Translations under genes and position numbers: made by a program
The notes under the pieces: model-generated
The model's database searches: none
Told to the model about the DNA's origin: nothing
What the model saw: only the letters and a program-made list of their open reading frames with translations
Source: Tildeniella nuda ZEHNDER 1965/U140
GTDB lineage: Bacteria > Cyanobacteriota > Cyanobacteriia > Leptolyngbyales > Leptolyngbyaceae
Direction of reading: 5' to 3'
NCBI GenBank assembly: GCA_019358895.1
Contig: JAHHIG010000002.1
Location: forward strand, 496,001-560,000
Length of the DNA stretch: 64,000 bases
Part shown: piece by piece, positions 1-64,000 of the stretch
Layout: the number at the start of each line of letters is the position of its first letter
Position numbering within the stretch: position 1 is the first letter of the stretch

Positions 1-265
1 GCCCAAGTAGAGAAACCCACTGTTCATACGTCAACTGGCGACGCTGACCGACTTTAGAGACAGAAGCCGCCTTAGCAGGGACAGCCTGAACAGTGGATGC
101 ATTCACCTGCGAAAAAGCGGTCAGGCTATCCCGATGCAGCATCAGAGCAACTGCAAGAAGCAAGCCGCTGATGCCGCACGACAGAATAACCCAACCGTGA
201 AGAAAACCAAAACGCCTAAACACTGGCTCAGATCTAAGGTTATTTGAGTCAGATTGTAATGGCAA
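1..265 (-). CDS. Probable SGNH/GDSL hydrolase, N-terminal part (runs off window)
   Basis: An open minus-strand frame enters from the window edge and begins near 265 (TTG; a GTG at codon 16 is an alternative). The translation has a short polar N-terminus, one hydrophobic segment (about residues 20-40) and then a linker leading to a QLTYEQWVSLL motif. That motif resembles the region just before the catalytic block of membrane-anchored cyanobacterial GDSL esterases. The catalytic GDS motif itself lies outside the window, so the family call is by resemblance only. It lies 21 bp after the amt stop on the same strand and could be co-transcribed with it. Confidence 0.45.
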   Translation of the reverse strand, partial: MPLQSDSNNLRSEPVFRRFGFLHGWVILSCGISGLLLAVALMLHRDSLTAFSQVNASTVQAVPAKAASVSKVGQRRQLTYEQWVSLLG

Positions 266-286
266 TTTCGGGTCTTTTAAGCACCT

Positions 287-1858
287 TTAGTCCGCTTGTT
301 TCGCAAAAGTGACTTCACCAGCAAACTCTTCGCCGTAAGCGCCTTCGCCGTGCTCGTAAATATCCAGCCCTTCGTCTTCCACTTCAGGCTTGACTCGCAA
401 CTCCATGAAGAGTCCCAGCACTTTGAGAATAATAAAGGTTCCTACGGCTGCGATCACGGCTGCAATCAAGACGGCAACAATCTGCGTGACTAGCTGACCA
501 GGATTGCCGTAGAAAAGACCGTTGTTACCAGCCGCGTTGACTGTTTTAGTGGCAAAAAGTCCAGTCAATAGTGCCCCGACTGTGCCCCCAACGCCATGCA
601 CAGGAAAGGTGTCTAACGAGTCATCAAACTGTAACTTTGCCTTCAGGTTGACCGCAAAGAAGCAGGCAAGACCCGTCAAGGCACCAATAACGATCGCAGA
701 CAAGGGTGTGACAAAACCCGCAGCAGGCGTAACGCCAACCAGACCAGCCACAAAGCCGCTACCAATTCCAACCGCCGTTGGCTTGCCCTTTAAAAACCAC
801 TCCGCTACAAGCCATGCTAGACCGGCTGCCGATGCGGAAACGGTCGTTGCGACAAAGGCTACTGTTGCCAAGCCGCCTGCACCCAGAGCGCTGCCACCAT
901 TGAACCCAAACCAGCCAAACCACAGGATGCCAACACCCAGCAGTACAAACGGCACATTGTGAGGAATCACGGGCTTCGCCATCCAGTCTTTACGAGGACC
1001 GAGTACCCAGGCAGCGACCAACGCCGACACGCCAGAGCTAATGTGAACAACCGTTCCACCAGCAAAATCTAAAGCACCCATCGCACCCAAAAGACCGCGT
1101 CCCCAGACCATGTGTGCTAGCGGTGAGTAAATGAACGTAGACCACAGGACGATAAACCAGAAAAACGCTTTGAACGAGATGCGCTCCACGATCGCCCCCG
1201 ACACCAGCGCGACCGTAATGATGGCAAACATCATCTGGTAAACCATGAAAACCTGGTGCGGAATCGTTGCTGCATAACCAATCGGGTCAGGTGCATCAAA
1301 GGCAACGCCATTTAAGCCCAACCAACCCAGCCCACCAACGAACTGTTGAATCCCTTGGGCAAAGGTTTGTCCTTCGGCAAGGGTGACATCGAACGCCAAG
1401 CTGTAGCCCCAGAGAATCCAGGTCACGCCCACGATCGCCATCGCGACAAAGCTCATCATCATGGTGTTGAGGACATTGCGCGATCGCACCAGTCCACCGT
1501 AGAAAAACGCCAGCCCTGGAGTCATGAACAGCACCAGCGCTGCGGATGTCAGCACCCAGGCTGTATCACCCGTGTCAATTTTGGGTGGCTCAGCGGCAGC
1601 CGTTGCAGCATCCTGAGCAATCGCAGGGTCAATCAGCGCTCCCGTCAGCAGGTTAAACACTGTGATTGCCACTAAAGGTAGACCAAACGCTAGAACCAGT
1701 CTGCGTAGAGTCTTCTTGCTTTGCTCGCTTGGTTCGCCGACAGCTAGACTGGCAAAGCCCTGCCAGATCGAGGATAGCGATCGAGTAAAAGAACCAGAAA
1801 GACTCCGACGCTTATTCTTCGACCTCTTATGAAGCGTTAGTTTAGACATTTTTACCAA
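287..1858 (-). CDS. amt: Ammonium transporter Amt
   Basis: Integral membrane ammonium channel of the Amt/Mep/Rh family that conducts ammonium into the cell. The protein is about 520 residues. An N-terminal basic extension and one hydrophobic segment (about 50-80) precede the usual eleven-helix core, which starts near TAWVLTSAALVLFMTPGLAF. The paired pore histidines are present in GGTVVHISSG and FPVHGVGG. The C-terminal tail carries the EDEGLDIYEHGEGAY signature typical of Amt. The start is either TTG at 1858 or ATG at 1849; an AAGGA sits 4 bp from the TTG and 13 bp from the ATG, so the choice is open. No glnK gene lies beside it. The family assignment is secure; which Amt paralogue it is cannot be told. 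Confidence 0.95.
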   Translation of the reverse strand: MVKMSKLTLHKRSKNKRRSLSGSFTRSLSSIWQGFASLAVGEPSEQSKKTLRRLVLAFGLPLVAITVFNLLTGALIDPAIAQDAATAAAEPPKIDTGDTAWVLTSAALVLFMTPGLAFFYGGLVRSRNVLNTMMMSFVAMAIVGVTWILWGYSLAFDVTLAEGQTFAQGIQQFVGGLGWLGLNGVAFDAPDPIGYAATIPHQVFMVYQMMFAIITVALVSGAIVERISFKAFFWFIVLWSTFIYSPLAHMVWGRGLLGAMGALDFAGGTVVHISSGVSALVAAWVLGPRKDWMAKPVIPHNVPFVLLGVGILWFGWFGFNGGSALGAGGLATVAFVATTVSASAAGLAWLVAEWFLKGKPTAVGIGSGFVAGLVGVTPAAGFVTPLSAIVIGALTGLACFFAVNLKAKLQFDDSLDTFPVHGVGGTVGALLTGLFATKTVNAAGNNGLFYGNPGQLVTQIVAVLIAAVIAAVGTFIILKVLGLFMELRVKPEVEDEGLDIYEHGEGAYGEEFAGEVTFAKQAD

Positions 1859-2082
1859 AAAATCCTTGCGAGAACGTCAATAGGAACAGTAGGCGACTCA
1901 ACGGGGCAGGCTAAGTCAGAAGGTCACCCAGCAAAAGGGTTAAGCTTGGCTGGAATGATTCGATTCACTGGAGGCTAGTTACCTCTCATGAACTTTTTCC
2001 ATGCCGCTGTTTGCATTGGGCAAAGCAATTGAATCGCAGATTACCCCATTTGAGGGATGAACTCTTAGGAGTGATTGCACCA

Positions 2083-2117
2083 ATTCTAGGAAGGTGAATT
2101 CTGTATAGCAGGTAACA
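2083..2117 (-). promoter_or_regulatory. Candidate NtcA-like box and -10 upstream of amt
   Basis: TGTATAGCAGGTAACA (2102-2117) matches the NtcA consensus TGTA-N8-TACA with one mismatch. A TAGAAT hexamer follows on the minus strand at 2083-2088. The gap is 13 bp instead of the roughly 22 bp of classical NtcA-activated promoters, and the site is about 240 bp from the amt start. NtcA control of amt genes is established in cyanobacteria, but this instance is only a candidate. Confidence 0.3.
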
Positions 2118-2388
2118 TATTGGCTTTGAACAGGTGTTCAAGCGCTAGGTGTGAGGAACCAATGAAGACTGAAGCTTGGACTAGAGCGGGATCGCAAGGG
2201 AATCAAGAAAAACTCAGGCGGTTGAAACATTTTCGATCGGATAAGCGGTTTTTCTTGCTCAACTTAAACCTCTGCCCCAACTACGGCATCAAGCACAAGC
2301 ACTCACCCGTAGCACCCAGCTTTCAGTAGATGCATTGTTGACCTTTTCCCCGATACTGAAGAAAGACTGCTCAACTGGGAGAGAAGAT

Positions 2389-3540
2389 ATGCTGCTGTCC
2401 AAAGGGTTTGAAGTTGAGATCTACACCAGCACTCCTGAAGGGGACATTGTCGGACTCTCTGACAAAATCGTGGCGGCATTGGATGGTTTTGTGCGTGAGC
2501 CAGATAGCCGTAATGTAGAGTACACAACGCCCCCCTGCTATCGCTACGAGCGGCTGTTGTGCGATCTAGTGCGTCCTCGCCTACGTCTACGAGACTATTT
2601 ACAACGCTTAGGAAATTACACACTGATTCCAGGCAGCACGCTTTCGTTGGGTAAGACCGATCGCTTTTGGCGCTCCGATCCAGGCAATCCTTACCACAGC
2701 TACATTGAGCAAACCTATGGCACCAGCGTTGTGACTGCCAGCATTCACATCAACGTTGGCATTAGTGACCCAGAGTTGCTGATGCGAGCCTGTCGCTTGA
2801 TTCGGGTCGAAGCACCGCTTTATCTGGCGTTAAGTGCCTCTTCCCCCTTTCTAGGTGGTGAAGTGACGGGGTATCACTCGACCCGCTGGGGCATGTTTCC
2901 AAAAACCCCTGCTCACGTACCGCTGTTTGAAAGTCATGCTCATTTCATTCAATGGACGGAGCAGCAGTTAGCAGCAGGTACCATGCAAAACGTACGTCAC
3001 CTCTGGTCGGCTGTTAGACCCAACGGCGATCGCCGCCCTTACAACCTCAACCGACTGGAACTGAGAATTTGCGATCTGGTGATCGATCCGATCGCGTTGC
3101 TCGCCATCACAGCGCTGCTAGAAGCTCGACTGATGCAACTGATCAACGACCCGACGCTCGATCCGCTGCAAAGCAGTCGCCTGCCAGCCGCAACGCGATC
3201 GCACGATCTGGCTACCCTTGCCGATGCCAACGAAAGCGCCGTCGCTCGTCAAAGCCTGGATGCTGAACTACGCCACTGGAAAGATGGGAGCACGATCGTG
3301 GCAAGAGAATGGATCGAACAGCTCTACCACGACGCTTGGACGATCGCGAAAGAGCAGGGCTTTAGCTGCTTTCTCTTACCGTTGAAAAAAATTCTTCGCG
3401 AGGGCAATGAAGCACAGCGCTGGCTTCATCTATACGAGCAAGGCTTGGGAGTACAGCCCATCATGCAACAAGCAATTCAAGCGGCAGCCACCTACGAGTT
3501 CACCCTGCAAGATGACCTCTGTCAGCCCCTTGTTGCTTAG
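2389..3540 (+). CDS. gshA: Glutamate-cysteine ligase, cyanobacterial type
   Basis: Catalyses ATP-dependent formation of gamma-glutamylcysteine, the first step of glutathione synthesis, in the cytosol. The protein of about 383 residues begins MLLSKGFEVEIYTSTPEG; the ATG at 2389 follows a good GGGAGAGAAG ribosome site, so a longer open frame back to 2335 is not used. Conserved blocks include NVEYTTPPCYRYERLL near residue 43, ASIHINVGI, and RRPYNLNRLELRICD, as in the cyanobacterial/EgtA-like GCS2 group. It is divergent from amt with about 530 bp between. The abundance of GST-type genes further along makes a glutathione supply gene nearby fitting, but no operon link exists. Confidence 0.88.
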   Translation: MLLSKGFEVEIYTSTPEGDIVGLSDKIVAALDGFVREPDSRNVEYTTPPCYRYERLLCDLVRPRLRLRDYLQRLGNYTLIPGSTLSLGKTDRFWRSDPGNPYHSYIEQTYGTSVVTASIHINVGISDPELLMRACRLIRVEAPLYLALSASSPFLGGEVTGYHSTRWGMFPKTPAHVPLFESHAHFIQWTEQQLAAGTMQNVRHLWSAVRPNGDRRPYNLNRLELRICDLVIDPIALLAITALLEARLMQLINDPTLDPLQSSRLPAATRSHDLATLADANESAVARQSLDAELRHWKDGSTIVAREWIEQLYHDAWTIAKEQGFSCFLLPLKKILREGNEAQRWLHLYEQGLGVQPIMQQAIQAAATYEFTLQDDLCQPLVA

Positions 3541-3728
3541 GAGCAGCGAAGCGATGAGCCATGAGCTTGCGGCGATTGATGGCGAGGGCAAGCTTCTCTG
3601 TGGTGCCCCAGCTTAAAGTCATAAGTTTATTTTTTAGCTCTGTTCATTTTTTAATGAGCACTTACTCTTAAGAGCGTATACATTTGTTCGCCTCATCATC
3701 TACCAGTGAGGAAGACTACCTTAGAGGG

Positions 3729-3866
3729 ATGACTCTTCTCAACAAATCTTTCGTCCGGACGATGTCTCAGCGCGAGCAGAATCTTGAACTGGTTTGCTTC
3801 ATGCTAGAAGGATTAGGAAAACCTATCGATCGTGCGGCTGTTCTACTGGACTCTAACGCCGCTTAA
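3729..3866 (+). CDS. Small hypothetical protein (45 aa)
   Basis: A short open frame beginning MTLLNKSFVRTMSQ and ending just before trmL (23 bp gap). An AGAGGG lies directly before the ATG but too close for an ideal ribosome site. The frame is also open upstream to a TTG at 3684. The composition is amphipathic and looks helical; no domain is recognised. It may be a genuine small gene or chance. Confidence 0.25.
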   Translation: MTLLNKSFVRTMSQREQNLELVCFMLEGLGKPIDRAAVLLDSNAA

Positions 3867-3889
3867 AGCTTTAAAAATTGCCGAGATAC

Positions 3890-4348
3890 ATGCTCAAAGT
3901 TGTTCTAGTTCATCCACAAATCCCACCAAACACAGGCAATATCGCTCGTACGTGTGCCGCAACTAATACCGAACTGCACCTGGTTGGACCGCTTGGTTTC
4001 GAGCTTAGCGATCGTTACCTCAAACGTGCCGGTCTCGATTATTGGCCACATGTCAACTTGCGCTATCACGCATCGCTCGACATCTTTCAAGCGAGCCAGC
4101 AGTTGCAAGGCGGTCGCTGCATCGGCTTTAGCACTTCTGGACGCTGTAGCTATAGTAGATTTGCCTTTCAGCCTCTAGATTGGCTTCTCTTTGGTAGTGA
4201 AACGTTAGGTCTACCCGCTGACGTTCTTGCCGCCTGTGATGATACAGTTCACATTCCCATGGCAAGTCAGCATGTCCGGAGCCTCAACCTTTCAGTTAGT
4301 GCTGCTGTCGGCTTGTTTGAGGCACAGCGACAATTAGGGTATCTGTAA
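3890..4348 (+). CDS. trmL: tRNA (cytidine(34)-2'-O)-methyltransferase TrmL
   Basis: SPOUT-class methyltransferase that methylates the ribose of the wobble base of tRNA-Leu isoacceptors using SAM. The 152-residue protein starts at the internal ATG (MLKVVLVHPQIPPNTGNIAR), which matches the family start; a TTG 12 bp upstream is also in frame. Diagnostic motifs are NTGNIARTC near the start, the LVGPLGF strand, the SAM-knot motif LLFGSETLGLP, and the C-terminal IPM...RSLNLSVSAAVGLFE. The length is normal for TrmL. It has no close partner gene: about 970 bp without a recognisable gene follow. Confidence 0.93.
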   Translation: MLKVVLVHPQIPPNTGNIARTCAATNTELHLVGPLGFELSDRYLKRAGLDYWPHVNLRYHASLDIFQASQQLQGGRCIGFSTSGRCSYSRFAFQPLDWLLFGSETLGLPADVLAACDDTVHIPMASQHVRSLNLSVSAAVGLFEAQRQLGYL

Positions 4349-5308
4349 ACGCTCACCCAGTAGTCGAAGGCATAGCGATCGCGCAACTTTTGAGTCCGCC
4401 TCGGCAGCACGATCACTAGCATGAGAGCGCCAGCAAACCCGCTCTTATACCTCATCGAACGGATTCAATCTCCATTGCTTGCCCAAGTCAAGGCAGCAGG
4501 CACACCGATCAACACCCTACCAAGGAATAAGCAACACTAAAGGCGTATATGAGCATTTAGTAATAGATTGAATCTCGATCGTTTGGCATCACACAAGCAA
4601 GAATGATGCAGGACGTTCACGGCATACGTACGGTGGTTTAGATAGCTTACTCCTGTACATTCACGCAATAAGAAATTTCTATCACTAAATAGGCATTTTC
4701 GTGGGCATCCTATACAGTCATTTTAGTTTGGTTGAGCACTAACAAATGCCATAGCTACAGCGCTTCTTGCAAGCTGCAGACACTACAGTTGTACTGATAG
4801 CTGATGAGAGCAGCAATAGCTAATTGTGATGAAGTACACAACTTTACGGTTGTTGGTTGGCTCAACTTCGACTTAATATGTCTACGAAACGATCGCGCTA
4901 CGATCACCCAACCTCATTGCTTGAATAGCACTCTGATTCTCCACGCAAGCCTGTTTCATCACTGGCTCAAACGTGGAGCCTAGCCTGTACTAAGTCAGGT
5001 AATAAGTCAGGTAAGCATGATTTAATTCGGAAGCTATTTATTCTTTCTAAGGTTTACGTATCAGCCCTTGAAAGGCTAACAGGAGCGGCTTTACAAAACA
5101 TGATCGATCGATCGCAGAGAGCAATCAAAGGTTTTTTCAACACTGATTGCAGATTTTTGGGTTGTGTTAACTTGTCTAAATTGAGAAAGCAGGGTAATCT
5201 TGCCTAAGTGTTTGCCGCCAGTGATCCAGATCGCTCTATTGTGTGATTTTTATCATTGACAGATGGCAGACTGATATGACTCAAGGACAGTTAAACGCTG
5301 GACATTTT
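4349..5308. other. Long intergenic stretch upstream of the LysM/M23 gene
   Basis: No convincing reading frame is seen on either strand. The second half is AT-rich and probably carries the promoter and leader of the downstream peptidase gene. A short direct repeat TAAGTCAGGTAA occurs twice around 4990-5015. No riboswitch motif was recognised by eye. Confidence 0.5.
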
Positions 5309-5322
5309 AGGAGGTCGTTTTT

Positions 5323-7314
5323 TTGGAACGAACATTTCCGCAGAAGGTTAAGCCTGTTCCTTCCTGTGAAGCTGAAGAAGGTGTGATGGAGAGTCCAATC
5401 AGGCAGACTCCACTAGAGGTTAACCATCTGGTTCGTACTTCTGCCGCTATGATCGGCTTGGCAATCTCAGTAGGCGTACCGGGTCTGCTGTTGCCCAATC
5501 AGTCCGACGAAGCGATCGCAGCGGAACCAGTTGGTGAGGCAACCGCAAATGTGGTGCTTTCGGAATTTAGCGTTGCGGCTGTGTCCCGCGACACCGAGCT
5601 AACCGAGCAAACGCAAGGTTCTTCCTCCTTAGAGGTTCTTGAACACGTTGTGCAAGAAGGGCAGACACTCTGGCAGCTCGCCCAGCTTTACAGAGTTGAC
5701 GCTAAGACAGTCGCTTTGGATAACGGCATTTCTACAGCCGCAGTGTTACACGTTGGTCAGGTGTTAAAAATTCCGACCGACAGCCAAGTTACGGCAACAG
5801 TGAAGGCGACAGCTTCCTCAACTAGCAATAGTCCTGAATACTATGGTTTGGTTGAAGGTGCAGGAGTTTCAAGCAGCAATCAGAAAGCTGTTTCGCAAGC
5901 TCAGTATGGTGATGCGCTAAATGCCCTGAAGCAAAAGCAAGAGTACCTCCGGCTGAGCCTTGCACAGCTTAAAGCTTCTCATCAAGGCAATACTTCCACC
6001 ACTGCCGTACAAGTTGTACCTGAATCTACAACTAGCAGTAGTGTGACTGAAGCTGAAATGTCCTACCGGGTTGTGCGGGGAGATACATTAGAAGCGATCG
6101 CCAGAATTCACAATGTTTCTTTACGGCAGCTGACGATAGCAAACAGGCTGAGTAACCCGAATGTCTTGAGTGTCAATCAAGTGTTGGTGATTCCTCAAGC
6201 CAGTGCTGAACCATCGCTAGCAACCTCTGTCGAAGTGCCTGTAATGATTGCCTCAGCCGATCCTGGTCGAGTTAGTTTGCCAGCAGCCGCAGTCAAGTCT
6301 CGTAGCATTGCTGTTTTACCAAGCCAGCTAAGCCAAGAACCTGCTGATCAGGCACTGCCAACTGTTTCTCTGACTAAATCGTCGGTTGCTCCAATTGCGA
6401 TCGGTGGTAGCACTGAAGTTGCGACTGCGTCTTTCGTAGGCAATCAGCCAGCTCAGACAGAGCAGATAAGTTCGAGTGCACGCTACAGTTACATCGAGAA
6501 CCTTCGGCTTGAGATTGTTAAACTTCGGGAGAAGTATCAGGATCAAGCCAGCCAAGTTCAGCCAATGACGACACCCACTGCTAAGGTTGCCGCTATGCCG
6601 CTCAATGTAGCAGCACCAGTAAATAGTGCGCTATCTTCAGACACGGTTAGAAAAGAGCTTGAGCCAACCCGTTACACAAAAGCGTTACAGGCTCAAATCC
6701 GGCATCTACAGGCTAGCCGTCAGCAAGATAAACGGGCTGAAATGCAGTCAGCAGCAGCAGATTTGGCACCTGCACCAGCCCAAGTAAAACCGCAACTGGT
6801 CGCAACGGCATCGATCGGCTCTCAGAACTACGAGCCGCTAATCCCGTCCTCTGTAGGGAAAATGGTTTCTCCAGATCTGCCGCCGCTAGGCTCAGTTGAT
6901 GCCTATTTACCAGGCAATGCGGGTAAGTTTAACGGCTATATCTGGCCCGCTAAAGGTGTTCTCACCTCAGGCTTTGGATGGCGCTGGGGACGGATGCATA
7001 AAGGTATCGACATTGCTGCTCCAGTGGGCACACCCGTATTTGCTGCTGCGACTGGCGTTGTCATTACCGCAGGCTGGAATTCTGGTGGTTATGGAAACAT
7101 GGTCGAAATTCGGCATCCAGACGGTAGTGTGACGCTGTACGCCCACAATAGCCGGATCGTCGTTCGTGAAGGTCAAGAGGTTGTTCAGGGTCAGCAAATC
7201 GCTGATATGGGTAGCACCGGCTACAGCACTGGTCCTCACTCTCACTTTGAAGTGCATCTTCCTGGACAGGGAGCCGTCAACCCCATGGCTCATTTATCCG
7301 CAGGGCAGGCTTAG
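5323..7314 (+). CDS. LysM-containing M23 family peptidoglycan endopeptidase
   Basis: Envelope protein expected to bind and cut peptidoglycan in the periplasm. The start is TTG at 5323, decided by a perfect AGGAGG at 5309-5314 with 8 bp spacing. A hydrophobic segment at about residues 38-60 acts as anchor or signal. Two LysM domains follow (about 107-151 and 246-290, each beginning with the V-x-x-G-x-T-L motif), then a long low-complexity linker. The C-terminal LytM/M23 domain (about 540-655) has all zinc and catalytic motifs: HKGID, YAHN and HSHFEVH. At 663 residues the length is usual for the cyanobacterial group. It is monocistronic, ending at a strong terminator. Confidence 0.93.
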   Translation: MERTFPQKVKPVPSCEAEEGVMESPIRQTPLEVNHLVRTSAAMIGLAISVGVPGLLLPNQSDEAIAAEPVGEATANVVLSEFSVAAVSRDTELTEQTQGSSSLEVLEHVVQEGQTLWQLAQLYRVDAKTVALDNGISTAAVLHVGQVLKIPTDSQVTATVKATASSTSNSPEYYGLVEGAGVSSSNQKAVSQAQYGDALNALKQKQEYLRLSLAQLKASHQGNTSTTAVQVVPESTTSSSVTEAEMSYRVVRGDTLEAIARIHNVSLRQLTIANRLSNPNVLSVNQVLVIPQASAEPSLATSVEVPVMIASADPGRVSLPAAAVKSRSIAVLPSQLSQEPADQALPTVSLTKSSVAPIAIGGSTEVATASFVGNQPAQTEQISSSARYSYIENLRLEIVKLREKYQDQASQVQPMTTPTAKVAAMPLNVAAPVNSALSSDTVRKELEPTRYTKALQAQIRHLQASRQQDKRAEMQSAAADLAPAPAQVKPQLVATASIGSQNYEPLIPSSVGKMVSPDLPPLGSVDAYLPGNAGKFNGYIWPAKGVLTSGFGWRWGRMHKGIDIAAPVGTPVFAAATGVVITAGWNSGGYGNMVEIRHPDGSVTLYAHNSRIVVREGQEVVQGQQIADMGSTGYSTGPHSHFEVHLPGQGAVNPMAHLSAGQA

Positions 7315-7345
7315 AGACCTTTAGCGATTAGGGCTTGTTGTTTCA

Positions 7346-7370
7346 GGGAGCGTTTTTAGCTCCCTTTTTT
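7346..7370 (+). terminator. Rho-independent terminator after the M23 gene
   Basis: A perfect 6-bp stem GGGAGC / GCTCCC with a 7-nt loop is followed by six T. It lies 32 bp after the stop codon. Confidence 0.9.
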
Positions 7371-7616
7371 GTCTATTAGCTACAAAAAACACAGTCCAAC
7401 ATTATGACGTCGCCAGAATTGGCAGCTAGTTGAAAGCATATCTTCAGTGCTTTAGCATCCCCCCGATTACTTTGAAACATCGCCATCTAGCTTTGACATG
7501 CCACTCATAGTCCAGACCTTTATTACGTGAAGTTTCGCGTCAATGATTTACGTCAGGAGAAAGCAGATGTAGCTCTCAATCGTTTGATCGTGCTATCGTG
7601 TTAAAGCTATTTATAA

Positions 7617-7690
7617 GGCTCAGTAGCTCAGTTGGTTAGAGCAGGGGACTCATAAGCCCAAGGTCGCAGGTTCAAATCCCGCCTGAGCCA
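7617..7690 (+). tRNA. tRNA-Met (CAT)
   Basis: A 74-nt cloverleaf: acceptor GGCTCAG/CTGAGCC, D-stem GCTC/GAGC, anticodon loop CTCATAA, and T-loop TTCAAAT. The CCA end is not encoded. The general form is that of elongator tRNA-Met; it lacks the initiator acceptor mismatch. The anticodon stem GGGGA/GCCCA pairs only at its three central positions: 27-43 (G/A) and 31-39 (A/G) do not pair. A CAT anticodon tRNA could also be the tRNA-Ile decoding AUA, but the acceptor sequence favours Met. Confidence 0.93.
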
Positions 7691-7705
7691 TGTTTTCAGA
7701 AATTG

Positions 7706-7746
7706 AAACTCCAAAATGAAGCTCGATTCTGGAGTTTGCCTTTTTT
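7706..7746 (+). terminator. Terminator downstream of tRNA-Met
   Basis: AAACTCCA / TGGAGTTT form an 8-bp stem with a 16-nt loop, followed shortly by a run of six T. It lies 15 bp after the tRNA. Confidence 0.7.
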
Positions 7747-7817
7747 CCCAAGGAATCGGGGTGCGACCCAAGGTCTCGGTCTGTGAGTCCTTAGTAGCTG
7801 CTTTTCTGGTCACGGGT

Positions 7818-7863
7818 GTAGAGATCGATTTGGATCTGGACCCGAAACCATTTCGATCTCTAC
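7818..7863. repeat. Dispersed palindromic repeat, copy A
   Basis: Perfect 11-bp terminal arms GTAGAGATCGA / TCGATCTCTAC enclose a core containing CCGAAACCATT. The same element recurs at 7978, 48527, 48759 and 48819. It lies in the non-coding stretch between tRNA-Met and the unknown gene at 8100. Confidence 0.75.
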
Positions 7864-7977
7864 ATCGATCCTTAAATTTTGAACCCTATTCATAGCAGAG
7901 ATTTCAGCAGGGTGTTTTTAGGCAGTTTTAGCCTGAAGAATGGTTCTAACTCTTGTGTAGCAGGAGACTTATAAGAT

Positions 7978-8014
7978 TAGATCGATTTGGATCTGGATCC
8001 GAAACCATTTCGAC
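7978..8014. repeat. Dispersed palindromic repeat, copy B
   Basis: Matches copy A in the left part (TAGATCGATTTGGATCTGG) and in the core GAAACCATTTCGA but has lost the right arm. It lies 85 bp after the stop of the minus-strand gene ending at 8100. Confidence 0.7.
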
Positions 8015-8099
8015 CAAGGGTACAGTTTGAGAGTTCACTTAGAGATTGATGTACTTAGACTCGAATCTTTTCCTCAAAGAAGTAGAAAAACCAGAAGTT

Positions 8100-8834
8100 T
8101 TACAACAGCGATCGCAGCTTATCCAATAGGGTAGGTAATTTTTGCTTCAAGGCTTGGATTTGCTTTAGTTTCTTCCCCAGTAGGATTGCCCTGCGATATA
8201 TCTCAACCTCTTTCTGACGAACGTAGCGCCGCTTATCTTTCCGCTTTGGATTGTCGCCTGCTTCATTAGGGTAGTAATTCCATCTCACCTTACCGTCCTT
8301 ACGGTAAGAATGTAGTTCTCCAAACAAAACTTTGTCATTACTCGCTTCAACGTTTCTTTGCCAGCGTTCTGCCTGTATTAGAGCCTTTTGCAACTGAAGT
8401 ATAAGTTCCTTTATCAGAACAGTTCCTTGCTCATCAAAGTTAGGCTGGGAGTCTCCCGATTCTAGGACTTGGTAAGAAGCTTCGAGACTTGAAGTTAGGG
8501 AAGTAATTTCTGAAGAAGATACCACTTCAGATGCCTGTTTTTCTCGTTGAGAAGCAGTCTCCACAAATTGTTTGTACTGCTTTACAGCTTGGACAACATA
8601 TTCTGCAAACTGCTTCGCTTGAGGCAGTTGAACGGCATACCAAGGAAGACCGCTCCATGCTAGGAAAAGATCCAGTTCATGTTCATCTAGTCCGTCGGCT
8701 GTAATACCATCAAGAAACGCCTTAAATTCCTCCAACCTCCTTTGCCGACTTATTTCGGGCATGAACTGAACCTGGCTAGGTTGAATTAAACGAACTAACC
8801 GAACCTGCGGTAAGGAATTAGGCTGCTGCATCAA
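8100..8834 (-). CDS. Hypothetical protein, unrecognised
   Basis: A 244-residue soluble protein with no signal peptide or membrane segment. The middle third is acidic and serine-rich. The C-terminal 70 residues are strongly basic, with a KDGKVRWNYYPNEAGDNP motif followed by a YVRQKEVEIYRR helix and a KLKQIQALKQKL coiled-coil tail. That tail resembles short basic domains found on cyanobacterial plasmid or mobile proteins of unknown role, suggesting nucleic-acid contact; this is inference. It is transcribed divergently from the small gene at 8879 with 44 bp between, and is followed by two palindromic repeats. Function unknown. Confidence 0.6.
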   Translation of the reverse strand: MMQQPNSLPQVRLVRLIQPSQVQFMPEISRQRRLEEFKAFLDGITADGLDEHELDLFLAWSGLPWYAVQLPQAKQFAEYVVQAVKQYKQFVETASQREKQASEVVSSSEITSLTSSLEASYQVLESGDSQPNFDEQGTVLIKELILQLQKALIQAERWQRNVEASNDKVLFGELHSYRKDGKVRWNYYPNEAGDNPKRKDKRRYVRQKEVEIYRRAILLGKKLKQIQALKQKLPTLLDKLRSLL

Positions 8835-8878
8835 TCTCTAAGCAATAACTTCTTCAAGTAAATTTGTGATAGCTATTT

Positions 8879-9214
8879 ATGGAAGCTGTAAACTCTCAGC
8901 TCACCCATTATGAGCAAGAAACTACTGCTGTAGTCTATTGCTACCGTGCAATTAAATCATCTACAACTCATGCAATTGCCATTGACTTGTGGCATAGAGG
9001 TGTAAAACTGGCTGCCATAGAGCCAATTCACTGCTTGGGGTTGAACCAAATGCAAATCAATCTTTGGCTTCATCAAGCTCTCTCAAAACTAAGTCGTACC
9101 TATCGGCTCAATTTGAGGAAAGCGATTTACAGTTTTACTCTTGATCCCAGAGAGTGCCCCCTTCAACCTTGCTCACTCCCATCTTCCACCTCCTCCTTTT
9201 GGGAGCAGGGCTGA
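8879..9214 (+). CDS. Hypothetical protein, 3' end at an IS boundary
   Basis: A 111-residue unrecognised protein starting MEAVNSQLTHYEQET. It is divergent from the gene at 8100 with a very short shared promoter region, which suggests a pair. The last codons run into the left inverted repeat of the ISAs1-type element (from 9206), so the stop codon is supplied by the element and the native C-terminus may be lost. The final serine/proline-rich stretch looks unlike the folded N-terminal 85 residues. Confidence 0.5.
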   Translation: MEAVNSQLTHYEQETTAVVYCYRAIKSSTTHAIAIDLWHRGVKLAAIEPIHCLGLNQMQINLWLHQALSKLSRTYRLNLRKAIYSFTLDPRECPLQPCSLPSSTSSFWEQG

Positions 9215-10359
9215 TCTATTGAAAAAAGGAAAAAAGCGTCGGGATGTCATGGGCGAGCCGACGTAAGCCCTGGGTGATGGAGTCAAAGCCATGCTGCCGA
9301 AAGAGATTGAGCGCCATCGTGCGGACAAGGGCGAAATTCACTGGGGCATTGCCATCACACAAAGGCGCGAGATCCTCTTTCAAGACCACATCTTTGACCC
9401 AATGGAGGCGATTTTCAATGTGCCAATGTTGCCGCATGTGTTGAGCAAAGCCTGCGGCATCCAGCGTGAGCGAACTGATCTAGAACATCGTTTCGCTGAA
9501 GGGTTGGTTCGCTCTGGTGCCCACCCGTTCCATGCGAATGATTCGTTGCACACCGACCCACTGCGGCGCAAGGGTGCCAACACAGTCTAAGACCCTGACC
9601 GTGCGTTGCGTTTGTCGGTCACGCGTCTGTGCCATTTGCCTGTCGACACTGAGGGCTGGGACCTGCTCAAACTGAGCTTGCAACTGCTCAAAGAGCTTTG
9701 GTTGATTGCCTTTGACGGTAATCAGATAGTCATTGCCACTGTCAATAATTTGCGCCACTGTTTTTTTGGGTGTGCAAGGCATCGAGACTAAAGCACACAC
9801 CCTTGAGTTGCAGCGTTTCGAGCAACACTTCAACCGTCTTAATCTCACTGGTCTGCTGGTGGCGCATCGTCTCTAAGCCCACCACGACTCCTTGAGCGAC
9901 ACTGAACGCCGACACCACACTGACAAAATCTTGATATGACTGGTCATAGTCGCGCACACTCGCTTTGATGCTTTTACCATCGGTTGCCAGTTGCTCGCCG
10001 GGTGTCGGCACAAACTGCTCGTACGCCCAAGCGTTAAACGCTTGCGTGAACGACTCAAAATTGACCCGCACCATGATGCGACGCAGGGTCGATAAGCTCG
10101 GCAGGCGGTGCTGCGGCAAGGACAATAGCGACAACAACTCCGTTTGATGGCGAGCCACAAAGTCGGCGAGAGGGCGGTAACCCGTGCAACCACTCATAGT
10201 GCCCATCACTACAAGCAGCAATACTACCCACAACGGGTACTCAGGTTGCGTCCGGAGATCCCGAATCGTTTGCAGGTGCTCAAGGAGGCTCATGCGACCA
10301 CTGATGCTGAGAAACAACCTTTCTATTCTCTATTTTCTCCTGCTGATAGATCAGCCCTG
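9206..10359 (-). mobile_element. ISAs1-family insertion sequence, inactivated
   Basis: The 1154-bp element is bounded by 14-bp inverted repeats CAGGGCTGATCTAT at 9206-9219 and 10346-10359; a GGGAG stretch outside them also matches when one base is inserted. It contains one transposase frame reading leftward. No target duplication of the expected 8-10 bp is visible, so one end may have been rearranged after insertion. Confidence 0.85.
9216..10317 (-). pseudogene. ISAs1-family (H-repeat type) transposase, disrupted
   Basis: DDE transposase of about 360 residues split by two lesions. The N-terminal part runs to LDALHTQK and contains the first acidic motif (LATDGKSIKAS) and the second (FSLDALH). 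At an A7 run (9761-9767) the frame shifts and continues as TVAQIIDSGNDYLITVKGNQ. An in-frame TAG at about 9477-9479 then interrupts, before ISSLTLDAAGFAQHMRQHW and the catalytic Glu in WHIENRLHWVKD. The homopolymer shift could be a sequencing error, but the nonsense codon makes the copy dead in any case. Confidence 0.88.
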
Positions 10360-10904
10360 CCTCCCTGGTAGAACCAGCAGAACAGGTCACTCCAAACTCA
10401 CCTCCCACTTCAAAGAGTAACCAGGTAGGGCAGCGCAAAACAGTTGCAGACTACTTCTTGGCAATCCCAGCGGAGTATCTTCAATTGAGCCAAGCAGGTC
10501 CTAATGGCACACGCGATCGTCAGCAACTCCTGGAACAGTCGAAACAAGGACAGCAAAATAGCCTCTACGATCCTCAAAATGGTTATTTACGAATCGTTCA
10601 AGGGGGCGATACCTGTTCAACTCTGACCGTTGCTATTTTCTCGCGTCCCGCTGCCAGTCCCCTGGTTGCTTTAAGTTACGCCTGTGCCGGGGCTGATCAA
10701 CTCAATATGCTTGACCCAGACCAGAACTGGCGGTCTGTGACAAGTACTGTTCTACCAACCAATCTCACCCCTGACCCAAACCTGGATCAACTTGAGATTG
10801 AACTACCCCGCTTTGGTCAAACGATCGAGATTCGTCGTGAACAGAATAAGCAAATCCGGGTGGAACGCTACCGCTTTAATGATCAGCGATTTATTACAGA
10901 GTAA
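10360..10904 (+). pseudogene. Secreted/periplasmic hypothetical protein, 5' end removed by the IS
   Basis: The frame is open from the right IS end with no start codon until a TTG at 10458, and stops lie just inside the IS. The first 30 residues are a Pro/Ser/Thr linker (VEPAEQVTPNSPPTSKS) of the kind that follows a signal peptide. The folded part holds QNGYLRIVQGGDTCSTLTVAIF and two cysteines, looking like a small beta-rich periplasmic domain. A hydrophobic stretch read in the +2 frame just left of the IS (about 9152-9205, from a GTG) could be the missing signal peptide. Family not recognised. Confidence 0.55.
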
Positions 10905-10928
10905 ATGGTCTAAGCTTTAGGGAGTTTT

Positions 10929-11426
10929 ATGGAAATACCACCCGTTGGAGTTTGGTTGCTGACAGCAGCGACGGCAATCGACGATGAGGTTGATCTGGAG
11001 GGTTTGCCAGCGGCAGACCAGATCGATGAATGGCTGTATAGCACAGCTTATGACTTAATCGATGAGGCAGAACCAGTCTCAGGATTGAAGCTCACTATCC
11101 ATGCTGATGGCACCTTTACCGAGGAAAAAACAGGGTTACTGAACCTGCCCTGGTACGATCGCGAGGGTGTTCTGGATGAAGCCGTTACCCCGTTTAGCGG
11201 TATTCTCAAAACAGAAGAAAATTTGATGTATCTGCACTTAGAGGAGCCAATCTCCTGGGCAACTCCAGAAGATACGATTCGAGAGGTTCGAGTGCGATAC
11301 GACGATGGCGACACTATCATTTGTGACAGGATTGAGATCATTAGTAATCAGCTAGTACGAACGATGTCGGTTGTCACGGATGAGTTATATCTCAACAAGG
11401 TGCTTTTGATCTATCAGAAAACTTGA
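10929..11426 (+). CDS. Hypothetical protein (165 aa)
   Basis: Soluble acidic protein starting MEIPPVGVWLLTAATAIDDE. An AGGGAG ribosome site lies 7 bp before the ATG, and the gene follows the truncated secreted-protein gene by 24 bp, so the two probably formed an operon. The sequence shows alternating beta-strand patterns (LKLTIHADGTFTEE, NLMYLHLEEP, REVRVRYDDGDTIICDRIEI), suggesting a single beta-sandwich or lipocalin-like fold; this is inference. No signal peptide, cofactor motif or known domain was recognised. Confidence 0.6.
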   Translation: MEIPPVGVWLLTAATAIDDEVDLEGLPAADQIDEWLYSTAYDLIDEAEPVSGLKLTIHADGTFTEEKTGLLNLPWYDREGVLDEAVTPFSGILKTEENLMYLHLEEPISWATPEDTIREVRVRYDDGDTIICDRIEIISNQLVRTMSVVTDELYLNKVLLIYQKT

Positions 11427-11464
11427 CCTTATTTGATGGTTGTACAAAACCTGAATCAGAATTG

Positions 11465-11986
11465 TCATCGCGATCGCTCCTTCACCATCAGTAGTGCAGG
11501 ACCATCGGGCGTGATGACCGCACCAATCTCGACAAAGCCAACTTGTCGATAGCAGCGAATCGCCCGATCGTTCTCTGGTGCAGGGTCAGTCTGTATCTTT
11601 GTTATGGTGGAGTCTTGAAACAGCCAATCCATAAAGGCTTGAATCATCGCCTTGCCCAATCCTTGACCCAACTGCTCTGCATTGGCTAGAAACTGGTCAA
11701 TTCCTCGCGCCCCCGGATCGGTTTCCTGCTTCCACCAGCCATCCCCCGATCCCATGACAACATAGGACTGAATAAAGCCGATCGGTTCGTTTTCCAGTAA
11801 AGCGATATAGCCGCGTGTGGTTGATTCCTTCTTCGTCAGCGGTAAATAGTCCTGCTCTACCTGTTCGGGTGTTCCAGGATCGCCCCACCATTCTGAGACA
11901 TGGGGACGGTGCAGCCACTCGTGCAGCGTTGCAAGATCAGATACAACTAAGGGTCTGAAAGAAATTGCGATCGGGGGTTGTGGCAT
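11465..11986 (-). CDS. AAC(6')-like aminoglycoside N-acetyltransferase (GNAT)
   Basis: GNAT acetyltransferase using acetyl-CoA. The sequence follows the AAC(6')-Ib group closely along its length: EWLHRPHVSEWWG, QDYLP, GSGDGWW, ETDPGARGIDQFLANAEQ, LGKAM (acetyl-CoA loop), ITKIQTDPAPENDRAIRCY and ITPDGPALLMV. Both positions whose change defines the fluoroquinolone-acting variant of that enzyme (a Trp in GDGWW and the Asp in TPDGP) are unchanged here. Of two adjacent ATGs the second (11986) has better spacing to AAAGG. Single gene; no integron or IS context beside it. The substrate is unproven: siderophore-type GNATs share parts of this pattern. Confidence 0.85.
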   Translation of the reverse strand: MPQPPIAISFRPLVVSDLATLHEWLHRPHVSEWWGDPGTPEQVEQDYLPLTKKESTTRGYIALLENEPIGFIQSYVVMGSGDGWWKQETDPGARGIDQFLANAEQLGQGLGKAMIQAFMDWLFQDSTITKIQTDPAPENDRAIRCYRQVGFVEIGAVITPDGPALLMVKERSR

Positions 11987-12233
11987 CATCGCCTTTTACA
12001 TCCAGTGATTAGTTGAGTGGCTTTGCTAGAGTGCCTGATAACGATCGTCATTTCCCAGGTTGCGAGGATTTAGAGAAGTTGTCAAAGTCCCCCAGAATTG
12101 GCGAATTTAAGGGGACTGGCAGTGTTGTGGTGAAAATCCTGGGGGTTGTCGATTTTGTGTTGCGCCATTCGACTAACGAAAGTAATCACATAATTTATAA
12201 GAGAGCAGCAAAATGCGTAACTGGAGTTCTCCA

Positions 12234-12875
12234 ATGATCCCAACCATCACTGCCTTTGAACAGTCGCCCGATCGCGGGCAGGGATTGGCGCGTGACATGC
12301 CCGTGCGCTGGGCACTGGAGGAAGTGGGACAACCTTATCACGTTCGTCTTGTTTCATTCGGCGCGATGAAGGAAGCGACTCATCGTGCGCTTCAACCTTT
12401 TGGGCAAATACCAACCTATGAAGAAGGCGATCTCATCTTGTTCGAGTCGGGGGCGATCGTGTTTCATATCGCGGAGCACCATGCGGGACTGCTGCCGAAT
12501 GATGCGATCAATCGGGCACGCGCGATTACCTGGATATTTGCTGCGCTCTCCACAGTCGAGCCTGTGATCGTTCAACGCGAAATCTCTATGTATTTGGAGC
12601 GCGACAAGGTCTGGCACGAGGAGCGCCTGTTGATCGTCGAGGATCGCATCCGCAACCGCCTGGATGACCTCTCCGCTCGGCTTGGCGATCGCGAGTGGCT
12701 CAATGGAGTGTTCAGTGCTGGCGATCTGCTAATGGTGCAGGTGCTACGCAGGTTAGGCGGATCGGGTATTCTGGACGGCTATCCAAACCTCACAACCTAT
12801 GTCGCTCGCGGCGAAGCACGACCAGCCTTTAAACGTGCTTTCGAGGCTCAGTTGGCAGTTTTCACTGGCAAGTAG
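12234..12875 (+). CDS. Glutathione S-transferase family protein
   Basis: Cytosolic GST-fold enzyme expected to conjugate glutathione to electrophiles. The 213-residue protein starts at ATG 12234 (GGAG 8 bp upstream). The N-terminal thioredoxin-like domain holds RWALEEVGQPYHVR, the cis-proline motif FGQIPTYEEGDLILFES and the GSH gamma-glutamyl contact in FESGAIVFHIAE. The helical C-terminal domain ends with FSAGDLLMVQVLRRL (N-capping box) and ARPAFKRAF. It is a lone gene just before two pseudogene fragments. The subclass cannot be fixed by eye. Confidence 0.88.
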   Translation: MIPTITAFEQSPDRGQGLARDMPVRWALEEVGQPYHVRLVSFGAMKEATHRALQPFGQIPTYEEGDLILFESGAIVFHIAEHHAGLLPNDAINRARAITWIFAALSTVEPVIVQREISMYLERDKVWHEERLLIVEDRIRNRLDDLSARLGDREWLNGVFSAGDLLMVQVLRRLGGSGILDGYPNLTTYVARGEARPAFKRAFEAQLAVFTGK

Positions 12876-12929
12876 TCATTACTTTGCGTCTAAAAACCAC
12901 TCATAACCTAGCTGAAATCCTTACTCGTG

Positions 12930-13052
12930 ACTCGATTGCAGACGAGTGATTGGCGAAACAGCCGCGATCGCAGTCGATGCTGGTGTGATATGGAAGATTG
13001 CGGCAATCGTGCCAAAGCGAATCGACACTATGACCGCAAACGTAAAACATAG
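12930..13052 (+). pseudogene. CGNR zinc-finger regulator, 3' fragment
   Basis: The frame ending at TAG 13050-13052 encodes SRDRSRCWCDMEDCGNRAKA followed by a basic tail. This is the C-terminal CGNR zinc finger of ABATE-domain regulators, with both cysteines and the CGNR motif intact. No upstream ABATE domain or start codon exists, so only the last 30-40 codons remain. Confidence 0.65.
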
Positions 13053-13133
13053 CAGTTATCGCTACTGCCCTACTCTGATGCTTGTGCCACTGCTATAAAG
13101 AATCCATAACAAGAACTATCCTGAGTATCTGCG

Positions 13134-13572
13134 ATGGCAAAACCCAAAATTTATGAAGGGGGCTGTTTATGTGGAAACATTCGCTTCGTGGCAACGGGTC
13201 CTGCGCTCAAACCCCATACTTGCTCCTGTCGGCAATGCCAGCGGCATTCGGGGTCGCTGACGCAAATGTGGGTTGAGTTTTCGCAAGATCAGGTTGAATG
13301 GACGGGAACAGGAGGCAAGCCCGCTACATGGCGATCGTCCGAATGGTCAAGTTAAAAGGCTCAGAAATGGCATTCGCCAACATCGGGACACATCGAGTCA
13401 TGACCTGTGTTGGCATCATCCTGATCTCTGGGGACTTTTACCAGAAAAGACCGATCCGCTTCCTGTGGTTCCAGAGTGGTCAAAATTCCTTGAAGGGTGC
13501 ATCCAGTATCGTCGCTCTTTGGATGAACAGGCGGCTAATTTGCCGCGCACGGACGAATCATACAATCAGTAG
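13134..13572 (+). pseudogene. GFA/CENP-V family enzyme, frameshifted
   Basis: Begins as a glutathione-dependent formaldehyde-activating-type protein: GGCLCGNIRF and HTCSCRQCQRHSG supply four zinc cysteines, followed by VEFSQDQVEWTG and TWRSSEW. The frame then stops at 13353-13355, exactly where the second cysteine pair (FCxxCG) should follow. Two other frames stay open to about 13570 but no clear continuation was identified, so the break may involve a deletion as well as a shift. A partial, probably non-functional gene. Confidence 0.7.
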
Positions 13573-13716
13573 AGTGTTACTTTGATCTGACGCATTTAGC
13601 TTAGCAGCGACCTGCTGTGTTTGAATCAGGAACGTGTCCAAAAGAGGTTTGCCAAGCTGCATGAGCGATCGCACAGCTTCCTCCTCTGCTGTTTCTGGCG
13701 TGTCAGTCAATGATCA

Positions 13717-14643
13717 TCACACCACAGATCGCTTGCGATACTGATTGGGTGGCTCCCCCATCTGACGCTTAAAGGCTTTGCTAAATGCCGTCTCAGATTC
13801 ATATCCGACTCGTTCAGCAACCTCTCCCACCGTCAAATTGTGCGATCGCAACAACTCAACCGCCCGTACCATCCGCCAACGAGTGACATATTGCAGCGGT
13901 GCTTCTCCCATTAACCACTTGAAGCGGGCGGCAAATCCAGAACGGGACAGATTCACTCGTTTTGCCAGATTTTCGACCGTCCAGTTGGCTTCAGGTTGAT
14001 GGTGGATCAGTGCCAGAGCAATGCTGATCTGTGGGTCAATCAATCCGCGTAACCAACTGCTATCATCCGGCTTTAAGCTACTGAGATAAGCTCGTATCGC
14101 CTGAATAAACACAATATTCGACAGATACGTAATCATCATTTCTGCCCCCGGACGGTTTGATGCCGTTTCGCAGGCGATGAATTGCAGTGTGGAATCTAGC
14201 CACTCTACTGCTCGTCCTGCTTCTCCTTTAATCAGCAAGAGTGGCGGCAGGGCAGCGAGTAAGGGATTGATCTCACGATTTTCAAAACTGGCTTTACCGC
14301 ACAAAACCGTTGTTCCAGTTCCACCGCCACCGTAGTTGAGCGTCAATTGTCCCTGACAGGGGCGATGAGATAGTAGTTCTCCCAGGGTGACGACGGGGCG
14401 ATCGGGGCGATCGCGCAACGCATGGGCAACGCCTGTTGGTAGTACCACCAGATCACCCTCCACCAGCGGAATCTGTTCGTCTACCCCTGCCACTTCCAGC
14501 CAGCAGTGACCGCGCATCACCACATGAAAGGAAGCATCTGCCATTGCCTCCATCTGCACCCCCCAGGGGGCAGAGAATTCGGAGCGACAATGAACGGTGC
14601 TGTGTAGTTTGACAGATTTAAGAATTTCGGTCAGAGCATCCAT
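13717..14643 (-). CDS. AraC family regulator with cupin sensor domain
   Basis: DNA-binding regulator of 308 residues. The N-terminal half is an AraC-type cupin (SFHVVMRGHCWLEV, LVEGDLVVLPTGVAHALRD). The C-terminal half (about 205-305) has two helix-turn-helix motifs: NLAKRVNLSRSGFAARFKWL and VGEVAERVGYESETAFSKAF, ending with the usual PxQYR. It is divergent from the NmrA-type reductase gene at 14753 with 109 bp between, so that gene is the obvious target. Relatives commonly sense small electrophiles or aromatic compounds and activate a neighbouring reductase; the ligand here is unknown. Confidence 0.9.
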   Translation of the reverse strand: MDALTEILKSVKLHSTVHCRSEFSAPWGVQMEAMADASFHVVMRGHCWLEVAGVDEQIPLVEGDLVVLPTGVAHALRDRPDRPVVTLGELLSHRPCQGQLTLNYGGGGTGTTVLCGKASFENREINPLLAALPPLLLIKGEAGRAVEWLDSTLQFIACETASNRPGAEMMITYLSNIVFIQAIRAYLSSLKPDDSSWLRGLIDPQISIALALIHHQPEANWTVENLAKRVNLSRSGFAARFKWLMGEAPLQYVTRWRMVRAVELLRSHNLTVGEVAERVGYESETAFSKAFKRQMGEPPNQYRKRSVV

Positions 14644-14752
14644 CTGCTTGAAAAGATTTGGACGATTGGATAGGAATACTGGCTTTTCTATTATTCTAAG
14701 TCTAGCTCAACCCATTTATAACAGAGGAAAGTTGAGTTTTTGGAGTTTTTGT

Positions 14753-15649
14753 ATGACGATCGCTATTACTGGAGCGACTGGAAATACGGGTGGACGGATT
14801 GCCCAGCAGTTAGTTGAAGCTGGGGTAAACGTCACAGTGTTGGTCAGAAATCCTGAAAAACTACATCCTGTTATTCGTCAGAAGGCTATCGTCCGCCAGG
14901 GTTCACTGGAGGATACCCAGTTTGTCACGGATGCAACCCAAGGTGCAGATGCTCTGTACTGGGTTGTACCGTATAACTTTGGTGCTGCAAATTTTCGAGC
15001 CTATCAGCAGCATGTCGGCAATGTTGCAGCGGCGGCGATCGCAGCGAATCAAATTCCCTATGTGGTTAATCTTTCCAGTAACGGTGCTCATTTACCGCAG
15101 GGGATGGGTCCCATTTCTGGGTTGTATGAGGTTGAGCAACGGTTAAACGTTGTTGCACAAAACATTATCCACTTGCGACCGGGCTTTTTTATGGAAAACT
15201 ATCTGATGCAACTGGAACCCATTCGCACGGCAAATAGCGTGTTTTTGCCGATTGCAGGCGATCGCCGTCTTGCCATGATTGCGACTCAGGATATTGCAAC
15301 CGTGGCAGCAGAATTGCTACTGCAACACAATTGGAGTGGACAGTCTGTACTGGGATTGCATGGTCCAACCGATTTGAGCTTTGACGAAGCAGCAGCGATT
15401 TTGAGTCAGGAGTTGGGACAATCGATCGTCCATGTGCCGATTACCTCTGAGCAGTTTCGCGACAGTTTGCTGCAAATGGGGGCAAGTGAGAGTGTTGCAG
15501 CAGATTATGTCGAGATGTGGCAGGGTTTGAGCAATCCGGCATACACGCCTGCTGAACCGCGCACATCCCAAACGGCAACACCTACAACACTTGATCAATT
15601 TGTGCGGAAACAACTATTGCCCCAGTTGAACCAACTTACTCCGGCATAG
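14753..15649 (+). CDS. NmrA-like NAD(P)H-binding atypical SDR
   Basis: Atypical short-chain reductase or sensor of the NmrA/QOR2 type, 298 residues. The Rossmann motif ITGATGNTGGR is at the very N-terminus, followed by VLVRNPEKL at the end of strand 2. NLSSNGA and HLRPGFFMENYL are typical of the group. The ATG at 14753 has GGAG 8 bp upstream; longer open frames start inside the divergent araC gene and are not credible. Divergent from a cupin-AraC regulator, which probably controls it. One of four related NmrA/SDR genes in this island. Confidence 0.88.
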   Translation: MTIAITGATGNTGGRIAQQLVEAGVNVTVLVRNPEKLHPVIRQKAIVRQGSLEDTQFVTDATQGADALYWVVPYNFGAANFRAYQQHVGNVAAAAIAANQIPYVVNLSSNGAHLPQGMGPISGLYEVEQRLNVVAQNIIHLRPGFFMENYLMQLEPIRTANSVFLPIAGDRRLAMIATQDIATVAAELLLQHNWSGQSVLGLHGPTDLSFDEAAAILSQELGQSIVHVPITSEQFRDSLLQMGASESVAADYVEMWQGLSNPAYTPAEPRTSQTATPTTLDQFVRKQLLPQLNQLTPA

Positions 15650-15895
15650 GCAGATTGAAATTGAGTCGGAGCGATCGCGTTCCCGCACATCATCATTCCA
15701 GTGCGATCGCTCCCTTTACAGGCGTTAATTCGCCGCCAGATGAGAAAAAGCGATTGAGTGAACTCAAACGATGGATGCCAGAAACTTTACCCTGCCGTTG
15801 TGGGCGATCGCTACTGGAATCTACTGCTGGACTAAAGATGGGGGCTTTGCCTGGTCTAGTTTATAATGGGCGCAGTTGGAGTTACAGGATGAATC

Positions 15896-16156
15896 ATGCA
15901 ATCTGAACACAAGGAACCCAATCTTCAAACCTGGCGGAGTAAAGCAACTCAATTTTTATTGGGTTCACTCCTGGGATCTTTCTTAGTTCTGGTTCCTCTC
16001 TCCTATTTCATATATTTCACACCGGAAGCGGTTCATCTCATTCATTACATTGGTTCGGCTACCTTCATACTGCTGTGTGGGGCACTCTCCGCCGTGTTCG
16101 GTGATCGATTTCTGAAACTACTGTCTGCACTGTTTGAATCAATGCCTGGTAGTTGA
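15896..16156 (+). CDS. Small membrane protein, two transmembrane segments
   Basis: An 86-residue protein with two hydrophobic helices (about residues 21-43 and 52-70) separated by a short loop YFTPEAVHLIHY; both ends are polar. An AGGATGA ribosome site precedes the ATG. No family recognised; many cyanobacteria carry such small inner- or thylakoid-membrane proteins. The preceding 250 bp hold several HIP1 sites and no convincing gene. Confidence 0.55.
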   Translation: MQSEHKEPNLQTWRSKATQFLLGSLLGSFLVLVPLSYFIYFTPEAVHLIHYIGSATFILLCGALSAVFGDRFLKLLSALFESMPGS

Positions 16157-16265
16157 AAAGATTGTAGTTGTGCTCCAGCTACTTAACGGGTACTGGAGTA
16201 TTTGTGTCAATAGTAGTGGATTGATTAGACGCGATTACCCCGTAGGGGGAACTGCTTCGTAACGC

Positions 16266-16835
16266 TCACAGTGGTAGTTGCTCAACAGCATCCTTCGTTT
16301 CGACGAGGACTAACTCAACATTTGGATGATTGTTTATTGCGTCTACCAACCAGTCGAACACAGTTGATCCCTGTCTTCTCAGGGCTGCTCGTAGTGCCCA
16401 GGCGGTTTTAATCAGTGCAGTCGGAGGGCAATCCCGCAACTGTTTCAGCAATTGGCGAACAGTCTCGTCATAACCCAACGCTGCTCTCGCACAGTCTATT
16501 AGCTCACTGTCTTTGAGTAGTTGAGCCGCATTCGTCGCAGTCAGTGCTTTGATTTCCGCTTCTACCTTTGTTCCGATCGCCCGATACAAGTTATTCGCCA
16601 AAATTTTGGCTTTGAATGCACCGACATTTGAACGGTAGTAGGGCTGTGTGGAAAGATTGCGTTTTTCAATGCGATCGCGATCGATCACCTTGAGCTTACC
16701 AAAACCAGCACGGGCTAAGTTCTCAGCCAGATTTGCACCCAAAGCTCCTGCGCCACAAATGGTCACAGGGAATTCCTTGAGTTTGGTCACCACTGTATCC
16801 GTCCGGTAAAGCTGTTCATGAAAAAAGGTAGTCAT
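16266..16835 (-). CDS. ThiF/E1-like protein, chimeric C-terminus
   Basis: Residues 1-115 are the N-terminal half of a ThiF/MoeB-type adenylating protein: [20 protein letters not shown] (nucleotide loop), [18 protein letters not shown] and [11 protein letters not shown]. After DSELIDC the expected DNxxxR continuation and zinc cysteines are missing. About 74 residues of unrelated sequence follow ([18 protein letters not shown]...). Other frames do not hold the missing part, so the gene looks like a deletion fusion of two genes. Its ATG overlaps the stop of the four-helix-bundle gene (ATGA). Activity as an E1 enzyme is unlikely. Confidence 0.7.
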
Positions 16836-17242
16836 AGTGCTGAGTGCTGAGATTTGAGTGCTGAGTTGCTGATTTTGCGTCTTTCGACTGAGGCTCGAAG
16901 TCCTCCGATGATTCGAGCGACTTCTTCTGCTTGAGTCAGTAATTGTGTGAACTCTGCTTGATTGAGATAATTTGCATCAAAAGCAACATACAGTTGTGAA
17001 CGCAATTCTGCGCAAGATGCCTTTGCAATCGAGAGGAATTGATGAAACTCACCTTGGCGATTTCGCTCAAATCCCTCCGCAATATTGGACATAATGGAAA
17101 CAGCAGCCCGTTGAATTTGCCCTGAAAGTCCGTAGTCTTTCGCAAAAGCTCCTTGTCGAGTTACTTGATAAATTTCCTTTGTCAGCAATCTAGCTTTTTG
17201 CCAAGCCACCAAATCTTCAAACCTGTCAATTCCACTACCCAC
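16832..17242 (-). CDS. Four-helix-bundle protein (23S rRNA intervening-sequence protein family)
   Basis: A member of the S23/IVP-like four-helix-bundle family, whose function is unknown. The signature [20 protein letters not shown] and the motif [17 protein letters not shown], with [20 protein letters not shown], are textbook for the family. GTG at 17242 is preferred because GGAG lies 6 bp upstream and the family normally begins just before RFEDL; a frame open to 17305 reads into a heptamer repeat. The last codons ([10 protein letters not shown]) are also encoded by heptamer repeats. It overlaps the ThiF-like gene by 4 bp, suggesting coupling. Confidence 0.85.
16836..16865. repeat. Heptamer repeat block AGTGCTG (left flank of four-helix gene)
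   Basis: Three imperfect units of AGTGCTGAG within 30 bp, lying at the 3' end of the four-helix-bundle gene. The block at 17297-17328 is the same heptamer in opposite orientation. Confidence 0.7.
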
Positions 17243-17296
17243 TGTGATCTCCAAACTGTCGTATAACCCCAACTTCTTCAGTATTCCCTCTAAAAT

Positions 17297-17328
17297 ACTC
17301 AGCACTCAGCACCCAGCACTCAGTACTC
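17297..17328. repeat. Heptamer repeat block CAGCACT (right flank of four-helix gene)
   Basis: Consecutive CAGCACT/CAGCACC/CAGTACT units, in inverted orientation to the block at 16836-16865, just before the four-helix-bundle gene. Confidence 0.75.
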
Positions 17329-17484
17329 TCGTCTTTCCATCACACCAACCAACGATTGCAGATCAAAATCGCGATCGCGTCCACTCAAGCAAATTCCAGT
17401 TCTAGTGCAGGTTGATCTGGCATAAGAGGTACGTGAAAGAGATGAGACAGCGCTAACTACAATACTCCAGACAGTTCTTAGAAA

Positions 17485-17547
17485 AAATGCTGAAACCCGG
17501 ATTATATTAGCGATTAGCTTCGACAGAAATGCTGAAACCTGCATTAT
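17485..17547. repeat. Two 21-bp near-identical direct repeats
   Basis: AAATGCTGAAACC begins copies at 17485-17505 and 17527-17547; two of 21 positions differ. The copies are 42 bp apart, four helical turns, in a non-coding stretch (17330-17627). They could be a protein-binding array, but no gene is clearly downstream. Confidence 0.5.
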
Positions 17548-17627
17548 GCTGCATGCAGTGGTTTGACAGCAAGATTATCACTCGCTAGACACTCTGTTTT
17601 GCAAAAATACATCTTGACTTTTGCAGA

Positions 17628-17687
17628 TTATTTACGCCGCGCTGCTGGTTTCATTTCTTCTAAGATTGCTTTATTGTTCTCTGACAT
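17628..17687 (-). pseudogene. Short 5' gene remnant or 19-codon mini-gene
   Basis: ATG with a strong AAAGGAGAG ribosome site 7 bp upstream begins MSENNKAILEEMKPAARRK and stops. The first ten residues resemble the start of NTF2/SnoaL-fold proteins, so this is probably a truncated 5' end left by a deletion. A genuine micro-protein cannot be excluded. It lies 87 bp after the stop of the NmrA gene, on the same strand. Confidence 0.4.
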
Positions 17688-17774
17688 TTGAATCTCTCCT
17701 TTGTTCAAGTGGATGTTTTAAAAGAGCGGTCTCTCTACATTGATCTGTGTCGTCGGTGTTACCACTCCATCTGC

Positions 17775-18644
17775 TTACTCCGCTCGGTATTGTTCTACTA
17801 ACGTTGCCAAATAATCTTGTAGCGAGGTCGCTCCCCGGATGGGGACATCCGGATCGGGGAACTGCCCGTCTATTGTGGCGGCTGTCATGTTTGCGAACGA
17901 CACTGCTGCCTTCTCCGAAAATCCCATGCGCTTAAACGCTTCAAGCCACTGTGATCTTGGAATCTCCGCTGCCCTCATGGGCTTGTTTAATACTGCGGCG
18001 AATGCGATCGCCACATCCTCGGAAGAATAGCGCTCAGTCCCTTCCACATGGTGAAGTTCCGTCGATTTTGCGGGTTCTGTCATGAAGCGAGCGGCTATCT
18101 GCCCGATGTCCGCAGGAGCCACCATCGGCAGCTTAAAATCAACGGGGAAGAATGTTTGTATGACACCGTTCGCGCACGCCGACTGCACCTGAATATCCCA
18201 GTTGCTCATGTAGTATGCGCCCCGGAGTATGGTTACTGGAACTGGGAGCGCGGTGAGGGATTGCTCCATCTCATAAAGGACTCCTAAATCGCCAATATCG
18301 TCGCCCGACTGAGCACCATAGGTCGATTCCGCCACGATCTTTTCAAGGTTTACACCATTAAGCGATTGGAGAATAGAATTTAGGCTCTGCCGCTCTTGAA
18401 CGTCGATGTCGGTTGATGGATCGGCGGGAGGATTGAGGACAAATAGGCGTTTACCTTGCTGGATGACGCGACGAAGGAACTTCGTCGCATTTACATTAGC
18501 CGTTGCGAAATTGGCACCTTGTCGCTGAAGATCATGAGCTTTTGATGGAGTATGACCTACGACCGTGACTGCCTCGCCGCGCTCCAACAGAGCGCTGGCT
18601 AAGGATGAACCAATATGACCAGTACCACCAAGTATAATGTGCAT
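17775..18644 (-). CDS. NmrA-like NAD(P)-binding protein
   Basis: A 289-residue atypical SDR. The Rossmann start MHIILGGTGHIGSSLASALL is at the N-terminus, followed by VVGHTPSKA and the mid-protein IVAESTYGAQSG. The C-terminal half has ILRGAYYMSNWD and the substrate-lobe motif VEGTERYSSEDVAIAF. The initiator ATG overlaps the first beta strand, as is usual for the group. Likely a reductase or redox sensor; the substrate is unknown. Upstream there are 167 bp without a gene before the VOC gene. Confidence 0.87.
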   Translation of the reverse strand: MHIILGGTGHIGSSLASALLERGEAVTVVGHTPSKAHDLQRQGANFATANVNATKFLRRVIQQGKRLFVLNPPADPSTDIDVQERQSLNSILQSLNGVNLEKIVAESTYGAQSGDDIGDLGVLYEMEQSLTALPVPVTILRGAYYMSNWDIQVQSACANGVIQTFFPVDFKLPMVAPADIGQIAARFMTEPAKSTELHHVEGTERYSSEDVAIAFAAVLNKPMRAAEIPRSQWLEAFKRMGFSEKAAVSFANMTAATIDGQFPDPDVPIRGATSLQDYLATLVEQYRAE

Positions 18645-18811
18645 GGAATAGTCTCCTTACCCTATGATCAGACCTCCAAAATCCCCGCACCTGTCACAAA
18701 AGCTGCTCGATCACTTGCCAAAACTTACCAAAGCAAGCTTCATTTAATCCCCTGCTGCGACATCGCTTTTTGCATTAATTCCACTGACCGTCTAGTTTGT
18801 TTGCGGATCAA

Positions 18812-19240
18812 CTAGAACGTAATGCATACAGAAGGTGCGCTACGATTCGCTTTGCCATGATAAACCGCTTCGATATTGTTGCTATCAGGATCTAGAACAA
18901 AAGCGGCGTAGTAGTCCGGGTGATACCTGCGCTCTCTAGGTGCGCCGTTTTCCCTACCGCCGTGAGCCAAAGCGGCTTTGTAGAACGCATCCACCATGGC
19001 TCGGTCATGAGCCTGGAACGCTAAGTGATGATATCCGGTGAGTACCCCTTGAGCAGCTTCACTATCAGGTGTCGAGACGAACAACTCGTCTGCCCAAAAG
19101 AATCCATCTCCAGTGCCGCCTATTGGGATATTGAGGACATCGAAGATCGCTGTGTAGAAGGTCTGGCTGGCGAAAAGGTCTCGCACGACTAACTGGATGT
19201 GGTCGATCAAACGACCGCGATGTAATTCCTGCGTTTCCAT
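18812..19240 (-). CDS. VOC family protein (glyoxalase/bleomycin-resistance fold)
   Basis: Single VOC domain of 142 residues in the paired beta-alpha-beta3 arrangement. HIQLVVRDLFASQTFYTAIF supplies the first metal-ligand His and HHLAFQAHD the second; FVLDPDSNNIEAVYH carries the Glu ligand and the usual DPDGN-like turn. Relatives are lactoylglutathione lyase-like, dioxygenase-like or resistance proteins; no closer call is safe. A strongly predicted soluble dimeric enzyme. It has its own upstream region of about 190 bp with no gene in it. Confidence 0.88.
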   Translation of the reverse strand: METQELHRGRLIDHIQLVVRDLFASQTFYTAIFDVLNIPIGGTGDGFFWADELFVSTPDSEAAQGVLTGYHHLAFQAHDRAMVDAFYKAALAHGGRENGAPRERRYHPDYYAAFVLDPDSNNIEAVYHGKANRSAPSVCITF

Positions 19241-19434
19241 GTCTTGCTCCTGTTGAGGGTAGCATGAATTTTAGCTTGCCTCTTTCAAGCTAGTGATACA
19301 GACGATCGCCTTCCACTATCTTTTGAAGGAGATTTCGTAACAACATATTACACAAGTCATTCTTGTGAACTTATTTCTGCAAAAGTAAACCGTAGGATTG
19401 CATGAGAGCGAACCTATGTCTAACTCAGTTCTCC

Positions 19435-19821
19435 CTAATTCTGAAGCGCTTTGTCTGGAGCGATCGCGCCATCCAACATGACCGTATCGACATGGTGATT
19501 CAGCTTGATGATCCGTCCATCCTTCAGAAACCAGATATGAGAAAACGGAACATCAACTGGTTTTCCGGTTACTTGAGAGCGACCTTGATAATGACCCAAA
19601 GCAATCACCATATCACCTGTGTCTAAAAGTTGATCAGGCATATCTTTCCAATTATCAAACTGTGCAGCTAATCTAGTCACCCATTTTTGCACGGCTTGTC
19701 GTCCATGATGGTGAATACCCAGGGAAAAGCTATCGGCAACATTCCAATCCACATCAGGATCGACAAGTTCTGAATTAAGCGTTTTGTAAAATTCTCGAAC
19801 GATTTCCAGGTTCGTTTTCAC
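19435..19821 (-). CDS. SnoaL-like NTF2-fold protein
   Basis: A small alpha+beta barrel protein (128 residues) of the SnoaL-like polyketide cyclase group: NLEIVREFYKTLNSE, then IHHHGRQAVQKWVTRL, VIALGHYQGRSQVTGKPV and FSHIWFLKDGRIIKLNHHVD. The GTG at 19821 is preferred over the ATG at 19839 because a perfect GGAGG sits 8 bp before it. Catalytic function is unknown; in this island NTF2-fold genes repeatedly head reductase operons. It lies 62 bp downstream of the TrxR-like gene on the same strand. Confidence 0.85.
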   Translation of the reverse strand: MKTNLEIVREFYKTLNSELVDPDVDWNVADSFSLGIHHHGRQAVQKWVTRLAAQFDNWKDMPDQLLDTGDMVIALGHYQGRSQVTGKPVDVPFSHIWFLKDGRIIKLNHHVDTVMLDGAIAPDKALQN

Positions 19822-19883
19822 AGTTAGTTCCTCCAGCATTGTTTAGGTGATTTGCTGTATCAGCCAGCAAAACTGTACTGGAG

Positions 19884-20843
19884 TTAGCTTTTTGCAGTTG
19901 GGCTAAGCAAGTTCTCTTCAATCAAACTACGATTGACGAAGCTGGCAGCGAGCATCCCACTGGCAGCCGCCCAAGAAATCTGCGAAAGAGGACTGGACGC
20001 ATCGCCTACTGCATAAACTCCAGTAACAGAAGTTTGTTTGAAATCATTCACTTCTACGATGTCCTTGTTGTCTAATTTACAACCTAATTTTGCAGCGAGA
20101 TGGCTGGACTGATGCGACTGAGGGTGTAACAGTAACCCACGACGAGACAGTACTTCATTGTTTGCAAACACAATTCCAGTGAGTTTGCCGTCTTGATGGT
20201 CGAGTCGAGCAATCTTCTCTTCGCGGATCTCAATTCCCCAATTGAACAACTGCTGCCGTTGCTCATCACTTAATTCCGCAGCACCATCTGAGCAGAGAAC
20301 CAAATCGCGACTCCAACCTGTGAGCATGAATGCCTGTTCAAATGCCACTTCTCCTTTGCCATAAATCGCTAACGGTTGATCTCGTACTTCCCACCCGTGA
20401 CAGTAGGGACAATGGAAAACGCTATTCCCCCAGAGTTCCACGAAACCTTCGATCGACGGCAGCGTGTCTTTCATTCCCGTTGCCAGGAGCAGTTTTCGAC
20501 CGACAAACTGGTTACCGTCGTTGAGGATGACTTGAAAGCGTTCGCGAAGCGTGCCCGAAGGGTAATCGCCCAATTTTTCAGCATCAACCGCCTCGCCCTG
20601 CCGAATTTCAACATCGTAAGGTTGCAATTGCTCCCGTCCAATCTGTAACAGTTCTGCGGGTGCAATTCCGTCTCTGGAAAAGTAGTTGTGAGAAGCGTGA
20701 GCGACTTGATTACGTGGTTTACCAGAATCGCAGACTAATACCCGTTTACAGGCTCGTCCAAGCAGCAAGGCAGCACTCAAGCCCGCTACACCACCCCCGA
20801 CGATGATTGCATCAAAAACGTTGGTTTGTAAGTCAGTATTCAT
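19884..20843 (-). CDS. Thioredoxin reductase-like FAD/NAD(P) oxidoreductase
   Basis: Flavoprotein of 319 residues related to thioredoxin reductase. FAD motif IIVGGGVAGLSAALLLGRA is at the N-terminus; the active-site disulfide appears as CPYCHGWE, and the FAD C-terminal motif as VTGVYAVGDAS. The NADPH loop is altered (AIYGKGEVAFEQA), so reductant specificity is uncertain. The start is set at the ATG at 20843, since sequence upstream of it is low-complexity non-coding. A stand-alone relative of TrxB rather than the main thioredoxin reductase. It follows the RidA gene by 96 bp. Confidence 0.85.
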   Translation of the reverse strand: MNTDLQTNVFDAIIVGGGVAGLSAALLLGRACKRVLVCDSGKPRNQVAHASHNYFSRDGIAPAELLQIGREQLQPYDVEIRQGEAVDAEKLGDYPSGTLRERFQVILNDGNQFVGRKLLLATGMKDTLPSIEGFVELWGNSVFHCPYCHGWEVRDQPLAIYGKGEVAFEQAFMLTGWSRDLVLCSDGAAELSDEQRQQLFNWGIEIREEKIARLDHQDGKLTGIVFANNEVLSRRGLLLHPQSHQSSHLAAKLGCKLDNKDIVEVNDFKQTSVTGVYAVGDASSPLSQISWAAASGMLAASFVNRSLIEENLLSPTAKS

Positions 20844-20939
20844 AGTTTGGGTTGGTAGAGTTGATTGATGAATAGGGTGTGGGGTGTAAGCTGTAGGGTG
20901 TAGGGACTCGCACCACACAGCCGCCCTGAAGGAGCTGTG

Positions 20940-21338
20940 TTACTTCAGGGCGGCTGTTGCCTCAACCTCAACTAATGTTTCTGGAGAGGCAAGTGAGGCA
21001 ACCCCGATGCCAGTAACAGCGGGACGCGATTCTGCTAGAAATTGCGCGAGAATGGGCGCGATCGCCTCCATACGTTCTCCAAGTTCACCTCGAACATAGA
21101 TGCGAAGGTGAAGCAAGTTCTCTACGGAGCTTCCTGCTGCATCCAGGACGATGGTTAGGTTAGTCAGTGCGCTCCTGAGCTGCCCTTCAACGGTATGGGA
21201 CGAGACTTGATAGTTCATGTCCCAGTCCACTTGACCAGAAATGTAAACAGTCCCCGATGCGGTATCGACAACAGCATGAGAAAGTCCGTGTGGTCTGCCA
21301 TCATACAGTTGTGGCGGGTTGATTAGTTGTTTTCTCAT
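20940..21338 (-). CDS. RidA family protein
   Basis: Rid/YjgF/UK114 protein of 132 residues: trimeric, hydrolysing reactive enamine/imine intermediates or acting in related chemistry. Motifs: HAVVDTASGTVYISGQVDWD, then GQLRSALTNLTIVLDAAGSSVENLLHLRIYV, and a C-terminal VEVEATAAL. The conserved catalytic Arg expected near the RxxVTGIGVASL region is present in ESRPAVTGIGVASL. The ATG at 21338 is used; the longer frame to 21398 runs into the cupin gene. Probably an operon with the TrxR-like gene. Confidence 0.9.
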   Translation of the reverse strand: MRKQLINPPQLYDGRPHGLSHAVVDTASGTVYISGQVDWDMNYQVSSHTVEGQLRSALTNLTIVLDAAGSSVENLLHLRIYVRGELGERMEAIAPILAQFLAESRPAVTGIGVASLASPETLVEVEATAALK

Positions 21339-21375
21339 GGTGTTTATTGTGTAGAAAAGGGCATTGTAATCGAAT

Positions 21376-21849
21376 TCACACGATAAATTCGATGCCATAC
21401 TTGGGTGCTGCTGCCAAAACTCGGTTGATCGCTTCAGGAGTAGCTGGGCGCGATGGAGATTCTGGATCGTCTACTGGAACGCCAACTTCAGCAAAGTATT
21501 TTTCAATTCCCGCAGGTATACACCAAACCAACATCTTGGCACGTTGGTTCGTGATGTTCTTGAAGTGATGCAGATGACCCTTCGGCGAATACAAGAAAGT
21601 TCCAGGGGTAGCAATTACAGTTCGATCGCCGAGATGAAACTCCAGTTCGCCCTCTTGGATATAGAACGCCTCATCTTCTCGATGGTGAATGTGGGGCGGC
21701 GGTCCAATTTCAGGATCAACTCGTAACTCGAAGAGCGTGTATTGTCCGTTGGTGTCTTCGCTCACTGCCTTGAAGGTCAGAATATCTCCGACAACGGAAA
21801 GGGACTACCCTTGAGATGGCTCAATCAATAGTTCACGAGAGGTAGTCAT
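21376..21849 (-). pseudogene. Cupin-domain protein with in-frame amber codon
   Basis: ATG 21849 has an AGGAG ribosome site 7 bp upstream and reads MTTSRELLIEPSQG, then TAG (21805-21807), then SLSVVGDILTFKAVSEDTNG and an intact cupin (PPPHIHHREDEAFYIQEGELEF, SPKGHLHHF). The family normally has a sense codon where the TAG stands, so this is a nonsense mutation at codon 15. Re-initiation at an in-frame GTG at 21765 could still yield a 129-residue cupin missing its first strand. Its promoter is also split by a MITE. Confidence 0.8.
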
Positions 21850-21911
21850 TGCATTTCTCCTAGTAGTTCAACAGTTATCAGTATTGAGTTCTTGCTGTTT
21901 GATGTCTCCAA

Positions 21912-22184
21912 AGTGTAGTGAGTTGAAGTACCTGACCTGATTGCCTGACAAAAGTCCTGAAAGGCTTACGGCTTCGCTGCTTACCCGCCCGTGATTAAAA
22001 TCCGGGCTAATAGCCTGAAACCCGTTGAAACGGGTTGAAAGTCCCTTGCAGTCCTCTTTAGAGGACTTTCCCCCGTTAGCCCGCACTTTCAGTGCAGGGC
22101 GGGTCAGGCGATTGCAGAAAGATTTGTCAGGCAACCAGGTACCTGACTGCTATCAGATTCTTACAATGATTTGTCAGATGCTTG
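21912..22184 (-). promoter_or_regulatory. Shared-regulon promoter 1, split by the MITE
   Basis: Two direct half-sites on the minus strand, at 22174-22184 (CAAGCATCTGA) and 22153-22163 (TAAGAATCTGA), at 21-bp period. The -10-like TACACT is at 21912-21917. Without the MITE and one target copy the half-site to -10 gap would be 24 bp, as in the sister promoters. Target: the cupin gene at 21849. Confidence 0.65.
21937..22138. mobile_element. MITE, 202 bp, with 9-bp target duplication
   Basis: 16-bp terminal inverted repeats CTGATTGCCTGACAAA (21937-21952) and its inverse at 22123-22138 (one mismatch). They are flanked by identical 9-bp direct repeats GTACCTGAC at 21928-21936 and 22139-22147. The interior has no gene but several hairpins, including the perfect GTCCTCTTTAGAGGAC (22051-22066) and AACCCGTTGAAACGGGTT. 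A non-autonomous element mobilised by some DDE transposase making 9-bp duplications. Confidence 0.85.
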
Positions 22185-22264
22185 TGATGAACGTTCGCAG
22201 CTAGTCGCGCCCTGCGACAATAATCTTTTCGGCTAGACCGATAGGATTAGAAAATCACCTTAAA

Positions 22265-23038
22265 TTAGCCCGCCATGAGTCCACCATCGATCGCGAAAGG
22301 TTGACCTGTAATGTAGCTGGCAGCATCCGAACATAAGAACACAACCGTTGCAGCAATTTCTTCAGGTTGACCCATTCGCCCCATTGGGACACTGGACGAT
22401 GCCATCGACTCAAACTGCTCTGAGGTTATACCCATCTCTTGGAGGCTCTGAGGAGACACGATGTCTGTGCCGCGAAAATAGCCAGGATTGACAGCATTAA
22501 TCCGAATCCCTTGCTTGGCATAATCGAGTGCAGCAGAACGAGTCAGACCCATCACCGCGTGTTTGCTTGCAGTATAACGACCAGAGCCAGGTCTGCCAAT
22601 CAATCCCGCGACTGAAGAGGTGTTGATGATCACCCCTGCTCCTTGAGTCAGCATCTGTTGAATTTCATATTTCATACACAAGAACACACCCCTCAAGCTA
22701 ATCGCCATCATGGTGTCAAAGTCTTCAGCAGACTGCTCATGGAGTGGTTTGGGAGGTTTACCAAACCCAGCGTTATTGAAGGCAAAATCTAACCTGCCGT
22801 AACTGGCGACTGTTTTCTCGATCAGTGCCTTTATATCCGTTTCACTCGATACATCCGATCGCACAAACAAACACTCTGCTCCCGTCTCTCGAATCAGAGC
22901 CGCAGTTTCTTCACCTTTTGCTTCCTGTCTGCCGGAGAACACTACTGTTGCACCCGCCGCACCGAACCCGATCGCAGTTGCTCGACCAATTCCCGCAGTT
23001 CCTCCCGTTATTAAGGCAACCTTATTTTCTAGCATCAT
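22265..23038 (-). CDS. Classical SDR family oxidoreductase
   Basis: Short-chain dehydrogenase/reductase of 257 residues, close in form to FabG/glucose dehydrogenase types. Cofactor motif TGGTAGIG, the NNAG strand motif (FAFNNAGF), catalytic Ser (INTSSVAG) and YTASK are intact, as is the C-terminal [12 protein letters not shown]. The substrate is unknown. Two adjacent ATGs can start it (23038 or 23035). It follows the NTF2-fold gene by 5 bp, so both are read from the promoter at 23664-23724. Confidence 0.93.
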
Positions 23039-23043
23039 GATCT

Positions 23044-23637
23044 TTACCTACTATGACTAGCACGATCGATTAGTGTATTTGAGGGCAAGTTCCGATCCAT
23101 CAACTTACGCGCACTATCAACGCCCACAATGGGCAGTTTTTCAGCATCAAGCAAGCCGATTTGCACCAAAATACTCGCCTGATCCCAGTAGAGGTGTTCA
23201 TGGGCTATCTTGCCATCACGAAACCGAATAATCGCGACCACTGGCACTTCAACCCGTTTCCCGGTCGGAGCAACACTGGGCAGCATCCAGTCCATCTGGA
23301 TCGTATGAGTGAACTTCGCCACCATTTCATCGATGAGTTGATCCGTCCCGATCGTGCGCGAAATCGGAACTAGCTCGAAGTCTGGCGGAACCTGGGGAAT
23401 GAAATATTTGGAATAAAACTCACCCACTGCTGCTTTCCCGACTCCCCCAGTCATCACTGGAATATCATTCACGTAAGCGTCTTCAACCATCGTGGCGAGC
23501 GCATCTTCAGTGCTGTGAGTACCAAACTCGTGCCCGATATGCTCTTCCCAAACCGCTTGTAAGGCTGCCTGAGCGGGTGTCAGGTTGGGGGTTGCCTGTA
23601 CATTTTCTTGTTTGTCTACTGTTTGCTCTGTGACCAT
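23044..23637 (-). CDS. NTF2/SnoaL-fold protein
   Basis: A 197-residue protein with an N-terminal 25-residue polar extension and one SnoaL-like domain: [55 protein letters not shown] and [25 protein letters not shown]. The [12 protein letters not shown] segment is typical of ester-cyclase-like members that bind small aromatic or polyketide ligands. The ribosome site TTAGGAG is well placed. First gene of a two-gene operon with the SDR downstream, under a shared-regulon promoter. Confidence 0.85.
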
Positions 23638-23663
23638 GTTGAATACTCCTAAGTTCTATCTAA

Positions 23664-23724
23664 ACTGTATTGATTCCAATGCTTGATTTCTTTCAAATTC
23701 TTACGATGCCTTGTCAAATTCTTA
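23664..23724 (-). promoter_or_regulatory. Shared-regulon promoter 2
   Basis: Two identical half-sites TAAGAATTTGA at 23714-23724 and 23693-23703 (21-bp period), 23 bp, then -10-like TACAGT at 23664-23669. The start codon of the NTF2-fold gene is 26 bp further. This is the most symmetrical copy of the motif. Confidence 0.7.
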
Positions 23725-23729
23725 TCGGG

Positions 23730-23903
<174 letters not shown>

Positions 23904-23905
<2 letters not shown>

Positions 23906-24392
23906 AACGCACAAAATTAGTCGTTGTTGAGGAACGAACCGCCAAAGCTTCCAGCCATTTCTGATTCGAGTTATGTATGAGGTTAGGCGCAAACAACTTG
24001 ATTAGACGTGGAACAATTCCACGCAGAGTTTCTTCACTCAAAACGCGACAGCCGTTGGGGGTTGGCGTGATGAGCCAACTGTGATAGGCGTGCAGTCCCG
24101 TTGCTCTCCCATCCCAGGCAATCCGTTGATCTGGCACGAATTCTTTCACGGTAGATGCGCTCGTCACTCCGCCAGTTTTCCAAGTGAAAGTCACGTCCTG
24201 AGACAGTTTGCGGGAACCGTCCTGGATGCGAACATTCAATATAGCGGGCTGCCAGGTCTGCCAATCAGCAGCGGTAATGAGATGATCCCAAACCTCCGCA
24301 GGTGAGGCTGAAATTTCTATTGTGTTGACAACGTGAACTGGGCAGCGGCTCGGATCGTACTCTGCTGGAAAACGAATCGACTCTGTGTTCAT
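23904..24392 (-). CDS. SRPBCC family protein (polyketide cyclase/dehydrase-like)
   Basis: START-fold ligand-binding protein of about 162 residues. HVVNTIEISASPAEVWDHLITAADW opens the domain, LNVRIQDGSRKLSQDVTFTWK and RIAWDGRATGLHAYHSWLI follow, and the long C-terminal helix ends LIHNSNQKWLEAL. The last dozen residues lie at the junction with the GMC fragment and may be foreign. GGAGGAGAC lies just before two adjacent ATGs; the second (24392) has the better spacing. It follows the dioxygenase gene by 50 bp and probably shares its transcript. Confidence 0.85.
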
Positions 24393-24442
24393 CATGTCTC
24401 CTCCGGTTTTATGCCTGAATTCTTGGTATGGTCGCGTCTGCT

Positions 24443-25351
24443 TCATGTCACTTCAAAGAGTGGATTAACGGGTTGAACTTCCCTAGCGGTTACGATCGGT
24501 TTCAGCACGAAATCAAATTGAGCAGAGTAGAATGGCTTGTTTTGATTTTGCGCCTCAAGTTCGGGAAGTGATTTGTGCTTTTGCAGTTTGATAATGGTCG
24601 ATCGCACCGTGAAGGTAGTGTCTGAATCAAGAAGAGGATCACTGTCTATGAAAATTTGAGTCGTCAGCGGCGTGTAGCCAGTCGCACTCAGCTTGAAGTG
24701 GATGTGAGCCGCCCGCCAGGTGTGTCGTCCCAACAGGCGCAACACCTCACCGCAGGGTCCATCGTTTGGTATGTTGTATCCACTGGGCACAACCGTTTCA
24801 AAGCTGTAGTTGCCGTTCTCGTCCGTATGGAGTTGCCCGCGAAAGTTTCCAGCAGGTTGAGACGGATCGATGATGTCGTACAATCCCTTTGAGTTGGGTT
24901 GCCAAACTTCGATCAATGCGTTGGCGATCGCGTGTCCATCCACATCTAACACGCGACCTGAAAGGAATAATGGCTCACCTTCTGCATCAATACCAATGCG
25001 ATCGCCTAACTTGCGCTGAGGCGAATTGGGCACGTAGAGCGGTCCTTCCAAATTAGCTTCTGTTACATCGCCATTGGAGTCTTTCAGCAATTCCACCAGC
25101 ATCGAAATGCCGAGCAAATCAGTGAGCATTTGAATCTCCCCATCTGGGATAACTTGCGTGTGGTGGCTACCTCGATTGAGAAAATCACGCCCCTGCTGCA
25201 ATTCTGGCTCGGTTAAGTTGACTTCTCGAACAAAAGCATGGAGATGCTTCACCAAGCTTGTATAAATTTCGTACAGGCGCGGATGAGTTTTGCCACCGTC
25301 ACCGTGATCGATTACAGCTTGCGTGATGGTGTCGATCGTAATAGTTTGCAT
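24443..25351 (-). CDS. Intradiol ring-cleavage dioxygenase (catechol/hydroxyquinol 1,2-type)
   Basis: Non-haem Fe(III) enzyme that splits catechol-type rings between the hydroxyls. The 302-residue protein has the N-terminal helical dimerisation region, LEGPLYVPNSP, then the iron ligands: Tyr in SKGLYDI, Tyr in VPSGYNIP, and His-x-His in RAAHIHFKL. RVLDVDGHAIANALIEVWQPN is the diagnostic beta-sandwich core. The start ATG at 25351 has AAAGGA 8 bp upstream. The substrate is not determinable; no other ring-degradation gene is nearby. Confidence 0.92.
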   Translation of the reverse strand: MQTITIDTITQAVIDHGDGGKTHPRLYEIYTSLVKHLHAFVREVNLTEPELQQGRDFLNRGSHHTQVIPDGEIQMLTDLLGISMLVELLKDSNGDVTEANLEGPLYVPNSPQRKLGDRIGIDAEGEPLFLSGRVLDVDGHAIANALIEVWQPNSKGLYDIIDPSQPAGNFRGQLHTDENGNYSFETVVPSGYNIPNDGPCGEVLRLLGRHTWRAAHIHFKLSATGYTPLTTQIFIDSDPLLDSDTTFTVRSTIIKLQKHKSLPELEAQNQNKPFYSAQFDFVLKPIVTAREVQPVNPLFEVT

Positions 25352-25637
25352 GATTGAATTCCTTTTTCCAGTTGATGTGAATTGCAAATTAGTCACAAGA
25401 AGCGTGAACTACTGGCATCTCTCAAGCAATCCTGCCTCCACTGGAAGCCTTCAGCGTAGCCTTTGCGGTAATGCAGAAAAATGCTGAACAATCCATGCTG
25501 CAAGGCGGAGAGATGCTTCAGGGAACCCTGTTTCCAGCCGATGCAGTAGAGATTGTATAAAAATCCCATTCGTTGAACATACATGGCACAACTCCAATTG
25601 CTGATTTTAGACGTGTGTTGTTATTGAGCGCTCCAGA

Positions 25638-26522
25638 TTAAGCCAGAATGTGTTTGAGGAGTTTATGGGTTACAAACTGCTCAAATGTTGTTGGTGTAAT
25701 TACTTCAGGTGTTCGTGCAGTCGCATAGATACCATCTGGATCACCAAGGGCACGAAACAGATTCCCTAGCTCTTGTTGGACATCCAATGTCGCCCCATCC
25801 AAAGCAAGCTGCTGTTGAATCGATTCAACTGTGATTTGGATATAGTCAATTGAACGATGCAGGACTCGCGACAGAATGGCAGTGACTTCAGAGAGTGTTA
25901 GATTTTCTGGTCCCATGAGATTCCGAGTCCATTGTCCTGCCCAGCGATCGTCCAATAAATATCTGGCGGCTTCATCTCCAATATCATCGGTACTAATCCA
26001 GGGAATATCATGGTCATCCGCGTAGGGAAAATAGACGGTGTTGTCCTGCTGGATGACCTTGATTTCTCCTAGAAAATTCTCCATGAAATAACCAGGACGT
26101 AGATGCAGCACATTCGAGCCAGTTTGGTTGAAAATTGTTTCAACAGTTCCGGCAAACGTTACAGTGCCGAGATCTGTACCTGAGCCTGCACCCACACTAG
26201 AAATGTTAATCACTCGCTGAATGCGGTTTTCCTGCACAGCTCTAGCTGCAATCATCGCAGTCTGACGATACCAGTCGCGTAAGCTAGGGGCATCTAGTTT
26301 CGGTGGAGTCAGCCAGAACAAAGCATCTGCATTCTGTGTTGCCTCAATCAACCCTTGCGGATCATCACTGCTGACAGGTTGGACTGTAGCACCTTGAGCT
26401 GCTAAATCAGCTAACTTCTCTGGCTGTCGGGTTAGAAGAATCGTTTCGGCTCCAGACTGCACAACTTTCTCTGCGGTACGTCGTCCAATATTGCCAGAGG
26501 CAGCAGCGATCACAATCTTCAT
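25638..26522 (-). CDS. NmrA-like NAD(P)H-binding atypical SDR
   Basis: A 294-residue reductase or sensor related to the gene at 14753. It begins MKIVIAAASGNIGRRTAEKV, has ILLTRQPEKLADL and shares LHLRPGYFMENFLGEI and the C-terminal ITPTTFEQFVTHKLL with that gene, so the two are paralogues. The start is the ATG at 26522 with AAGGA upstream. It lies 49 bp after the SnoaL gene and should be read from the shared-regulon promoter at 27019-27080. Substrate unknown. Confidence 0.88.
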   Translation of the reverse strand: MKIVIAAASGNIGRRTAEKVVQSGAETILLTRQPEKLADLAAQGATVQPVSSDDPQGLIEATQNADALFWLTPPKLDAPSLRDWYRQTAMIAARAVQENRIQRVINISSVGAGSGTDLGTVTFAGTVETIFNQTGSNVLHLRPGYFMENFLGEIKVIQQDNTVYFPYADDHDIPWISTDDIGDEAARYLLDDRWAGQWTRNLMGPENLTLSEVTAILSRVLHRSIDYIQITVESIQQQLALDGATLDVQQELGNLFRALGDPDGIYATARTPEVITPTTFEQFVTHKLLKHILA

Positions 26523-26571
26523 ACTGTTTCGTTTCCTTGCGCTACATTTTAGCGAGAGCCTAGAGCCAATC

Positions 26572-26991
26572 TTAGGTGTTTGCCCATCGCTCACTCACAA
26601 TCCTTGGGTTCCAATATTCTCGGTAATGAACGATAAGACCATTCCTTGTTTCCAGTCGCATCACATACTCTTGTTGATAGGGAATACCTGTGGCGGCGAT
26701 GACCGCTTCCCCCTGAACCTCAGCCCATAGAATATTTGAGTCTGTTGTTGGATAGACCCGAATATTGGTAAACCTCAAGTCTTGCAACTTCGCTACTGCA
26801 TTTTTGAGGTAGTTGTATATCACTTCTTTACCTTCTAATCGTTTGGGTGTATCGAAAGCGTATGGATATTCAACGACTGCATCTTCGGTATACAGGTTCA
26901 TCAAGGCTTGAACATCTTTAACGATCAGCGATAAAAAAGAGGTAAAGACCTGAGTAACTGTCTGTTTTGCTTGATCTGATACGGGTTGCAT
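26572..26991 (-). CDS. SnoaL-like NTF2-fold protein
   Basis: Small NTF2-fold protein of 139 residues: FTSFLSLIVKDVQALMNLYTEDAVVEYPYAF, LEGKEVIYNYLKN, WAEVQGEAVIAATG and VMRLETRNGLIVHYREYWNP. This is the usual layout of SnoaL-like isomerase/cyclase relatives of unknown substrate. The ATG at 26991 follows AAGGAG at ideal spacing, so upstream in-frame starts are rejected. It heads an operon with the NmrA-like gene. Its first residues MQPVS are repeated in a truncated mini-ORF at 33928-33999 that follows a copy of the same promoter. Confidence 0.88.
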   Translation of the reverse strand: MQPVSDQAKQTVTQVFTSFLSLIVKDVQALMNLYTEDAVVEYPYAFDTPKRLEGKEVIYNYLKNAVAKLQDLRFTNIRVYPTTDSNILWAEVQGEAVIAATGIPYQQEYVMRLETRNGLIVHYREYWNPRIVSERWANT

Positions 26992-27018
26992 AAAATTCTC
27001 CTTGTTGTATCTCATTTG

Positions 27019-27080
27019 AGTTTAGTGAGTTTTATTGCTTCACTTCTTTCAGATTCTTACAACGCTTCATCAGATTCTGA
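27019..27080 (-). promoter_or_regulatory. Shared-regulon promoter 3
   Basis: Half-sites TCAGAATCTGA (27070-27080) and TAAGAATCTGA (27049-27059) at 21-bp period, 24 bp, -10-like TAAACT at 27019-27024. The site overlaps the 3' end of the upstream P450 gene (stop at 27057). Confidence 0.7.
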
Positions 27081-28451
27081 TGAGATTAACGAACTTACTT
27101 GGGTATTATTTCCCGTCAAAACCATCTGTACCCCCCTAGATGGAGTAAACGTTACCCCGCGACGCTGGGGATATTCAGGAGATTGATCGATCAGTGCGAA
27201 TCGATAATGGGAAAGCAGAGTTGCAACGACTAATTTCATCTCAAATTGGGCTAATGCTTCCCCAATGCAACGGCGCGCACCACCGCCAAAGGGCAAGAAT
27301 TCGTAAGCAGAAAACTGCCGTTCTAAAAAGCGCTCTGGCTTAAACAATTTAGGGTCTGGATACAGATCGGGGCGATGATGAGTCAGATAAACACAACCAT
27401 ACACTCTCGTTCCAGGTTCAAGTTGATACCCCATCAGCTCTACAGGCTCTTTAACCTCCCTGGGAAAGGTGAGCGTCGCAACAGGGAAAAGACGCAGAGA
27501 TTCATTACAAACAGCAGTGAGATAAGGCAATTGCGCTACAGTGACTGGATCTGGAGCCTTACCGAGCTGATTCAGTTCTTCATATAGCTTTTCGTTCACT
27601 TGAGGATGGCGATGAATCCAGTACAGTGCCCAGGCGATCGCCGTTGCAGTGGTTTCATAACCCGCTAATAGAAGGGTCAGTAACTCATCATGCAATTCCA
27701 CATCACTCATGGGTTGATCCATTTCATCACGGGCTGACATCAACAAACTCAAAATGTCTGAACCCATCTGATGCTGATGATGACGAGCAGAAATTTCAGC
27801 ATAAATGATTTCCCCAATCTGTCGTTTCAGATGCTGCAAGTACCCCCAGGGACTGCGGGTTCCCCAATCCTTTTGCAAGGATGGAAAGAACAGTAAACCA
27901 CCAATCAAAGGAGATTGCAGTGAATCTGTGAACCGAACAATCAGTGACTTGAGACGATGGAATCGTTCCTCTTGATCAATGCCAAAAACGACCTTGAGGA
28001 TCACGGCTAAAGAGATTTCCTGCGCCAACTGACGAGCAGAAAACTGCGTATTGATTGATCGCGAACTCATCGCTTTGTCAACCAATTCACAAATCAAGTC
28101 TCCATAGCTTCGCATTCGTTCTCCGTGAAAGGTCGGCATCAACAACCGCCGTTCCCGACGATGACGGACACCTTCGAGCGCAAAAAGGGAGTGATCTCCA
28201 GTCAGTGGTTGAAGCAGTGAATTTGGCGGCGTAATCAATTGCCTGGTGTCATTCGAGAAAATGAACTGGAGCACCTGGGGATTGCTGACGAATACCACAA
28301 CCGGGTGGTTGCCAATCACAGGGGCATTAAAAATTTCTCCGCACTGTTGGGCAGCCGCCTCCATGTAGGCGATCGCATCTCGTGTGTACAGGATTTTTTG
28401 CAGCCAGCGAGGTGCTTGTGAACCAGCAGGAACGTTAGTTTTTGGAATCAT
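27057..28451 (-). CDS. Cytochrome P450 (CYP110-like)
   Basis: Haem-thiolate monooxygenase of 464 residues. I-helix oxygen motif AGYETTAT, the K-helix ESLR, PERF and the haem loop FLPFGGGARRCIG (Cys395) are complete. The overall form, with LFALEGVRHRRERRLLMPTFHGERM, is that of the cyanobacterial CYP110 group, thought to hydroxylate fatty acids or terpenes. The last 15 residues are Ser-rich and encoded by the next operon's regulatory site, so the C-terminus has been rebuilt. It is 29 bp downstream of the membrane-sensor gene and likely co-transcribed with it. Confidence 0.94.
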   Translation of the reverse strand: MIPKTNVPAGSQAPRWLQKILYTRDAIAYMEAAAQQCGEIFNAPVIGNHPVVVFVSNPQVLQFIFSNDTRQLITPPNSLLQPLTGDHSLFALEGVRHRRERRLLMPTFHGERMRSYGDLICELVDKAMSSRSINTQFSARQLAQEISLAVILKVVFGIDQEERFHRLKSLIVRFTDSLQSPLIGGLLFFPSLQKDWGTRSPWGYLQHLKRQIGEIIYAEISARHHQHQMGSDILSLLMSARDEMDQPMSDVELHDELLTLLLAGYETTATAIAWALYWIHRHPQVNEKLYEELNQLGKAPDPVTVAQLPYLTAVCNESLRLFPVATLTFPREVKEPVELMGYQLEPGTRVYGCVYLTHHRPDLYPDPKLFKPERFLERQFSAYEFLPFGGGARRCIGEALAQFEMKLVVATLLSHYRFALIDQSPEYPQRRGVTFTPSRGVQMVLTGNNTQVSSLISSESDEAL

Positions 28452-28480
28452 AGGTCTAAGTCGGCTGGTGAAAATTATTG

Positions 28481-30091
28481 TTAATGAGACAAAAGTGACT
28501 GTGAGTTCAAGCGATCAATCTTTTGCTCCAGTACTGTAATCTTTTGCTCTAGCTTTTGATAGTTTTCTGTATTGATCTGAGCAATGTAAATGGCTGTTCC
28601 GGCTTGACTGGCAAATCGTTTGAACATCCAAAGCTCATTTAAAGAATACTCTCGCCCCTTCTGCATTGGTCCTAATGCCAGCACTCCCATGAATTTTGGC
28701 TCTTTGGTTTGTCGCAGTATGAGCGGAACCAGCAGCGGAAAGACGTGATTATCGGGTTGCTTGACCACCATACCTTGACGCACTTGATTGAATGCTGGTG
28801 CATCACAGGCAAACGACTCAATCATTTCTGGTTCTACATCGCCCACACTAATAAAGTGTGATGGTTGGTTTTCGTTACATAGAAAGATGACTCCATAGCT
28901 GATGTCAAACAATTCCAAAATTCGACTGATCAAGATTTCCTCTAATTCTGACGAACTGACTGTGGCGCGTGCTTCCGGTAAAATCTCCACAAAATCTCGA
29001 CTAAGATTCACCTTGTTGGGATAGAAGTAGGTATTGACAAAGGTTTCCAGATATTTACGGGTTGCACCAAACGCTAAGCCTACGACTAAGACGGCAAAAC
29101 CCGTTGCAATCGGAGTTGCACTGGAACCTAGAAACTCAGCAAACAATCCTTCCAACAGTTTGGCAAGGGTTGCCCAAATTGCCGCCAGAACAGTTGTCAA
29201 TAGCCCATAAATCACAGTTTGATTAATGATGAAATCAATTTCCCACAAGCCAAAGTGCAGAATTGAAAATCCGATCGACAGCGGTATCAGCAATTGCGAC
29301 ACGATAAAGAACGGGTGATGCAATAGTAAAATCAACCAATCCGGACCAGGTTGTAGCGATGGAAAGAAATACCAGGCAATGTGGGTAACAAAGTCACCGA
29401 GAACGGCAATGGTTAAACCAAAGACAACCCATTTTGTTTGTTGCCGCTGGGTAGGTTCAGTCAAACGAAAATAGCGATAGAGTTGAGCAACAACGGCTGT
29501 AGATAGCCAGCCAGCCAGAACTACAAACGGGAATGGATGAGGCAACTGATAAGGATCTAACTGGTAGAAAAAGGGACAGAGCAGTGACCATGCTACCAGA
29601 GCGATCGCACCGATTCGAGTCCAGCCCAGGGCAAACCGACCATCGGGAAAGACGTAGAAAAAGATGATGAATGATGCCAGACCGACTGACCGTAGCAGCT
29701 TCAGGGGTAGATCTAGCGCACCTTGCTGCGCCACTAATGCATGCAGTGGTGGGGGAACGCTGACTCCAAATAGCATCAATGCGATCGCCGCCAAAATCGT
29801 CATCCAGGTGGCAGAACCACGCAGGGCAATCATTCCACCCGTCACGGCAAATGCCAGCGCTAATAGGCTTTCCAGCAGCAGAAAGTATAGGATGTAGAAG
29901 TTGTCCGAAAGACCTGCTTTGACCAGGTAAGGATGATAATAGGTATCTGCCATGTACTGGAGTTGCTCAAAGCGGATCGTGATCGTTGCTATCCCGGAAA
30001 TTAAACTAATCCCCAGAATAAAGAAGGCAACCCACCGCATGGGCAGGCGAATCATTAAGTAGTTATGTGGTTGGGTTTCAGGACTATTCAT
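28481..30091 (-). CDS. Membrane sensor-like protein with C-terminal GAF-like domain, no kinase
   Basis: A 536-residue protein. The first ~370 residues hold about nine hydrophobic helices with a conserved FYVFPDGRFALGWTRIGA loop, as in the membrane part of ComP/LuxR-linked sensor kinases. A GAF-like domain follows (about 385-515: GVIFLCNENQPSHFISVGD to LNELWMFKRFASQAGTAIYIAQ) and then a short coiled coil. No dimerisation histidine or ATPase domain is present. It sits 29 bp upstream of the P450 gene, so the output may be structural or through a partner. Role unknown. Confidence 0.75.
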   Translation of the reverse strand: MNSPETQPHNYLMIRLPMRWVAFFILGISLISGIATITIRFEQLQYMADTYYHPYLVKAGLSDNFYILYFLLLESLLALAFAVTGGMIALRGSATWMTILAAIALMLFGVSVPPPLHALVAQQGALDLPLKLLRSVGLASFIIFFYVFPDGRFALGWTRIGAIALVAWSLLCPFFYQLDPYQLPHPFPFVVLAGWLSTAVVAQLYRYFRLTEPTQRQQTKWVVFGLTIAVLGDFVTHIAWYFFPSLQPGPDWLILLLHHPFFIVSQLLIPLSIGFSILHFGLWEIDFIINQTVIYGLLTTVLAAIWATLAKLLEGLFAEFLGSSATPIATGFAVLVVGLAFGATRKYLETFVNTYFYPNKVNLSRDFVEILPEARATVSSSELEEILISRILELFDISYGVIFLCNENQPSHFISVGDVEPEMIESFACDAPAFNQVRQGMVVKQPDNHVFPLLVPLILRQTKEPKFMGVLALGPMQKGREYSLNELWMFKRFASQAGTAIYIAQINTENYQKLEQKITVLEQKIDRLNSQSLLSH

Positions 30092-30210
30092 CTCTTCTTC
30101 CTTTCTCTACCTGAAGTTGCAGCGGACTGAAGGAACTCTGGTTGTCTTGGATGAGAAACGGCAGAGGGGATGCAATTTTTGACGAGATTGTTGGTACAAT
30201 AGCAGACAGA

Positions 30211-30621
30211 TTAAACATCGATCGCCGAGTATTCCGAGAGAATTTGCTGGTACTTTGCACTCACTTTCGGCAAATCGTAGGTGGGAGCAATGGTCTCCAC
30301 TCTCAGCGCCTTAAGTTGCCCCATACATTCACTGGTTGTAGTCAATCGCTCAGCCGTTTGTAGTCTTGAAGTCACCGTCACACCTGCGGAGCATATCGCT
30401 GCAAGCATATAGACTGGCTTCCAGTTCTTAGCATTGCCGATCGTTCCTGCCATCCCTGCCAGGAGCGTGGACAACCCAGCGAGAATAATGTTTGCATTTG
30501 TGTACCGAGCGTTTTTGCGTTTGAGTCTTTTCTTTTGTGCTTGTGCTTTTTCAAAGCTGCTAGAAATCTGCGATCGCATGACATCAAATTGTGTCTCTGT
30601 AACAGATGAGTGTGTATCCAT
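30211..30621 (-). CDS. Small two-TM protein, SLATT-like
   Basis: A 136-residue protein: a charged N-terminal helix rich in Lys/Arg (EKAQAQKKRLKRKNARYT), two hydrophobic segments (about residues 44-63 and 70-84) with a very short loop, then a C-terminal helical tail with conserved Tyr. The layout resembles SLATT/DUF4231-type two-TM proteins, some of which are membrane effectors in conflict systems; this is a resemblance of architecture only. No nucleotide-sensing partner lies nearby. It follows the cupin gene by 62 bp. Confidence 0.5.
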   Translation of the reverse strand: MDTHSSVTETQFDVMRSQISSSFEKAQAQKKRLKRKNARYTNANIILAGLSTLLAGMAGTIGNAKNWKPVYMLAAICSAGVTVTSRLQTAERLTTTSECMGQLKALRVETIAPTYDLPKVSAKYQQILSEYSAIDV

Positions 30622-30683
30622 TGGTCTTTCCCCAAGAACAGATTCAGAAGTGTAGTTGTTTGTTTTGTACCAATTGAGTTTGC

Positions 30684-31127
30684 TTATGCAGCAACATTGG
30701 GTAAAGCTCCAGGCGGTCCCAAAATCTCGTCGCCGATCTCGTTGGAAATACGTTCAGCGAGAGCCATATCGGGTACTCCATTCGCATCCTGTGTTCCTAC
30801 CGCTGCAATCAGTCGCGCAAAGCTACTCGGAGAAGTGACCATTAATCCACGAGCAGGTTTTTCACCCACTACACCCACAACGTGAACTGTCCCAGCAGGA
30901 ATCAGAAAACTTTCACCTGCGTTCAGCACAACCTTGTTTTCATCCGCCCAAACTGTGAATTCTCCTTCAGTCACGTAGAGTTGTTCAGAATAGCGGGTGT
31001 GGCGATGGAGAGGCGTTTGGGTATTCGGGGGAAAGTAGCCTTCGATCAGATCGTATTTGCCTTCAGTTGCCGTGTGATCTGCAAGGATCGTGAGGCGAGA
31101 GCCAAATAGCCAGAAAGAATTGGACAT
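30684..31127 (-). CDS. Cupin-domain protein
   Basis: Single small-barrel cupin of 147 residues. Metal-binding motif 1 is PLHRHTRYSEQLYVTEGEF and motif 2 SFLIPAGTVHVVGVVG, both with the expected His ligands. The start ATG at 31127 follows GGAGT at good spacing. The C-terminal 45 residues are helical (PSSFARLIAAVGTQDANG...), as in cupins linked to quercetinase-like or sugar-isomerase-like proteins. Activity unknown. Last or second-last gene of the run that starts at 33895. Confidence 0.88.
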   Translation of the reverse strand: MSNSFWLFGSRLTILADHTATEGKYDLIEGYFPPNTQTPLHRHTRYSEQLYVTEGEFTVWADENKVVLNAGESFLIPAGTVHVVGVVGEKPARGLMVTSPSSFARLIAAVGTQDANGVPDMALAERISNEIGDEILGPPGALPNVAA

Positions 31128-31167
31128 GAAAATACTCCGATTGATCAATGAGTTGTGTCATTACTGG

Positions 31168-31193
31168 TTAATCACGCCAGCGATAAGTCTACA
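31168..31193. repeat. Duplicate of the 3' end of the metallo-hydrolase gene
   Basis: The 19-bp TTAATCACGCCAGCGATAA is identical to 32500-32518, the last codons and stop (YRWRD) of the metallo-hydrolase gene, and TCTAC follows in both. The two copies bracket the ScyD-like gene. Confidence 0.7.
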
Positions 31194-31224
31194 AGCATCA
31201 GAGAAGTTGCTTTAGAAGCATTCC

Positions 31225-32430
31225 TCAGATGCTTAACCACTCTGTTTGGTAATCCACAGTAGACGGCATCACTGGGTCATAGACATGGAACGGGTCACCA
31301 TTTGCGGCGATCGTGGTCTTGTCATGTGCTACATGTCCGTAGAAGAGCGGTTTGGAACTGAGGCAGGTATCCGGCTCTAAATCTAGCCGCAGCACTTCTC
31401 CCTGTCCAGCCACAAAGCCTTTGTTGGAAATGTAAATGTCCCTGTCAGCACCAATTTCCAAGCCCGTGGGATTAATTAACTCATCCGCTACGATCGCCGT
31501 GCGAGTTTGACCATCAGGAGACACATAGATCAATGCTCCTGCATCACCTTCATTCAAAAGTCCATTTGCATCATATTCCAGCACATACAGACCGCCAGCA
31601 GCGTCAAAGGCGATATCTGTAATATTCGTAAAACCGTCTGCATAGACTTCTGGTTGACCTACTTCATTGATGCGATACACCTGTGCCGCTCCTGCTTGAA
31701 ACGGAAACCCAGTCAATTCACTCACGTAGAGCGCACCATCCGGTCCAACGGCAACTGAGGTAGGAACAGACTGCTGTAGTACTGCTTCACCCGTGAGCCG
31801 ATTCGTTGCATCACGAACTGGAAAGACGGCTTCTAGAATCGGTTTACCGCTGAAGGCACGCTGACTGAGCAAATCATTTGCACCTGCATCAACCACATAG
31901 GCTGTATTATCGTTAATCAGCAGATCATAGAGGTTGGTATCGACATTTTGCCCGTCGGGATTGTTCGCTTGCTCATATGCGCCAAAATCGCTCAACCTTG
32001 TCCAGGAACCACCGTTTTCAAAACTATCGATCGCAATCAACTGGCTAAAATCAGGCATTTTTAATATGCCATCTCGATTAGATGGATTGCTGGCGAGACC
32101 CACAATCACATAGGCGTTTCCATCCGCATCAAATTCAATGTCACTAACACCTGCTGCATCTGAGCCATCGGCTAATGCCAGTGAGGGTAATCCAGTAACG
32201 ACTCGTTCTGCTACCCCGTCTTGAATGCGAGTAATTGCCCCCGTTGCCCCATAGAACACTGATGCGCCCGGTACACTGGGAGACGGAATACTAGCCCCGA
32301 TTCCGCCCCGTCCGGCTTCAGCAACATAGAGCGCCCCATCCGATCCAAAGCTGAGTTTGCGGGGACTATCTAAACCTGATGCCAAGACCTCAACGTTCGA
32401 TACTTGCAGTGTTCTTACGAGTTCAGACAT
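31225..32430 (-). CDS. ScyD/ScyE family beta-propeller protein
   Basis: A 401-residue NHL-like propeller. LASGLDSPRKLSFGSDGALYVAEAG opens it and several DGALYVSE / DIAFDAAGGLYVLEYD blades repeat, with the GRGG and GATGAI segments diagnostic of the family first named from the scytonemin cluster. No signal peptide is visible. The last 40 residues (from LSSKPLFYGHV) do not look like a blade and may be foreign. No other scytonemin genes are in the window, so a role in that pigment is not implied. Confidence 0.87.
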   Translation of the reverse strand: MSELVRTLQVSNVEVLASGLDSPRKLSFGSDGALYVAEAGRGGIGASIPSPSVPGASVFYGATGAITRIQDGVAERVVTGLPSLALADGSDAAGVSDIEFDADGNAYVIVGLASNPSNRDGILKMPDFSQLIAIDSFENGGSWTRLSDFGAYEQANNPDGQNVDTNLYDLLINDNTAYVVDAGANDLLSQRAFSGKPILEAVFPVRDATNRLTGEAVLQQSVPTSVAVGPDGALYVSELTGFPFQAGAAQVYRINEVGQPEVYADGFTNITDIAFDAAGGLYVLEYDANGLLNEGDAGALIYVSPDGQTRTAIVADELINPTGLEIGADRDIYISNKGFVAGQGEVLRLDLEPDTCLSSKPLFYGHVAHDKTTIAANGDPFHVYDPVMPSTVDYQTEWLSI

Positions 32431-32499
32431 TTCTTTCTCCTTTGAATTGATTTAGGAATTGATTTGGAGTTTTGGCGCGTTAATTAGGTGTCATTCTTA

Positions 32500-33462
32500 T
32501 TAATCACGCCAGCGATAATCTACTGGTATCCAGGTATAACCTTGACCCTCTGCCCGGATGTGCCCTACTCCTGGAAAAGGTAGATGTGCTGCTGCAACTA
32601 AGCGACGTGATTGTTCTGCACGGGCAAATTGGTTTACTCGTTGCACTGATGCAGCATTAGAATCGACATCGTAGATCACGGTGATTCTGGGATTCGGAAA
32701 TTGAATCGAGCCAAAGTGAAGAATATCGCCCCAAAATTCAATGCTCTCGCCCTTACTTTCAACAACATAGAAATTGTGTCCCGGTGTGTGCCCAGGCGTA
32801 GGACGCGCTGTGATTCCGGGTAAGATAGCGGTTTCTCCAGACAACAATTTCAGCTTGCCTGCATCCCGGTAAGGTTTGATGGTTTTGGCGGCTTCGTCGA
32901 AAAATCTGCGCTCAAGGTGCGATCGTTCTGCATTCGCAGGATTGAGCCATAAATCGACATCAGGCTTACCCGCATAAACTGTGGCGGTCGGAAACATGAG
33001 TCGCCCATTTTCGACCAAACCACCACTGTGATCCGTATGAACGTGAGTAATGAGAATCAAGTCAATGTCATCGGGTGCATAGCCTGCTGTCTTCAACGAG
33101 CCTTGCAGTTTGCCGCCTAGCCCTGGACCAAACAGTTGTCCTGCCCCAGTATCCACCAACACCTGTTTCTCTCCGGTATCGACCAGAAATGCATTAATGG
33201 AGGCTTCAACAGGATTTGCAAGAAAGCTGCGATCGAGGAGTTGCTTGATCTCTGCCGAGTTTGTGTTCGTTAGAATCTTGTGGAGATCTTGCGGTACTGT
33301 ACCATCGCTCAATGCTGTAATCGTGAATTCGCCTAACCTAAACGAGTAGACACCGGAGACTTGAGCTTTTGTCGTTTTATCTGTAGCAATCCCTGAAGAA
33401 GTACACGAGGTTGCAACAATCAATACTGTGGTTATAGCAGCCAAAATTGCTTTGAAGAACAT
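32500..33462 (-). CDS. MBL-fold metallo-hydrolase, lipoprotein
   Basis: Metallo-beta-lactamase-fold hydrolase of 320 residues with an N-terminal signal and lipobox (LIVATSC), so probably anchored outside the inner membrane. Zinc motif THVHTDHSGG, later GHTPGHN and AAAHLPFPGVGH complete the site. The sequence is closest in form to lactonase-like periplasmic MBL enzymes, not to true beta-lactamases. It lies 25 bp downstream of the SnoaL-like gene and 69 bp upstream of the ScyD-like gene, in one operon. Confidence 0.9.
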   Translation of the reverse strand: MFFKAILAAITTVLIVATSCTSSGIATDKTTKAQVSGVYSFRLGEFTITALSDGTVPQDLHKILTNTNSAEIKQLLDRSFLANPVEASINAFLVDTGEKQVLVDTGAGQLFGPGLGGKLQGSLKTAGYAPDDIDLILITHVHTDHSGGLVENGRLMFPTATVYAGKPDVDLWLNPANAERSHLERRFFDEAAKTIKPYRDAGKLKLLSGETAILPGITARPTPGHTPGHNFYVVESKGESIEFWGDILHFGSIQFPNPRITVIYDVDSNAASVQRVNQFARAEQSRRLVAAAHLPFPGVGHIRAEGQGYTWIPVDYRWRD

Positions 33463-33487
33463 GTGAATGTATTTTGGAATTTGTAGT

Positions 33488-33895
33488 TCATTGAAACAGA
33501 CTCTTCACTGCTGCATCTATGCCGCCGCCCGTTGCTTGCACGGGTTCGATATACAAACGTGCCCACTTAATTTGATCTGCTTCTATGCCTAAAATGGATA
33601 CCCCACGCATATCAAGCGGTACACCATTGTGACGGGTACCAAAATAACGCCATTCGCTCCAGGCAGTATCACCCACAACTGCCGAGCGGAGCACCTCTGT
33701 GCAAAAGTCCGGGACATCCTGGAAGATGACAGACCAATTCTTAAGCACCTGCTCAGATCCCTGGAAGGCTCGATCGGGATGGAGGGGTTGCTCACCCTGA
33801 AAGTCGGGTGTAAAACAGGTTGAAAGCGCTTCCAGATCATGAGCGTTTAGTGCTTGTTGCAGTCGCTCCGTAACAATGCTTTGACTAGATTTCAT
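33488..33895 (-). CDS. SnoaL-like NTF2-fold protein
   Basis: A 135-residue SnoaL-type protein: RLQQALNAHDLEALSTCFTPDFQGEQPLHPDRAFQGSEQV, then TAWSEWRYFGTRHNGVPLDMRGVSILGI and IKWARLYIEPVQ. The start is the ATG at 33895 with AAAGGAG 5 bp upstream; an ATG at 33931 lacks such a site. It is the first full gene of the run SnoaL, MBL hydrolase, ScyD-like, cupin, two-TM protein. Enzymatic role unknown. Confidence 0.88.
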   Translation of the reverse strand: MKSSQSIVTERLQQALNAHDLEALSTCFTPDFQGEQPLHPDRAFQGSEQVLKNWSVIFQDVPDFCTEVLRSAVVGDTAWSEWRYFGTRHNGVPLDMRGVSILGIEADQIKWARLYIEPVQATGGGIDAAVKSLFQ

Positions 33896-33927
33896 GATGA
33901 CTCCTTTATTTAGTGCAAGAGATTTGA

Positions 33928-33999
33928 TCAAATGAAACGTACTCGGTCTTGGTGTCCATAGCGATCACAAAAAGATATCAATCCTGATACAGGTTGCAT
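33928..33999 (-). pseudogene. Truncated SnoaL leader (23 codons)
   Basis: ATG with AAGGAGAG upstream reads MQPVSGLISFCDRYGHQ and stops after 23 codons. The leader and first five residues match those of the SnoaL gene at 26991, after which the sequences diverge. It is the 5' stub of a paralogue, left behind with its promoter. Confidence 0.6.
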
Positions 34000-34026
34000 G
34001 GAACTCTCCTTATTGCATCTAAGTTG

Positions 34027-34066
34027 ATGTTAGTGAGTTCAATGCTTTACTTCTTTCAGATTCTTA
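34027..34066 (-). promoter_or_regulatory. Shared-regulon promoter 4 (one clear half-site)
   Basis: Half-site TAAGAATCTGA (34056-34066), 23 bp including AACTCACTA, then -10-like TAACAT at 34027-34032. The downstream 40 bp closely match promoter 3. The distal half-site at the expected 21-bp position is not recognisable. Confidence 0.55.
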
Positions 34067-34142
34067 CGACAATAGATGGACCGTTGTGATGAGCAAGCTT
34101 GTTCTTTAAGACAGTTCAACAGCAAAAGAATGATAAAAGTAT

Positions 34143-35231
34143 TTACTTCGACTTCAATTTCTCCCAAGCTCGAATGACCTGCTGGAGCGCTCTAGGAAGA
34201 TTTTTCTTCTCTAAATCAATGTACTGAACCGTCGCTCCAGTTGTTTGCAGCGTTGTGGTTGGATAGTCGGCAGATGCTGTACTTGTGAGGTATCTCAAAC
34301 CGTTCAAATTTTGAAATCGCTGTCTTTCGAGCAACTGTTGGAACTGTTTGACCTCTGCCTGAGAAAGACGCTTCACCACAATTGGACGCGATCGAATATT
34401 GGGAGCGATGATGAACTGAGTGATTGCACCATCACTCGTCAACGTCATCTGAGTTTCTTTGCCAGACAAATCGCCACTGACGACTGACCGGAACACAATT
34501 TCGGACTCGATCGGCGGTTTGTTCTGCTCTGGAACAAACGAAGGGATTAATCCACCTCGACTCCTGCTTGCAGTGGGATTTTGCACAATGCGATTTCCAT
34601 CTCGATCGAGGTGATACACCCAACTGCCATTTCTGCCCGTCACGATCGTCTGCCAGCCAGAAATAGCAATTTGGGTGCAAGCAGTTCCTGGGGTGAAGAT
34701 CCCCAAACATCCATCCCAAACGGCTGGTCTAACTGCTGCAATTTTTAGTTCCGTTGCTGGAATCCTCACATCCTCAGAAACCTTGTTCAGGAGTCGCTGG
34801 TCTACTTCTTTTGGCAAAGTTGTCTCATCCGATTCAGGTTCTAATCGGATTGAGGTTCCAGTTACATTTGTACGATAAAACCAGCTTTGTTGCTGATTCG
34901 TCACTTCAACACGCCAACCCGGAACGACTACTTGAAGACAGGATTCGGCTGAACCACCCAACCCAAAACAGCTATCTCTCCAGGTTTGCCGAGTGAAGCG
35001 AGCGATCGTCAAGCTTTGAATTGGAACATTGGGACGCTGCGAGAGATCCCGCCGCACGGCTTGTCTCACCGATGCTGGTAAGCGCGGTGTTCTGTTGATC
35101 TCCGTTGGAGCAGATGGGGTTGGAATGGATTGTGCGACCGCAGATTCTACAGCAACTCCACTTGTTAGTAACAGCAACCCTACCAATCCTGCTGTTTGAG
35201 AGCCGTTGAACATCCATTTAAGTTGTGCCAT
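34143..35231 (-). CDS. Secreted hypothetical protein with two repeated domains
   Basis: A protein of about 362 residues with a signal peptide (GLVGLLLLTSGVAVESAVAQS). Two homologous ~80-residue units follow: each reads roughly P-x-x-x-L-x-I-A-x-x-R/F, W-x-x-C-x-G-L/I, C-x-x-x-x-x-x-G-W-x-x-x-V-T, W-x-Y (about 55-135 and 140-215), with paired cysteines likely bridged. The C-terminal third (IESEIVFRSVVSGDLSGKET...) is a separate beta-rich domain that resembles small inhibitor-like folds. Periplasmic or outer-surface location inferred. Family unnamed as far as can be told. Monocistronic. Confidence 0.65.
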   Translation of the reverse strand: MAQLKWMFNGSQTAGLVGLLLLTSGVAVESAVAQSIPTPSAPTEINRTPRLPASVRQAVRRDLSQRPNVPIQSLTIARFTRQTWRDSCFGLGGSAESCLQVVVPGWRVEVTNQQQSWFYRTNVTGTSIRLEPESDETTLPKEVDQRLLNKVSEDVRIPATELKIAAVRPAVWDGCLGIFTPGTACTQIAISGWQTIVTGRNGSWVYHLDRDGNRIVQNPTASRSRGGLIPSFVPEQNKPPIESEIVFRSVVSGDLSGKETQMTLTSDGAITQFIIAPNIRSRPIVVKRLSQAEVKQFQQLLERQRFQNLNGLRYLTSTASADYPTTTLQTTGATVQYIDLEKKNLPRALQQVIRAWEKLKSK

Positions 35232-35365
35232 TGTAATCACCATAACTTGTGTCCTTATGTGCAAGACAAAAAATCAACGTAAACTGTTCTAACAGGAATT
35301 CTGATAAAGCTTCGATGACAGCGATCGTTTACAGATTGTTCATGCAAGTTTTCTCCAAATTCTGG

Positions 35366-36382
35366 TTAGAAAACAGCTTCTTTAGCTAACAACTGAGTGA
35401 TTGTGATGCCTGGTTGCAGTTTTCCAGCAAACACAGTGCCAACTTTGCCTTCATGGAAGTGATTTAACGCCAGTTGATATCCCTGAGAAGGCAAGGGAAT
35501 ATAACCTGTTTGCTTCACATGGCGATCGGCATTCTTGAGATACGCCTCCACAAATGCCTTAACCTGGGGCTTCTTCTGGGCAGAATTGAGATTGACATAG
35601 ATGAACAAGGGGCGAGAAAGCGGCTGATACTTGGCAGACTGTACCGTTTTAACAGAAGGCAGAACTGCGCCCTGACCGCTATTGATCGCAAGTGGTTTGA
35701 GTTGCTTGGCATCGGCTTGATAATAACCAAACCCAAAGTAAGCGATCGCATTTGGATCACGGATGACATTCTGAGCTAAATCATTCGCCTCTTTACTAGC
35801 GCTGTAGTCTTTGCGACTAGCACCACCTGAGCCGTTCACGATTTGAGTAAAGTAATCAAATGTGCCGGAGTTTTGACCAGGAGCATAAAGGGCAATGGGG
35901 CGATCGGGGTAGGAACTGCGAATCTGCCGCCAATTGGTAATTTTTTCTTCAGCATCAGGTTCCCACAGCTTTCTGAGTTCTGCGCTCGTCATATCTTTTG
36001 CCCAGGTATTTTGAGGATTGACGACAACGGTGATCGCATCGAAAGCAATGGGAATCTCCAAATAAGCAACCTTTGTTTGTTTGCAAGCATCCATCTCTTG
36101 AATGAGAATTGGACGAGAAGCATTGTTAATGTCAGTCTCACCTGAACAGAACTTCTTGAATCCGCCGCCAGTTCCAGAAGTATTGATGCTGACCTCTGTT
36201 TGTTTTGAATGGCTAGCTTTGAACTCATCCGCAGCTAATTGAGTAATCGGTGCAACCGTGCTAGAGCCATCAACTCTGATCGGATCGGTTTTCTGAGTCA
36301 CCATTTGAGAATTCGCGGCACAGCTTGTGACCAAAGCTGAAGCGACCAGCGTTGAGGCTGGTTTAAGTAACGTTGCTTTCAT
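35366..36382 (-). CDS. PstS-like phosphate-binding lipoprotein
   Basis: Substrate-binding protein of the phosphate ABC uptake type, 338 residues, with a lipoprotein signal ([10 protein letters not shown]). Phosphate-binding loops are visible as [34 protein letters not shown] and the central SGTFDYF. Cyanobacteria have PstS and SphX types; this one has no pstCAB genes beside it, so it is an orphan binding protein and may serve a distant transporter or bind another oxyanion. No Pho box was recognised upstream. Confidence 0.88.
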
Positions 36383-36460
36383 TGTTGTAAATTCCTTGAA
36401 TGAATTGATCAGATGCGTCTCAATCTAGCGATCGCATTGCTTATCCACATTGGATCACGA

Positions 36461-37915
36461 TCAACTCGTTGAGACAGCAGTGGGTTTGATATTCTGGTTG
36501 AGATGGAACAGATTGGTCGGGTCATACTGGTTCTTAAGTGCGACCAGCCTTGCATAGGTATCAGGCGGGTAAGCCTCACGAATCCGTTGTTCTCCCTCAT
36601 TCGCCAGAAAGCTCGCATAGACTCCGTTGGCGTAGGGAGAGAGCGCCTGAAAGACATGCTGGGTGCGGGCAGCGAGACTATTGGCATCAACCGATAGCGG
36701 CGCGAAATGCGTGACCAACACCACGCCCTGTTTATCGCGGTGAGCAAAGGCAGTCGCATCGGGTGCAACTCGGCTCATCGCGCCACCGAGAACCCGCAGT
36801 GACACCACTGTTTCAGGCGACAGAATGGATTGAGTTGCTTGCACCAATGTCTGCAACATTTCATCTGAGAACGTCTCGAAGAACTGCGATCGCCCATGAT
36901 GCTGCAATCCAGGTACTTCACCGACTGCGGTGAGCGCAAAGATATCTGAATAGGGCATTGGCGCAATCAGGTCAGCGATCGGAGTCGCCAACTGACGCAG
37001 GGGAGCCACTACCCGCTCACCCTCGCTAAGGTCGCCTGTGTAGCAAACTAGAATGCCGACGATCGGGGTTCCCTGTTTGTCGGGTGGGATAAAGGGAGCA
37101 GGGGGAGCAAGCGCAAGCATCGCCTCGGTCGAGAGTTGATCTGGGGCTGCCGCTGCTACACGGGCATACTCTTTCAGGATGCGCTCCGCCTCCGTTGCTT
37201 CGTAAAAGACAGCACCGCCCAGAATCGTCCCGCCGGGGTGTAGGTTGACCTCAAAGGCAGTCGCAACACCAAAGTTGCCCCCACCCCCGCGCAGTCCCCA
37301 AAATAGTTCCGGATTTTCCTCAGCACTGGCTCGCCGAAGTTGTCCATCTGCCGTCACCAGTTCCACCGATCGCAGATTGTCGATCGTCAGACCGTAGGCA
37401 CGTACCATCCAACCAATGCCGCCGCCGAGGAGCAAACCCCCAACGCCCACGCTGGCAACATCGCCCGCAGTCATTGCCAGTCCAAAAGGCTGGAGGGCGT
37501 TCGCGACCTCACCCCAGGTAAGTCCGGGTTCTAAACGAGCCGTGCGACGGCTTGGGTCTACTGTAATCGTTTTCATGCTGGAGAGGTCGATAACTAAACC
37601 ACCGTCATTCGTGCCATGTCCCGGTATACTATGTCCTCCACTCCGCACCGAGAGCGTCATCCTATGCTCACGAGCAAAATTGACCGCAGTTTTGACATCT
37701 TCGACATCCATACAGCACCCGATCGCAGCTGGATAGTGATTAAATGCACCGTTCCAAACTTTTCGTTCAGCCTCATAAGCGGGATCTCCTGGCAGGATCA
37801 GTTCACCGCGCAGGGTCAAGAACAGTTTCTCAACGGGTGGCTTCTCTGGTGAAGCTACTGTTTGAGATTGTTGATTTTGATCGGACTGAGCAGTCTCTTG
37901 ATAGTGTTGTGACAT
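36461..37915 (-). CDS. FAD-linked oxidase, berberine-bridge (BBE) type
   Basis: Oxidase of 484 residues with an FAD-binding PCMH-type domain and C-terminal BBE motif. SVRSGGHSIPGHGT supplies the His used for covalent 8-alpha flavin attachment. The second attachment Cys found in bicovalent members is absent (AGDVASVGVGGLLLGGG). GLRGGGGNFGVATAFE and the C-terminal NQYDPTNLFHLNQNI are classic. The long Gln/Ser-rich N-terminus has no signal peptide. It is 30 bp downstream of the small AraC-type gene on the same strand. Substrate unknown: sugars, alkaloids and polyketides are all used by relatives. Confidence 0.92.
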   Translation of the reverse strand: MSQHYQETAQSDQNQQSQTVASPEKPPVEKLFLTLRGELILPGDPAYEAERKVWNGAFNHYPAAIGCCMDVEDVKTAVNFAREHRMTLSVRSGGHSIPGHGTNDGGLVIDLSSMKTITVDPSRRTARLEPGLTWGEVANALQPFGLAMTAGDVASVGVGGLLLGGGIGWMVRAYGLTIDNLRSVELVTADGQLRRASAEENPELFWGLRGGGGNFGVATAFEVNLHPGGTILGGAVFYEATEAERILKEYARVAAAAPDQLSTEAMLALAPPAPFIPPDKQGTPIVGILVCYTGDLSEGERVVAPLRQLATPIADLIAPMPYSDIFALTAVGEVPGLQHHGRSQFFETFSDEMLQTLVQATQSILSPETVVSLRVLGGAMSRVAPDATAFAHRDKQGVVLVTHFAPLSVDANSLAARTQHVFQALSPYANGVYASFLANEGEQRIREAYPPDTYARLVALKNQYDPTNLFHLNQNIKPTAVSTS

Positions 37916-37945
37916 GAGTTGTTTCCTTGATTTTTCGAGACGAGG

Positions 37946-38311
37946 TTAACGAGCTTGTTTCGGTGTCATACCAGTGAACCGCTTAAACTGCTGCGTTAAA
38001 TGGCTTTGACTGGAGAAGCCAACTTGTAGAGCAATATCTGCGATCGCCCAATTTGTTTTTGACAGCATCACTTCTGCCCGTTTCACTCGCTGTTGAATTA
38101 CATACTGATGTGGAGAAGTTCCGGTAGCATGTTTGAACAAACTGGCAAAATAAGTCGGGCTAATATGGACAACTAAGGCAATTTGTTCCAGGGACAGATC
38201 TCGTTCGCGTAGCGTCGGCTCTGCCGAATCGAGGTGAGTGTGAATATAATCGAGTGCTTGCTGCAACTGCGTGTGAGTTAAGCTTCGTTGTTTCAATGTA
38301 ATGGTTGACAT
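37946..38311 (-). CDS. Compact AraC-type DNA-binding protein (no sensor domain)
   Basis: A 121-residue protein that is essentially the AraC HTH module: LSLEQIALVVHISPTYFASLFKHATGTSPHQYVIQQRVKRAEVML and IADIALQVGFSSQSHLTQQFKRFTGMTPKQ. The usual N-terminal ligand domain is missing and a short insertion (SAEPTLRERD) precedes the first HTH. Stand-alone modules of this size (SoxS/MarA-like) exist, so it may be functional. It lies directly upstream of the BBE oxidase gene, which it may control. A candidate binder of the direct-repeat motif found in the island. Confidence 0.85.
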   Translation of the reverse strand: MSTITLKQRSLTHTQLQQALDYIHTHLDSAEPTLRERDLSLEQIALVVHISPTYFASLFKHATGTSPHQYVIQQRVKRAEVMLSKTNWAIADIALQVGFSSQSHLTQQFKRFTGMTPKQAR

Positions 38312-38404
38312 GGTTGAAATCTCAGCAAGGGTAGACAACAAAACAGGCAAAAGTTAGCCATCCTGTTAGATAGCTTGCTCGTCGTAAAAAAAGAAGTAAA
38401 AAAC

Positions 38405-38965
38405 TTAGTGGCTTATAGCGACAATCGCTTCCATCAACTGCGCCTTGTTCCAGCGTTCGGTATAGCGAACTCCATTGATAAACAGTGCTGGAGCAGATGT
38501 TACGCCACTGTTTAATCCACTTTTGATATCTTCATTGATGCGATCGACGTGCCTTTGCTTAGATAGGTCTTGCAGCAATGAGGAGATATCGAGTTCTAAC
38601 CGATCGGCATACTCCACCAGACAACCGTTATCTAGCGCGTGTTGATGGGTGAATAGCATCTTGTGCATCTGCCAAAATTGACCTTGCACTGCTGCGGCTT
38701 CTGCCACTTCTGCTGCCTTTCGTGCTTGGGGATAGATTGAATTCTCGATAAAATGACGGAACACGACACATAGCCAATTTTCCTGATGAAATACAGAATC
38801 GAAATGGTGTTGAATTGCCTGAATCAAACGATACACTTCCCCACACTGAGGAGATTGATAATTCCCATATTCCACAAGGACGACTGGAGCACTGAGTAAT
38901 CCCTGGTAGTGGTCGCGTTCTGAGGGGGGAACAAAGAGTTGATTGGCATTGCTATCTTGATTCAT
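38405..38965 (-). CDS. DsbA-like thioredoxin-fold protein lacking the first active-site Cys
   Basis: Thioredoxin_4/DsbA-fold protein of 186 residues without a signal peptide, so cytosolic. The motif is YQSPQCGE: the first Cys of the CxxC is Ser38 and only Cys41 remains. The helical insertion (ARKAAEVAEAAAVQGQFWQMHKMLF) and the cis-Pro loop GVTSAPALFINGVRY are intact. ATG at 38965 is preferred to the TTG at 38980. A disulfide exchange role is doubtful; a glutathionylation or peroxidase-linked role is possible. It may share a transcript with the AraC and BBE genes. Confidence 0.85.
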   Translation of the reverse strand: MNQDSNANQLFVPPSERDHYQGLLSAPVVLVEYGNYQSPQCGEVYRLIQAIQHHFDSVFHQENWLCVVFRHFIENSIYPQARKAAEVAEAAAVQGQFWQMHKMLFTHQHALDNGCLVEYADRLELDISSLLQDLSKQRHVDRINEDIKSGLNSGVTSAPALFINGVRYTERWNKAQLMEAIVAISH

Positions 38966-39192
38966 CGGACTATTTAGCAAAAAGGATTTCTCATGGCATC
39001 AAGGGATCGCCATGACTCAGATTTGTGACTTCTTCTGACTGAAAGGATTGAACCTCACCCTGTTATTGGTATGAATTCATCCTACGAAGTTAGTGCCGCA
39101 TTGTCGCCAACTCAGAGTTGAGCGTTTGCTGGGATGAAACGGCAATTGCGACCTATCTCTACCGCGAGTCAGCCACCGAACTTAAGTTCAGT

Positions 39193-39822
39193 TCATAACT
39201 CGGTGAGTCCTCGCTTCAACGCTTTAACAACGGCTTGAGTGCGATCACTCACGCCCAATTTGCTCAGAATTCGGTTGATGTGGAATTTGACCGTACTTTC
39301 AGTAATATGCAAAGCTGCCCCAATATCCTGATTACCCAAACCGTCTGCCATCAGATGAACGATCTCTTGCTCTCGCTGGGTCAACTCTGGATTCTTCATG
39401 CGCTGTACCAGTTTGGCAGCAACTTCAGGCGGAATATATTGTTGCCCGCTGTGAACGATATGAATGGCATTCAGGAGTTCATCTGGTTCAGCATCCTTGA
39501 GCAAATAACCTTTGGCTCCGGCGTGTAATCCCCGATAAATATCTTCGTCACCATCGTAGGTCGTTAGCATAATAATGCGGGCATGGGCAAATTCAGCACA
39601 GATTGCCACAGTCGCATCAACACCACTCATTTGCGGCATCCGTAAATCCATCAGGGTAACATCGGGCTGGTGTTGTCGATATTGCTCGATCGCGTCCTGC
39701 CCGTTACCTGCCTGACCCACCACCGTCATGTCTGGCTCATTTTCAATCATCGCAGCCAGTCCCTGGCGGACAATGGAGTGATCATCAACAATCAAAACGC
39801 GGATTGCTACAGACTGGCTCAT
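39193..39822 (-). CDS. NarL/LuxR-family response regulator
   Basis: A 209-residue two-component regulator. The receiver domain has the acidic pair DD at 13-14, the phospho-acceptor Asp59 in LMDLRMP, a conserved Thr (MLTTYDG) and Lys (KGYLLKDA). A LuxR-type HTH follows ([40 protein letters not shown]). Its start overlaps the stop of the huge sensor kinase gene (39819-39822, ATGA), so the two are translationally coupled cognates. DNA targets are unknown. Confidence 0.95.
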
Positions 39823-42800
39823 ACGGTTGCCTCCCGCTGCACAGATACGCTTACTTCTGTTCCCTGCCCTGGCTGGCTGTCAATTGAGAGTTGTGCTCCA
39901 ATATGTTCCGCTCGTTCGCTCATTCCTAGTAAGCCAAATCCCTGGCTTAGAGTTGTGCGGTTGACTTCAAAGCCTTGTCCATTGTCTCTAACTCGCAAGT
40001 AGCATTGGGTCGGTTTATAGACTAACTCAATCCGGATCTCGTTCGCCTGGGCATATTTAACCGCGTTCGTAAATGCCTCCTGTCCAATTCTCAGCAGGTT
40101 ATTCTCAGTGTCAGGAGGTAACGCATAGGGCGCACCACTAATCTCACAAATCAAGCGGGTTTCAGTTGAAGATTGCAGACTGGATACAAATTGCTTCAGT
40201 GCCGTCCATAGGTTGCCATCTTCTAGTAACTGGGGACGCAGTGCCGCAACCGATCGTCGAGCTTCTGTTAGCCCGCTCCGAGCCAGATCGCGCACGGTCT
40301 GAATATGCGATTGTATGGCGTCTGGGTTCGTTTTTGCTAATCGAGAAATGGCTCCCATGTGAACCAGGACACCTGTAAAGGCTTGTGCAAGAGTGTCGTG
40401 AATTTCGCGCGCCATGCGGTTGCGCTCCTCTAAAATTGAGGCGGCTTCTGCTTGCTTAAGAGCCGTAATATCTCGTGACAGCCAAATGACTCGCTCGTGC
40501 CGAATCGGGGCAATACGTGCCGAAAACCAGGTTTCTCGTCCATCTATCTGTAGGCTATATTCCACTGTGAGTACTTGTTGGGTTCTCAGCGCTTGCTGAA
40601 TGTAATGCATGAATGCATCGGCTTGTTCTGCTTCAAAGATCTGATGCAGTGTTTTACCAACCTTCTCCTCAACTGGGCTATACAACTGCCTCGGATTCCC
40701 TTCGATTGTTTCGATCACTCGTCCTTCAGCCGTGACAACACACAGCGGATCGGGAATGGCTGAAAAGAGCGCCCGTAGTTCTGCTTCAGAGGCTTGCAAC
40801 GCTACTTCTGCCTGCTTGCGATCGCTAATGTCCGAAATCACGCCTTCCATACATTCATCGGCAACATTCGGACGAGCAGAGTAAAGTGCCCAAAACAATG
40901 TGCCATCTCGTTTTCGCAACTGCACTTCAAAGTTTTGTAGTGTACCATCACGGTTAAGTAATTCGATCGCTCGCTGGCGATCACTGGAATTGACATAACA
41001 GTCAACACCATGTAGAAGCCCAATCACCTGATCGGGCGAATCGAAGCCAAATAGATTCGCAAAGCGTTGATTCGCATCGAGAATCAATCCATCCGAGAGG
41101 CGAGCGCGGAAGATGCCGACCTGTGAGTTCTCAAAGATGTTGCGAAACTTGGCTTCACTACGCTGTAGGGCTGCCTCCGCCTGTTTGCGCTGGGTGATGT
41201 CAGTGCCAACGGATAAAATTTCTACTAACTGCCCCTGTTCATCCAAGATGGCTTGATTTGACCAGGCAACCCAAACTCGTCTACCGTCTCGGCACAGGTT
41301 TTCTTTCTCGGTTTGCAGGTAAGATGCAGGATTGTGAAATAATTCGTGGATGAATTGTTCGACACTGCGTTCAGAAGTTTCACTTTCTGGACGGATCGTT
41401 TCTAACAGGGTACGCCCTAAAATCTGATGTTCCTCGTAGCCAAAAAATCTCAGCCCGTAATCATTCAAGAATCGAATTCGTCCTTGCGTATCAAAGCGAA
41501 TAATAATCGAATTTGCTGTCTGTACTAAGTTGCGATAGTTTGCTTCACTTTTTCGTAAAGCTGCTTCTGCCTGCTTGCGTTCGCTAACATCTCGCTGTAC
41601 TCCAAACTGACCGATGAGCCTGCCCTGGCTGTCATACAGACAGATGTAATACCCCTCAACCCACATTGCAGTCCCATCTAATCTGCGCTCATCCGTTTCG
41701 ATATGGAGCTTTCCGGCATCAAAGAGATGTCGCCATATCTCTTTTCTATAAGCTAGATCATGAGCAAATGCTTCTTTTGGGGTGATGCCAACAAATTGCT
41801 CTCGACTTGCCCGATACTGAGCCAGCATCGCATCGTTGATTTTTGTAATCCGCAGGTGTTCAAAGATGTAATCCAAAACCTGATCTTTATCAACGCTGCT
41901 ATCCCATTGCACAGGTTGATCCAGCATCATAATGAAAAAACCGTCAAGGGATTGGGCGAAAAACAGATTCAGAAGTTGCTCGCTTTCAAGCAAGGCATCC
42001 TCTGTGCGTTTGCGATCGCTAATCTCCTGTTGCAGGGCTTGGGTTCGCTCTTCTACTCTCCTTTCCAGTGTTTCGGCATGGTTTTCTAACTGCTGATACA
42101 ACCGAGCATTTTCCAGTGAAATTGCTGCCTGAGCAATCAACAGTTTGAGGACTTGCAAGCGATCGCTGGTAAACGCTCCGGTACTAAGATTGTTCTCCAG
42201 ATAAAAGATGCCGATCATCTGACGTTGCTTGAGAATTGGCATACAGAGGAGCGATCGCGTCTGCTGGTTTTGAATATACGGATCAGTTAAATAAGACGGC
42301 TCACTGACTGCATCATCGAACACCAGCGTTTCTTGAGTGCGTTCTACCAGGTGAATGACGGAGATAGGAATCGTTGCACAGTCAGCAACAGCAATCTTGT
42401 CCAGGTCGCACTGGTTACTGCCGCCGCATTGAGCCACCACAGTGAGCCGATCGTCTTCTAGAAGCATCAAAGCGCCTGTTTCGGCTCCGGCATTTTCGAT
42501 TACCACCTGCATCAACGTGGCAATTAATCGGTCGAGATAGATTATTTCTGAGAGCGCTTGAGCCGCTTTCATCACCGCCGCCAAATCGATCGCCTCAGTC
42601 GGATGACAGATCGTTTCATCAGTCACGATCGGATTCGATTGCTGAACCAGATTGGAATTGAGGAGTTGTGGATAGCGTTTTTCTAAATCTTCAACCTTAG
42701 CGGCTGCGCCCCAGCGATCGTAGCAATAATGCGCCTCTCTCATGTAGGTTTGGGCAATTTTTGACCGACCTCGCGCCAGATAATGGTTAGCCGCTAATTC

Positions 42801-45800
42801 ATAGGCTAATGCTTCTTCTTGAAGATAGTCATTCTCTTTGGCACCTTGAATAGCTCGTTCATAAAACTCCTCAGCCTCAAGAAATTGCCCCAAGACTCGC
42901 GCTTTCTCTGCTTCGACTAGATGAAATTTGTGCAGATAATTCATTGGGGCATGAGCTGCCCATTTTTGCAGCTTTTCTTGGTTGGTGCTAACACAACTTA
43001 GCCAAGCTACTTTTTCAGAACTTGAAGCCTCAACCCATAGGCTCAAAAGCACCAGAGAATCGTAGAAATAGAATAAAGTTACAACCGTTGTTGCTGTTAT
43101 CTTTTCTAAATACTGCCTGGCTAAAATAGCAGTTTGTGTAGCTTGATGATATTCTCCGAATAGATAGCACAGTATAACTTTGAATAAATAAAAGTAGTGA
43201 ATTTCATTTCCGTCTTTAACTGCAATAGCGTGCGCTAACGCTTGCTCTTCATCATACACACTACCCATTAACAGGCTGGGATTCTCAGACCTACCTAACA
43301 GATTCAGGATTGTCTGCCACAACATTGCAATCCAATTAGAGGGGTTTTCCCGTCTGATTTGTCTGATTGCTTTGCTGTAGGTTGCCGTTTTTTGTTCCAG
43401 TTGGGTGAGTGACTCACCGACAAAAAACGAGTGACAACATACATGATATGCAGCATAGCCAGCGAATTCAAAGTCTCCAGTTTCCACTCCGGTTTGATAA
43501 GCCTCAACCAGCATTGGTATTGTTTTTCTAAAATGCACCTTCCACTGCAGGATATGGGCACTCAATACCATTAACGCTTTAGCATTCCCTTTTTTGGTAT
43601 TCAATTGTTCTACCAAGTTGAGTGCCAATTGACCAAATTTATAACAGAGTTCAATATTTTGAACAACTCTACATAGAACCAGTCCGTAGGTAGCATAACT
43701 CAGCGGTGACCAGGTAGCATTGCCGTAGTTGATTGATAAACTGACCATTTTGCACGTAATTAGTATCATCAGTGCTGGTGATACCATCAATGCAGCAGTC
43801 CTGATATTCGTCAGGATGTACATCGCTGCCAGTGGTTCTGGTGCGGTCATCTTTGGTAGGTTAATTAAGTCTTCGATTTCTCGTCCAGCTAATAGCGCAG
43901 CCGTTGACTCTAATTCTCTTTGAATATCTATCTGACTGGGAGTTGCGATCAAGCTCACTCCTAGAAGATCCAACACTTCTAATCCAGTTTTGATTGCTTC
44001 TTGCAGGTTGCCCTGTGACAAATATCCTTGAATTTTGCTGTCGTAAGCCTGCACTTTGTTAACCACTGTCTTCGCATGGTTAAGTACTGCTTCTACGAAT
44101 TGTTCCATCTCATCAAAGCGACCGTGAAGATACGCCGCTTCCGCTGCTTCTGAGTACAGCGCTAAAGTTAGGTCATACTCACTCTGCCAATCTGGATTGA
44201 GGAGTTTAAGCCCTGTCTTGAAATACTGAAGCGCTGCTTCATAAGCCGTTGCTGCCTTGGCTTTCTGACCTGCCATTAAATTCAATCTGGCAAGTTCCGT
44301 TCGTTCGGGTTGAGCGGTGACAAGCTCAATTCCCTGGTTGAGATGATCTACGATTTCAAACAGCCGCTCTGACAATTGCTCTGGCGACATTTTTCCCAGT
44401 AGATTGCGCCCGATCTGCAAACGAACTACTTCTTTCTGCGACTCATCAATTAAGGCATAAGCCGCTTGTTGGACGCGATCGTGCAAAAACTTATAATCTT
44501 GAATCAGCAAATTCTCATCTAGCTCAGAGATCGGTAAGATTAACCCTGTTTGAATCGCGATCGCTAGCTCTAAAAAAAGTTGACGAACGGGTTTTTCACA
44601 AATCATTGAGAGCGTATCCAGGTCAAACTCATTGCCAACACAAGCTGCTAACTGTAGTATTTGCTGAACTGATTCTGGTAGTTTGCTTAACTTATTCGTC
44701 ATCAGCACAACGACATTATCGGTAATATCCATTGTCTGAATTTGTTCGATGTTCCATTGCCAATTGCGGCGATTGATATCAAACGTCAAACAATTCTCTG
44801 TGTATAGGTTTTTCAGGAACTCGTTGACAAAGAATGGATTCCCCTCTGTTTTACACAACGCTAGCTCTGCTAGAGAGCGAACAGTATCCATGTTGTGATG
44901 CAGCGTTTCAGCAATCAACTGACTCAACGGCTCTAGCGTTAAGGGGGCTAGAACAATCTCCTGAATCACTGCTTCTTGTTTTCGTAGACTCTCCAATGTT
45001 AATGACAGCGGATGCGTTGAACTCAGTTCATTCTCGCGATAGGCTCCAATCAAAAATAGAGAGTGAGTTTGTTCGTCTAGCAGCATCAACTCAATTAACT
45101 TCAGCGTGGCAGAGTCGATCCACTGCAAATCATCCAAAAACAGCACCAGCGGATGTTCCTTGGAGCAGAACACCCGGATGAACTGCTGAAAAACTCGATT
45201 AAAGCGGTTTTGTGCTTCTGTTGCTCCAACTTCCGCTACAGCAGGCTGCTTACCGATGATTAATTCCACCTCCGGGATTACATCAATGATCAGTTGTCCA
45301 TTACTTCCCACTGCCGCAAGCAGGCGCGATCGCCACTGCTGCACCTGCTCATCAGGCTCACCCAGCAACTGCTGAACTAACTCTCTCAGAGCATCCACGA
45401 TCGCGCTGTAGGGAATATTGCGTCCAAATTGGTCAAACTTACCAGAAATAAAATAGCCCTGCTTTGCTGTGATCGGTTTGTAGAGTTCCCGCACCAATAC
45501 TGATTTACCAACGCCTGCATAGCCAGAGACTAGCATCATCTCCACATTGAATTGAGCATTCTCCCTTTCAGCGAGTCGATCAAATGTCTCTAGTAATGCC
45601 TCAATCTCCGTTTCTCGTCCATACAGTTTTTGAGGAATGTGGAACTGCTCGGAAATATCTTGCAGACCCAGTTGAATGTTAACAATTTCATCACCTTGAA
45701 CAAATTGTTGAGCGCAATGCTCTAAATCTGCCTTGATACCCCAAGCGCTCTGATAGCGATCCTCTGCATTTTTTGCCATTAGTTTCAGAATCAGGTCTGA

Positions 45801-46535
45801 AACAGGTTTGGGAATCGCTGGATTTAACTTATGTGGCGGTACGGGTTGCTTTGCAATATGGCAGTGAACTAGCTCCAGAATGTCTGTCGTTGGGAATGGT
45901 AACTGTTCAGTCAGCAATTCGTAGAACGTTATGCCAAGCGAATAAAAATCGGTGCGGTAATCGAGCAAACGGTTCATTCGCCCTGTTTGCTCTGGAGAAA
46001 GATAGGCGAGAGTCCCTTCTAACTGATGCGGACTCCTGAAAACGGGGTTCGTGCGGTTAAATCGAGTGGCAATCCCAAAGTCGATGATTTTGACAATACC
46101 AGTCTCTAGATTAAGGACAATATTACTAGGGTTAATATCTCTATGAATGAGATTAGCAGCATGGATTTTGCCGAGAGTATCAGTAAGCTTAATTGCTAGT
46201 TGAAGGAAATTAGATAGAGGCATTGGGCAGAATGCTTCTGGACACTGCTGCATCCATCTCTCGATCGATTCTCCGCCAAAATCTTCTAAGAGAATTGCGA
46301 GTGTGCGTTGATAGTCTTGTTGACTATATGCCTTCACAACCCCTTCTAAATCGAGCGATCGCGTAATCTCATACTCCTGTCGATACCGGGTTAATTCTTG
46401 AGGAGAAGGATAGTCTTGCTTCAGCAGTTTGACGACGATGGGGCAATTATCTTGCGCTCTGATTCCCCGATACACCAGAGAGGCTGCACTCTCGTAGATT
46501 GGGCTTTGGATCGTCACTCCAGGCAGGGCAACCAT
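39819..46535 (-). CDS. Giant hybrid Ser/Thr kinase - AAA - GAF - PAS - histidine kinase
   Basis: A 2238-residue cytosolic multi-sensor. Ser/Thr kinase domain at about 1-275 (VVK 34-36, HRD 131-133, DFG 152-154), then an AAA/AAA16-type ATPase (Walker A 338-345 GYAGVGKS, Walker B near 463-468 LVLFLDD). A long helical TPR-like region runs to about 1290, then a GAF domain and a coiled coil, four PAS domains each ending in the ERKQAEAAL / DRKQAEVAL linker, a HisKA_3 domain (REIHDTLAQ, His2046) and a HATPase. Anabaena HstK-type proteins share this order. Cognate of the overlapping response regulator. It may integrate redox or small-molecule signals; the ligand is unknown. Confidence 0.93.
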   Translation of the reverse strand: MVALPGVTIQSPIYESAASLVYRGIRAQDNCPIVVKLLKQDYPSPQELTRYRQEYEITRSLDLEGVVKAYSQQDYQRTLAILLEDFGGESIERWMQQCPEAFCPMPLSNFLQLAIKLTDTLGKIHAANLIHRDINPSNIVLNLETGIVKIIDFGIATRFNRTNPVFRSPHQLEGTLAYLSPEQTGRMNRLLDYRTDFYSLGITFYELLTEQLPFPTTDILELVHCHIAKQPVPPHKLNPAIPKPVSDLILKLMAKNAEDRYQSAWGIKADLEHCAQQFVQGDEIVNIQLGLQDISEQFHIPQKLYGRETEIEALLETFDRLAERENAQFNVEMMLVSGYAGVGKSVLVRELYKPITAKQGYFISGKFDQFGRNIPYSAIVDALRELVQQLLGEPDEQVQQWRSRLLAAVGSNGQLIIDVIPEVELIIGKQPAVAEVGATEAQNRFNRVFQQFIRVFCSKEHPLVLFLDDLQWIDSATLKLIELMLLDEQTHSLFLIGAYRENELSSTHPLSLTLESLRKQEAVIQEIVLAPLTLEPLSQLIAETLHHNMDTVRSLAELALCKTEGNPFFVNEFLKNLYTENCLTFDINRRNWQWNIEQIQTMDITDNVVVLMTNKLSKLPESVQQILQLAACVGNEFDLDTLSMICEKPVRQLFLELAIAIQTGLILPISELDENLLIQDYKFLHDRVQQAAYALIDESQKEVVRLQIGRNLLGKMSPEQLSERLFEIVDHLNQGIELVTAQPERTELARLNLMAGQKAKAATAYEAALQYFKTGLKLLNPDWQSEYDLTLALYSEAAEAAYLHGRFDEMEQFVEAVLNHAKTVVNKVQAYDSKIQGYLSQGNLQEAIKTGLEVLDLLGVSLIATPSQIDIQRELESTAALLAGREIEDLINLPKMTAPEPLAAMYILTNIRTAALMVSPALMILITCKMVSLSINYGNATWSPLSYATYGLVLCRVVQNIELCYKFGQLALNLVEQLNTKKGNAKALMVLSAHILQWKVHFRKTIPMLVEAYQTGVETGDFEFAGYAAYHVCCHSFFVGESLTQLEQKTATYSKAIRQIRRENPSNWIAMLWQTILNLLGRSENPSLLMGSVYDEEQALAHAIAVKDGNEIHYFYLFKVILCYLFGEYHQATQTAILARQYLEKITATTVVTLFYFYDSLVLLSLWVEASSSEKVAWLSCVSTNQEKLQKWAAHAPMNYLHKFHLVEAEKARVLGQFLEAEEFYERAIQGAKENDYLQEEALAYELAANHYLARGRSKIAQTYMREAHYCYDRWGAAAKVEDLEKRYPQLLNSNLVQQSNPIVTDETICHPTEAIDLAAVMKAAQALSEIIYLDRLIATLMQVVIENAGAETGALMLLEDDRLTVVAQCGGSNQCDLDKIAVADCATIPISVIHLVERTQETLVFDDAVSEPSYLTDPYIQNQQTRSLLCMPILKQRQMIGIFYLENNLSTGAFTSDRLQVLKLLIAQAAISLENARLYQQLENHAETLERRVEERTQALQQEISDRKRTEDALLESEQLLNLFFAQSLDGFFIMMLDQPVQWDSSVDKDQVLDYIFEHLRITKINDAMLAQYRASREQFVGITPKEAFAHDLAYRKEIWRHLFDAGKLHIETDERRLDGTAMWVEGYYICLYDSQGRLIGQFGVQRDVSERKQAEAALRKSEANYRNLVQTANSIIIRFDTQGRIRFLNDYGLRFFGYEEHQILGRTLLETIRPESETSERSVEQFIHELFHNPASYLQTEKENLCRDGRRVWVAWSNQAILDEQGQLVEILSVGTDITQRKQAEAALQRSEAKFRNIFENSQVGIFRARLSDGLILDANQRFANLFGFDSPDQVIGLLHGVDCYVNSSDRQRAIELLNRDGTLQNFEVQLRKRDGTLFWALYSARPNVADECMEGVISDISDRKQAEVALQASEAELRALFSAIPDPLCVVTAEGRVIETIEGNPRQLYSPVEEKVGKTLHQIFEAEQADAFMHYIQQALRTQQVLTVEYSLQIDGRETWFSARIAPIRHERVIWLSRDITALKQAEAASILEERNRMAREIHDTLAQAFTGVLVHMGAISRLAKTNPDAIQSHIQTVRDLARSGLTEARRSVAALRPQLLEDGNLWTALKQFVSSLQSSTETRLICEISGAPYALPPDTENNLLRIGQEAFTNAVKYAQANEIRIELVYKPTQCYLRVRDNGQGFEVNRTTLSQGFGLLGMSERAEHIGAQLSIDSQPGQGTEVSVSVQREATV

Positions 46536-46701
46536 TAAACTCTCCCCTCATAGCGTCATCAGCCATTCGGCAAACTATATCAATCCAACGAGATTCTGAA
46601 AAGCAAGAGTAGCATTTGCCCTTGTACAAGCAATCATCACACAGGAGTAGTTTCAGGGTGTGAAGTGTTGGAGTTGCTGGAATACACTAGTGCTGTGTCA
46701 C

Positions 46702-47375
46702 AGCTCACGCACGCTCATACTCGTAATCGACTCGTTTGGGGTGTTTGGCTGTTGCCGCAATGGGGGTGCGAACCTCCCCTTGCAACTGCACAGGCTGTTC
46801 GTCCATGCAAATTACCAGAAAGTTTGGATTGTAAGGTTGAGCATAAATATCCAGCACCTCCTCCATGTGTGCAACGAACTCTCCATCATCAGCCGAGGGA
46901 ATCGTCCGATACTGAATCTTACGATTGATCATCCCATTTTTTAAGTGTGCGTCGGACTGTCTCATGGCTGATGCTAGCGGTGATGCCCAAGTCAGCAACT
47001 TTGCGTGATAATAGCCGCAATGACCAGTTCGCGTACCCTTTTGGGGGTGGCCCCAACCGCAAAGCAATGATCCGAGATTCCTGTTCTCCATCAAGCAGTT
47101 CTTCAGGTGGAGACCTCAGGCGAGGGGCACCATTGAGTGTTTCCTCAAAGGACTTCTCAACCAATCGTTGCCGAATATTCTCCACTGTTCTCGTGTGACA
47201 ACCGAAGGCTTCGGCAATCGCTCATCTATCCAGTTCGCTCCTTTGCCATCTGCTTTGAGCAGGATCTGAGCAAGTCTGACCTTCTGGTTACTGACCTTGA
47301 GTTTTTTAATCACTTCTCGTAGCTCACACCGTTCGTCTTCACTTGATCGGATAATGTATTTCCTTTTACATAAAG
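46702..47375 (-). pseudogene. IS630-family transposase remnant
   Basis: Three minus-strand frames hold successive parts of an IS630 transposase: KYIIRSSEDERCELREVIKK and VIKKLKVSNQKVRLAQILLKADG (HTH part), then VENIRQRLVEKSFEETLNGAPR through SLRLLSRKVADLGITASISH, then KIQYRTIPSADDGEFVAHME and FLVICMDEQPVQL (first catalytic Asp). It ends at VDYEYERA, so the second half of the DDE domain is missing. At least two frameshifts; no inverted repeats were recognised. Inactive. Confidence 0.85.
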
Positions 47376-47459
47376 CACCCCCGCGCTCGATACACCTTTT
47401 GATCGGGACTTATCTGACCCTCCTAGTTCTAGTGTACTCTTGCTCGAGCGTCCACTGAA

Positions 47460-48415
47460 CCGGATCAATCTCAACTTCACTTGTCAACGCTAGTTCAACA
47501 ATTCTTATCACTCATTGCTCAGCACGGCGGCGTGAGAGCCGATCAAGCTTGGCAGGTCTTGTGCCAAACAGGAGCTTTTGCAAGCGTTGACAAAACGCTA
47601 TTTATCCAACTGCTGCGTTGTTTAGGAACCCATGATCTGATCCAGTAAAGCCAGGATGGATTGCTTTTACTGGGCTTGAAGGGTGAGCAGTTGGTAAATC
47701 ACTACAGCTTTTACACTGCTTTCCAAACCCCTGAAGAGTACCGAATTGTCACCAAAGGGCGAACATTGGGAACATTACCTGCCGACTATCCATTAACAAA
47801 AGGAATGTTCTTGATTTTTGCTGGGCACCGCTGGTGTGTTTTGTCGGTAGATCAGCAGCATAAAGTAGTCGATGTAGCCAAAGCAGCCGCAGGGAGAGTT
47901 CCCAAATTCAGTGGAAACGGCGACTTGATCCACGACCATATCAGGCAAGAGATGTATCGGCTCTATACCTCAGATGACGTTCCCTTTTTCCTGGATGCAA
48001 CCGCCCACGATTTGCTGAGCGAAGCCAGGGCTAACTTTGCCCGATATAGTCTTGACAAGACTCCTGTTCTGGCGATGGTCGGCAAACGCTTCTGTTTTGC
48101 TGGATGGGAGATGTGGTGATGAACACGCTTCTGGTGCAACTACAGGCACGAGGTTTGGTCATTGGTCGGGATGCGATCGCCCTGACTGTTGAGGGACTTA
48201 GCCCAGAAGAGGTGATGGAGCATTTACAAGAGATTGCCGCTGCACCTCCGGTTAATGCGGTTGACCTAGCTAGCACCGTGCAAAACACAGTCATCGAAAA
48301 GCACGATCGTTTTTTGAGCGCCGAACTCCTTGCTTAGAACTACGCCTCCAGCCACTTGAATGTTCAAGATGCATGGAATACTATCCATCAGGCTCTTTCG
48401 AGGAGAGCGATACAG
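47460..48415 (+). pseudogene. DEAD/DEAH-box helicase, C-terminal part, disrupted
   Basis: One continuous protein tail can be read through lesions: GGVRADQAWQVLCQTGAFAS to THDLIQ, a TAA (47647-47649), LLGLKGEQLVNHYSFYTAFQTPEEYRIV, and VLAMVGKRFCFAGWEMW. A frameshift follows near 48110, then NTLLVQLQARGLVIGRDAIA to KHDRFLSAELLA, another in-frame stop, and YASSHLNVQDAWNTIHQAL. The pattern is that of the Lhr-like helicase C-terminal region seen in mobile or defence loci. The helicase motor domains are absent; the IS630 remnant lies where they should be. Confidence 0.7.
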
Positions 48416-48471
48416 ATGGATACACTTGGATACAGTTAGAAGAGACACATAAAGATACAGATGGATACAGA
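48410..48471. repeat. Two copies of GATACAGATGGATACA
   Basis: The 16-mer occurs near 48411 and 48455 in the non-coding stretch after the helicase remnant. A third partial copy (GATGGATACACT) is near 48660. Function unknown. Confidence 0.5.
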
Positions 48472-48526
48472 ATAAATTTTATTTATAAAAGTATTTTTCT
48501 GCAATTGCTTTTAGGTATGCTCTTCA

Positions 48527-48559
48527 GACGATCCGAAACCATTTCGATCCTAAATTTTT
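48527..48559. repeat. Dispersed palindromic repeat, copy C
   Basis: GATCCGAAACCATTTCGATC plus a TAAATTTTT tail matches the right half of copy A at 7818 (which also continues CTTAAATTTT). Confidence 0.7.
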
Positions 48560-48758
48560 CTTGTCGTGAGAAATTTCCTGATACAGCAAGACAAATGCTC
48601 GAAAACGCTGTCTGCTCTAAATTGCATGTAAGCTTTCCTACTACAGGGTCTTTGCCGAAGATGGATACACTGAGGATATAGAATCGATGGAACTGTCTAG
48701 GCGGTAATTGCTTAAAATTTCCTGCTGGCAAAGCTTACAGGAAACTTGACCGATTATT

Positions 48759-48800
48759 AGATCGAAATGGTTTGAGAGGTCAATCCAAATCGATCTCTAC
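48759..48800. repeat. Dispersed palindromic repeat, copy D (inverted)
   Basis: On the minus strand it reads GTAGAGATCGATTTGGAT then a changed centre and CAAACCATTTCGATCT, matching copy A almost end to end. Confidence 0.75.
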
Positions 48801-48818
48801 ATGCGGGATTGAGAAAAC

Positions 48819-48858
48819 TAGATCGAAATGGTTTGATATGCCAAACCATTTCGATCCT
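48819..48858. repeat. Dispersed palindromic repeat, copy E
   Basis: Perfect 15-bp arms GATCGAAATGGTTTG / CAAACCATTTCGATC with a short centre: a near-perfect hairpin built from the repeat core. The 48416-48946 stretch contains no convincing gene besides these repeats. Confidence 0.75.
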
Positions 48859-49189
48859 GGAGTGATTCAAAAATCTATTTCATTAACAAATGAACTAATC
48901 TGCTGACTGAAGAGGTTAGATCCTCATAGGGTAGGATTAATTCAATGTGACAGTAGAAAATGTAGGATGCCAGCAGCTTTGTTGTCCTAGCTATATCGTG
49001 CCTGTCACATTAGTTGAAGCTCTGGCAAGTCGAAGACTCCCCCGTGTGCCAAGCGTGGAAATGGTGTCCCTCTGGGTCATCCTGTTGCTCGTGGTGTTGA
49101 GTGCCTCAGTAGTTGCACTGGCTACCAATCCTTAGAAGAGGTTGTCCAACGGCATGATCAAGCTCTGGTCGATCGTTTATAGCTACCGT

Positions 49190-49546
49190 TCAAACGCTTA
49201 TCTTCGAATAGCACCGTGCGACGCGCTCATGGGCGTAGACTTCGCCAATTGGCAAAAAGCCTTTATGGAGTGGACGATCGTACTCTGTTTGAACGTTTTC
49301 AACTGCAAAGGCTGTTGCAGGAATGCCCTGTTCAAAAATTTCGACTTGATAGGTCCTGGCAACTGGGTTCTGGTTTGGCTCCAGCAGTAGTTCAGTTCCG
49401 TCTGGTTCCTCTGGAGAAACGACAGTTAACCACCGATAGTCCCCGGTTAAGAGATCTACCTTCTTCACAAAACCCAGGATCTCCGTGTAAAACTTCACAG
49501 CTTTTTCCTGGTCATCGACAAAAACACTATTGAGTCTAATCTTCAT
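49190..49546 (-). CDS. VOC family protein with altered C-terminus
   Basis: Starts as a normal glyoxalase-fold protein: MKIRLNSVFVDDQEKAVKFYTEILGF, RWLTVVSPEEPDGTELLLEP and GIPATAFAVENVQTEYDR. Then it departs from the family (PLHKGFLPIGEVYAHERVARC). The closing strand with the DxxGN turn and last metal-binding residue is missing, which points to a frameshift or deletion near 49270. GGGAGATAG precedes the ATG at 49546. The product, if made, is probably inactive. It follows the broken hydrolase gene directly. Confidence 0.7.
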   Translation of the reverse strand: MKIRLNSVFVDDQEKAVKFYTEILGFVKKVDLLTGDYRWLTVVSPEEPDGTELLLEPNQNPVARTYQVEIFEQGIPATAFAVENVQTEYDRPLHKGFLPIGEVYAHERVARCYSKISV

Positions 49547-49550
49547 CTTT

Positions 49551-50026
49551 CTATCTCCCAAGGTGTCCCTCTCCACTCCCTGCCTGTAGTTGCAGATTTC
49601 GGGGAGATTGGGGAGTTACATTCGCCCCCGTTGGAGAAACCGCAACGGTTGCCGCAAAGCGATTGCGCTCACGAATGCCAGCATTCATCACAATGCCGCT
49701 ACCCATCGAGTGCCCAGCAATGCCAGACGACTTGGGTCAACCTGGGGCTGTTCCAGGAGAACTTGCGCCACATCCAGATTTTGTTGTAGCTCATACCGCT
49801 GTAAGCGAGTCCCATTTGCACCATGCCCGTCAAAATCCCAGAGTATGACTGCATAACCCGCATGAGCCAGGACGTGCCCATAGCCCAGCATCAACTGTTT
49901 AGAACCCGCAAACCCATACCCCCAGACGTGTAATTTAGGACTCCAGTAAGGCTTATAGATGACGCTCAAGAAGTTGCTCTCGACGGTATAGAAAGAACGG
50001 TAGAGAACAGCACAGCCCGACTCCAA
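49551..50026 (-). pseudogene. Alpha/beta hydrolase, frameshifted
   Basis: The first frame reads LHVWGYGFAGSKQLMLGYGH, GYAVILWDFDGHGANGTRL and DPSRLALLG. A one-base loss at about 49710 then shifts the frame, and the sequence resumes GHSMGSGIVMNAGIRERNRF with the serine-nucleophile elbow, ending after NLQLQAGSGEG. Only the first half of the fold is present. The 5' end overlaps the DUF2834-type gene by 74 bp in another frame, so the true start has been lost. Confidence 0.8.
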
Positions 50027-50318
50027 ACGTTAAACCGATATACAAAATGATCCAGCGACGAGAGGCATTCAATCGCTTAAGTTCACTCCAGGCAAAGCAA
50101 AAGAAGACGACGGCTGAGATTAGCAAATCTGTTGCCCATGTGCTTGCGATCGCATTGGCAAAGGTCTGTTGAAAAAATAGAGTAGGGGATAGTAACGCAG
50201 GTAGATCTTGCAAGAGCCAGAACCAGGGCGCAATTGTACCCACGATCGCAAACAGCAAATACAGTGATTTCATCGAGCCGAATGGAGCAGTTGTTGAGAT
50301 TTGAGTTGATTTCAGCAT
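49953..50318 (-). CDS. DUF2834-like three-helix membrane protein
   Basis: Small inner-membrane protein of about 121 residues with three hydrophobic helices: LYLLFAIVGTIAPWFWLL, WATDLLISAVVFFCFAWSEL and WIILYIGLTFGVGLCCSLPF. The pattern FFQQTFAN between helices 1 and 2 and PFFLYRREQLLE at the end matches DUF2834. Function unknown; such genes often accompany oxidoreductase or hydrolase genes. ATG at 50318 is used; a longer frame is open to 50360. Between two alpha/beta hydrolase genes on the same strand. Confidence 0.75.
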   Translation of the reverse strand: MLKSTQISTTAPFGSMKSLYLLFAIVGTIAPWFWLLQDLPALLSPTLFFQQTFANAIASTWATDLLISAVVFFCFAWSELKRLNASRRWIILYIGLTFGVGLCCSLPFFLYRREQLLERHL

Positions 50319-50363
50319 GGTTTCTTGTTGTAAGTGAGTTGAATTTTGTAATGAGGACAAGGT

Positions 50364-51245
50364 TTATGCACCTTGAATAAAGGTCAACAGATCGCGATTG
50401 AGTTGTTCTTTGTGAGTAATGAACAAACCATGTGCGGCTCCTTCATACACTTTGAGTTGGCTACCGGGAATTGCATCTGCGGTTTTCTGCCCCGTGAGTG
50501 CAATCGGTGCACCCATATCGTGATCGCCATGAATGATCAGGGTCGGTACGGTGAAAGCAGACATATCGCCTCGAAAGTCCGTTTCAGACTGCACCTGCAT
50601 CATTTGGATTGCTGCCCAGGGAGAAGCTTGGAGAGCCAAATTCACCAACCATTGGGTCATTTTTGGGGAAACGGAACTATTGGATAATCCATCACCAAAG
50701 AAACTGGATGCCATCGCCGTGAAATAGTGAGGGCGATCCTGTTGTAAGAGGGCGATCGTTTGCTCAAAACTACTGGGGTCGAACCCGTTAGGGTTATCGG
50801 CTGTCTTACACAAAAAAGGGGTGATCGTAGCAATGAGAACGGTTCGCGCGATTCGGCTAGTTCCATAACGCAACAGGTAACGAGCAATTTCGCCACCACC
50901 CATCGAGTGGGCAACCAGGGTGACATCCTGGAGGTCAAGCTGCTCAATCAGGGTTGCGAGATCGTCTGCTAAGGTATCAAAATCACAACCATCACCGGGT
51001 TGGCTGGAACGCGCACACCCACGTTTGTCACAGGCAATATAACGAAGTCCCTGGCTAGATAAGGCAGTCATTTGGTACTCCCACATCTCAGCCCCTAATA
51101 CACATCCGTGGATCAAGACAACGGGTTTACCTGTGCTCCAATCCTTGAAGAATAAGGTAGTTCCGTCTCGCATTTCAATGAATGAGCGATCGAACAACTG
51201 GTTTGCAGAAAGTGTTATGGGACGCTGAACTGTTTTCAACATCAT
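50364..51245 (-). CDS. Alpha/beta hydrolase (arylesterase/haloperoxidase-like)
   Basis: A 293-residue hydrolase. RDGTTLFFKDWSTGKPVVLIHG opens the core, AHSMGGGEIARYL is the nucleophile elbow (Ser), HGDHDMGAP holds the catalytic Asp and YEGAAHGLFITH the His. The form is that of non-haem perhydrolase/arylesterase enzymes that act on small esters. Start at one of two adjacent ATGs (51245/51242) after GAGGG. Divergent from the XRE regulator gene at 51344, with a perfect palindrome between, so control by that protein is likely. Confidence 0.92.
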   Translation of the reverse strand: MMLKTVQRPITLSANQLFDRSFIEMRDGTTLFFKDWSTGKPVVLIHGCVLGAEMWEYQMTALSSQGLRYIACDKRGCARSSQPGDGCDFDTLADDLATLIEQLDLQDVTLVAHSMGGGEIARYLLRYGTSRIARTVLIATITPFLCKTADNPNGFDPSSFEQTIALLQQDRPHYFTAMASSFFGDGLSNSSVSPKMTQWLVNLALQASPWAAIQMMQVQSETDFRGDMSAFTVPTLIIHGDHDMGAPIALTGQKTADAIPGSQLKVYEGAAHGLFITHKEQLNRDLLTFIQGA

Positions 51246-51298
51246 TCTTACCCTCGATCGGTATGCTTCTATGATGGGGAAAGGAGATAACTGAAGCA

Positions 51299-51315
51299 AT
51301 TACCTCTCAGGTAAT
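51299..51315. promoter_or_regulatory. Palindromic operator between hydrolase and XRE genes
   Basis: ATTACCT-CTC-AGGTAAT, a perfect 7-3-7 inverted repeat, 29 bp before the XRE start and 54 bp from the hydrolase start. A likely binding site for the XRE/MmyB-type regulator. Confidence 0.65.
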
Positions 51316-51343
51316 CAAAGCGATCGTTTTTGAACGTCTTACG

Positions 51344-52183
51344 ATGCAGCAACGGACTTCTACCTCAGAGCAACAACTTGACTCCTTTGGACTGCTGCTC
51401 AAGCAATGGCGCAGTCAACGCGGTTATAGCCAGCTTGATTTAGCGGTAACCAGTCAAGTCTCTCAACGGCACATTAGCTTTCTTGAATCGGGGCGTGCTA
51501 AACCCAGTCGAGACATGGTGTTGCAACTGGCAACGGTTTTGGAAATTCCCCTCAGACAGCAAAACTTGATGTTGACGGCAGCCGGATTTGCTCCCATTCA
51601 TACGCAGACTGATCTGTCGGCTCCTGAAATGGATTCGGTTCGCAAAGCACTCAATTTCATGCTGCAAAATCAAGAGCCATACCCAGCGTTTGTGATCGAT
51701 CGCTACTGGAATCTGATTTTGACTAATAATGCAGCAACTCGCCTGCTAATTGCGTTTATTGATCCAGGCAAATTGCAAGTCCGCTTCAATATAGATGGCA
51801 AAATCAATTTGATGCACGTTCTATTTCATTCTCAAGGACTGCGTCCGTTTATCGTCAATTGGGAGAACCTAGCGGGACGGTTGCTGCAACGAGTACAGCG
51901 GGAAGCCATGACAGAAGATGAGCAGTCTACAAGGTTGCTCAAGGAATTGATTGGCTATCCGGGTGTCGCCGAGCTTATAAATTCCTCAAAGCAATTGACC
52001 CAAGATGCCTTGCTTCTGACATCTCATTTCAAGCGAGACGATCTGGAGTGGAAGTTTTTCTCGACGATCGCCACCTTGGGCACACCGTATGACATCACGC
52101 TTCAAGAACTACGGATTGAATGTTTGTTTCCCGCCGATGAAGCCACTGAAAAAGATTGGGAACACTATGGAAATGAGCGATGA
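51344..52183 (+). CDS. XRE-family regulator with MmyB-like ligand domain
   Basis: A 279-residue regulator. The N-terminal Cro/C1 HTH is LKQWRSQRGYSQLDLAVTSQVSQRHISFLESGRAKPSRDMVLQLA. From about residue 105 an MmyB-like PAS-type domain follows: PAFVIDRYWNLILTNNAATRLL, RPFIVNWENLAGRLLQRVQREA and the C-terminal LGTPYDITLQELRIECLFPAD. Such proteins bind a small hydrophobic ligand and usually repress an adjacent oxidoreductase or hydrolase gene. Divergent from the alpha/beta hydrolase gene; the perfect palindrome between them is the likely operator. Confidence 0.9.
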   Translation: MQQRTSTSEQQLDSFGLLLKQWRSQRGYSQLDLAVTSQVSQRHISFLESGRAKPSRDMVLQLATVLEIPLRQQNLMLTAAGFAPIHTQTDLSAPEMDSVRKALNFMLQNQEPYPAFVIDRYWNLILTNNAATRLLIAFIDPGKLQVRFNIDGKINLMHVLFHSQGLRPFIVNWENLAGRLLQRVQREAMTEDEQSTRLLKELIGYPGVAELINSSKQLTQDALLLTSHFKRDDLEWKFFSTIATLGTPYDITLQELRIECLFPADEATEKDWEHYGNER

Positions 52184-52198
52184 ATCTACCGATGAAAT

Positions 52199-52789
52199 TT
52201 AGGAATTATCGCAAAACTCTTGCATGACTTGAGCTTTAACCTGGTTGAGCGGGAAACTTTTGGGATAAGTCGAATACATCAGCATAATACCCTGGAGTGT
52301 GGAAGAGAAGTAAAGCGATCGCATTCTCGGATTTTCGACTCCCAAGGCTTTGAACAGCTCTGTTTGCACTTCAAACTGTCGAGCTTGCTCATTCATCAGC
52401 TTTTGCGTGTATTTGGCAACCACTGGATCAAGTCTCGGTTGAGTGAACAGGTTGAGGTAAAACCGAAACACTTCTGGCTGTCGTCGTACATCTTCTAGAG
52501 CACCCTCTGCAATGTACCGAATTTGTTTGGCAGGTGTTGACTTTGTTGTAGCCGCATTCATCACTATCAGCACATCATTGATGCGAATTTCTACTAACGC
52601 CGCTAACACCTCTGCTTTACTTTTGAAGTAGTGATACAGCAATCCTTTCGAGATTTCTGCTTGCTTCGCAATGTCTTCGATCGAGGTGGAATAATAGCCC
52701 TTCTCACAGAATAAACTCAGGGCTGTGCTGAGAAGCTGTTCAGTGGTAGCACGACGGATGCGATCGTTTTCTTCTGGAGTGCGTGGCAT
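52199..52789 (-). CDS. TetR-family regulator
   Basis: A 196-residue regulator. The HTH region is ATEQLLSTALSLFCEKGYYSTSIEDIAKQAEISKGLLYHYFKSKAEVLAALV; the C-terminal ligand domain is helical. Start at ATG 52789 (MPRTPEEND); longer frames run through the operator and are not used. A perfect palindrome lies 30 bp upstream, so autoregulation is likely. The expected neighbour on the other side is only a GST fragment, so its native target here may be lost. It ends 16 bp from the XRE gene's stop. Confidence 0.9.
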   Translation of the reverse strand: MPRTPEENDRIRRATTEQLLSTALSLFCEKGYYSTSIEDIAKQAEISKGLLYHYFKSKAEVLAALVEIRINDVLIVMNAATTKSTPAKQIRYIAEGALEDVRRQPEVFRFYLNLFTQPRLDPVVAKYTQKLMNEQARQFEVQTELFKALGVENPRMRSLYFSSTLQGIMLMYSTYPKSFPLNQVKAQVMQEFCDNS

Positions 52790-52819
52790 TCTGGTTAAAT
52801 CTGCATTGTATTCTATCCA

Positions 52820-52839
52820 ATGACTGACTGAACAGTCAT
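52820..52839. promoter_or_regulatory. TetR operator
   Basis: TGACTG-AA-CAGTCA within a longer ATGACTG / CAGTCAT frame, between the TetR gene and the GST fragment. TAGAAT on the minus strand just downstream could be the -10. Confidence 0.65.
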
Positions 52840-52846
52840 CTAAAAA

Positions 52847-53050
52847 ATGAAGCCTCAATATATCTTCGCCGATGCGTACTTGGTGACAGTGCTTAACTGG
52901 GCGAAACCGTGCAACATCAATCTGGCAGAATGGAGTGCCGTTCACAACTACTACCAGCAGTTGCGGCATCGGGAGAGCATCGCGCAAGCGATTCGCGAAG
53001 AATTGGCGCTTTCCCAGGAAGAGCAAGCAAGGTACGCGATGACTGAATAA
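52847..53050 (+). pseudogene. Glutathione S-transferase, C-terminal fragment
   Basis: FADAYLVTVLNWAKPCNINLAEW with the following RHRESIAQAIREE is the end of a GstA-type C-terminal domain. The thioredoxin domain is absent; the frame starts 20 bp from the TetR operator. A deleted target gene of that regulator is plausible. Confidence 0.8.
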
Positions 53051-53191
53051 CCCACGCTTCAGCCCTGAGATCATGGAACCGCTCAGCGATCGAGGGCTGC
53101 TTTCAATGTCGGACTGTGAACGGTGGGTAAATCCGTATGCAGCAGTCCAGCCCATCGATAGGTCGGCATAGCACATCCGATTTGTCTATTG

Positions 53192-53256
53192 ATGACATGA
53201 GGTTGTTTACCCCAATGTTGCAGGAGTTCCAGATCGGCGATCGTAGCAATGCTATG
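53192..53256 (-). pseudogene. GNAT acetyltransferase 5' fragment (first copy)
   Basis: Reads IATIADLELLQHWGKQPHVI, near-identical to the N-terminus of the GNAT fragment at 54878-55005 (50 of 58 bases match). The rest of the gene is missing and the frame is lost at its start. Confidence 0.65.
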
Positions 53257-53878
53257 TCATCACCAACTGAGACTGCAAGGTTGAGGACTGCGCTTGACGC
53301 AGCATTGGGGCATTGATCACCTGATCAATCAAGCCATACTCTAGTGCTTCCTGTGCTGACATATAGAAATCTCGCTCGGTATCTGCTTCAATTCGCTCTA
53401 GTGACTGTCCGGTATAGTTCGCCATGCGCTGATTGATCTGCTGTTTGGCGTAGAGAATTTCCTTCGCCTGAATCTCGATATCCGCCGCTTGTCCCTGTGT
53501 CCCTCCCAATGGTTGATGAATCATAATCCGCGAACTGGGCAAACTACTGCGCTTGCCTTTCACACCTGCACCCAGCAGAAATGCACTCATACTTGCCGCA
53601 AAGCCATAACAAATTGTGCAAACATCCGGGCGAATGTGGTTCATCGTGTCATAGATGCCCATCCCATCGTTCACGGAGCCACCGGGAGAATTAATGTAGA
53701 GATAGATATCTTTATGGGGATCTTCGGCTTCGAGAAATAATAGTTGCGCTACAATCCGATTCGCCATTTCGGGCATCACGGGTTCTGCGAGAAAAATAAT
53801 CCGTTCTCGCAGCAGTCGAGAGTAGAGGTCAAAGGCACGATCGCCTCGACCCGATTGTTCAATGACAGTCGGAATCAT
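53252..53878 (-). CDS. clpP: ClpP-type serine protease subunit (accessory paralogue)
   Basis: Proteolytic subunit of the Clp protease, 208 residues. The catalytic triad is intact: Ser96 in GFAASMS, His121 in RIMIHQP, Asp170 in [20 protein letters not shown] and the handle region are standard. Cyanobacteria carry several clpP genes; this one stands alone, with no clpX or clpR partner, and sits among regulators and fragments, so it is an accessory copy. It has about 50 bp between it and the SRPBCC gene upstream. Confidence 0.93.
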
Positions 53879-53927
53879 AATTCAGAGTTCCTTTGTGAAG
53901 TAGATAGTGAAAGGATCTGTTTCGGGT

Positions 53928-54350
53928 TCAAGCAACCCATACGAGCATTGGTTCAAATTCCAGTAGGCGCTTGAGGTCGGATAGACACATTGTCCATCGG
54001 TGGTGGTGGCTGAGATAGCTTTGAGCCGATAGTTGGTCGTGGATTACGGTCAGCTTGACTTGATATTCAGATGGCTCCAGCAAGAAGCGGACACGCGAGG
54101 GCTGTGTATGATCGAGAAACTGAAACGTATAAGCAAGCTGATGCGGTGGTTCAGACTGCAATACTTCGCCAATAGTTTGCGTTCCATGTTCTGGGTCTAG
54201 TTGCTCCACAGGCGAACCGACTTGCCAATCCGACTGGAGCAGTTGATCGCCCCAATAGTTCTGAGTGAAGGATTCGCTGGTGATGGCTTCCCAGAGTTGC
54301 TCGATCGTTGTGGCAATGTAGGTTACATAAACAAAGGTCGGTTTACTCAT
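53928..54350 (-). CDS. SRPBCC (AHSA1-like) protein of an ArsR module
   Basis: START-fold protein of 140 residues: FVYVTYIATTIEQLWEAITSESFTQNYWGDQLLQSDW, VLQSEPPHQLAYTFQF, RVRFLLEP and KLTVIHDQL. The AHSA1-type subgroup is nearly always coupled to an ArsR gene. Its start overlaps the ArsR gene's end by 8 bp. Ligand unknown; the pair presumably senses or modifies a lipid or small aromatic compound. Confidence 0.88.
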   Translation of the reverse strand: MSKPTFVYVTYIATTIEQLWEAITSESFTQNYWGDQLLQSDWQVGSPVEQLDPEHGTQTIGEVLQSEPPHQLAYTFQFLDHTQPSRVRFLLEPSEYQVKLTVIHDQLSAQSYLSHHHRWTMCLSDLKRLLEFEPMLVWVA

Positions 54351-54672
54351 GGTCAGTCTCCTGGGAAGTTCCTTCGAGGGTGCGCTTGAGTTGGCTCAAA
54401 GCAGTGAGTTGATGGCAATTGTACTTACCGAGCCAGCGATCGTAGATCTCTTGAATCGGGATAGGATTAAGGTAATGCAGTTTTTCCCGCCCGTGCCAGA
54501 CGGTGACGACAAGATTGGCAGTTTCTAACACCGCGAGATGTTTACTGACTGCCTGCCGCGTCATGGCAAGATGTTCGCAAAGTTCTCCTAGCGTTTGTCC
54601 ATTGTGGGTGTACAACTGGTCGAGCAATTCTCTCCGACTGGGATCAGAGAGGGCTTTAAACACGGCATCCAT
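54343..54672 (-). CDS. ArsR-family regulator of the SRPBCC pair
   Basis: A 109-residue winged-helix repressor: MDAVFKALSDPSRRELLDQLYTHNGQTLGELCEHLAMTRQAVSKHLAVLETANLVVTVWHGREKLHYLN. No metal-binding Cys motif, as expected for the SRPBCC-linked subgroup. The ATG at 54672 is 12 bp after a perfect palindrome. Translationally coupled to the SRPBCC gene. Probably a repressor of its own operon. Confidence 0.92.
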   Translation of the reverse strand: MDAVFKALSDPSRRELLDQLYTHNGQTLGELCEHLAMTRQAVSKHLAVLETANLVVTVWHGREKLHYLNPIPIQEIYDRWLGKYNCHQLTALSQLKRTLEGTSQETDHE

Positions 54673-54683
54673 TTCTCTATTAT

Positions 54684-54699
54684 GCAACCATTTGGTTGC
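54684..54699. promoter_or_regulatory. ArsR operator
   Basis: GCAACCA-TT-TGGTTGC, a perfect 7-2-7 palindrome directly upstream of the ArsR start codon, as expected for autorepression. Confidence 0.75.
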
Positions 54700-54741
54700 G
54701 TGTCAAGCGATCGCTGGAATTTAGCGCAGGGAAATGCTGAA

Positions 54742-54887
54742 TCAGGTCGCAAATGCCAGTGCCGCAACCGTCCGAATATGATTCCAGGCTGTCCATTGGC
54801 TCCAATATTTCGTCCGAAGTGTTGTCCCTTCAGGGCTATCGGGTGAACACTCGCTAGAGCATCATTTAGCGGCACATTGCACGCGAT
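54742..54887 (-). pseudogene. DUF1772 family protein, C-terminal fragment A
   Basis: IACNVPLNDALASVHP, a frameshift, then SPEGTTLRTKYWSQWTAWNH and IRTVAALAFAT. This is the C-terminal helix pair of DUF1772/anthrone-oxygenase-like membrane proteins. It abuts the GNAT fragment. Confidence 0.75.
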
Positions 54888-55005
54888 CGAGTTCCTCCTC
54901 CCAATACCAATCATCATTCGGGTCTGAGTCAATCACATGGGGTTGTTCGTCCCAATGTTGCAGGAGTTTCAGGTCAGCGATCGTAGCAGTGCGTAAGGTG
55001 ATCAT
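54878..55005 (-). pseudogene. GNAT acetyltransferase 5' fragment (second copy)
   Basis: MITLRTATIADLKLLQHWDE, then QPHVIDSDPNDDWYWEEEL, a GNAT N-terminus that runs into the DUF1772 fragment after about 42 codons. It starts 9 bp after the stop of the beta-lactamase fragment, so both once belonged to one operon. Confidence 0.7.
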
Positions 55006-55013
55006 GATTTTAG

Positions 55014-55220
55014 TTAAAGCAATCCCAGCGCTTGGAAACTGCGGCGAGTCAGTTCTAACCGATCGCCAGCATCTTTGATTGTTGCCATATCAATGTTGGT
55101 GGCATAGAAATAGACATTATTGTTCTGTTCTAGATATCCCACAATCCAGCCGATATTCGGAGTCACACTGGTGATCCAACCCGTTTTGCCGCGCAGGGTA
55201 GCGGTCTCCGTCCCGTTCAA
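55014..55220 (-). pseudogene. Class D beta-lactamase, C-terminal fragment
   Basis: LRGKTGWITSVTPNIGWIVG carries the KTG motif and the following Trp-containing strand of class D enzymes; YLEQNNNVYFYATNIDM and ELTRRSFQALGLL complete the C-terminal helix. The active-site Ser-x-x-Lys and SxV motifs are absent: everything before KTG is lost at a junction with DUF1772 fragment B. Confidence 0.8.
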
Positions 55221-55221
55221 A

Positions 55222-55470
55222 TGGCAGCAATCGGGTGCTGCCTATTTGCTAGTCGGTAGCTTGCTCTACCTCATTGGCACGATCGGTGTAACGATCGCCT
55301 GCAATGTGACACTCAATGATGCGCTGGCAATTGTTAAGCCAGACAGCCCTGAAGGTGCTACCCTCTGGGCAAAATACTTAACCGATTGGACGTTCTGGAA
55401 CCATATCCGGACGATTGCTGCGATCGCGGTAGCAACATTGTTTATATTCTCTATAATGAAAACCCCGTGA
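55222..55470 (+). pseudogene. DUF1772 family protein, C-terminal fragment B
   Basis: AAYLLVGSLLYLIGTIGVTIACNV, NDALAIVKPDSPEGATLWAK and WNHIRTIAAIAVATLFIFS are three-quarters of a DUF1772 protein, with no start. Homologous to fragment A but on the other strand and better preserved. Confidence 0.75.
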
Positions 55471-55650
55471 ACACAGCTATCAGTAGAGTTTGCGGACTTT
55501 ACCACCTTTGCGCCTGTTCATTTTTACGTCCAAAGTTAGATGTGGTTTAACGATTGAAAGAGATGCTTGCGATTTTACGAAATCAAGCCTGTTGGAGGTG
55601 TGTGAGTCAATAGCTTTACGATTTTGCGTTTTCAGCCAGAGGATAATTTC

Positions 55651-56748
55651 GTGAAATTCATGTTCCTGAAATCTTACATTGGGCAGAGGATATCTTCGGA
55701 GTTGCGCTTCGCGCTAATCGCTACAGGTCTGCTCCTGAGTCTTGCCGCTTGTAATCTATCTCGACCAGCAAGTCCACCGACTGCAAGTACTCCAACCAAG
55801 ACCATCCCTTCTCAAAATCTATCTAGAAGCAATCTAATTGGTCTGCTGTTTGTCAAAAAAGACAATCGAAACAATGAGTTTCGAGGTGAGATTTACCCAA
55901 TCGCATTATTGTTGAACGATCGCTATTTAGAAGTCAGCAATGATGTGACTCAAGCTATCAGAAATGGTGGGTCGCGCGATCGCATTCTTCAAATCAACGA
56001 TCAAAGAATTGTGACCAATGCAATCAAAGATTTTACGATCGTTAGCAATCATCAAAAGCTGGGCGAATTTCAGGTTAAAAAACCAGTTGTCAGCCAGTTT
56101 ACTTGTTCTGCTGTGATTACAGGTCAAGGCAATCTCCAAAGTCAATCTTCCTTGCCAACCATTTTCGAGCAGCTTTCGCCAGCCGGTGGGTTCACAGGAT
56201 CGATCGGTCAACAGACGTTTGATGAAACGTGGCGGAGTACGATCGCGATCAGTCAGGCTCCTACACTCGCTAAACTGTCCGCTCCTTCTGAAGCCGATCT
56301 CGCTCGGTATCGACAAGCCGCATTGACCTTTGGGAAAGCTGCGATCGCGAAAGTTGCAAATGCAGGAAAAGTCAATGGGGAAGCTTCGGTTGAATCCATT
56401 CAAGTGGTTGACCTCGATCAAGATGGATCACCAGAGATTTTTAGCAAAGTCAAACAAGGCAGTCCTGCGAACGCAACCCAATCGCTTAATCCTATTTGCT
56501 TTGCAGCAGTTTGGTTCTCTTACCGAGCAGGTCAGCCCCAACTGCTGGAAATCACTCAAGCATCGGTAAGTTTGTCTGGCTCACAGCGGTTCCCCTATGA
56601 TCTGCTGGAGACGATCGATATCAATCACGATGGCATTCAAGAAGCGATCGTCAAACGTACAGGCTATGAAAGCACGAGCTTTGAGATCTATGAGTACAAG
56701 AACAATCAACTCGATCGAGTCTTTCAAGGTGCAGGCTACGGGTGTTAG
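55651..56748 (+). CDS. Lipoprotein with Ca-binding-like repeats, hypothetical
   Basis: A 365-residue protein with a lipobox (LLLSLAAC). GTG at 55651 is preferred: AGAGGA lies 7 bp upstream. Mid-protein has a mixed beta region with a few cysteines. Near the C-terminus two VDLDQDGSPEIF / IDINHDGIQEAIV motifs are dockerin- or VCBS-like calcium loops. Family unnamed; the arrangement is common in cyanobacterial outer-envelope lipoproteins. Preceded by about 180 bp and followed by 286 bp without a gene. Confidence 0.65.
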   Translation: MKFMFLKSYIGQRISSELRFALIATGLLLSLAACNLSRPASPPTASTPTKTIPSQNLSRSNLIGLLFVKKDNRNNEFRGEIYPIALLLNDRYLEVSNDVTQAIRNGGSRDRILQINDQRIVTNAIKDFTIVSNHQKLGEFQVKKPVVSQFTCSAVITGQGNLQSQSSLPTIFEQLSPAGGFTGSIGQQTFDETWRSTIAISQAPTLAKLSAPSEADLARYRQAALTFGKAAIAKVANAGKVNGEASVESIQVVDLDQDGSPEIFSKVKQGSPANATQSLNPICFAAVWFSYRAGQPQLLEITQASVSLSGSQRFPYDLLETIDINHDGIQEAIVKRTGYESTSFEIYEYKNNQLDRVFQGAGYGC

Positions 56749-56975
56749 GGCGGTGTTGCTAAACGATCTAGGTTAACGCGCATAACAATACCGATTCCCA
56801 TAACAACCTGTGACCTCAAAGAACTGATCGCGGTTTCAGCGACTCCCCGAACAGTGAGCAAGACTACCACACCAAGAGACAACGGTAGATTTTCGACCAA
56901 GTTGGATCGAACCAATCGTTGGGTTTGGGCATTCCCATCATGGACTCCTTCAAAATCCGTCGAAATCTCTTGACA

Positions 56976-57025
56976 TTTAAGTGAATGCTTAAGTATTCTA
57001 GAGATAGTTTAAGCATTTACTTAAA
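56976..57025. promoter_or_regulatory. Inverted-repeat operator of the second ArsR module
   Basis: TTTAAGTGAATGCTTAA (56976-56992) and TTAAGCATTTACTTAAA (57009-57025) are 17-bp inverted arms with one mismatch, 9 bp before the ArsR start. The 286-bp gap from 56749 otherwise shows no gene. Confidence 0.7.
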
Positions 57026-57034
57026 TATTGTGAC

Positions 57035-57358
57035 ATGAGCCGACCCAGTGCCAGTGCTGATATCTTTTATGCGATCGCAGACCCCACTCGTCGTGCCCTG
57101 CTCGATCAATTACAACAGGGCGAACAGTCGGTGACGCAATTGGCTCAACCCTTTGCCATGTCACTTCCTGCTATCTCGCAGCACTTACAGGTGTTGTGCG
57201 AGGTGCAATTGGTCACTCAATCCCGCAGTGGGCGACAGCGCATCTATCGCTTAAATCCTCAACCGCTTCAACAGGTCTCTGATTGGATCAGTCAGTATGA
57301 GCAATTTTGGACTCGCAAACTCGGTGCCTTGGGCGATTACTTGGAGGAACATTCATGA
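57035..57358 (+). CDS. ArsR-family regulator (second SRPBCC module)
   Basis: A 107-residue ArsR protein: ADIFYAIADPTRRALLDQLQQGEQSVTQLAQPFAMSLPAISQHLQVLCEVQLVTQSRSGRQRIYRLNPQPLQQV. No metal-binding motif. Its stop overlaps the start of the SRPBCC gene (ATGA). Homologous to the module at 54343 but with a different operator sequence, so the two are not cross-regulating simple duplicates. Confidence 0.92.
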   Translation: MSRPSASADIFYAIADPTRRALLDQLQQGEQSVTQLAQPFAMSLPAISQHLQVLCEVQLVTQSRSGRQRIYRLNPQPLQQVSDWISQYEQFWTRKLGALGDYLEEHS

Positions 57359-57975
57359 ACCAGACTGTCACCTTAGAAGTCTTTTACCCGCACTGCCAGG
57401 AGCGAGTTTGGCAAGCCCTCACCGATCGTCGTGCGTTGGCGGCTTGGATGATGGACAACAATTTTGAGCCACGATTAGGGCACAAATTTCACTTCCGGCA
57501 GAGGGATGGGTTTGGACTCGATCGCTGCATTCATTGCGAGGTGATTGAACTAGAACCGCCAAACCGTCTTGCTTATCGCTGGCAAGAGGCTCAAACAGAG
57601 GATTCAACGATCGTCATCTGGACACTCACCCCTGTTTCTGGTGGAACTACACTGCAACTGCGGCATCATCAACCCGTGCAGACGACCGCGATTACTCCTT
57701 CAGTCTTATTGCAACGATTTGGGCAAAGCGCAGCACAGACTCAACCGAGGGCAATGTTTGACTCCATTCCATACGGAAAAGCGGATGATTCTCCGACAAG
57801 CGTCATCATTGGAGAATCATGGAATGACTGTTCACGAATGCAACCTTCAGGCTCTATCTCCCTGGTTGCGGAACCCAATCTGGAACTACAGGCACACTGG
57901 CATCACCGTCTGATCAGGCTTGAACAGACGCTCAGTTCTGACACTGTGAGCGATTCCGCACATAGTCGCCTCTGA
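57355..57975 (+). CDS. SRPBCC (AHSA1-like) protein with unusual C-terminus
   Basis: The first 100 residues are a normal AHSA1-type START domain: TLEVFYPHCQERVWQALTDRRALAAWMM, EPRLGHKFHFRQ, EVIELEPPNRLAYRWQ and IVIWTLTPVSGGTTLQLRHH. The last ~105 residues do not follow the family (expected GF-x-G-L-R and a long helix). They are low-complexity and polar and may come from a frameshift or foreign sequence. The N-terminal coupling to ArsR is intact. A partly functional gene is possible. Confidence 0.8.
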   Translation: MNQTVTLEVFYPHCQERVWQALTDRRALAAWMMDNNFEPRLGHKFHFRQRDGFGLDRCIHCEVIELEPPNRLAYRWQEAQTEDSTIVIWTLTPVSGGTTLQLRHHQPVQTTAITPSVLLQRFGQSAAQTQPRAMFDSIPYGKADDSPTSVIIGESWNDCSRMQPSGSISLVAEPNLELQAHWHHRLIRLEQTLSSDTVSDSAHSRL

Positions 57976-58026
57976 AGCAACCGCATCACAGAATCGCAAA
58001 CAATAAGAATAAACGGAAGAATCATC

Positions 58027-58242
58027 ATGTTAAAGCTTGAGATATTACTCAAAAACTCGAATCTGATGTTAGCAGTACATCGCAAATCAGAAGTCGATGC
58101 CAATCTGCTATTTGAGCAAATTTTAGCGACGATCGCGGGCGAGAAACTGCAACTGTTGCAACTGACGTGCGATCGTCATCCTAAAACTAAGATCGCTGTC
58201 TTGAACCAACACGTTGCAGCGGTCAGCCTCACAGACGGTTAG
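58027..58242 (+). CDS. Small hypothetical protein (71 aa)
   Basis: A compact soluble protein starting MLKLEILLKNSNLMLAVHRK, with predicted strand-helix-strand order and a C-terminal TKIAVLNQHVAAVSLTDG. GGAAGAA lies before the ATG. It is followed after 41 bp by the ClpP-like gene on the same strand, so the two may form an operon. No family recognised. Confidence 0.55.
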   Translation: MLKLEILLKNSNLMLAVHRKSEVDANLLFEQILATIAGEKLQLLQLTCDRHPKTKIAVLNQHVAAVSLTDG

Positions 58243-58283
58243 AACCCTATTCAAGCAAGCTAGATTGCAGGGAGAAACACTCC

Positions 58284-58874
58284 ATGTACCTGTTCAATAA
58301 TGCTTCAAACACTGAAGGCGATCGTTACCATTACCCCTTTGGGGAATTGTGGAACAACCGTTGGCTCCGGTCGCGCACAGTGTTCCTACGGCAACCGATC
58401 ACTGATGAGATTGCCAATGGATTGATTGCTCAGCTTGTGTATTTGGATGGAGAAGACTCCGATATCATTCAACTTTATATTTACACCGAGGCAGGCTCCG
58501 TTGCGGCTGGACTGGCAATTTACGACACGATTAAAAGTTTGCGGTCTCCTGTTCATACTCTGTGTACGGGCAGTGCAGATGGGATTGGATCATTACTTTT
58601 AGCAAGCGGCACTTTCGGTAAACGATTGGCACAGCCTCATGCTCGAATTCGATTGGCGCAGCCTGAAGCAAGGTTCACTGGAGGCACCGCGAACGAGATT
58701 GAAACGGCGGCAAGAGCAGTTTTTCGGCAACGGCACATTCTACATGAACTGTATGCTGAAGCGACGGGACAGCCCATTGAGAGAATTGCCGTAGATAGCG
58801 ATCGACGGGCATTTATGTCGGCGACTGAAGCACAAGCCTACGGACTCATTGATCACATCATGCAAGCTAATTAA
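58284..58874 (+). CDS. ClpP-like pseudoenzyme (ClpR-type), catalytic residues lost
   Basis: A 196-residue protein of ClpP fold: RTVFLRQPITDEIANGLIAQLVYLDGED, IQLYIYTEAGSVAAGLAIYDTIKS, CTGSADGIGSLLLASGTFGKR and a VDSDRRAFMSATEAQAYGLID end. At the catalytic positions Ser is Gly100 (SADGIG in place of AASMG) and His is Ala125 (RIRLAQP in place of RIMIHQP); only the Asp region remains. Cyanobacterial ClpR is a known inactive partner; this copy is much more divergent and has a YxxFGELWNNRWLRS N-terminus. Probably regulatory or structural. Confidence 0.88.
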   Translation: MYLFNNASNTEGDRYHYPFGELWNNRWLRSRTVFLRQPITDEIANGLIAQLVYLDGEDSDIIQLYIYTEAGSVAAGLAIYDTIKSLRSPVHTLCTGSADGIGSLLLASGTFGKRLAQPHARIRLAQPEARFTGGTANEIETAARAVFRQRHILHELYAEATGQPIERIAVDSDRRAFMSATEAQAYGLIDHIMQAN

Positions 58875-58927
58875 CCAGAATGAAGATTTTAACAGGCACA
58901 ATCGCAGAAATTAGCAACGATGTCACC

Positions 58928-59207
58928 ATGCAGATGAAAGAGACGACGATCGAAACGCTTGAAGAACACTTGCGCCAAGCCATGCTCAACAGTGATATCT
59001 CTACACTGGATGAGTTGATTGTTGATTGCCATTTCCTTTTACTCGGAGGAGTCCGGGCGCATTTTGGTCAATGTGCATCAGTTTGTGCGTGACTTGGCTG
59101 GAGCCGTTCTTGCCGATGAGCATGTAGGTCATCGGTTCACCCTTGAACACGGCTTGATTCAAGCGATGGAAGTCTATCCACTGCCATCGTCCACTCCAGA
59201 GTCCTAG
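58928..59207 (+). pseudogene. SnoaL/DUF4440-like gene with internal deletion
   Basis: An N-terminal piece (MQMKETTIETLEEHLRQAML to DELIVD) is followed in another frame by a C-terminal piece (GRILVNVHQFVRDLAGAVLA to GHRFTLEHGLIQAMEV). The middle 50 or so codons are missing. Both pieces are typical of small NTF2-fold proteins. Confidence 0.65.
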
Positions 59208-59254
59208 CCCGTTCAAACTTCTCTGCCATAACTGATGTTTGAATCAACATTGAA

Positions 59255-59788
59255 TTATTCCGCCAGTGCCATAATTTTACGAACAGTCCGCCAGTTTCGA
59301 GCCGTGACAGCCACTCCAAGCGTTTTCTCAACTTTCGTTGCCAGTTTAGACCGACCGATTCCTTCAGGTGCATAAAGATAAAATAGCTTGTCAATCAGCC
59401 TAAACTGCTCACTATCCTTCTTGACAGTTTCGAGTGCTTTCAAATTCGGCTGCTCTGGCAACGATAATAGGAAAAAGCAGTGTAGTGTGTTTGGTTCCGT
59501 CTCAGCTTCTGGAAAAGGGTTTGATGCGATCGCGTTCCTTAACTCGTTGACATCGAGAATCAAGACTTGCGCTACAAAACCACGACGTTTCTCGATCGCA
59601 GCACTTATCTTCTGTGAGAGTTCTATGCTATTTATCTTTTTGCTTTGAAAAACAGCGTTGCCACTTTGAATGTAAGTTTTGATATTGCTTAACTCTAGCT
59701 CCTCAAGCACTGTTACCAACTCAAGCATAGGCAGTGCGTTGTTACCACCCACGTTGACACCTCTAAACAATGCAATATACGTTTCCAT
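59255..59788 (-). CDS. DUF1697 family protein
   Basis: A 177-residue soluble protein: METYIALFRGVNVGGNNALPMLELVTVLEEL, NIKTYIQSGNAVFQSK, LHCFFLLSLPEQPN and LFYLYAPEGIGRSKLATKVEKTLGVAVTARNWRTVRKI. These are the complete signatures of DUF1697, a widespread family of unknown function. The ATG at 59788 matches the family start. No operon partner on its strand. Confidence 0.92.
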   Translation of the reverse strand: METYIALFRGVNVGGNNALPMLELVTVLEELELSNIKTYIQSGNAVFQSKKINSIELSQKISAAIEKRRGFVAQVLILDVNELRNAIASNPFPEAETEPNTLHCFFLLSLPEQPNLKALETVKKDSEQFRLIDKLFYLYAPEGIGRSKLATKVEKTLGVAVTARNWRTVRKIMALAE

Positions 59789-59906
59789 ATCACTCTTAAA
59801 GATTCGTTGGTCTAACCAGTTGGTGTTGTTGGACATCTCGTGCTTTGATTGCCTTGATGGTTTCCTCTTCTATAGAGGTAGCTTCGTCGGCGCGATCGAC
59901 AATCTG

Positions 59907-60341
59907 TTGAAACGAAAAGTGGCGCTCTTCCTGCGCGTCTACGGCGTTCTGTCACTTTTCATCTTCGGTTCGCTCTTTTGGGGCTTTCTGTTTCAAACTC
60001 CTGTTCTGGCGGAGGGAGGACGATTAAATTGGGCGATCTGGAATGGTATCCGATGTAGCGGTGAATCGTGCCATGTGCCCCCGATGTTGTTCATCATCTA
60101 TCTCGTGTGGGGAGTCTTTCTCTTGCTTGCCGCTCGCAAGCCGCTGTCATACCTGTCGTTTCTCAACTTCACCATGTGGGCTAATCTCTTCCACGGTATT
60201 CTGATGGGAGCGCAAGCGTTGATGATGGTGGATCACTACTGGAGCAAGTGGTTTACCGATATTCCGTTTGTCCTAATCCTTGCTCTTGGGATCTACCTCT
60301 GGCTACCCAAGAGCGCGATCGAGAATAACGCTATTCTCTAA
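59907..60341 (+). CDS. Small membrane protein, four TM segments
   Basis: A predicted inner-membrane protein of about 144 residues. After a short cationic start (KRKVALFLRVYG) four hydrophobic helices follow: LSLFIFGSLFWGFLF, MLFIIYLVWGVFLLLAA, MWANLFHGILMGAQAL and IPFVLILALGIYLWL. The motif NFTMWANLFHGILMGAQALMM is similar to DUF6632-type proteins. The start (TTG 59907) is uncertain: the frame is open much further upstream, antisense to the DUF1697 gene. It lies 26 bp before the GST gene and is probably co-transcribed. Confidence 0.6.
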   Translation: MKRKVALFLRVYGVLSLFIFGSLFWGFLFQTPVLAEGGRLNWAIWNGIRCSGESCHVPPMLFIIYLVWGVFLLLAARKPLSYLSFLNFTMWANLFHGILMGAQALMMVDHYWSKWFTDIPFVLILALGIYLWLPKSAIENNAIL

Positions 60342-60367
60342 TCAAGCAGTTTCAAGTTGGAGTTTGT

Positions 60368-61024
60368 ATGTTGAGGTTCTACTACAATCCAGTTTCTGGC
60401 AATGCCCGTCGAGTTTGGATTGCCTTGCTAGAAAAACAGATCCCGTTTGAACCGATTTTGGTCAAGCTGGATGGCGATCAGTTTGACTATGACTTTACGG
60501 TTGTCAATCCGCTCCAGCGTGTTCCCGTTATTGCGGACAATAGCTTGCGGGTGATTGAATCGTTGGCGATTTTAGATTACCTAGAAGCAAAATATCCATC
60601 TCCTGCTTTGATGCCCAGTCAACCTGAAGATATTGCTACGGTTCGGATGGTAGAGATGTTGGTCGTTAATGAGCTTCAGCCAGCCGTGATGGTGCTAACT
60701 CGACCTTTGATGGGACTGGAGGTTGAGAATCAGAAGCTTGACGTTGCAAGAGAGCGTATTACCCTTGTGATGCAGTTTTATGAGAAGCTTCTGGACAATC
60801 GATCGTACTTTGTTGGTGCAGAGATCACGCTGGCAGACATTGTGGCTGGAATTTCAGTGTCATTCTTAGATCGGGTTGGTTTTTCTTTAGAAACCTATCC
60901 TCGTCTTCAAGCTTGGTTGGAACAGCTAGCGATGCGCGAAAGTTGGCAGCAAACAACGCCACCACCTGAGGTTATAGAAGCAGCTTTGCCCAATCTGAGA
61001 AAAATCATAGAGCGGCGGTTGTAG
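60368..61024 (+). CDS. Glutathione S-transferase family protein
   Basis: A 218-residue GST. N-terminal domain: MLRFYYNPVSGNARRVWIALLEKQIPFEPILV, cis-Pro motif NPLQRVPVIADNSLRVIESLAILDYLEAKYP. C-terminal domain: LDNRSYFVGAEITLADIVAGISVSFLDRVGFS and the final ALPNLRKIIERRL. GGAG precedes the ATG. A second, distant GST relative to that at 12234. Conjugation or isomerase substrate unknown. Confidence 0.93.
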   Translation: MLRFYYNPVSGNARRVWIALLEKQIPFEPILVKLDGDQFDYDFTVVNPLQRVPVIADNSLRVIESLAILDYLEAKYPSPALMPSQPEDIATVRMVEMLVVNELQPAVMVLTRPLMGLEVENQKLDVARERITLVMQFYEKLLDNRSYFVGAEITLADIVAGISVSFLDRVGFSLETYPRLQAWLEQLAMRESWQQTTPPPEVIEAALPNLRKIIERRL

Positions 61025-61122
61025 CGATCGCAGATCCGACGATAATCCTCTTCCAAATTCAAATTGGACGGCAGCATTTTGATCAGAACCCGTCGTTCGC
61101 GTTCAATATAGCCATACTTCAT
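61018..61122 (-). pseudogene. CYTH-domain protein, N-terminal fragment
   Basis: MKYGYIERERRVLIKMLPSN followed by LNLEEDYRRICDRY resembles the start of CYTH/class IV cyclase-like proteins (IERERRFLL...). The frame is lost after about 35 codons. Confidence 0.45.
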
Positions 61123-61129
61123 GCAGCAG

Positions 61130-61627
61130 TTATTCCTGAGATTTCAGGACAGGCGGATTGGGTTCATCTGTCCAATAATCTGTGCTCTCGAATTTACCAA
61201 CTTTGCCGATCGAACGTAATAGCCATTTATCCGAATCGGGATAGTAACAAGCCTCATGCGACAGGTTCTCACCCATCATCAAAATATCTACGGGTACATC
61301 GGTGTGATTGTAGAACTGATGAGCGATTCGCTCGTTGCGTGGGAATGAAATTGCATCCCCTTCGGTTACTTCAATCGTTCTGTCACCATACCGAAGCGTC
61401 GCTTTGCCTTTGAGAATCAGGCAAAACTCGTCTTCGTGAACATGGTAATGAAAAGGGCAAGAGAGCGATTTAGGGCGCAGTCGCTCAACTCTCACGCCGA
61501 TGTGACCTTGTTTGCGATCCATTGCCGGGGAAGATAACCGCTTTGACCAACCTGTGTAATGTTCTGAGTAATGCTCTTCCTGCCAGTCCAGATCGTTCAT
61601 GTTGATGATGTTGGGAATGTCGGACAT
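61130..61627 (-). CDS. Cupin-domain protein
   Basis: A 165-residue cupin: LSCPFHYHVHEDEFCLILKGKATLRYGDRTIEVTEGDAISFPRNERIAHQFYNHTDVPVDILMMGE has both metal motifs. The C-terminal YYPDSDKWLLRSIGKVGKFESTDYWTDEPNPP tail is typical of a widespread small-cupin group of unknown function. CAGGAG precedes the ATG. Followed by about 90 bp and a VOC gene on the same strand. Confidence 0.9.
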   Translation of the reverse strand: MSDIPNIINMNDLDWQEEHYSEHYTGWSKRLSSPAMDRKQGHIGVRVERLRPKSLSCPFHYHVHEDEFCLILKGKATLRYGDRTIEVTEGDAISFPRNERIAHQFYNHTDVPVDILMMGENLSHEACYYPDSDKWLLRSIGKVGKFESTDYWTDEPNPPVLKSQE

Positions 61628-61717
61628 ACAAGCTCCTGTTTAATTGGGGATTGATGGTTCGATCGACAGCAGATTAACATTAGTGACTGATCACCAACGA
61701 CTCTTTTGCCTTGTCCT

Positions 61718-62140
61718 TTAGTGCTGTTGTGCTAAAAAGTCTGCTTCCCGCTTCACTAATTCCTGGGTAGCGATATACCAGTGATTTCCAACCGGATCTT
61801 TTACAGCAGCACCACGCTCTCCGTAATCCATATCGGTTGGTTCTTGCAGTGAGGTTGCGCCTGCTTGAAGGGAGCGCTCATAAACCGCATCCGTGTCGCT
61901 CACATACAGATGAATTGCTCCGGGCATCGGTGTCCATTCTCTTCTTGCCTCAGCCAGTTCCACCATCGAGTCACCAATCCTTACAGCGGCATGTCTGATC
62001 GTGCCATCGGGTTGCTTGATGCAAAGAACTTCCTCAGCATCAAATGCCGCTTTGACAAACTCAAGCAGTTGATTTGCTCCTTGGACGGTCAGATAAGGCG
62101 TGACAGTATGAAACCCATCTGGAATGAAGTTGTTTACCAT
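61718..62140 (-). CDS. VOC family protein (PhnB/YdcE-like)
   Basis: A 140-residue VOC domain: HTVTPYLTVQGANQLLEFVKAAFDAEEV, RHAAVRIGDSMVELAEARREW, IHLYVSDTDAVYERSLQAGATSLQEPTDMDYGERGAAVKDPVGNHWYIAT. This is the PhnB-like subgroup with no proven activity. Upstream are 48 bp to the next VOC gene; the two are likely co-transcribed. Confidence 0.9.
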   Translation of the reverse strand: MVNNFIPDGFHTVTPYLTVQGANQLLEFVKAAFDAEEVLCIKQPDGTIRHAAVRIGDSMVELAEARREWTPMPGAIHLYVSDTDAVYERSLQAGATSLQEPTDMDYGERGAAVKDPVGNHWYIATQELVKREADFLAQQH

Positions 62141-62188
62141 TGGTAATTCCTCTTTTACAGAATGATATAAACTCGTGGATCGTTCAGC

Positions 62189-62617
62189 TTATTCAGACCT
62201 GCTTTGATTCAGTGTTTGTTCAAGCTGTTCATCCCAAAAAGCAGCTTCTACTTTGTGTCCGTCTGGATCACGAACAAAGCAACCGTAGTATGGCTCACTG
62301 TAGTCGAGTCTGCCACCCGGCGCACCTTCGTCTTTGCCCCCTGCTGCTAGTGCGGCTTCGTAGAAGGCATGGACGGCTTCTTTCGTGGGAGCAATAAAGC
62401 CGATGTGCGTGCCATTGCCCACCGTTGCAGGCTGTCCATTGAAGGGGGTTCCTACCCAAAATTCGGGGTACTGTTTGCCATACGCGATCCCATATGGATG
62501 TTCTCTCAGTCGCTTGCAGCCTAATGTAGGTAAGACCTGATCGTAGAACGCGATCGCGCGTTTAAAATCGTTGGTGCCGATCGAAACATGCGAAAGAATG
62601 CTGGGATTGTCGTCCAT
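62189..62617 (-). CDS. VOC family protein
   Basis: A 142-residue glyoxalase-fold protein: ILSHVSIGTNDFKRAIAFYDQVLPTLGCKRL, GTHIGFIAPTKEAVHAFYEAALAAGGKDEGAPGGRLDYSEPYYGCFVRDPDGHKVEAAFWD. Metal-ligand positions (H, H/E) are conserved. AAGGAG before ATG 62617 rules out the earlier in-frame ATG at 62635. First of the run VOC, VOC, cupin. Confidence 0.9.
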   Translation of the reverse strand: MDDNPSILSHVSIGTNDFKRAIAFYDQVLPTLGCKRLREHPYGIAYGKQYPEFWVGTPFNGQPATVGNGTHIGFIAPTKEAVHAFYEAALAAGGKDEGAPGGRLDYSEPYYGCFVRDPDGHKVEAAFWDEQLEQTLNQSRSE

Positions 62618-62779
62618 ATCTGAATTCTCCTTCATTGGAAACTGAGTCGATCAGAGGTTTGGAGCGGTACTGTGATGCGTCTGCTGAAAGTCTGATGAAA
62701 CGATTGTATTCTAGCAGTGCAATTGTACTAAGCTAGCCTGGTTTCTTTTGCTTTTTGTTAAGTTGCAACTTTGTCACTG

Positions 62780-63058
62780 TCAGAAAATGTATTCCATTTC
62801 TTGTTCTACGGCATCCGGTTTGGCAGGAAAGATAGCCGTATTTCCGGTGCCATTAAAACGGCAATGACGATAGAACTGAGCAGCATTCACGTTTTCACGG
62901 TTTACCCACAACCGTACCTTGGAGGCATGAGCCTGCTTTGCCCAAAGAATGACATGCTCAACTAAGGCTTTTCCTAATCCTTGGAATCTCGCTTCAGGCG
63001 CAACCCACATCGCACAAAGATTGACAATATCTTGCTTTGTCTTGTCGCCGTCGCGCAC
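62780..63058 (-). pseudogene. GNAT acetyltransferase, C-terminal half
   Basis: DIVNLCAMWVAPEARFQGLGKALVEHVILWAKQAH and VRLWVNRENVNAAQFYRHCRF are the acetyl-CoA loop and C-terminal strands of a GNAT protein. The N-terminal half is missing: the frame meets the truncated aaRS-like gene at about 63050. Confidence 0.75.
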
Positions 63059-63455
63059 ACTCTAATGCCAAAACATTCGTGGAATCTGAGCAAACCTCGC
63101 TGTTGCGAATCGTAGTTACAGTCTGATTCTGATCTAGGGGAGCGACGATCGAGGTTGTGCCAAACGGACAAACCGGAGACAGTTCTACGGGTTCAAACGA
63201 GGGCGGCAATACCGAGTAAGCCAACTGGTCAAATTCCAGCAGTTGTCTAGGACTAATGGCAGCAGGCTGTACCAGGCGATTTTGTTCGTATTGCTGAAGC
63301 AAATGTTGAGGTGTTAGCGATCGCACTCTGGCTCGGTAGATTTCTAGCAACAGAGATTGTAAGTCCGACTGATTTAGTCGTTCACTAAGGACTTCTAACA
63401 ATTCAGGGACTTGTGCCTGATTTAAGATGCGTTTAATCAGTTTCTCGTTGATCAT
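63010..63455 (-). pseudogene. Class II aaRS-like family protein, truncated
   Basis: MINEKLIKRILNQAQVPELL, LLEIYRARVR, ELSPVCPFGTTSIVAPLDQN and NSEVCSDSTNVLALECARRR match the first ~140 residues of a ~320-residue protein family whose fold resembles class II aminoacyl-tRNA synthetase-like proteins. The rest is replaced by the GNAT fragment in another frame. It overlaps the end of the upstream SnoaL gene by 23 bp. Confidence 0.65.
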
Positions 63456-63927
63456 CTCTAATTTCCATGCGCTTGATTAAACCATGCTCGAATGGCACTG
63501 ACGTAACGCACCGAGCCGCCCCCCAACTCCCAAATCTGGGGGAGCTAGAATTTCAAAGTCCCCCAGATTTAGGGGATTTAGGGTCCGAATTTCCTTATGT
63601 CAGTGCCATTCAACTATGCTCGATCGCATACAGATGTTGAACTATTTGATTCACAATCACATTGCCGTCCAAATCACGCACCACTTGATGAAGATTCATC
63701 ACCGTTTGTCCGGTCTCATTGATTGTGAAGCATTGTGGTTCAACGTGCGGATCAATTAAACACCACTGGCGGCTCCAGTAATCGCGGACTTCATTATGCC
63801 CATGCACATACCCACCTTCCATGCCATTTGACCAGGCAACATCCGGATGCAGAATAGCTAGAACAGCGTCAATATCACGCGCATTAAAAGCTTGATATGC
63901 CTTGCGAAGCAAAGCTTCATTCATCAC
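63433..63927 (-). pseudogene. SnoaL-like gene interrupted by a MITE
   Basis: The 5' part (63927-63610) reads ALLRKAYQAFNARDIDAVLAILHPDVAWSNGMEGG, VHGHNEVRDYWSRQW and VMNLHQVVRDLDGNVIVNQIVQHLYAIEHS, then stops where the MITE begins. After the MITE the frame resumes as EHGLIKRMEIRDD and ends at 63433. Removing the MITE and one flank copy restores the usual IExGLIxRMEI ending of SnoaL-like proteins. The truncated 105-residue product lacks only the last strand, so partial function is possible. Confidence 0.85.
63491..63610. mobile_element. MITE, 120 bp, inside a SnoaL gene
   Basis: 16-bp terminal inverted repeats AATGGCACTGACGTAA (63491-63506) and its inverse at 63595-63610 (one mismatch). The interior has only hairpin-forming CCCCCAGATTT / AAATCTGGGGG arms. 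Adjacent 12-bp flanks AAACCATGCTCG (63479-63490) and CAACTATGCTCG (63611-63622) match at 10 positions, an aged target duplication. Confidence 0.8.
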
Positions 63928-64000
63928 AGCCTACCTCTTGCGTCACTCGCTGAGAATCTGGCTCTCTTTTGATTGATCCATTTTAGGATTGCACCCCTTG

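Follow-up and report, generated by a model that had tools for sequence, protein, structure and literature searches.

A MITE with IS10-like ends has probably split an activator-dependent promoter of a cupin gene in a cyanobacterial genome

A MITE of the IS4 family with IS10-like ends has very probably inserted itself in a cupin gene promoter, splitting the activator sites from the -10 hexamer, and the gene has most likely lost its regulated expression as a result. The locus lies in a stretch of 64,000 nucleotides (G000:C11:496001-560000, hereafter the window) of a 6.08 Mb draft genome; its features are listed in Table 1. Transposition between the tandem half-sites and the -10 would have copied 9 bp of the target. 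At the intact promoters of this group, an activator bound to the half-sites would contact RNA polymerase directly alongside, while the insertion would move the half-sites 211 bp away. With 211 bp added, the activator would no longer be able to touch RNA polymerase and, as this contact would be lost, the cupin gene would not be induced and its regulated expression would disappear. Judged from the sequence, the gene has most likely lost its activator-dependent promoter. Insertions of this kind are common, but here each part can be compared with dozens of related sequences, and the locus can be viewed as a natural experiment, in which an element of a known family, together with its duplication, splits a promoter readable from ∼30 intact relatives.

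Table 1. Coordinates of the split promoter, the inserted element, the neighbouring genes and the candidate regulators (window positions)
Feature	Position	Strand	Remarks
-10 hexamer TACACT	21912..21917, start 21917	-	35 bp from box start, insertion discounted
Proximal half-site box TAAGAATCTGATAG, putative activator site	22150..22163, start 22163	-	box in three window sisters and ∼30 in relatives
Distal half-site CAAGCATCTGACA	22172..22184, start 22184	-	21-bp direct repeat in many sister promoters
Sister promoter 2 box	23690..23703	-	before SnoaL-like gene 23044-23637; box to -10, 34 bp
Sister promoter 3 box	27046..27059	-	before SnoaL-like gene 26572-27015; box to -10, 35 bp
Sister promoter 4 box	34053..34066	-	box to -10, 34 bp
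MITE, non-autonomous element, putatively IS4 family	21937..22138	.	further copies in own genome and relatives; 12-copy alignment A2
Left terminal inverted repeat CTGATTGCCTGACAAA	21937..21952	+	equals IS ends in L175 and L174 save base 8
Right terminal inverted repeat CTGGTTGCCTGACAAA (reverse complement)	22123..22138	-	
Target-site duplication, left copy GTACCTGAC	21928..21936	.	identical to 22139-22147
Target-site duplication, right copy GTACCTGAC	22139..22147	.	
Multi-hairpin core of the MITE	21983..22107	.	MITEs with different ends have homologous cores
Cupin gene downstream of the split promoter	21376..21849	-	Cupin_2, E 2e-16
Ribosome-binding site AGGAG of the cupin gene	21857..21861	-	seen in sequence
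Remnant of alpha/beta-hydrolase-like gene, last 17 codons and stop (FSNPIGLAEKIIVAGRD*)	22201..22254	-	
Gene of a short-chain dehydrogenase (SDR), preceding the split promoter	22265..23038	-	same strand as the cupin gene
HTH-only AraC-family gene, best activator candidate	37946..38350	-	HTH_AraC, E 7.6e-27
NarL/LuxR-type response regulator, rival or upstream regulator	39193..39822	-	histidine kinase at 39819-46535

The promoter model, a box followed by a -10 at 34-35 bp, holds. Across the relatives, the TAAGAATYTGAAAG box lies 34-35 bp upstream of a TACACT-like -10 in ∼31 promoters, measured from start to start; often a second copy of the box stands 21 bp before it, at the distance that also separates the two half-sites of the split promoter. 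The box, its second copy and the -10 at this spacing make up the predicted signature of the regulon. When unique sites are counted, the -10 of the intact promoters is found at 35 bp in ∼28 of 32, at 34 bp in three and at 33 bp in one. At the split promoter, 246 bp separate the box start from the -10 start, and with the MITE in place no TACACT-like hexamer is found at the expected spacing from the box; subtracting the element and one 9-bp copy leaves 35 bp. The insertion point lies between the half-sites and the -10, as the original prediction had it, and removal restores the spacing of the intact promoters. The further claim of the same 24-bp gap in the sister promoters is exact for one of them (35 bp start to start), while the closed site is 1 bp longer than in the other two (34 bp). 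In relatives, a deviating spacing was sought among uninterrupted promoters of this type, and these keep the spacing of the emptied site.

When the flanks are joined, the resulting sequence can be aligned across the junction without interruption to promoters in G008 and G022 (84.6% over 65 bp) and, less closely, in G013 (74% over 101 bp); these are all other promoters of the group, not the orthologous locus. An orthologous empty site, with the same gene in the same place and no element, was not found in any searched genome, the search having been conducted via the SDR gene within the genus, with the cupin protein in 58 genomes, and in 80 further contig loci. None of the searched genomes has the cupin gene in the equivalent place, and no close cupin homologue stands behind such a promoter in the 58 genomes and 80 loci, the only candidate being a 30%-identical cupin in G011 (L101).

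The element is 202 bp long and adds 211 bp to the locus together with one copy of the duplication. Its boundaries had been predicted from the inverted ends and the direct repeats, and both are as described: the 9-bp repeats are identical at all nine positions on the two sides, and the 16-bp inverted ends agree at 15. The inverted ends and site-specific duplications of other copies bear out the same boundaries. The element has no transposase gene, as the longest frame across it encodes 88 aa and extends into the flank. Its core contains four stem-loops (CCCGCCC..CGGGC, AACCCGTTGAAACGGGTT, AGTCCTCTTTAGAGGACT and GCCCG..CGGGCGG), and the entire element folds far better than shuffled sequences (z of -6.2 as DNA and -6.3 as RNA); an Rfam scan of 21500-22500 yielded no match.

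Further copies, sought as a check, were located in the genome itself and in relatives. The own genome has seven matches to the MITE, with one more full-length copy (87%), the others being diverged or partial. Among the relatives, which are Leptolyngbyaceae-like and Nostocales, 17 of 57 have matches, some with more than 10 copies. The duplications at other copies vary and are 8-10 bp long, e.g., CATTAGCAC, GTTGCTGAT, CAGCTTGCC and GTAAGGTAG (9 bp), or CGGTGAACTC, GACTTATGAG, GCGCTAAGAG and GTTTAAAGTG (10 bp). A flanking duplication of 8-10 bp with at most one mismatch was found at 22 of 63 candidate end-pairs; random pairing of left and right flanks in 200 trials gave a mean of 0.41 and a maximum of three. 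As the flanking repeats differ at the site of each copy, they are target duplications, and not a part of the element carried along in all copies. The element is thus shorter than 600 bp, has inverted ends, varying duplications and multiple copies, and shares its ends with insertion sequences, which makes it a MITE. Separately, four 142-bp elements that bear these ends and do not differ in sequence (L160, L161, L164 and L165, on contigs C21, C24, C36 and C38 of G000) occupy four sites with four different duplications, and their identity at differently duplicated sites indicates recent amplification.

Insertion sequences with matching ends, likewise sought as a check, were found in other genomes. 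A search with the end sequences initially located L152 in G006 (1308 bp, ends CTGATTGACTGACACA), and closer end matches were then provided by L175, from G005 of the same genus, and by L174, from G040. The former (L175:1471-2757) is 1287 bp long, with the ends CTGGTTGACTGACAAA and CTGATTGACTGACAAA; at base 4, the two ends of the window MITE differ by A/G, and so do those of this IS. L174 is flanked by a 9-bp duplication, CCGCTTATC, while the ends of L152 and L175 have none; L152 is possibly a recombined copy. Its transposase scores above the cut-off for DDE_Tnp_1 (PF01609; 27.4, cut-off 23) and below the curated NCBIfam cut-off for the IS4 model NF033591 (127.8, cut-off 152; E 5e-37). The Y-x2-R-x3-E-x6-K (YREK) motif is present in the transposases of all three. 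In the own draft genome, no IS with matching ends was found among the PF01609 neighbours, and the best transposase is only 31% identical. At base 8, the window copy has C in both ends, where A stands in the IS and in almost all of the other copies, so that the change is matched between the ends.

The IS4 family is characterized by duplications of ∼10 bp, and its IS10 subgroup by 9-bp duplications, a length of 1200-1350 bp and ends that begin with CT (PMC2266710). Here, the ends, which start with CTG, the 1287-bp parent, the 9-bp duplications and the DDE transposase with YREK are all similar to the IS10 subgroup. By contrast, the duplications are 9 or 10 bp, not strictly 9, and the transposase falls under the NCBIfam IS4 cut-off. 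By its size, CT ends and duplication length, rather than by a tree, the parent IS fits the IS4 family, with IS10 as the nearest subgroup. Nezha and other cyanobacterial MITEs, as summarized from Zhou 2008 in PMC10969869, are short, non-coding, mobilised in trans and present in many copies, with inverted ends; the window element shares these general features, the likeness being one of description.

The cupin gene itself has an in-frame TAG at codon 15 (21805-21807), where homologues have a sense codon, and the remainder of its frame is intact. Because of this stop, it is probably a decaying gene. Upstream of the promoter, only a remnant of the hydrolase-like gene is left; the full-length gene adjoins the SDR gene in the congener G005 (L229:18514-19248) and also follows one of the sister promoters in G013 (L242). 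The 17-codon remnant means that the stretch underwent deletion too, and it thus shows three kinds of decay, namely deletion, insertion and a premature stop.

Could the half-sites and their spacing be coincidental, with no regulated promoter ever having existed at this place? The 12-base half-site motif with two mismatches occurs 18 times in the whole window against 24.5 expected, which would agree with chance. However, a longer box pattern, when one mismatch is allowed, occurs in 12 of 58 genomes but not once in the reversed control, the distance to the -10 recurs in the ∼31 promoters mentioned above, and in relatives the boxes cluster with the same set of genes, making coincidence highly improbable. 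An activator may also still act at a distance by DNA looping: the added 211 bp amount to 20.1 turns of 10.5 bp, so the helical phase is nearly kept, and this is compatible with looping.

We favour the loss of regulated expression also over a harmless insertion, in which read-through from the SDR gene, or a promoter in the MITE or at its edge, would keep the cupin gene transcribed, with the hairpins perhaps shaping the RNA. In favour of such an account, the two genes are on the same strand and might be read through, the RNA structure formed by the MITE would be very stable (see the z above), and some bacterial MITEs have outward promoters (review PMC10969869). Yet a scan of 21780-22270 for sigma-70-like promoters found none on either strand, a terminator-like hairpin is present on the minus strand at the junction of the duplication and the element end (22147-22126), and the cupin frame is stopped early in any case, so that this account seems unlikely. 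A hybrid promoter that uses the outward-facing TTGTCA of the MITE end was rejected, as its spacer to TACACT would measure 28 bp and no such promoter came up in the scan. A stronger contender, to which we give somewhat less than even chances, is that the stop at codon 15 predates the MITE, and the insertion was neutral in an already dead, decaying stretch. The TAG and the deletion just upstream that left the hydrolase remnant are in line with this order; the events are undated, however, and the intact rest of the cupin frame speaks against it.

Promoters of AraC/XylS-type activators provide a frame for the boxes, since direct repeats at 21 bp fit AraC-type binding. The promoters described here are similar to these in having direct half-sites 21 bp, or about two helical turns, apart, with the proximal one reaching the -35 position, beside or over it, and in the absence of a -35 hexamer, which the intact promoters of the group lack. 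From this architecture we infer an AraC-type activator as the protein bound at the boxes. Compared with AraC/XylS promoters, the binding protein here is a candidate, the product of the HTH-only AraC gene, suggested by co-occurrence and adjacency. Close homologues of this gene adjoin the promoter box in most of the relatives that have it, and the boxes in relatives cluster with the HTH-only AraC gene, a DsbA-like gene, a LuxR-type response regulator and a very large histidine kinase (2238 aa in the window). Of the genomes searched, nine have a close AraC homologue, and among these are six of the seven genomes in which a zero-mismatch promoter occurs (hypergeometric p 1.4e-5, uncorrected for kinship); with the sites in G002 and G031 added, each of the nine has one such promoter or more. 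A rival possibility is that the response regulator acts on the promoters instead of the AraC protein. Another AraC gene, with a Cupin_6 domain (13717-14643), was rejected as the regulator, as its matches near the promoters reach an identity of only 32-40%, against 65-76% for the HTH-only gene. In the window, the redox and SnoaL-like genes that have the common box (starts at 22163, 23703, 27059 and 34066) form, with the adjacent regulators at 37946-46535, a conserved predicted regulon, which occurs in several cyanobacterial families.

In relatives, hairpin cores ∼70-78% identical to that of the window MITE bear different ends. The comparison covered the loci L344, L345, L346, L353, L354, L351, L348, L369 and L341. 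Homologous cores are located between CTNAGATCTTGCACC ends with 4-bp duplications in G009 and G025, between GAGGATGTTTGAAAAGT ends in G025, G009 and G033, and between AACGTGAGTTCG ends in G009. Conversely, in the own genome the IS10-like ends of the window element also occur on other cores, in elements of 142, 153, 162 and 167 bp, and they flank no fewer than three unrelated cores; segments of the 142-bp core are also present without these ends. A common core between unrelated ends suggests core exchange between MITE families. The MITEs here may be composed of interchangeable modules, with independently spreading, palindromic multi-hairpin cores and ends borrowed from unrelated IS families, a reading that we consider evenly balanced. 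If true, it would provide a lead on how non-autonomous elements arise.

Very small repeats inserted within other repeats were reportedly described in cyanobacteria by Elhai in 2008. A 25-bp repeat, GTAGGCTTTGCCTTCCCGAAGGGTA, that resembles them by description is found inside hairpin loops of some MITE copies (L026:1591-1615 and L338) and is absent from the window copy; elsewhere in the genus, it occurs at up to 14 places per genome.
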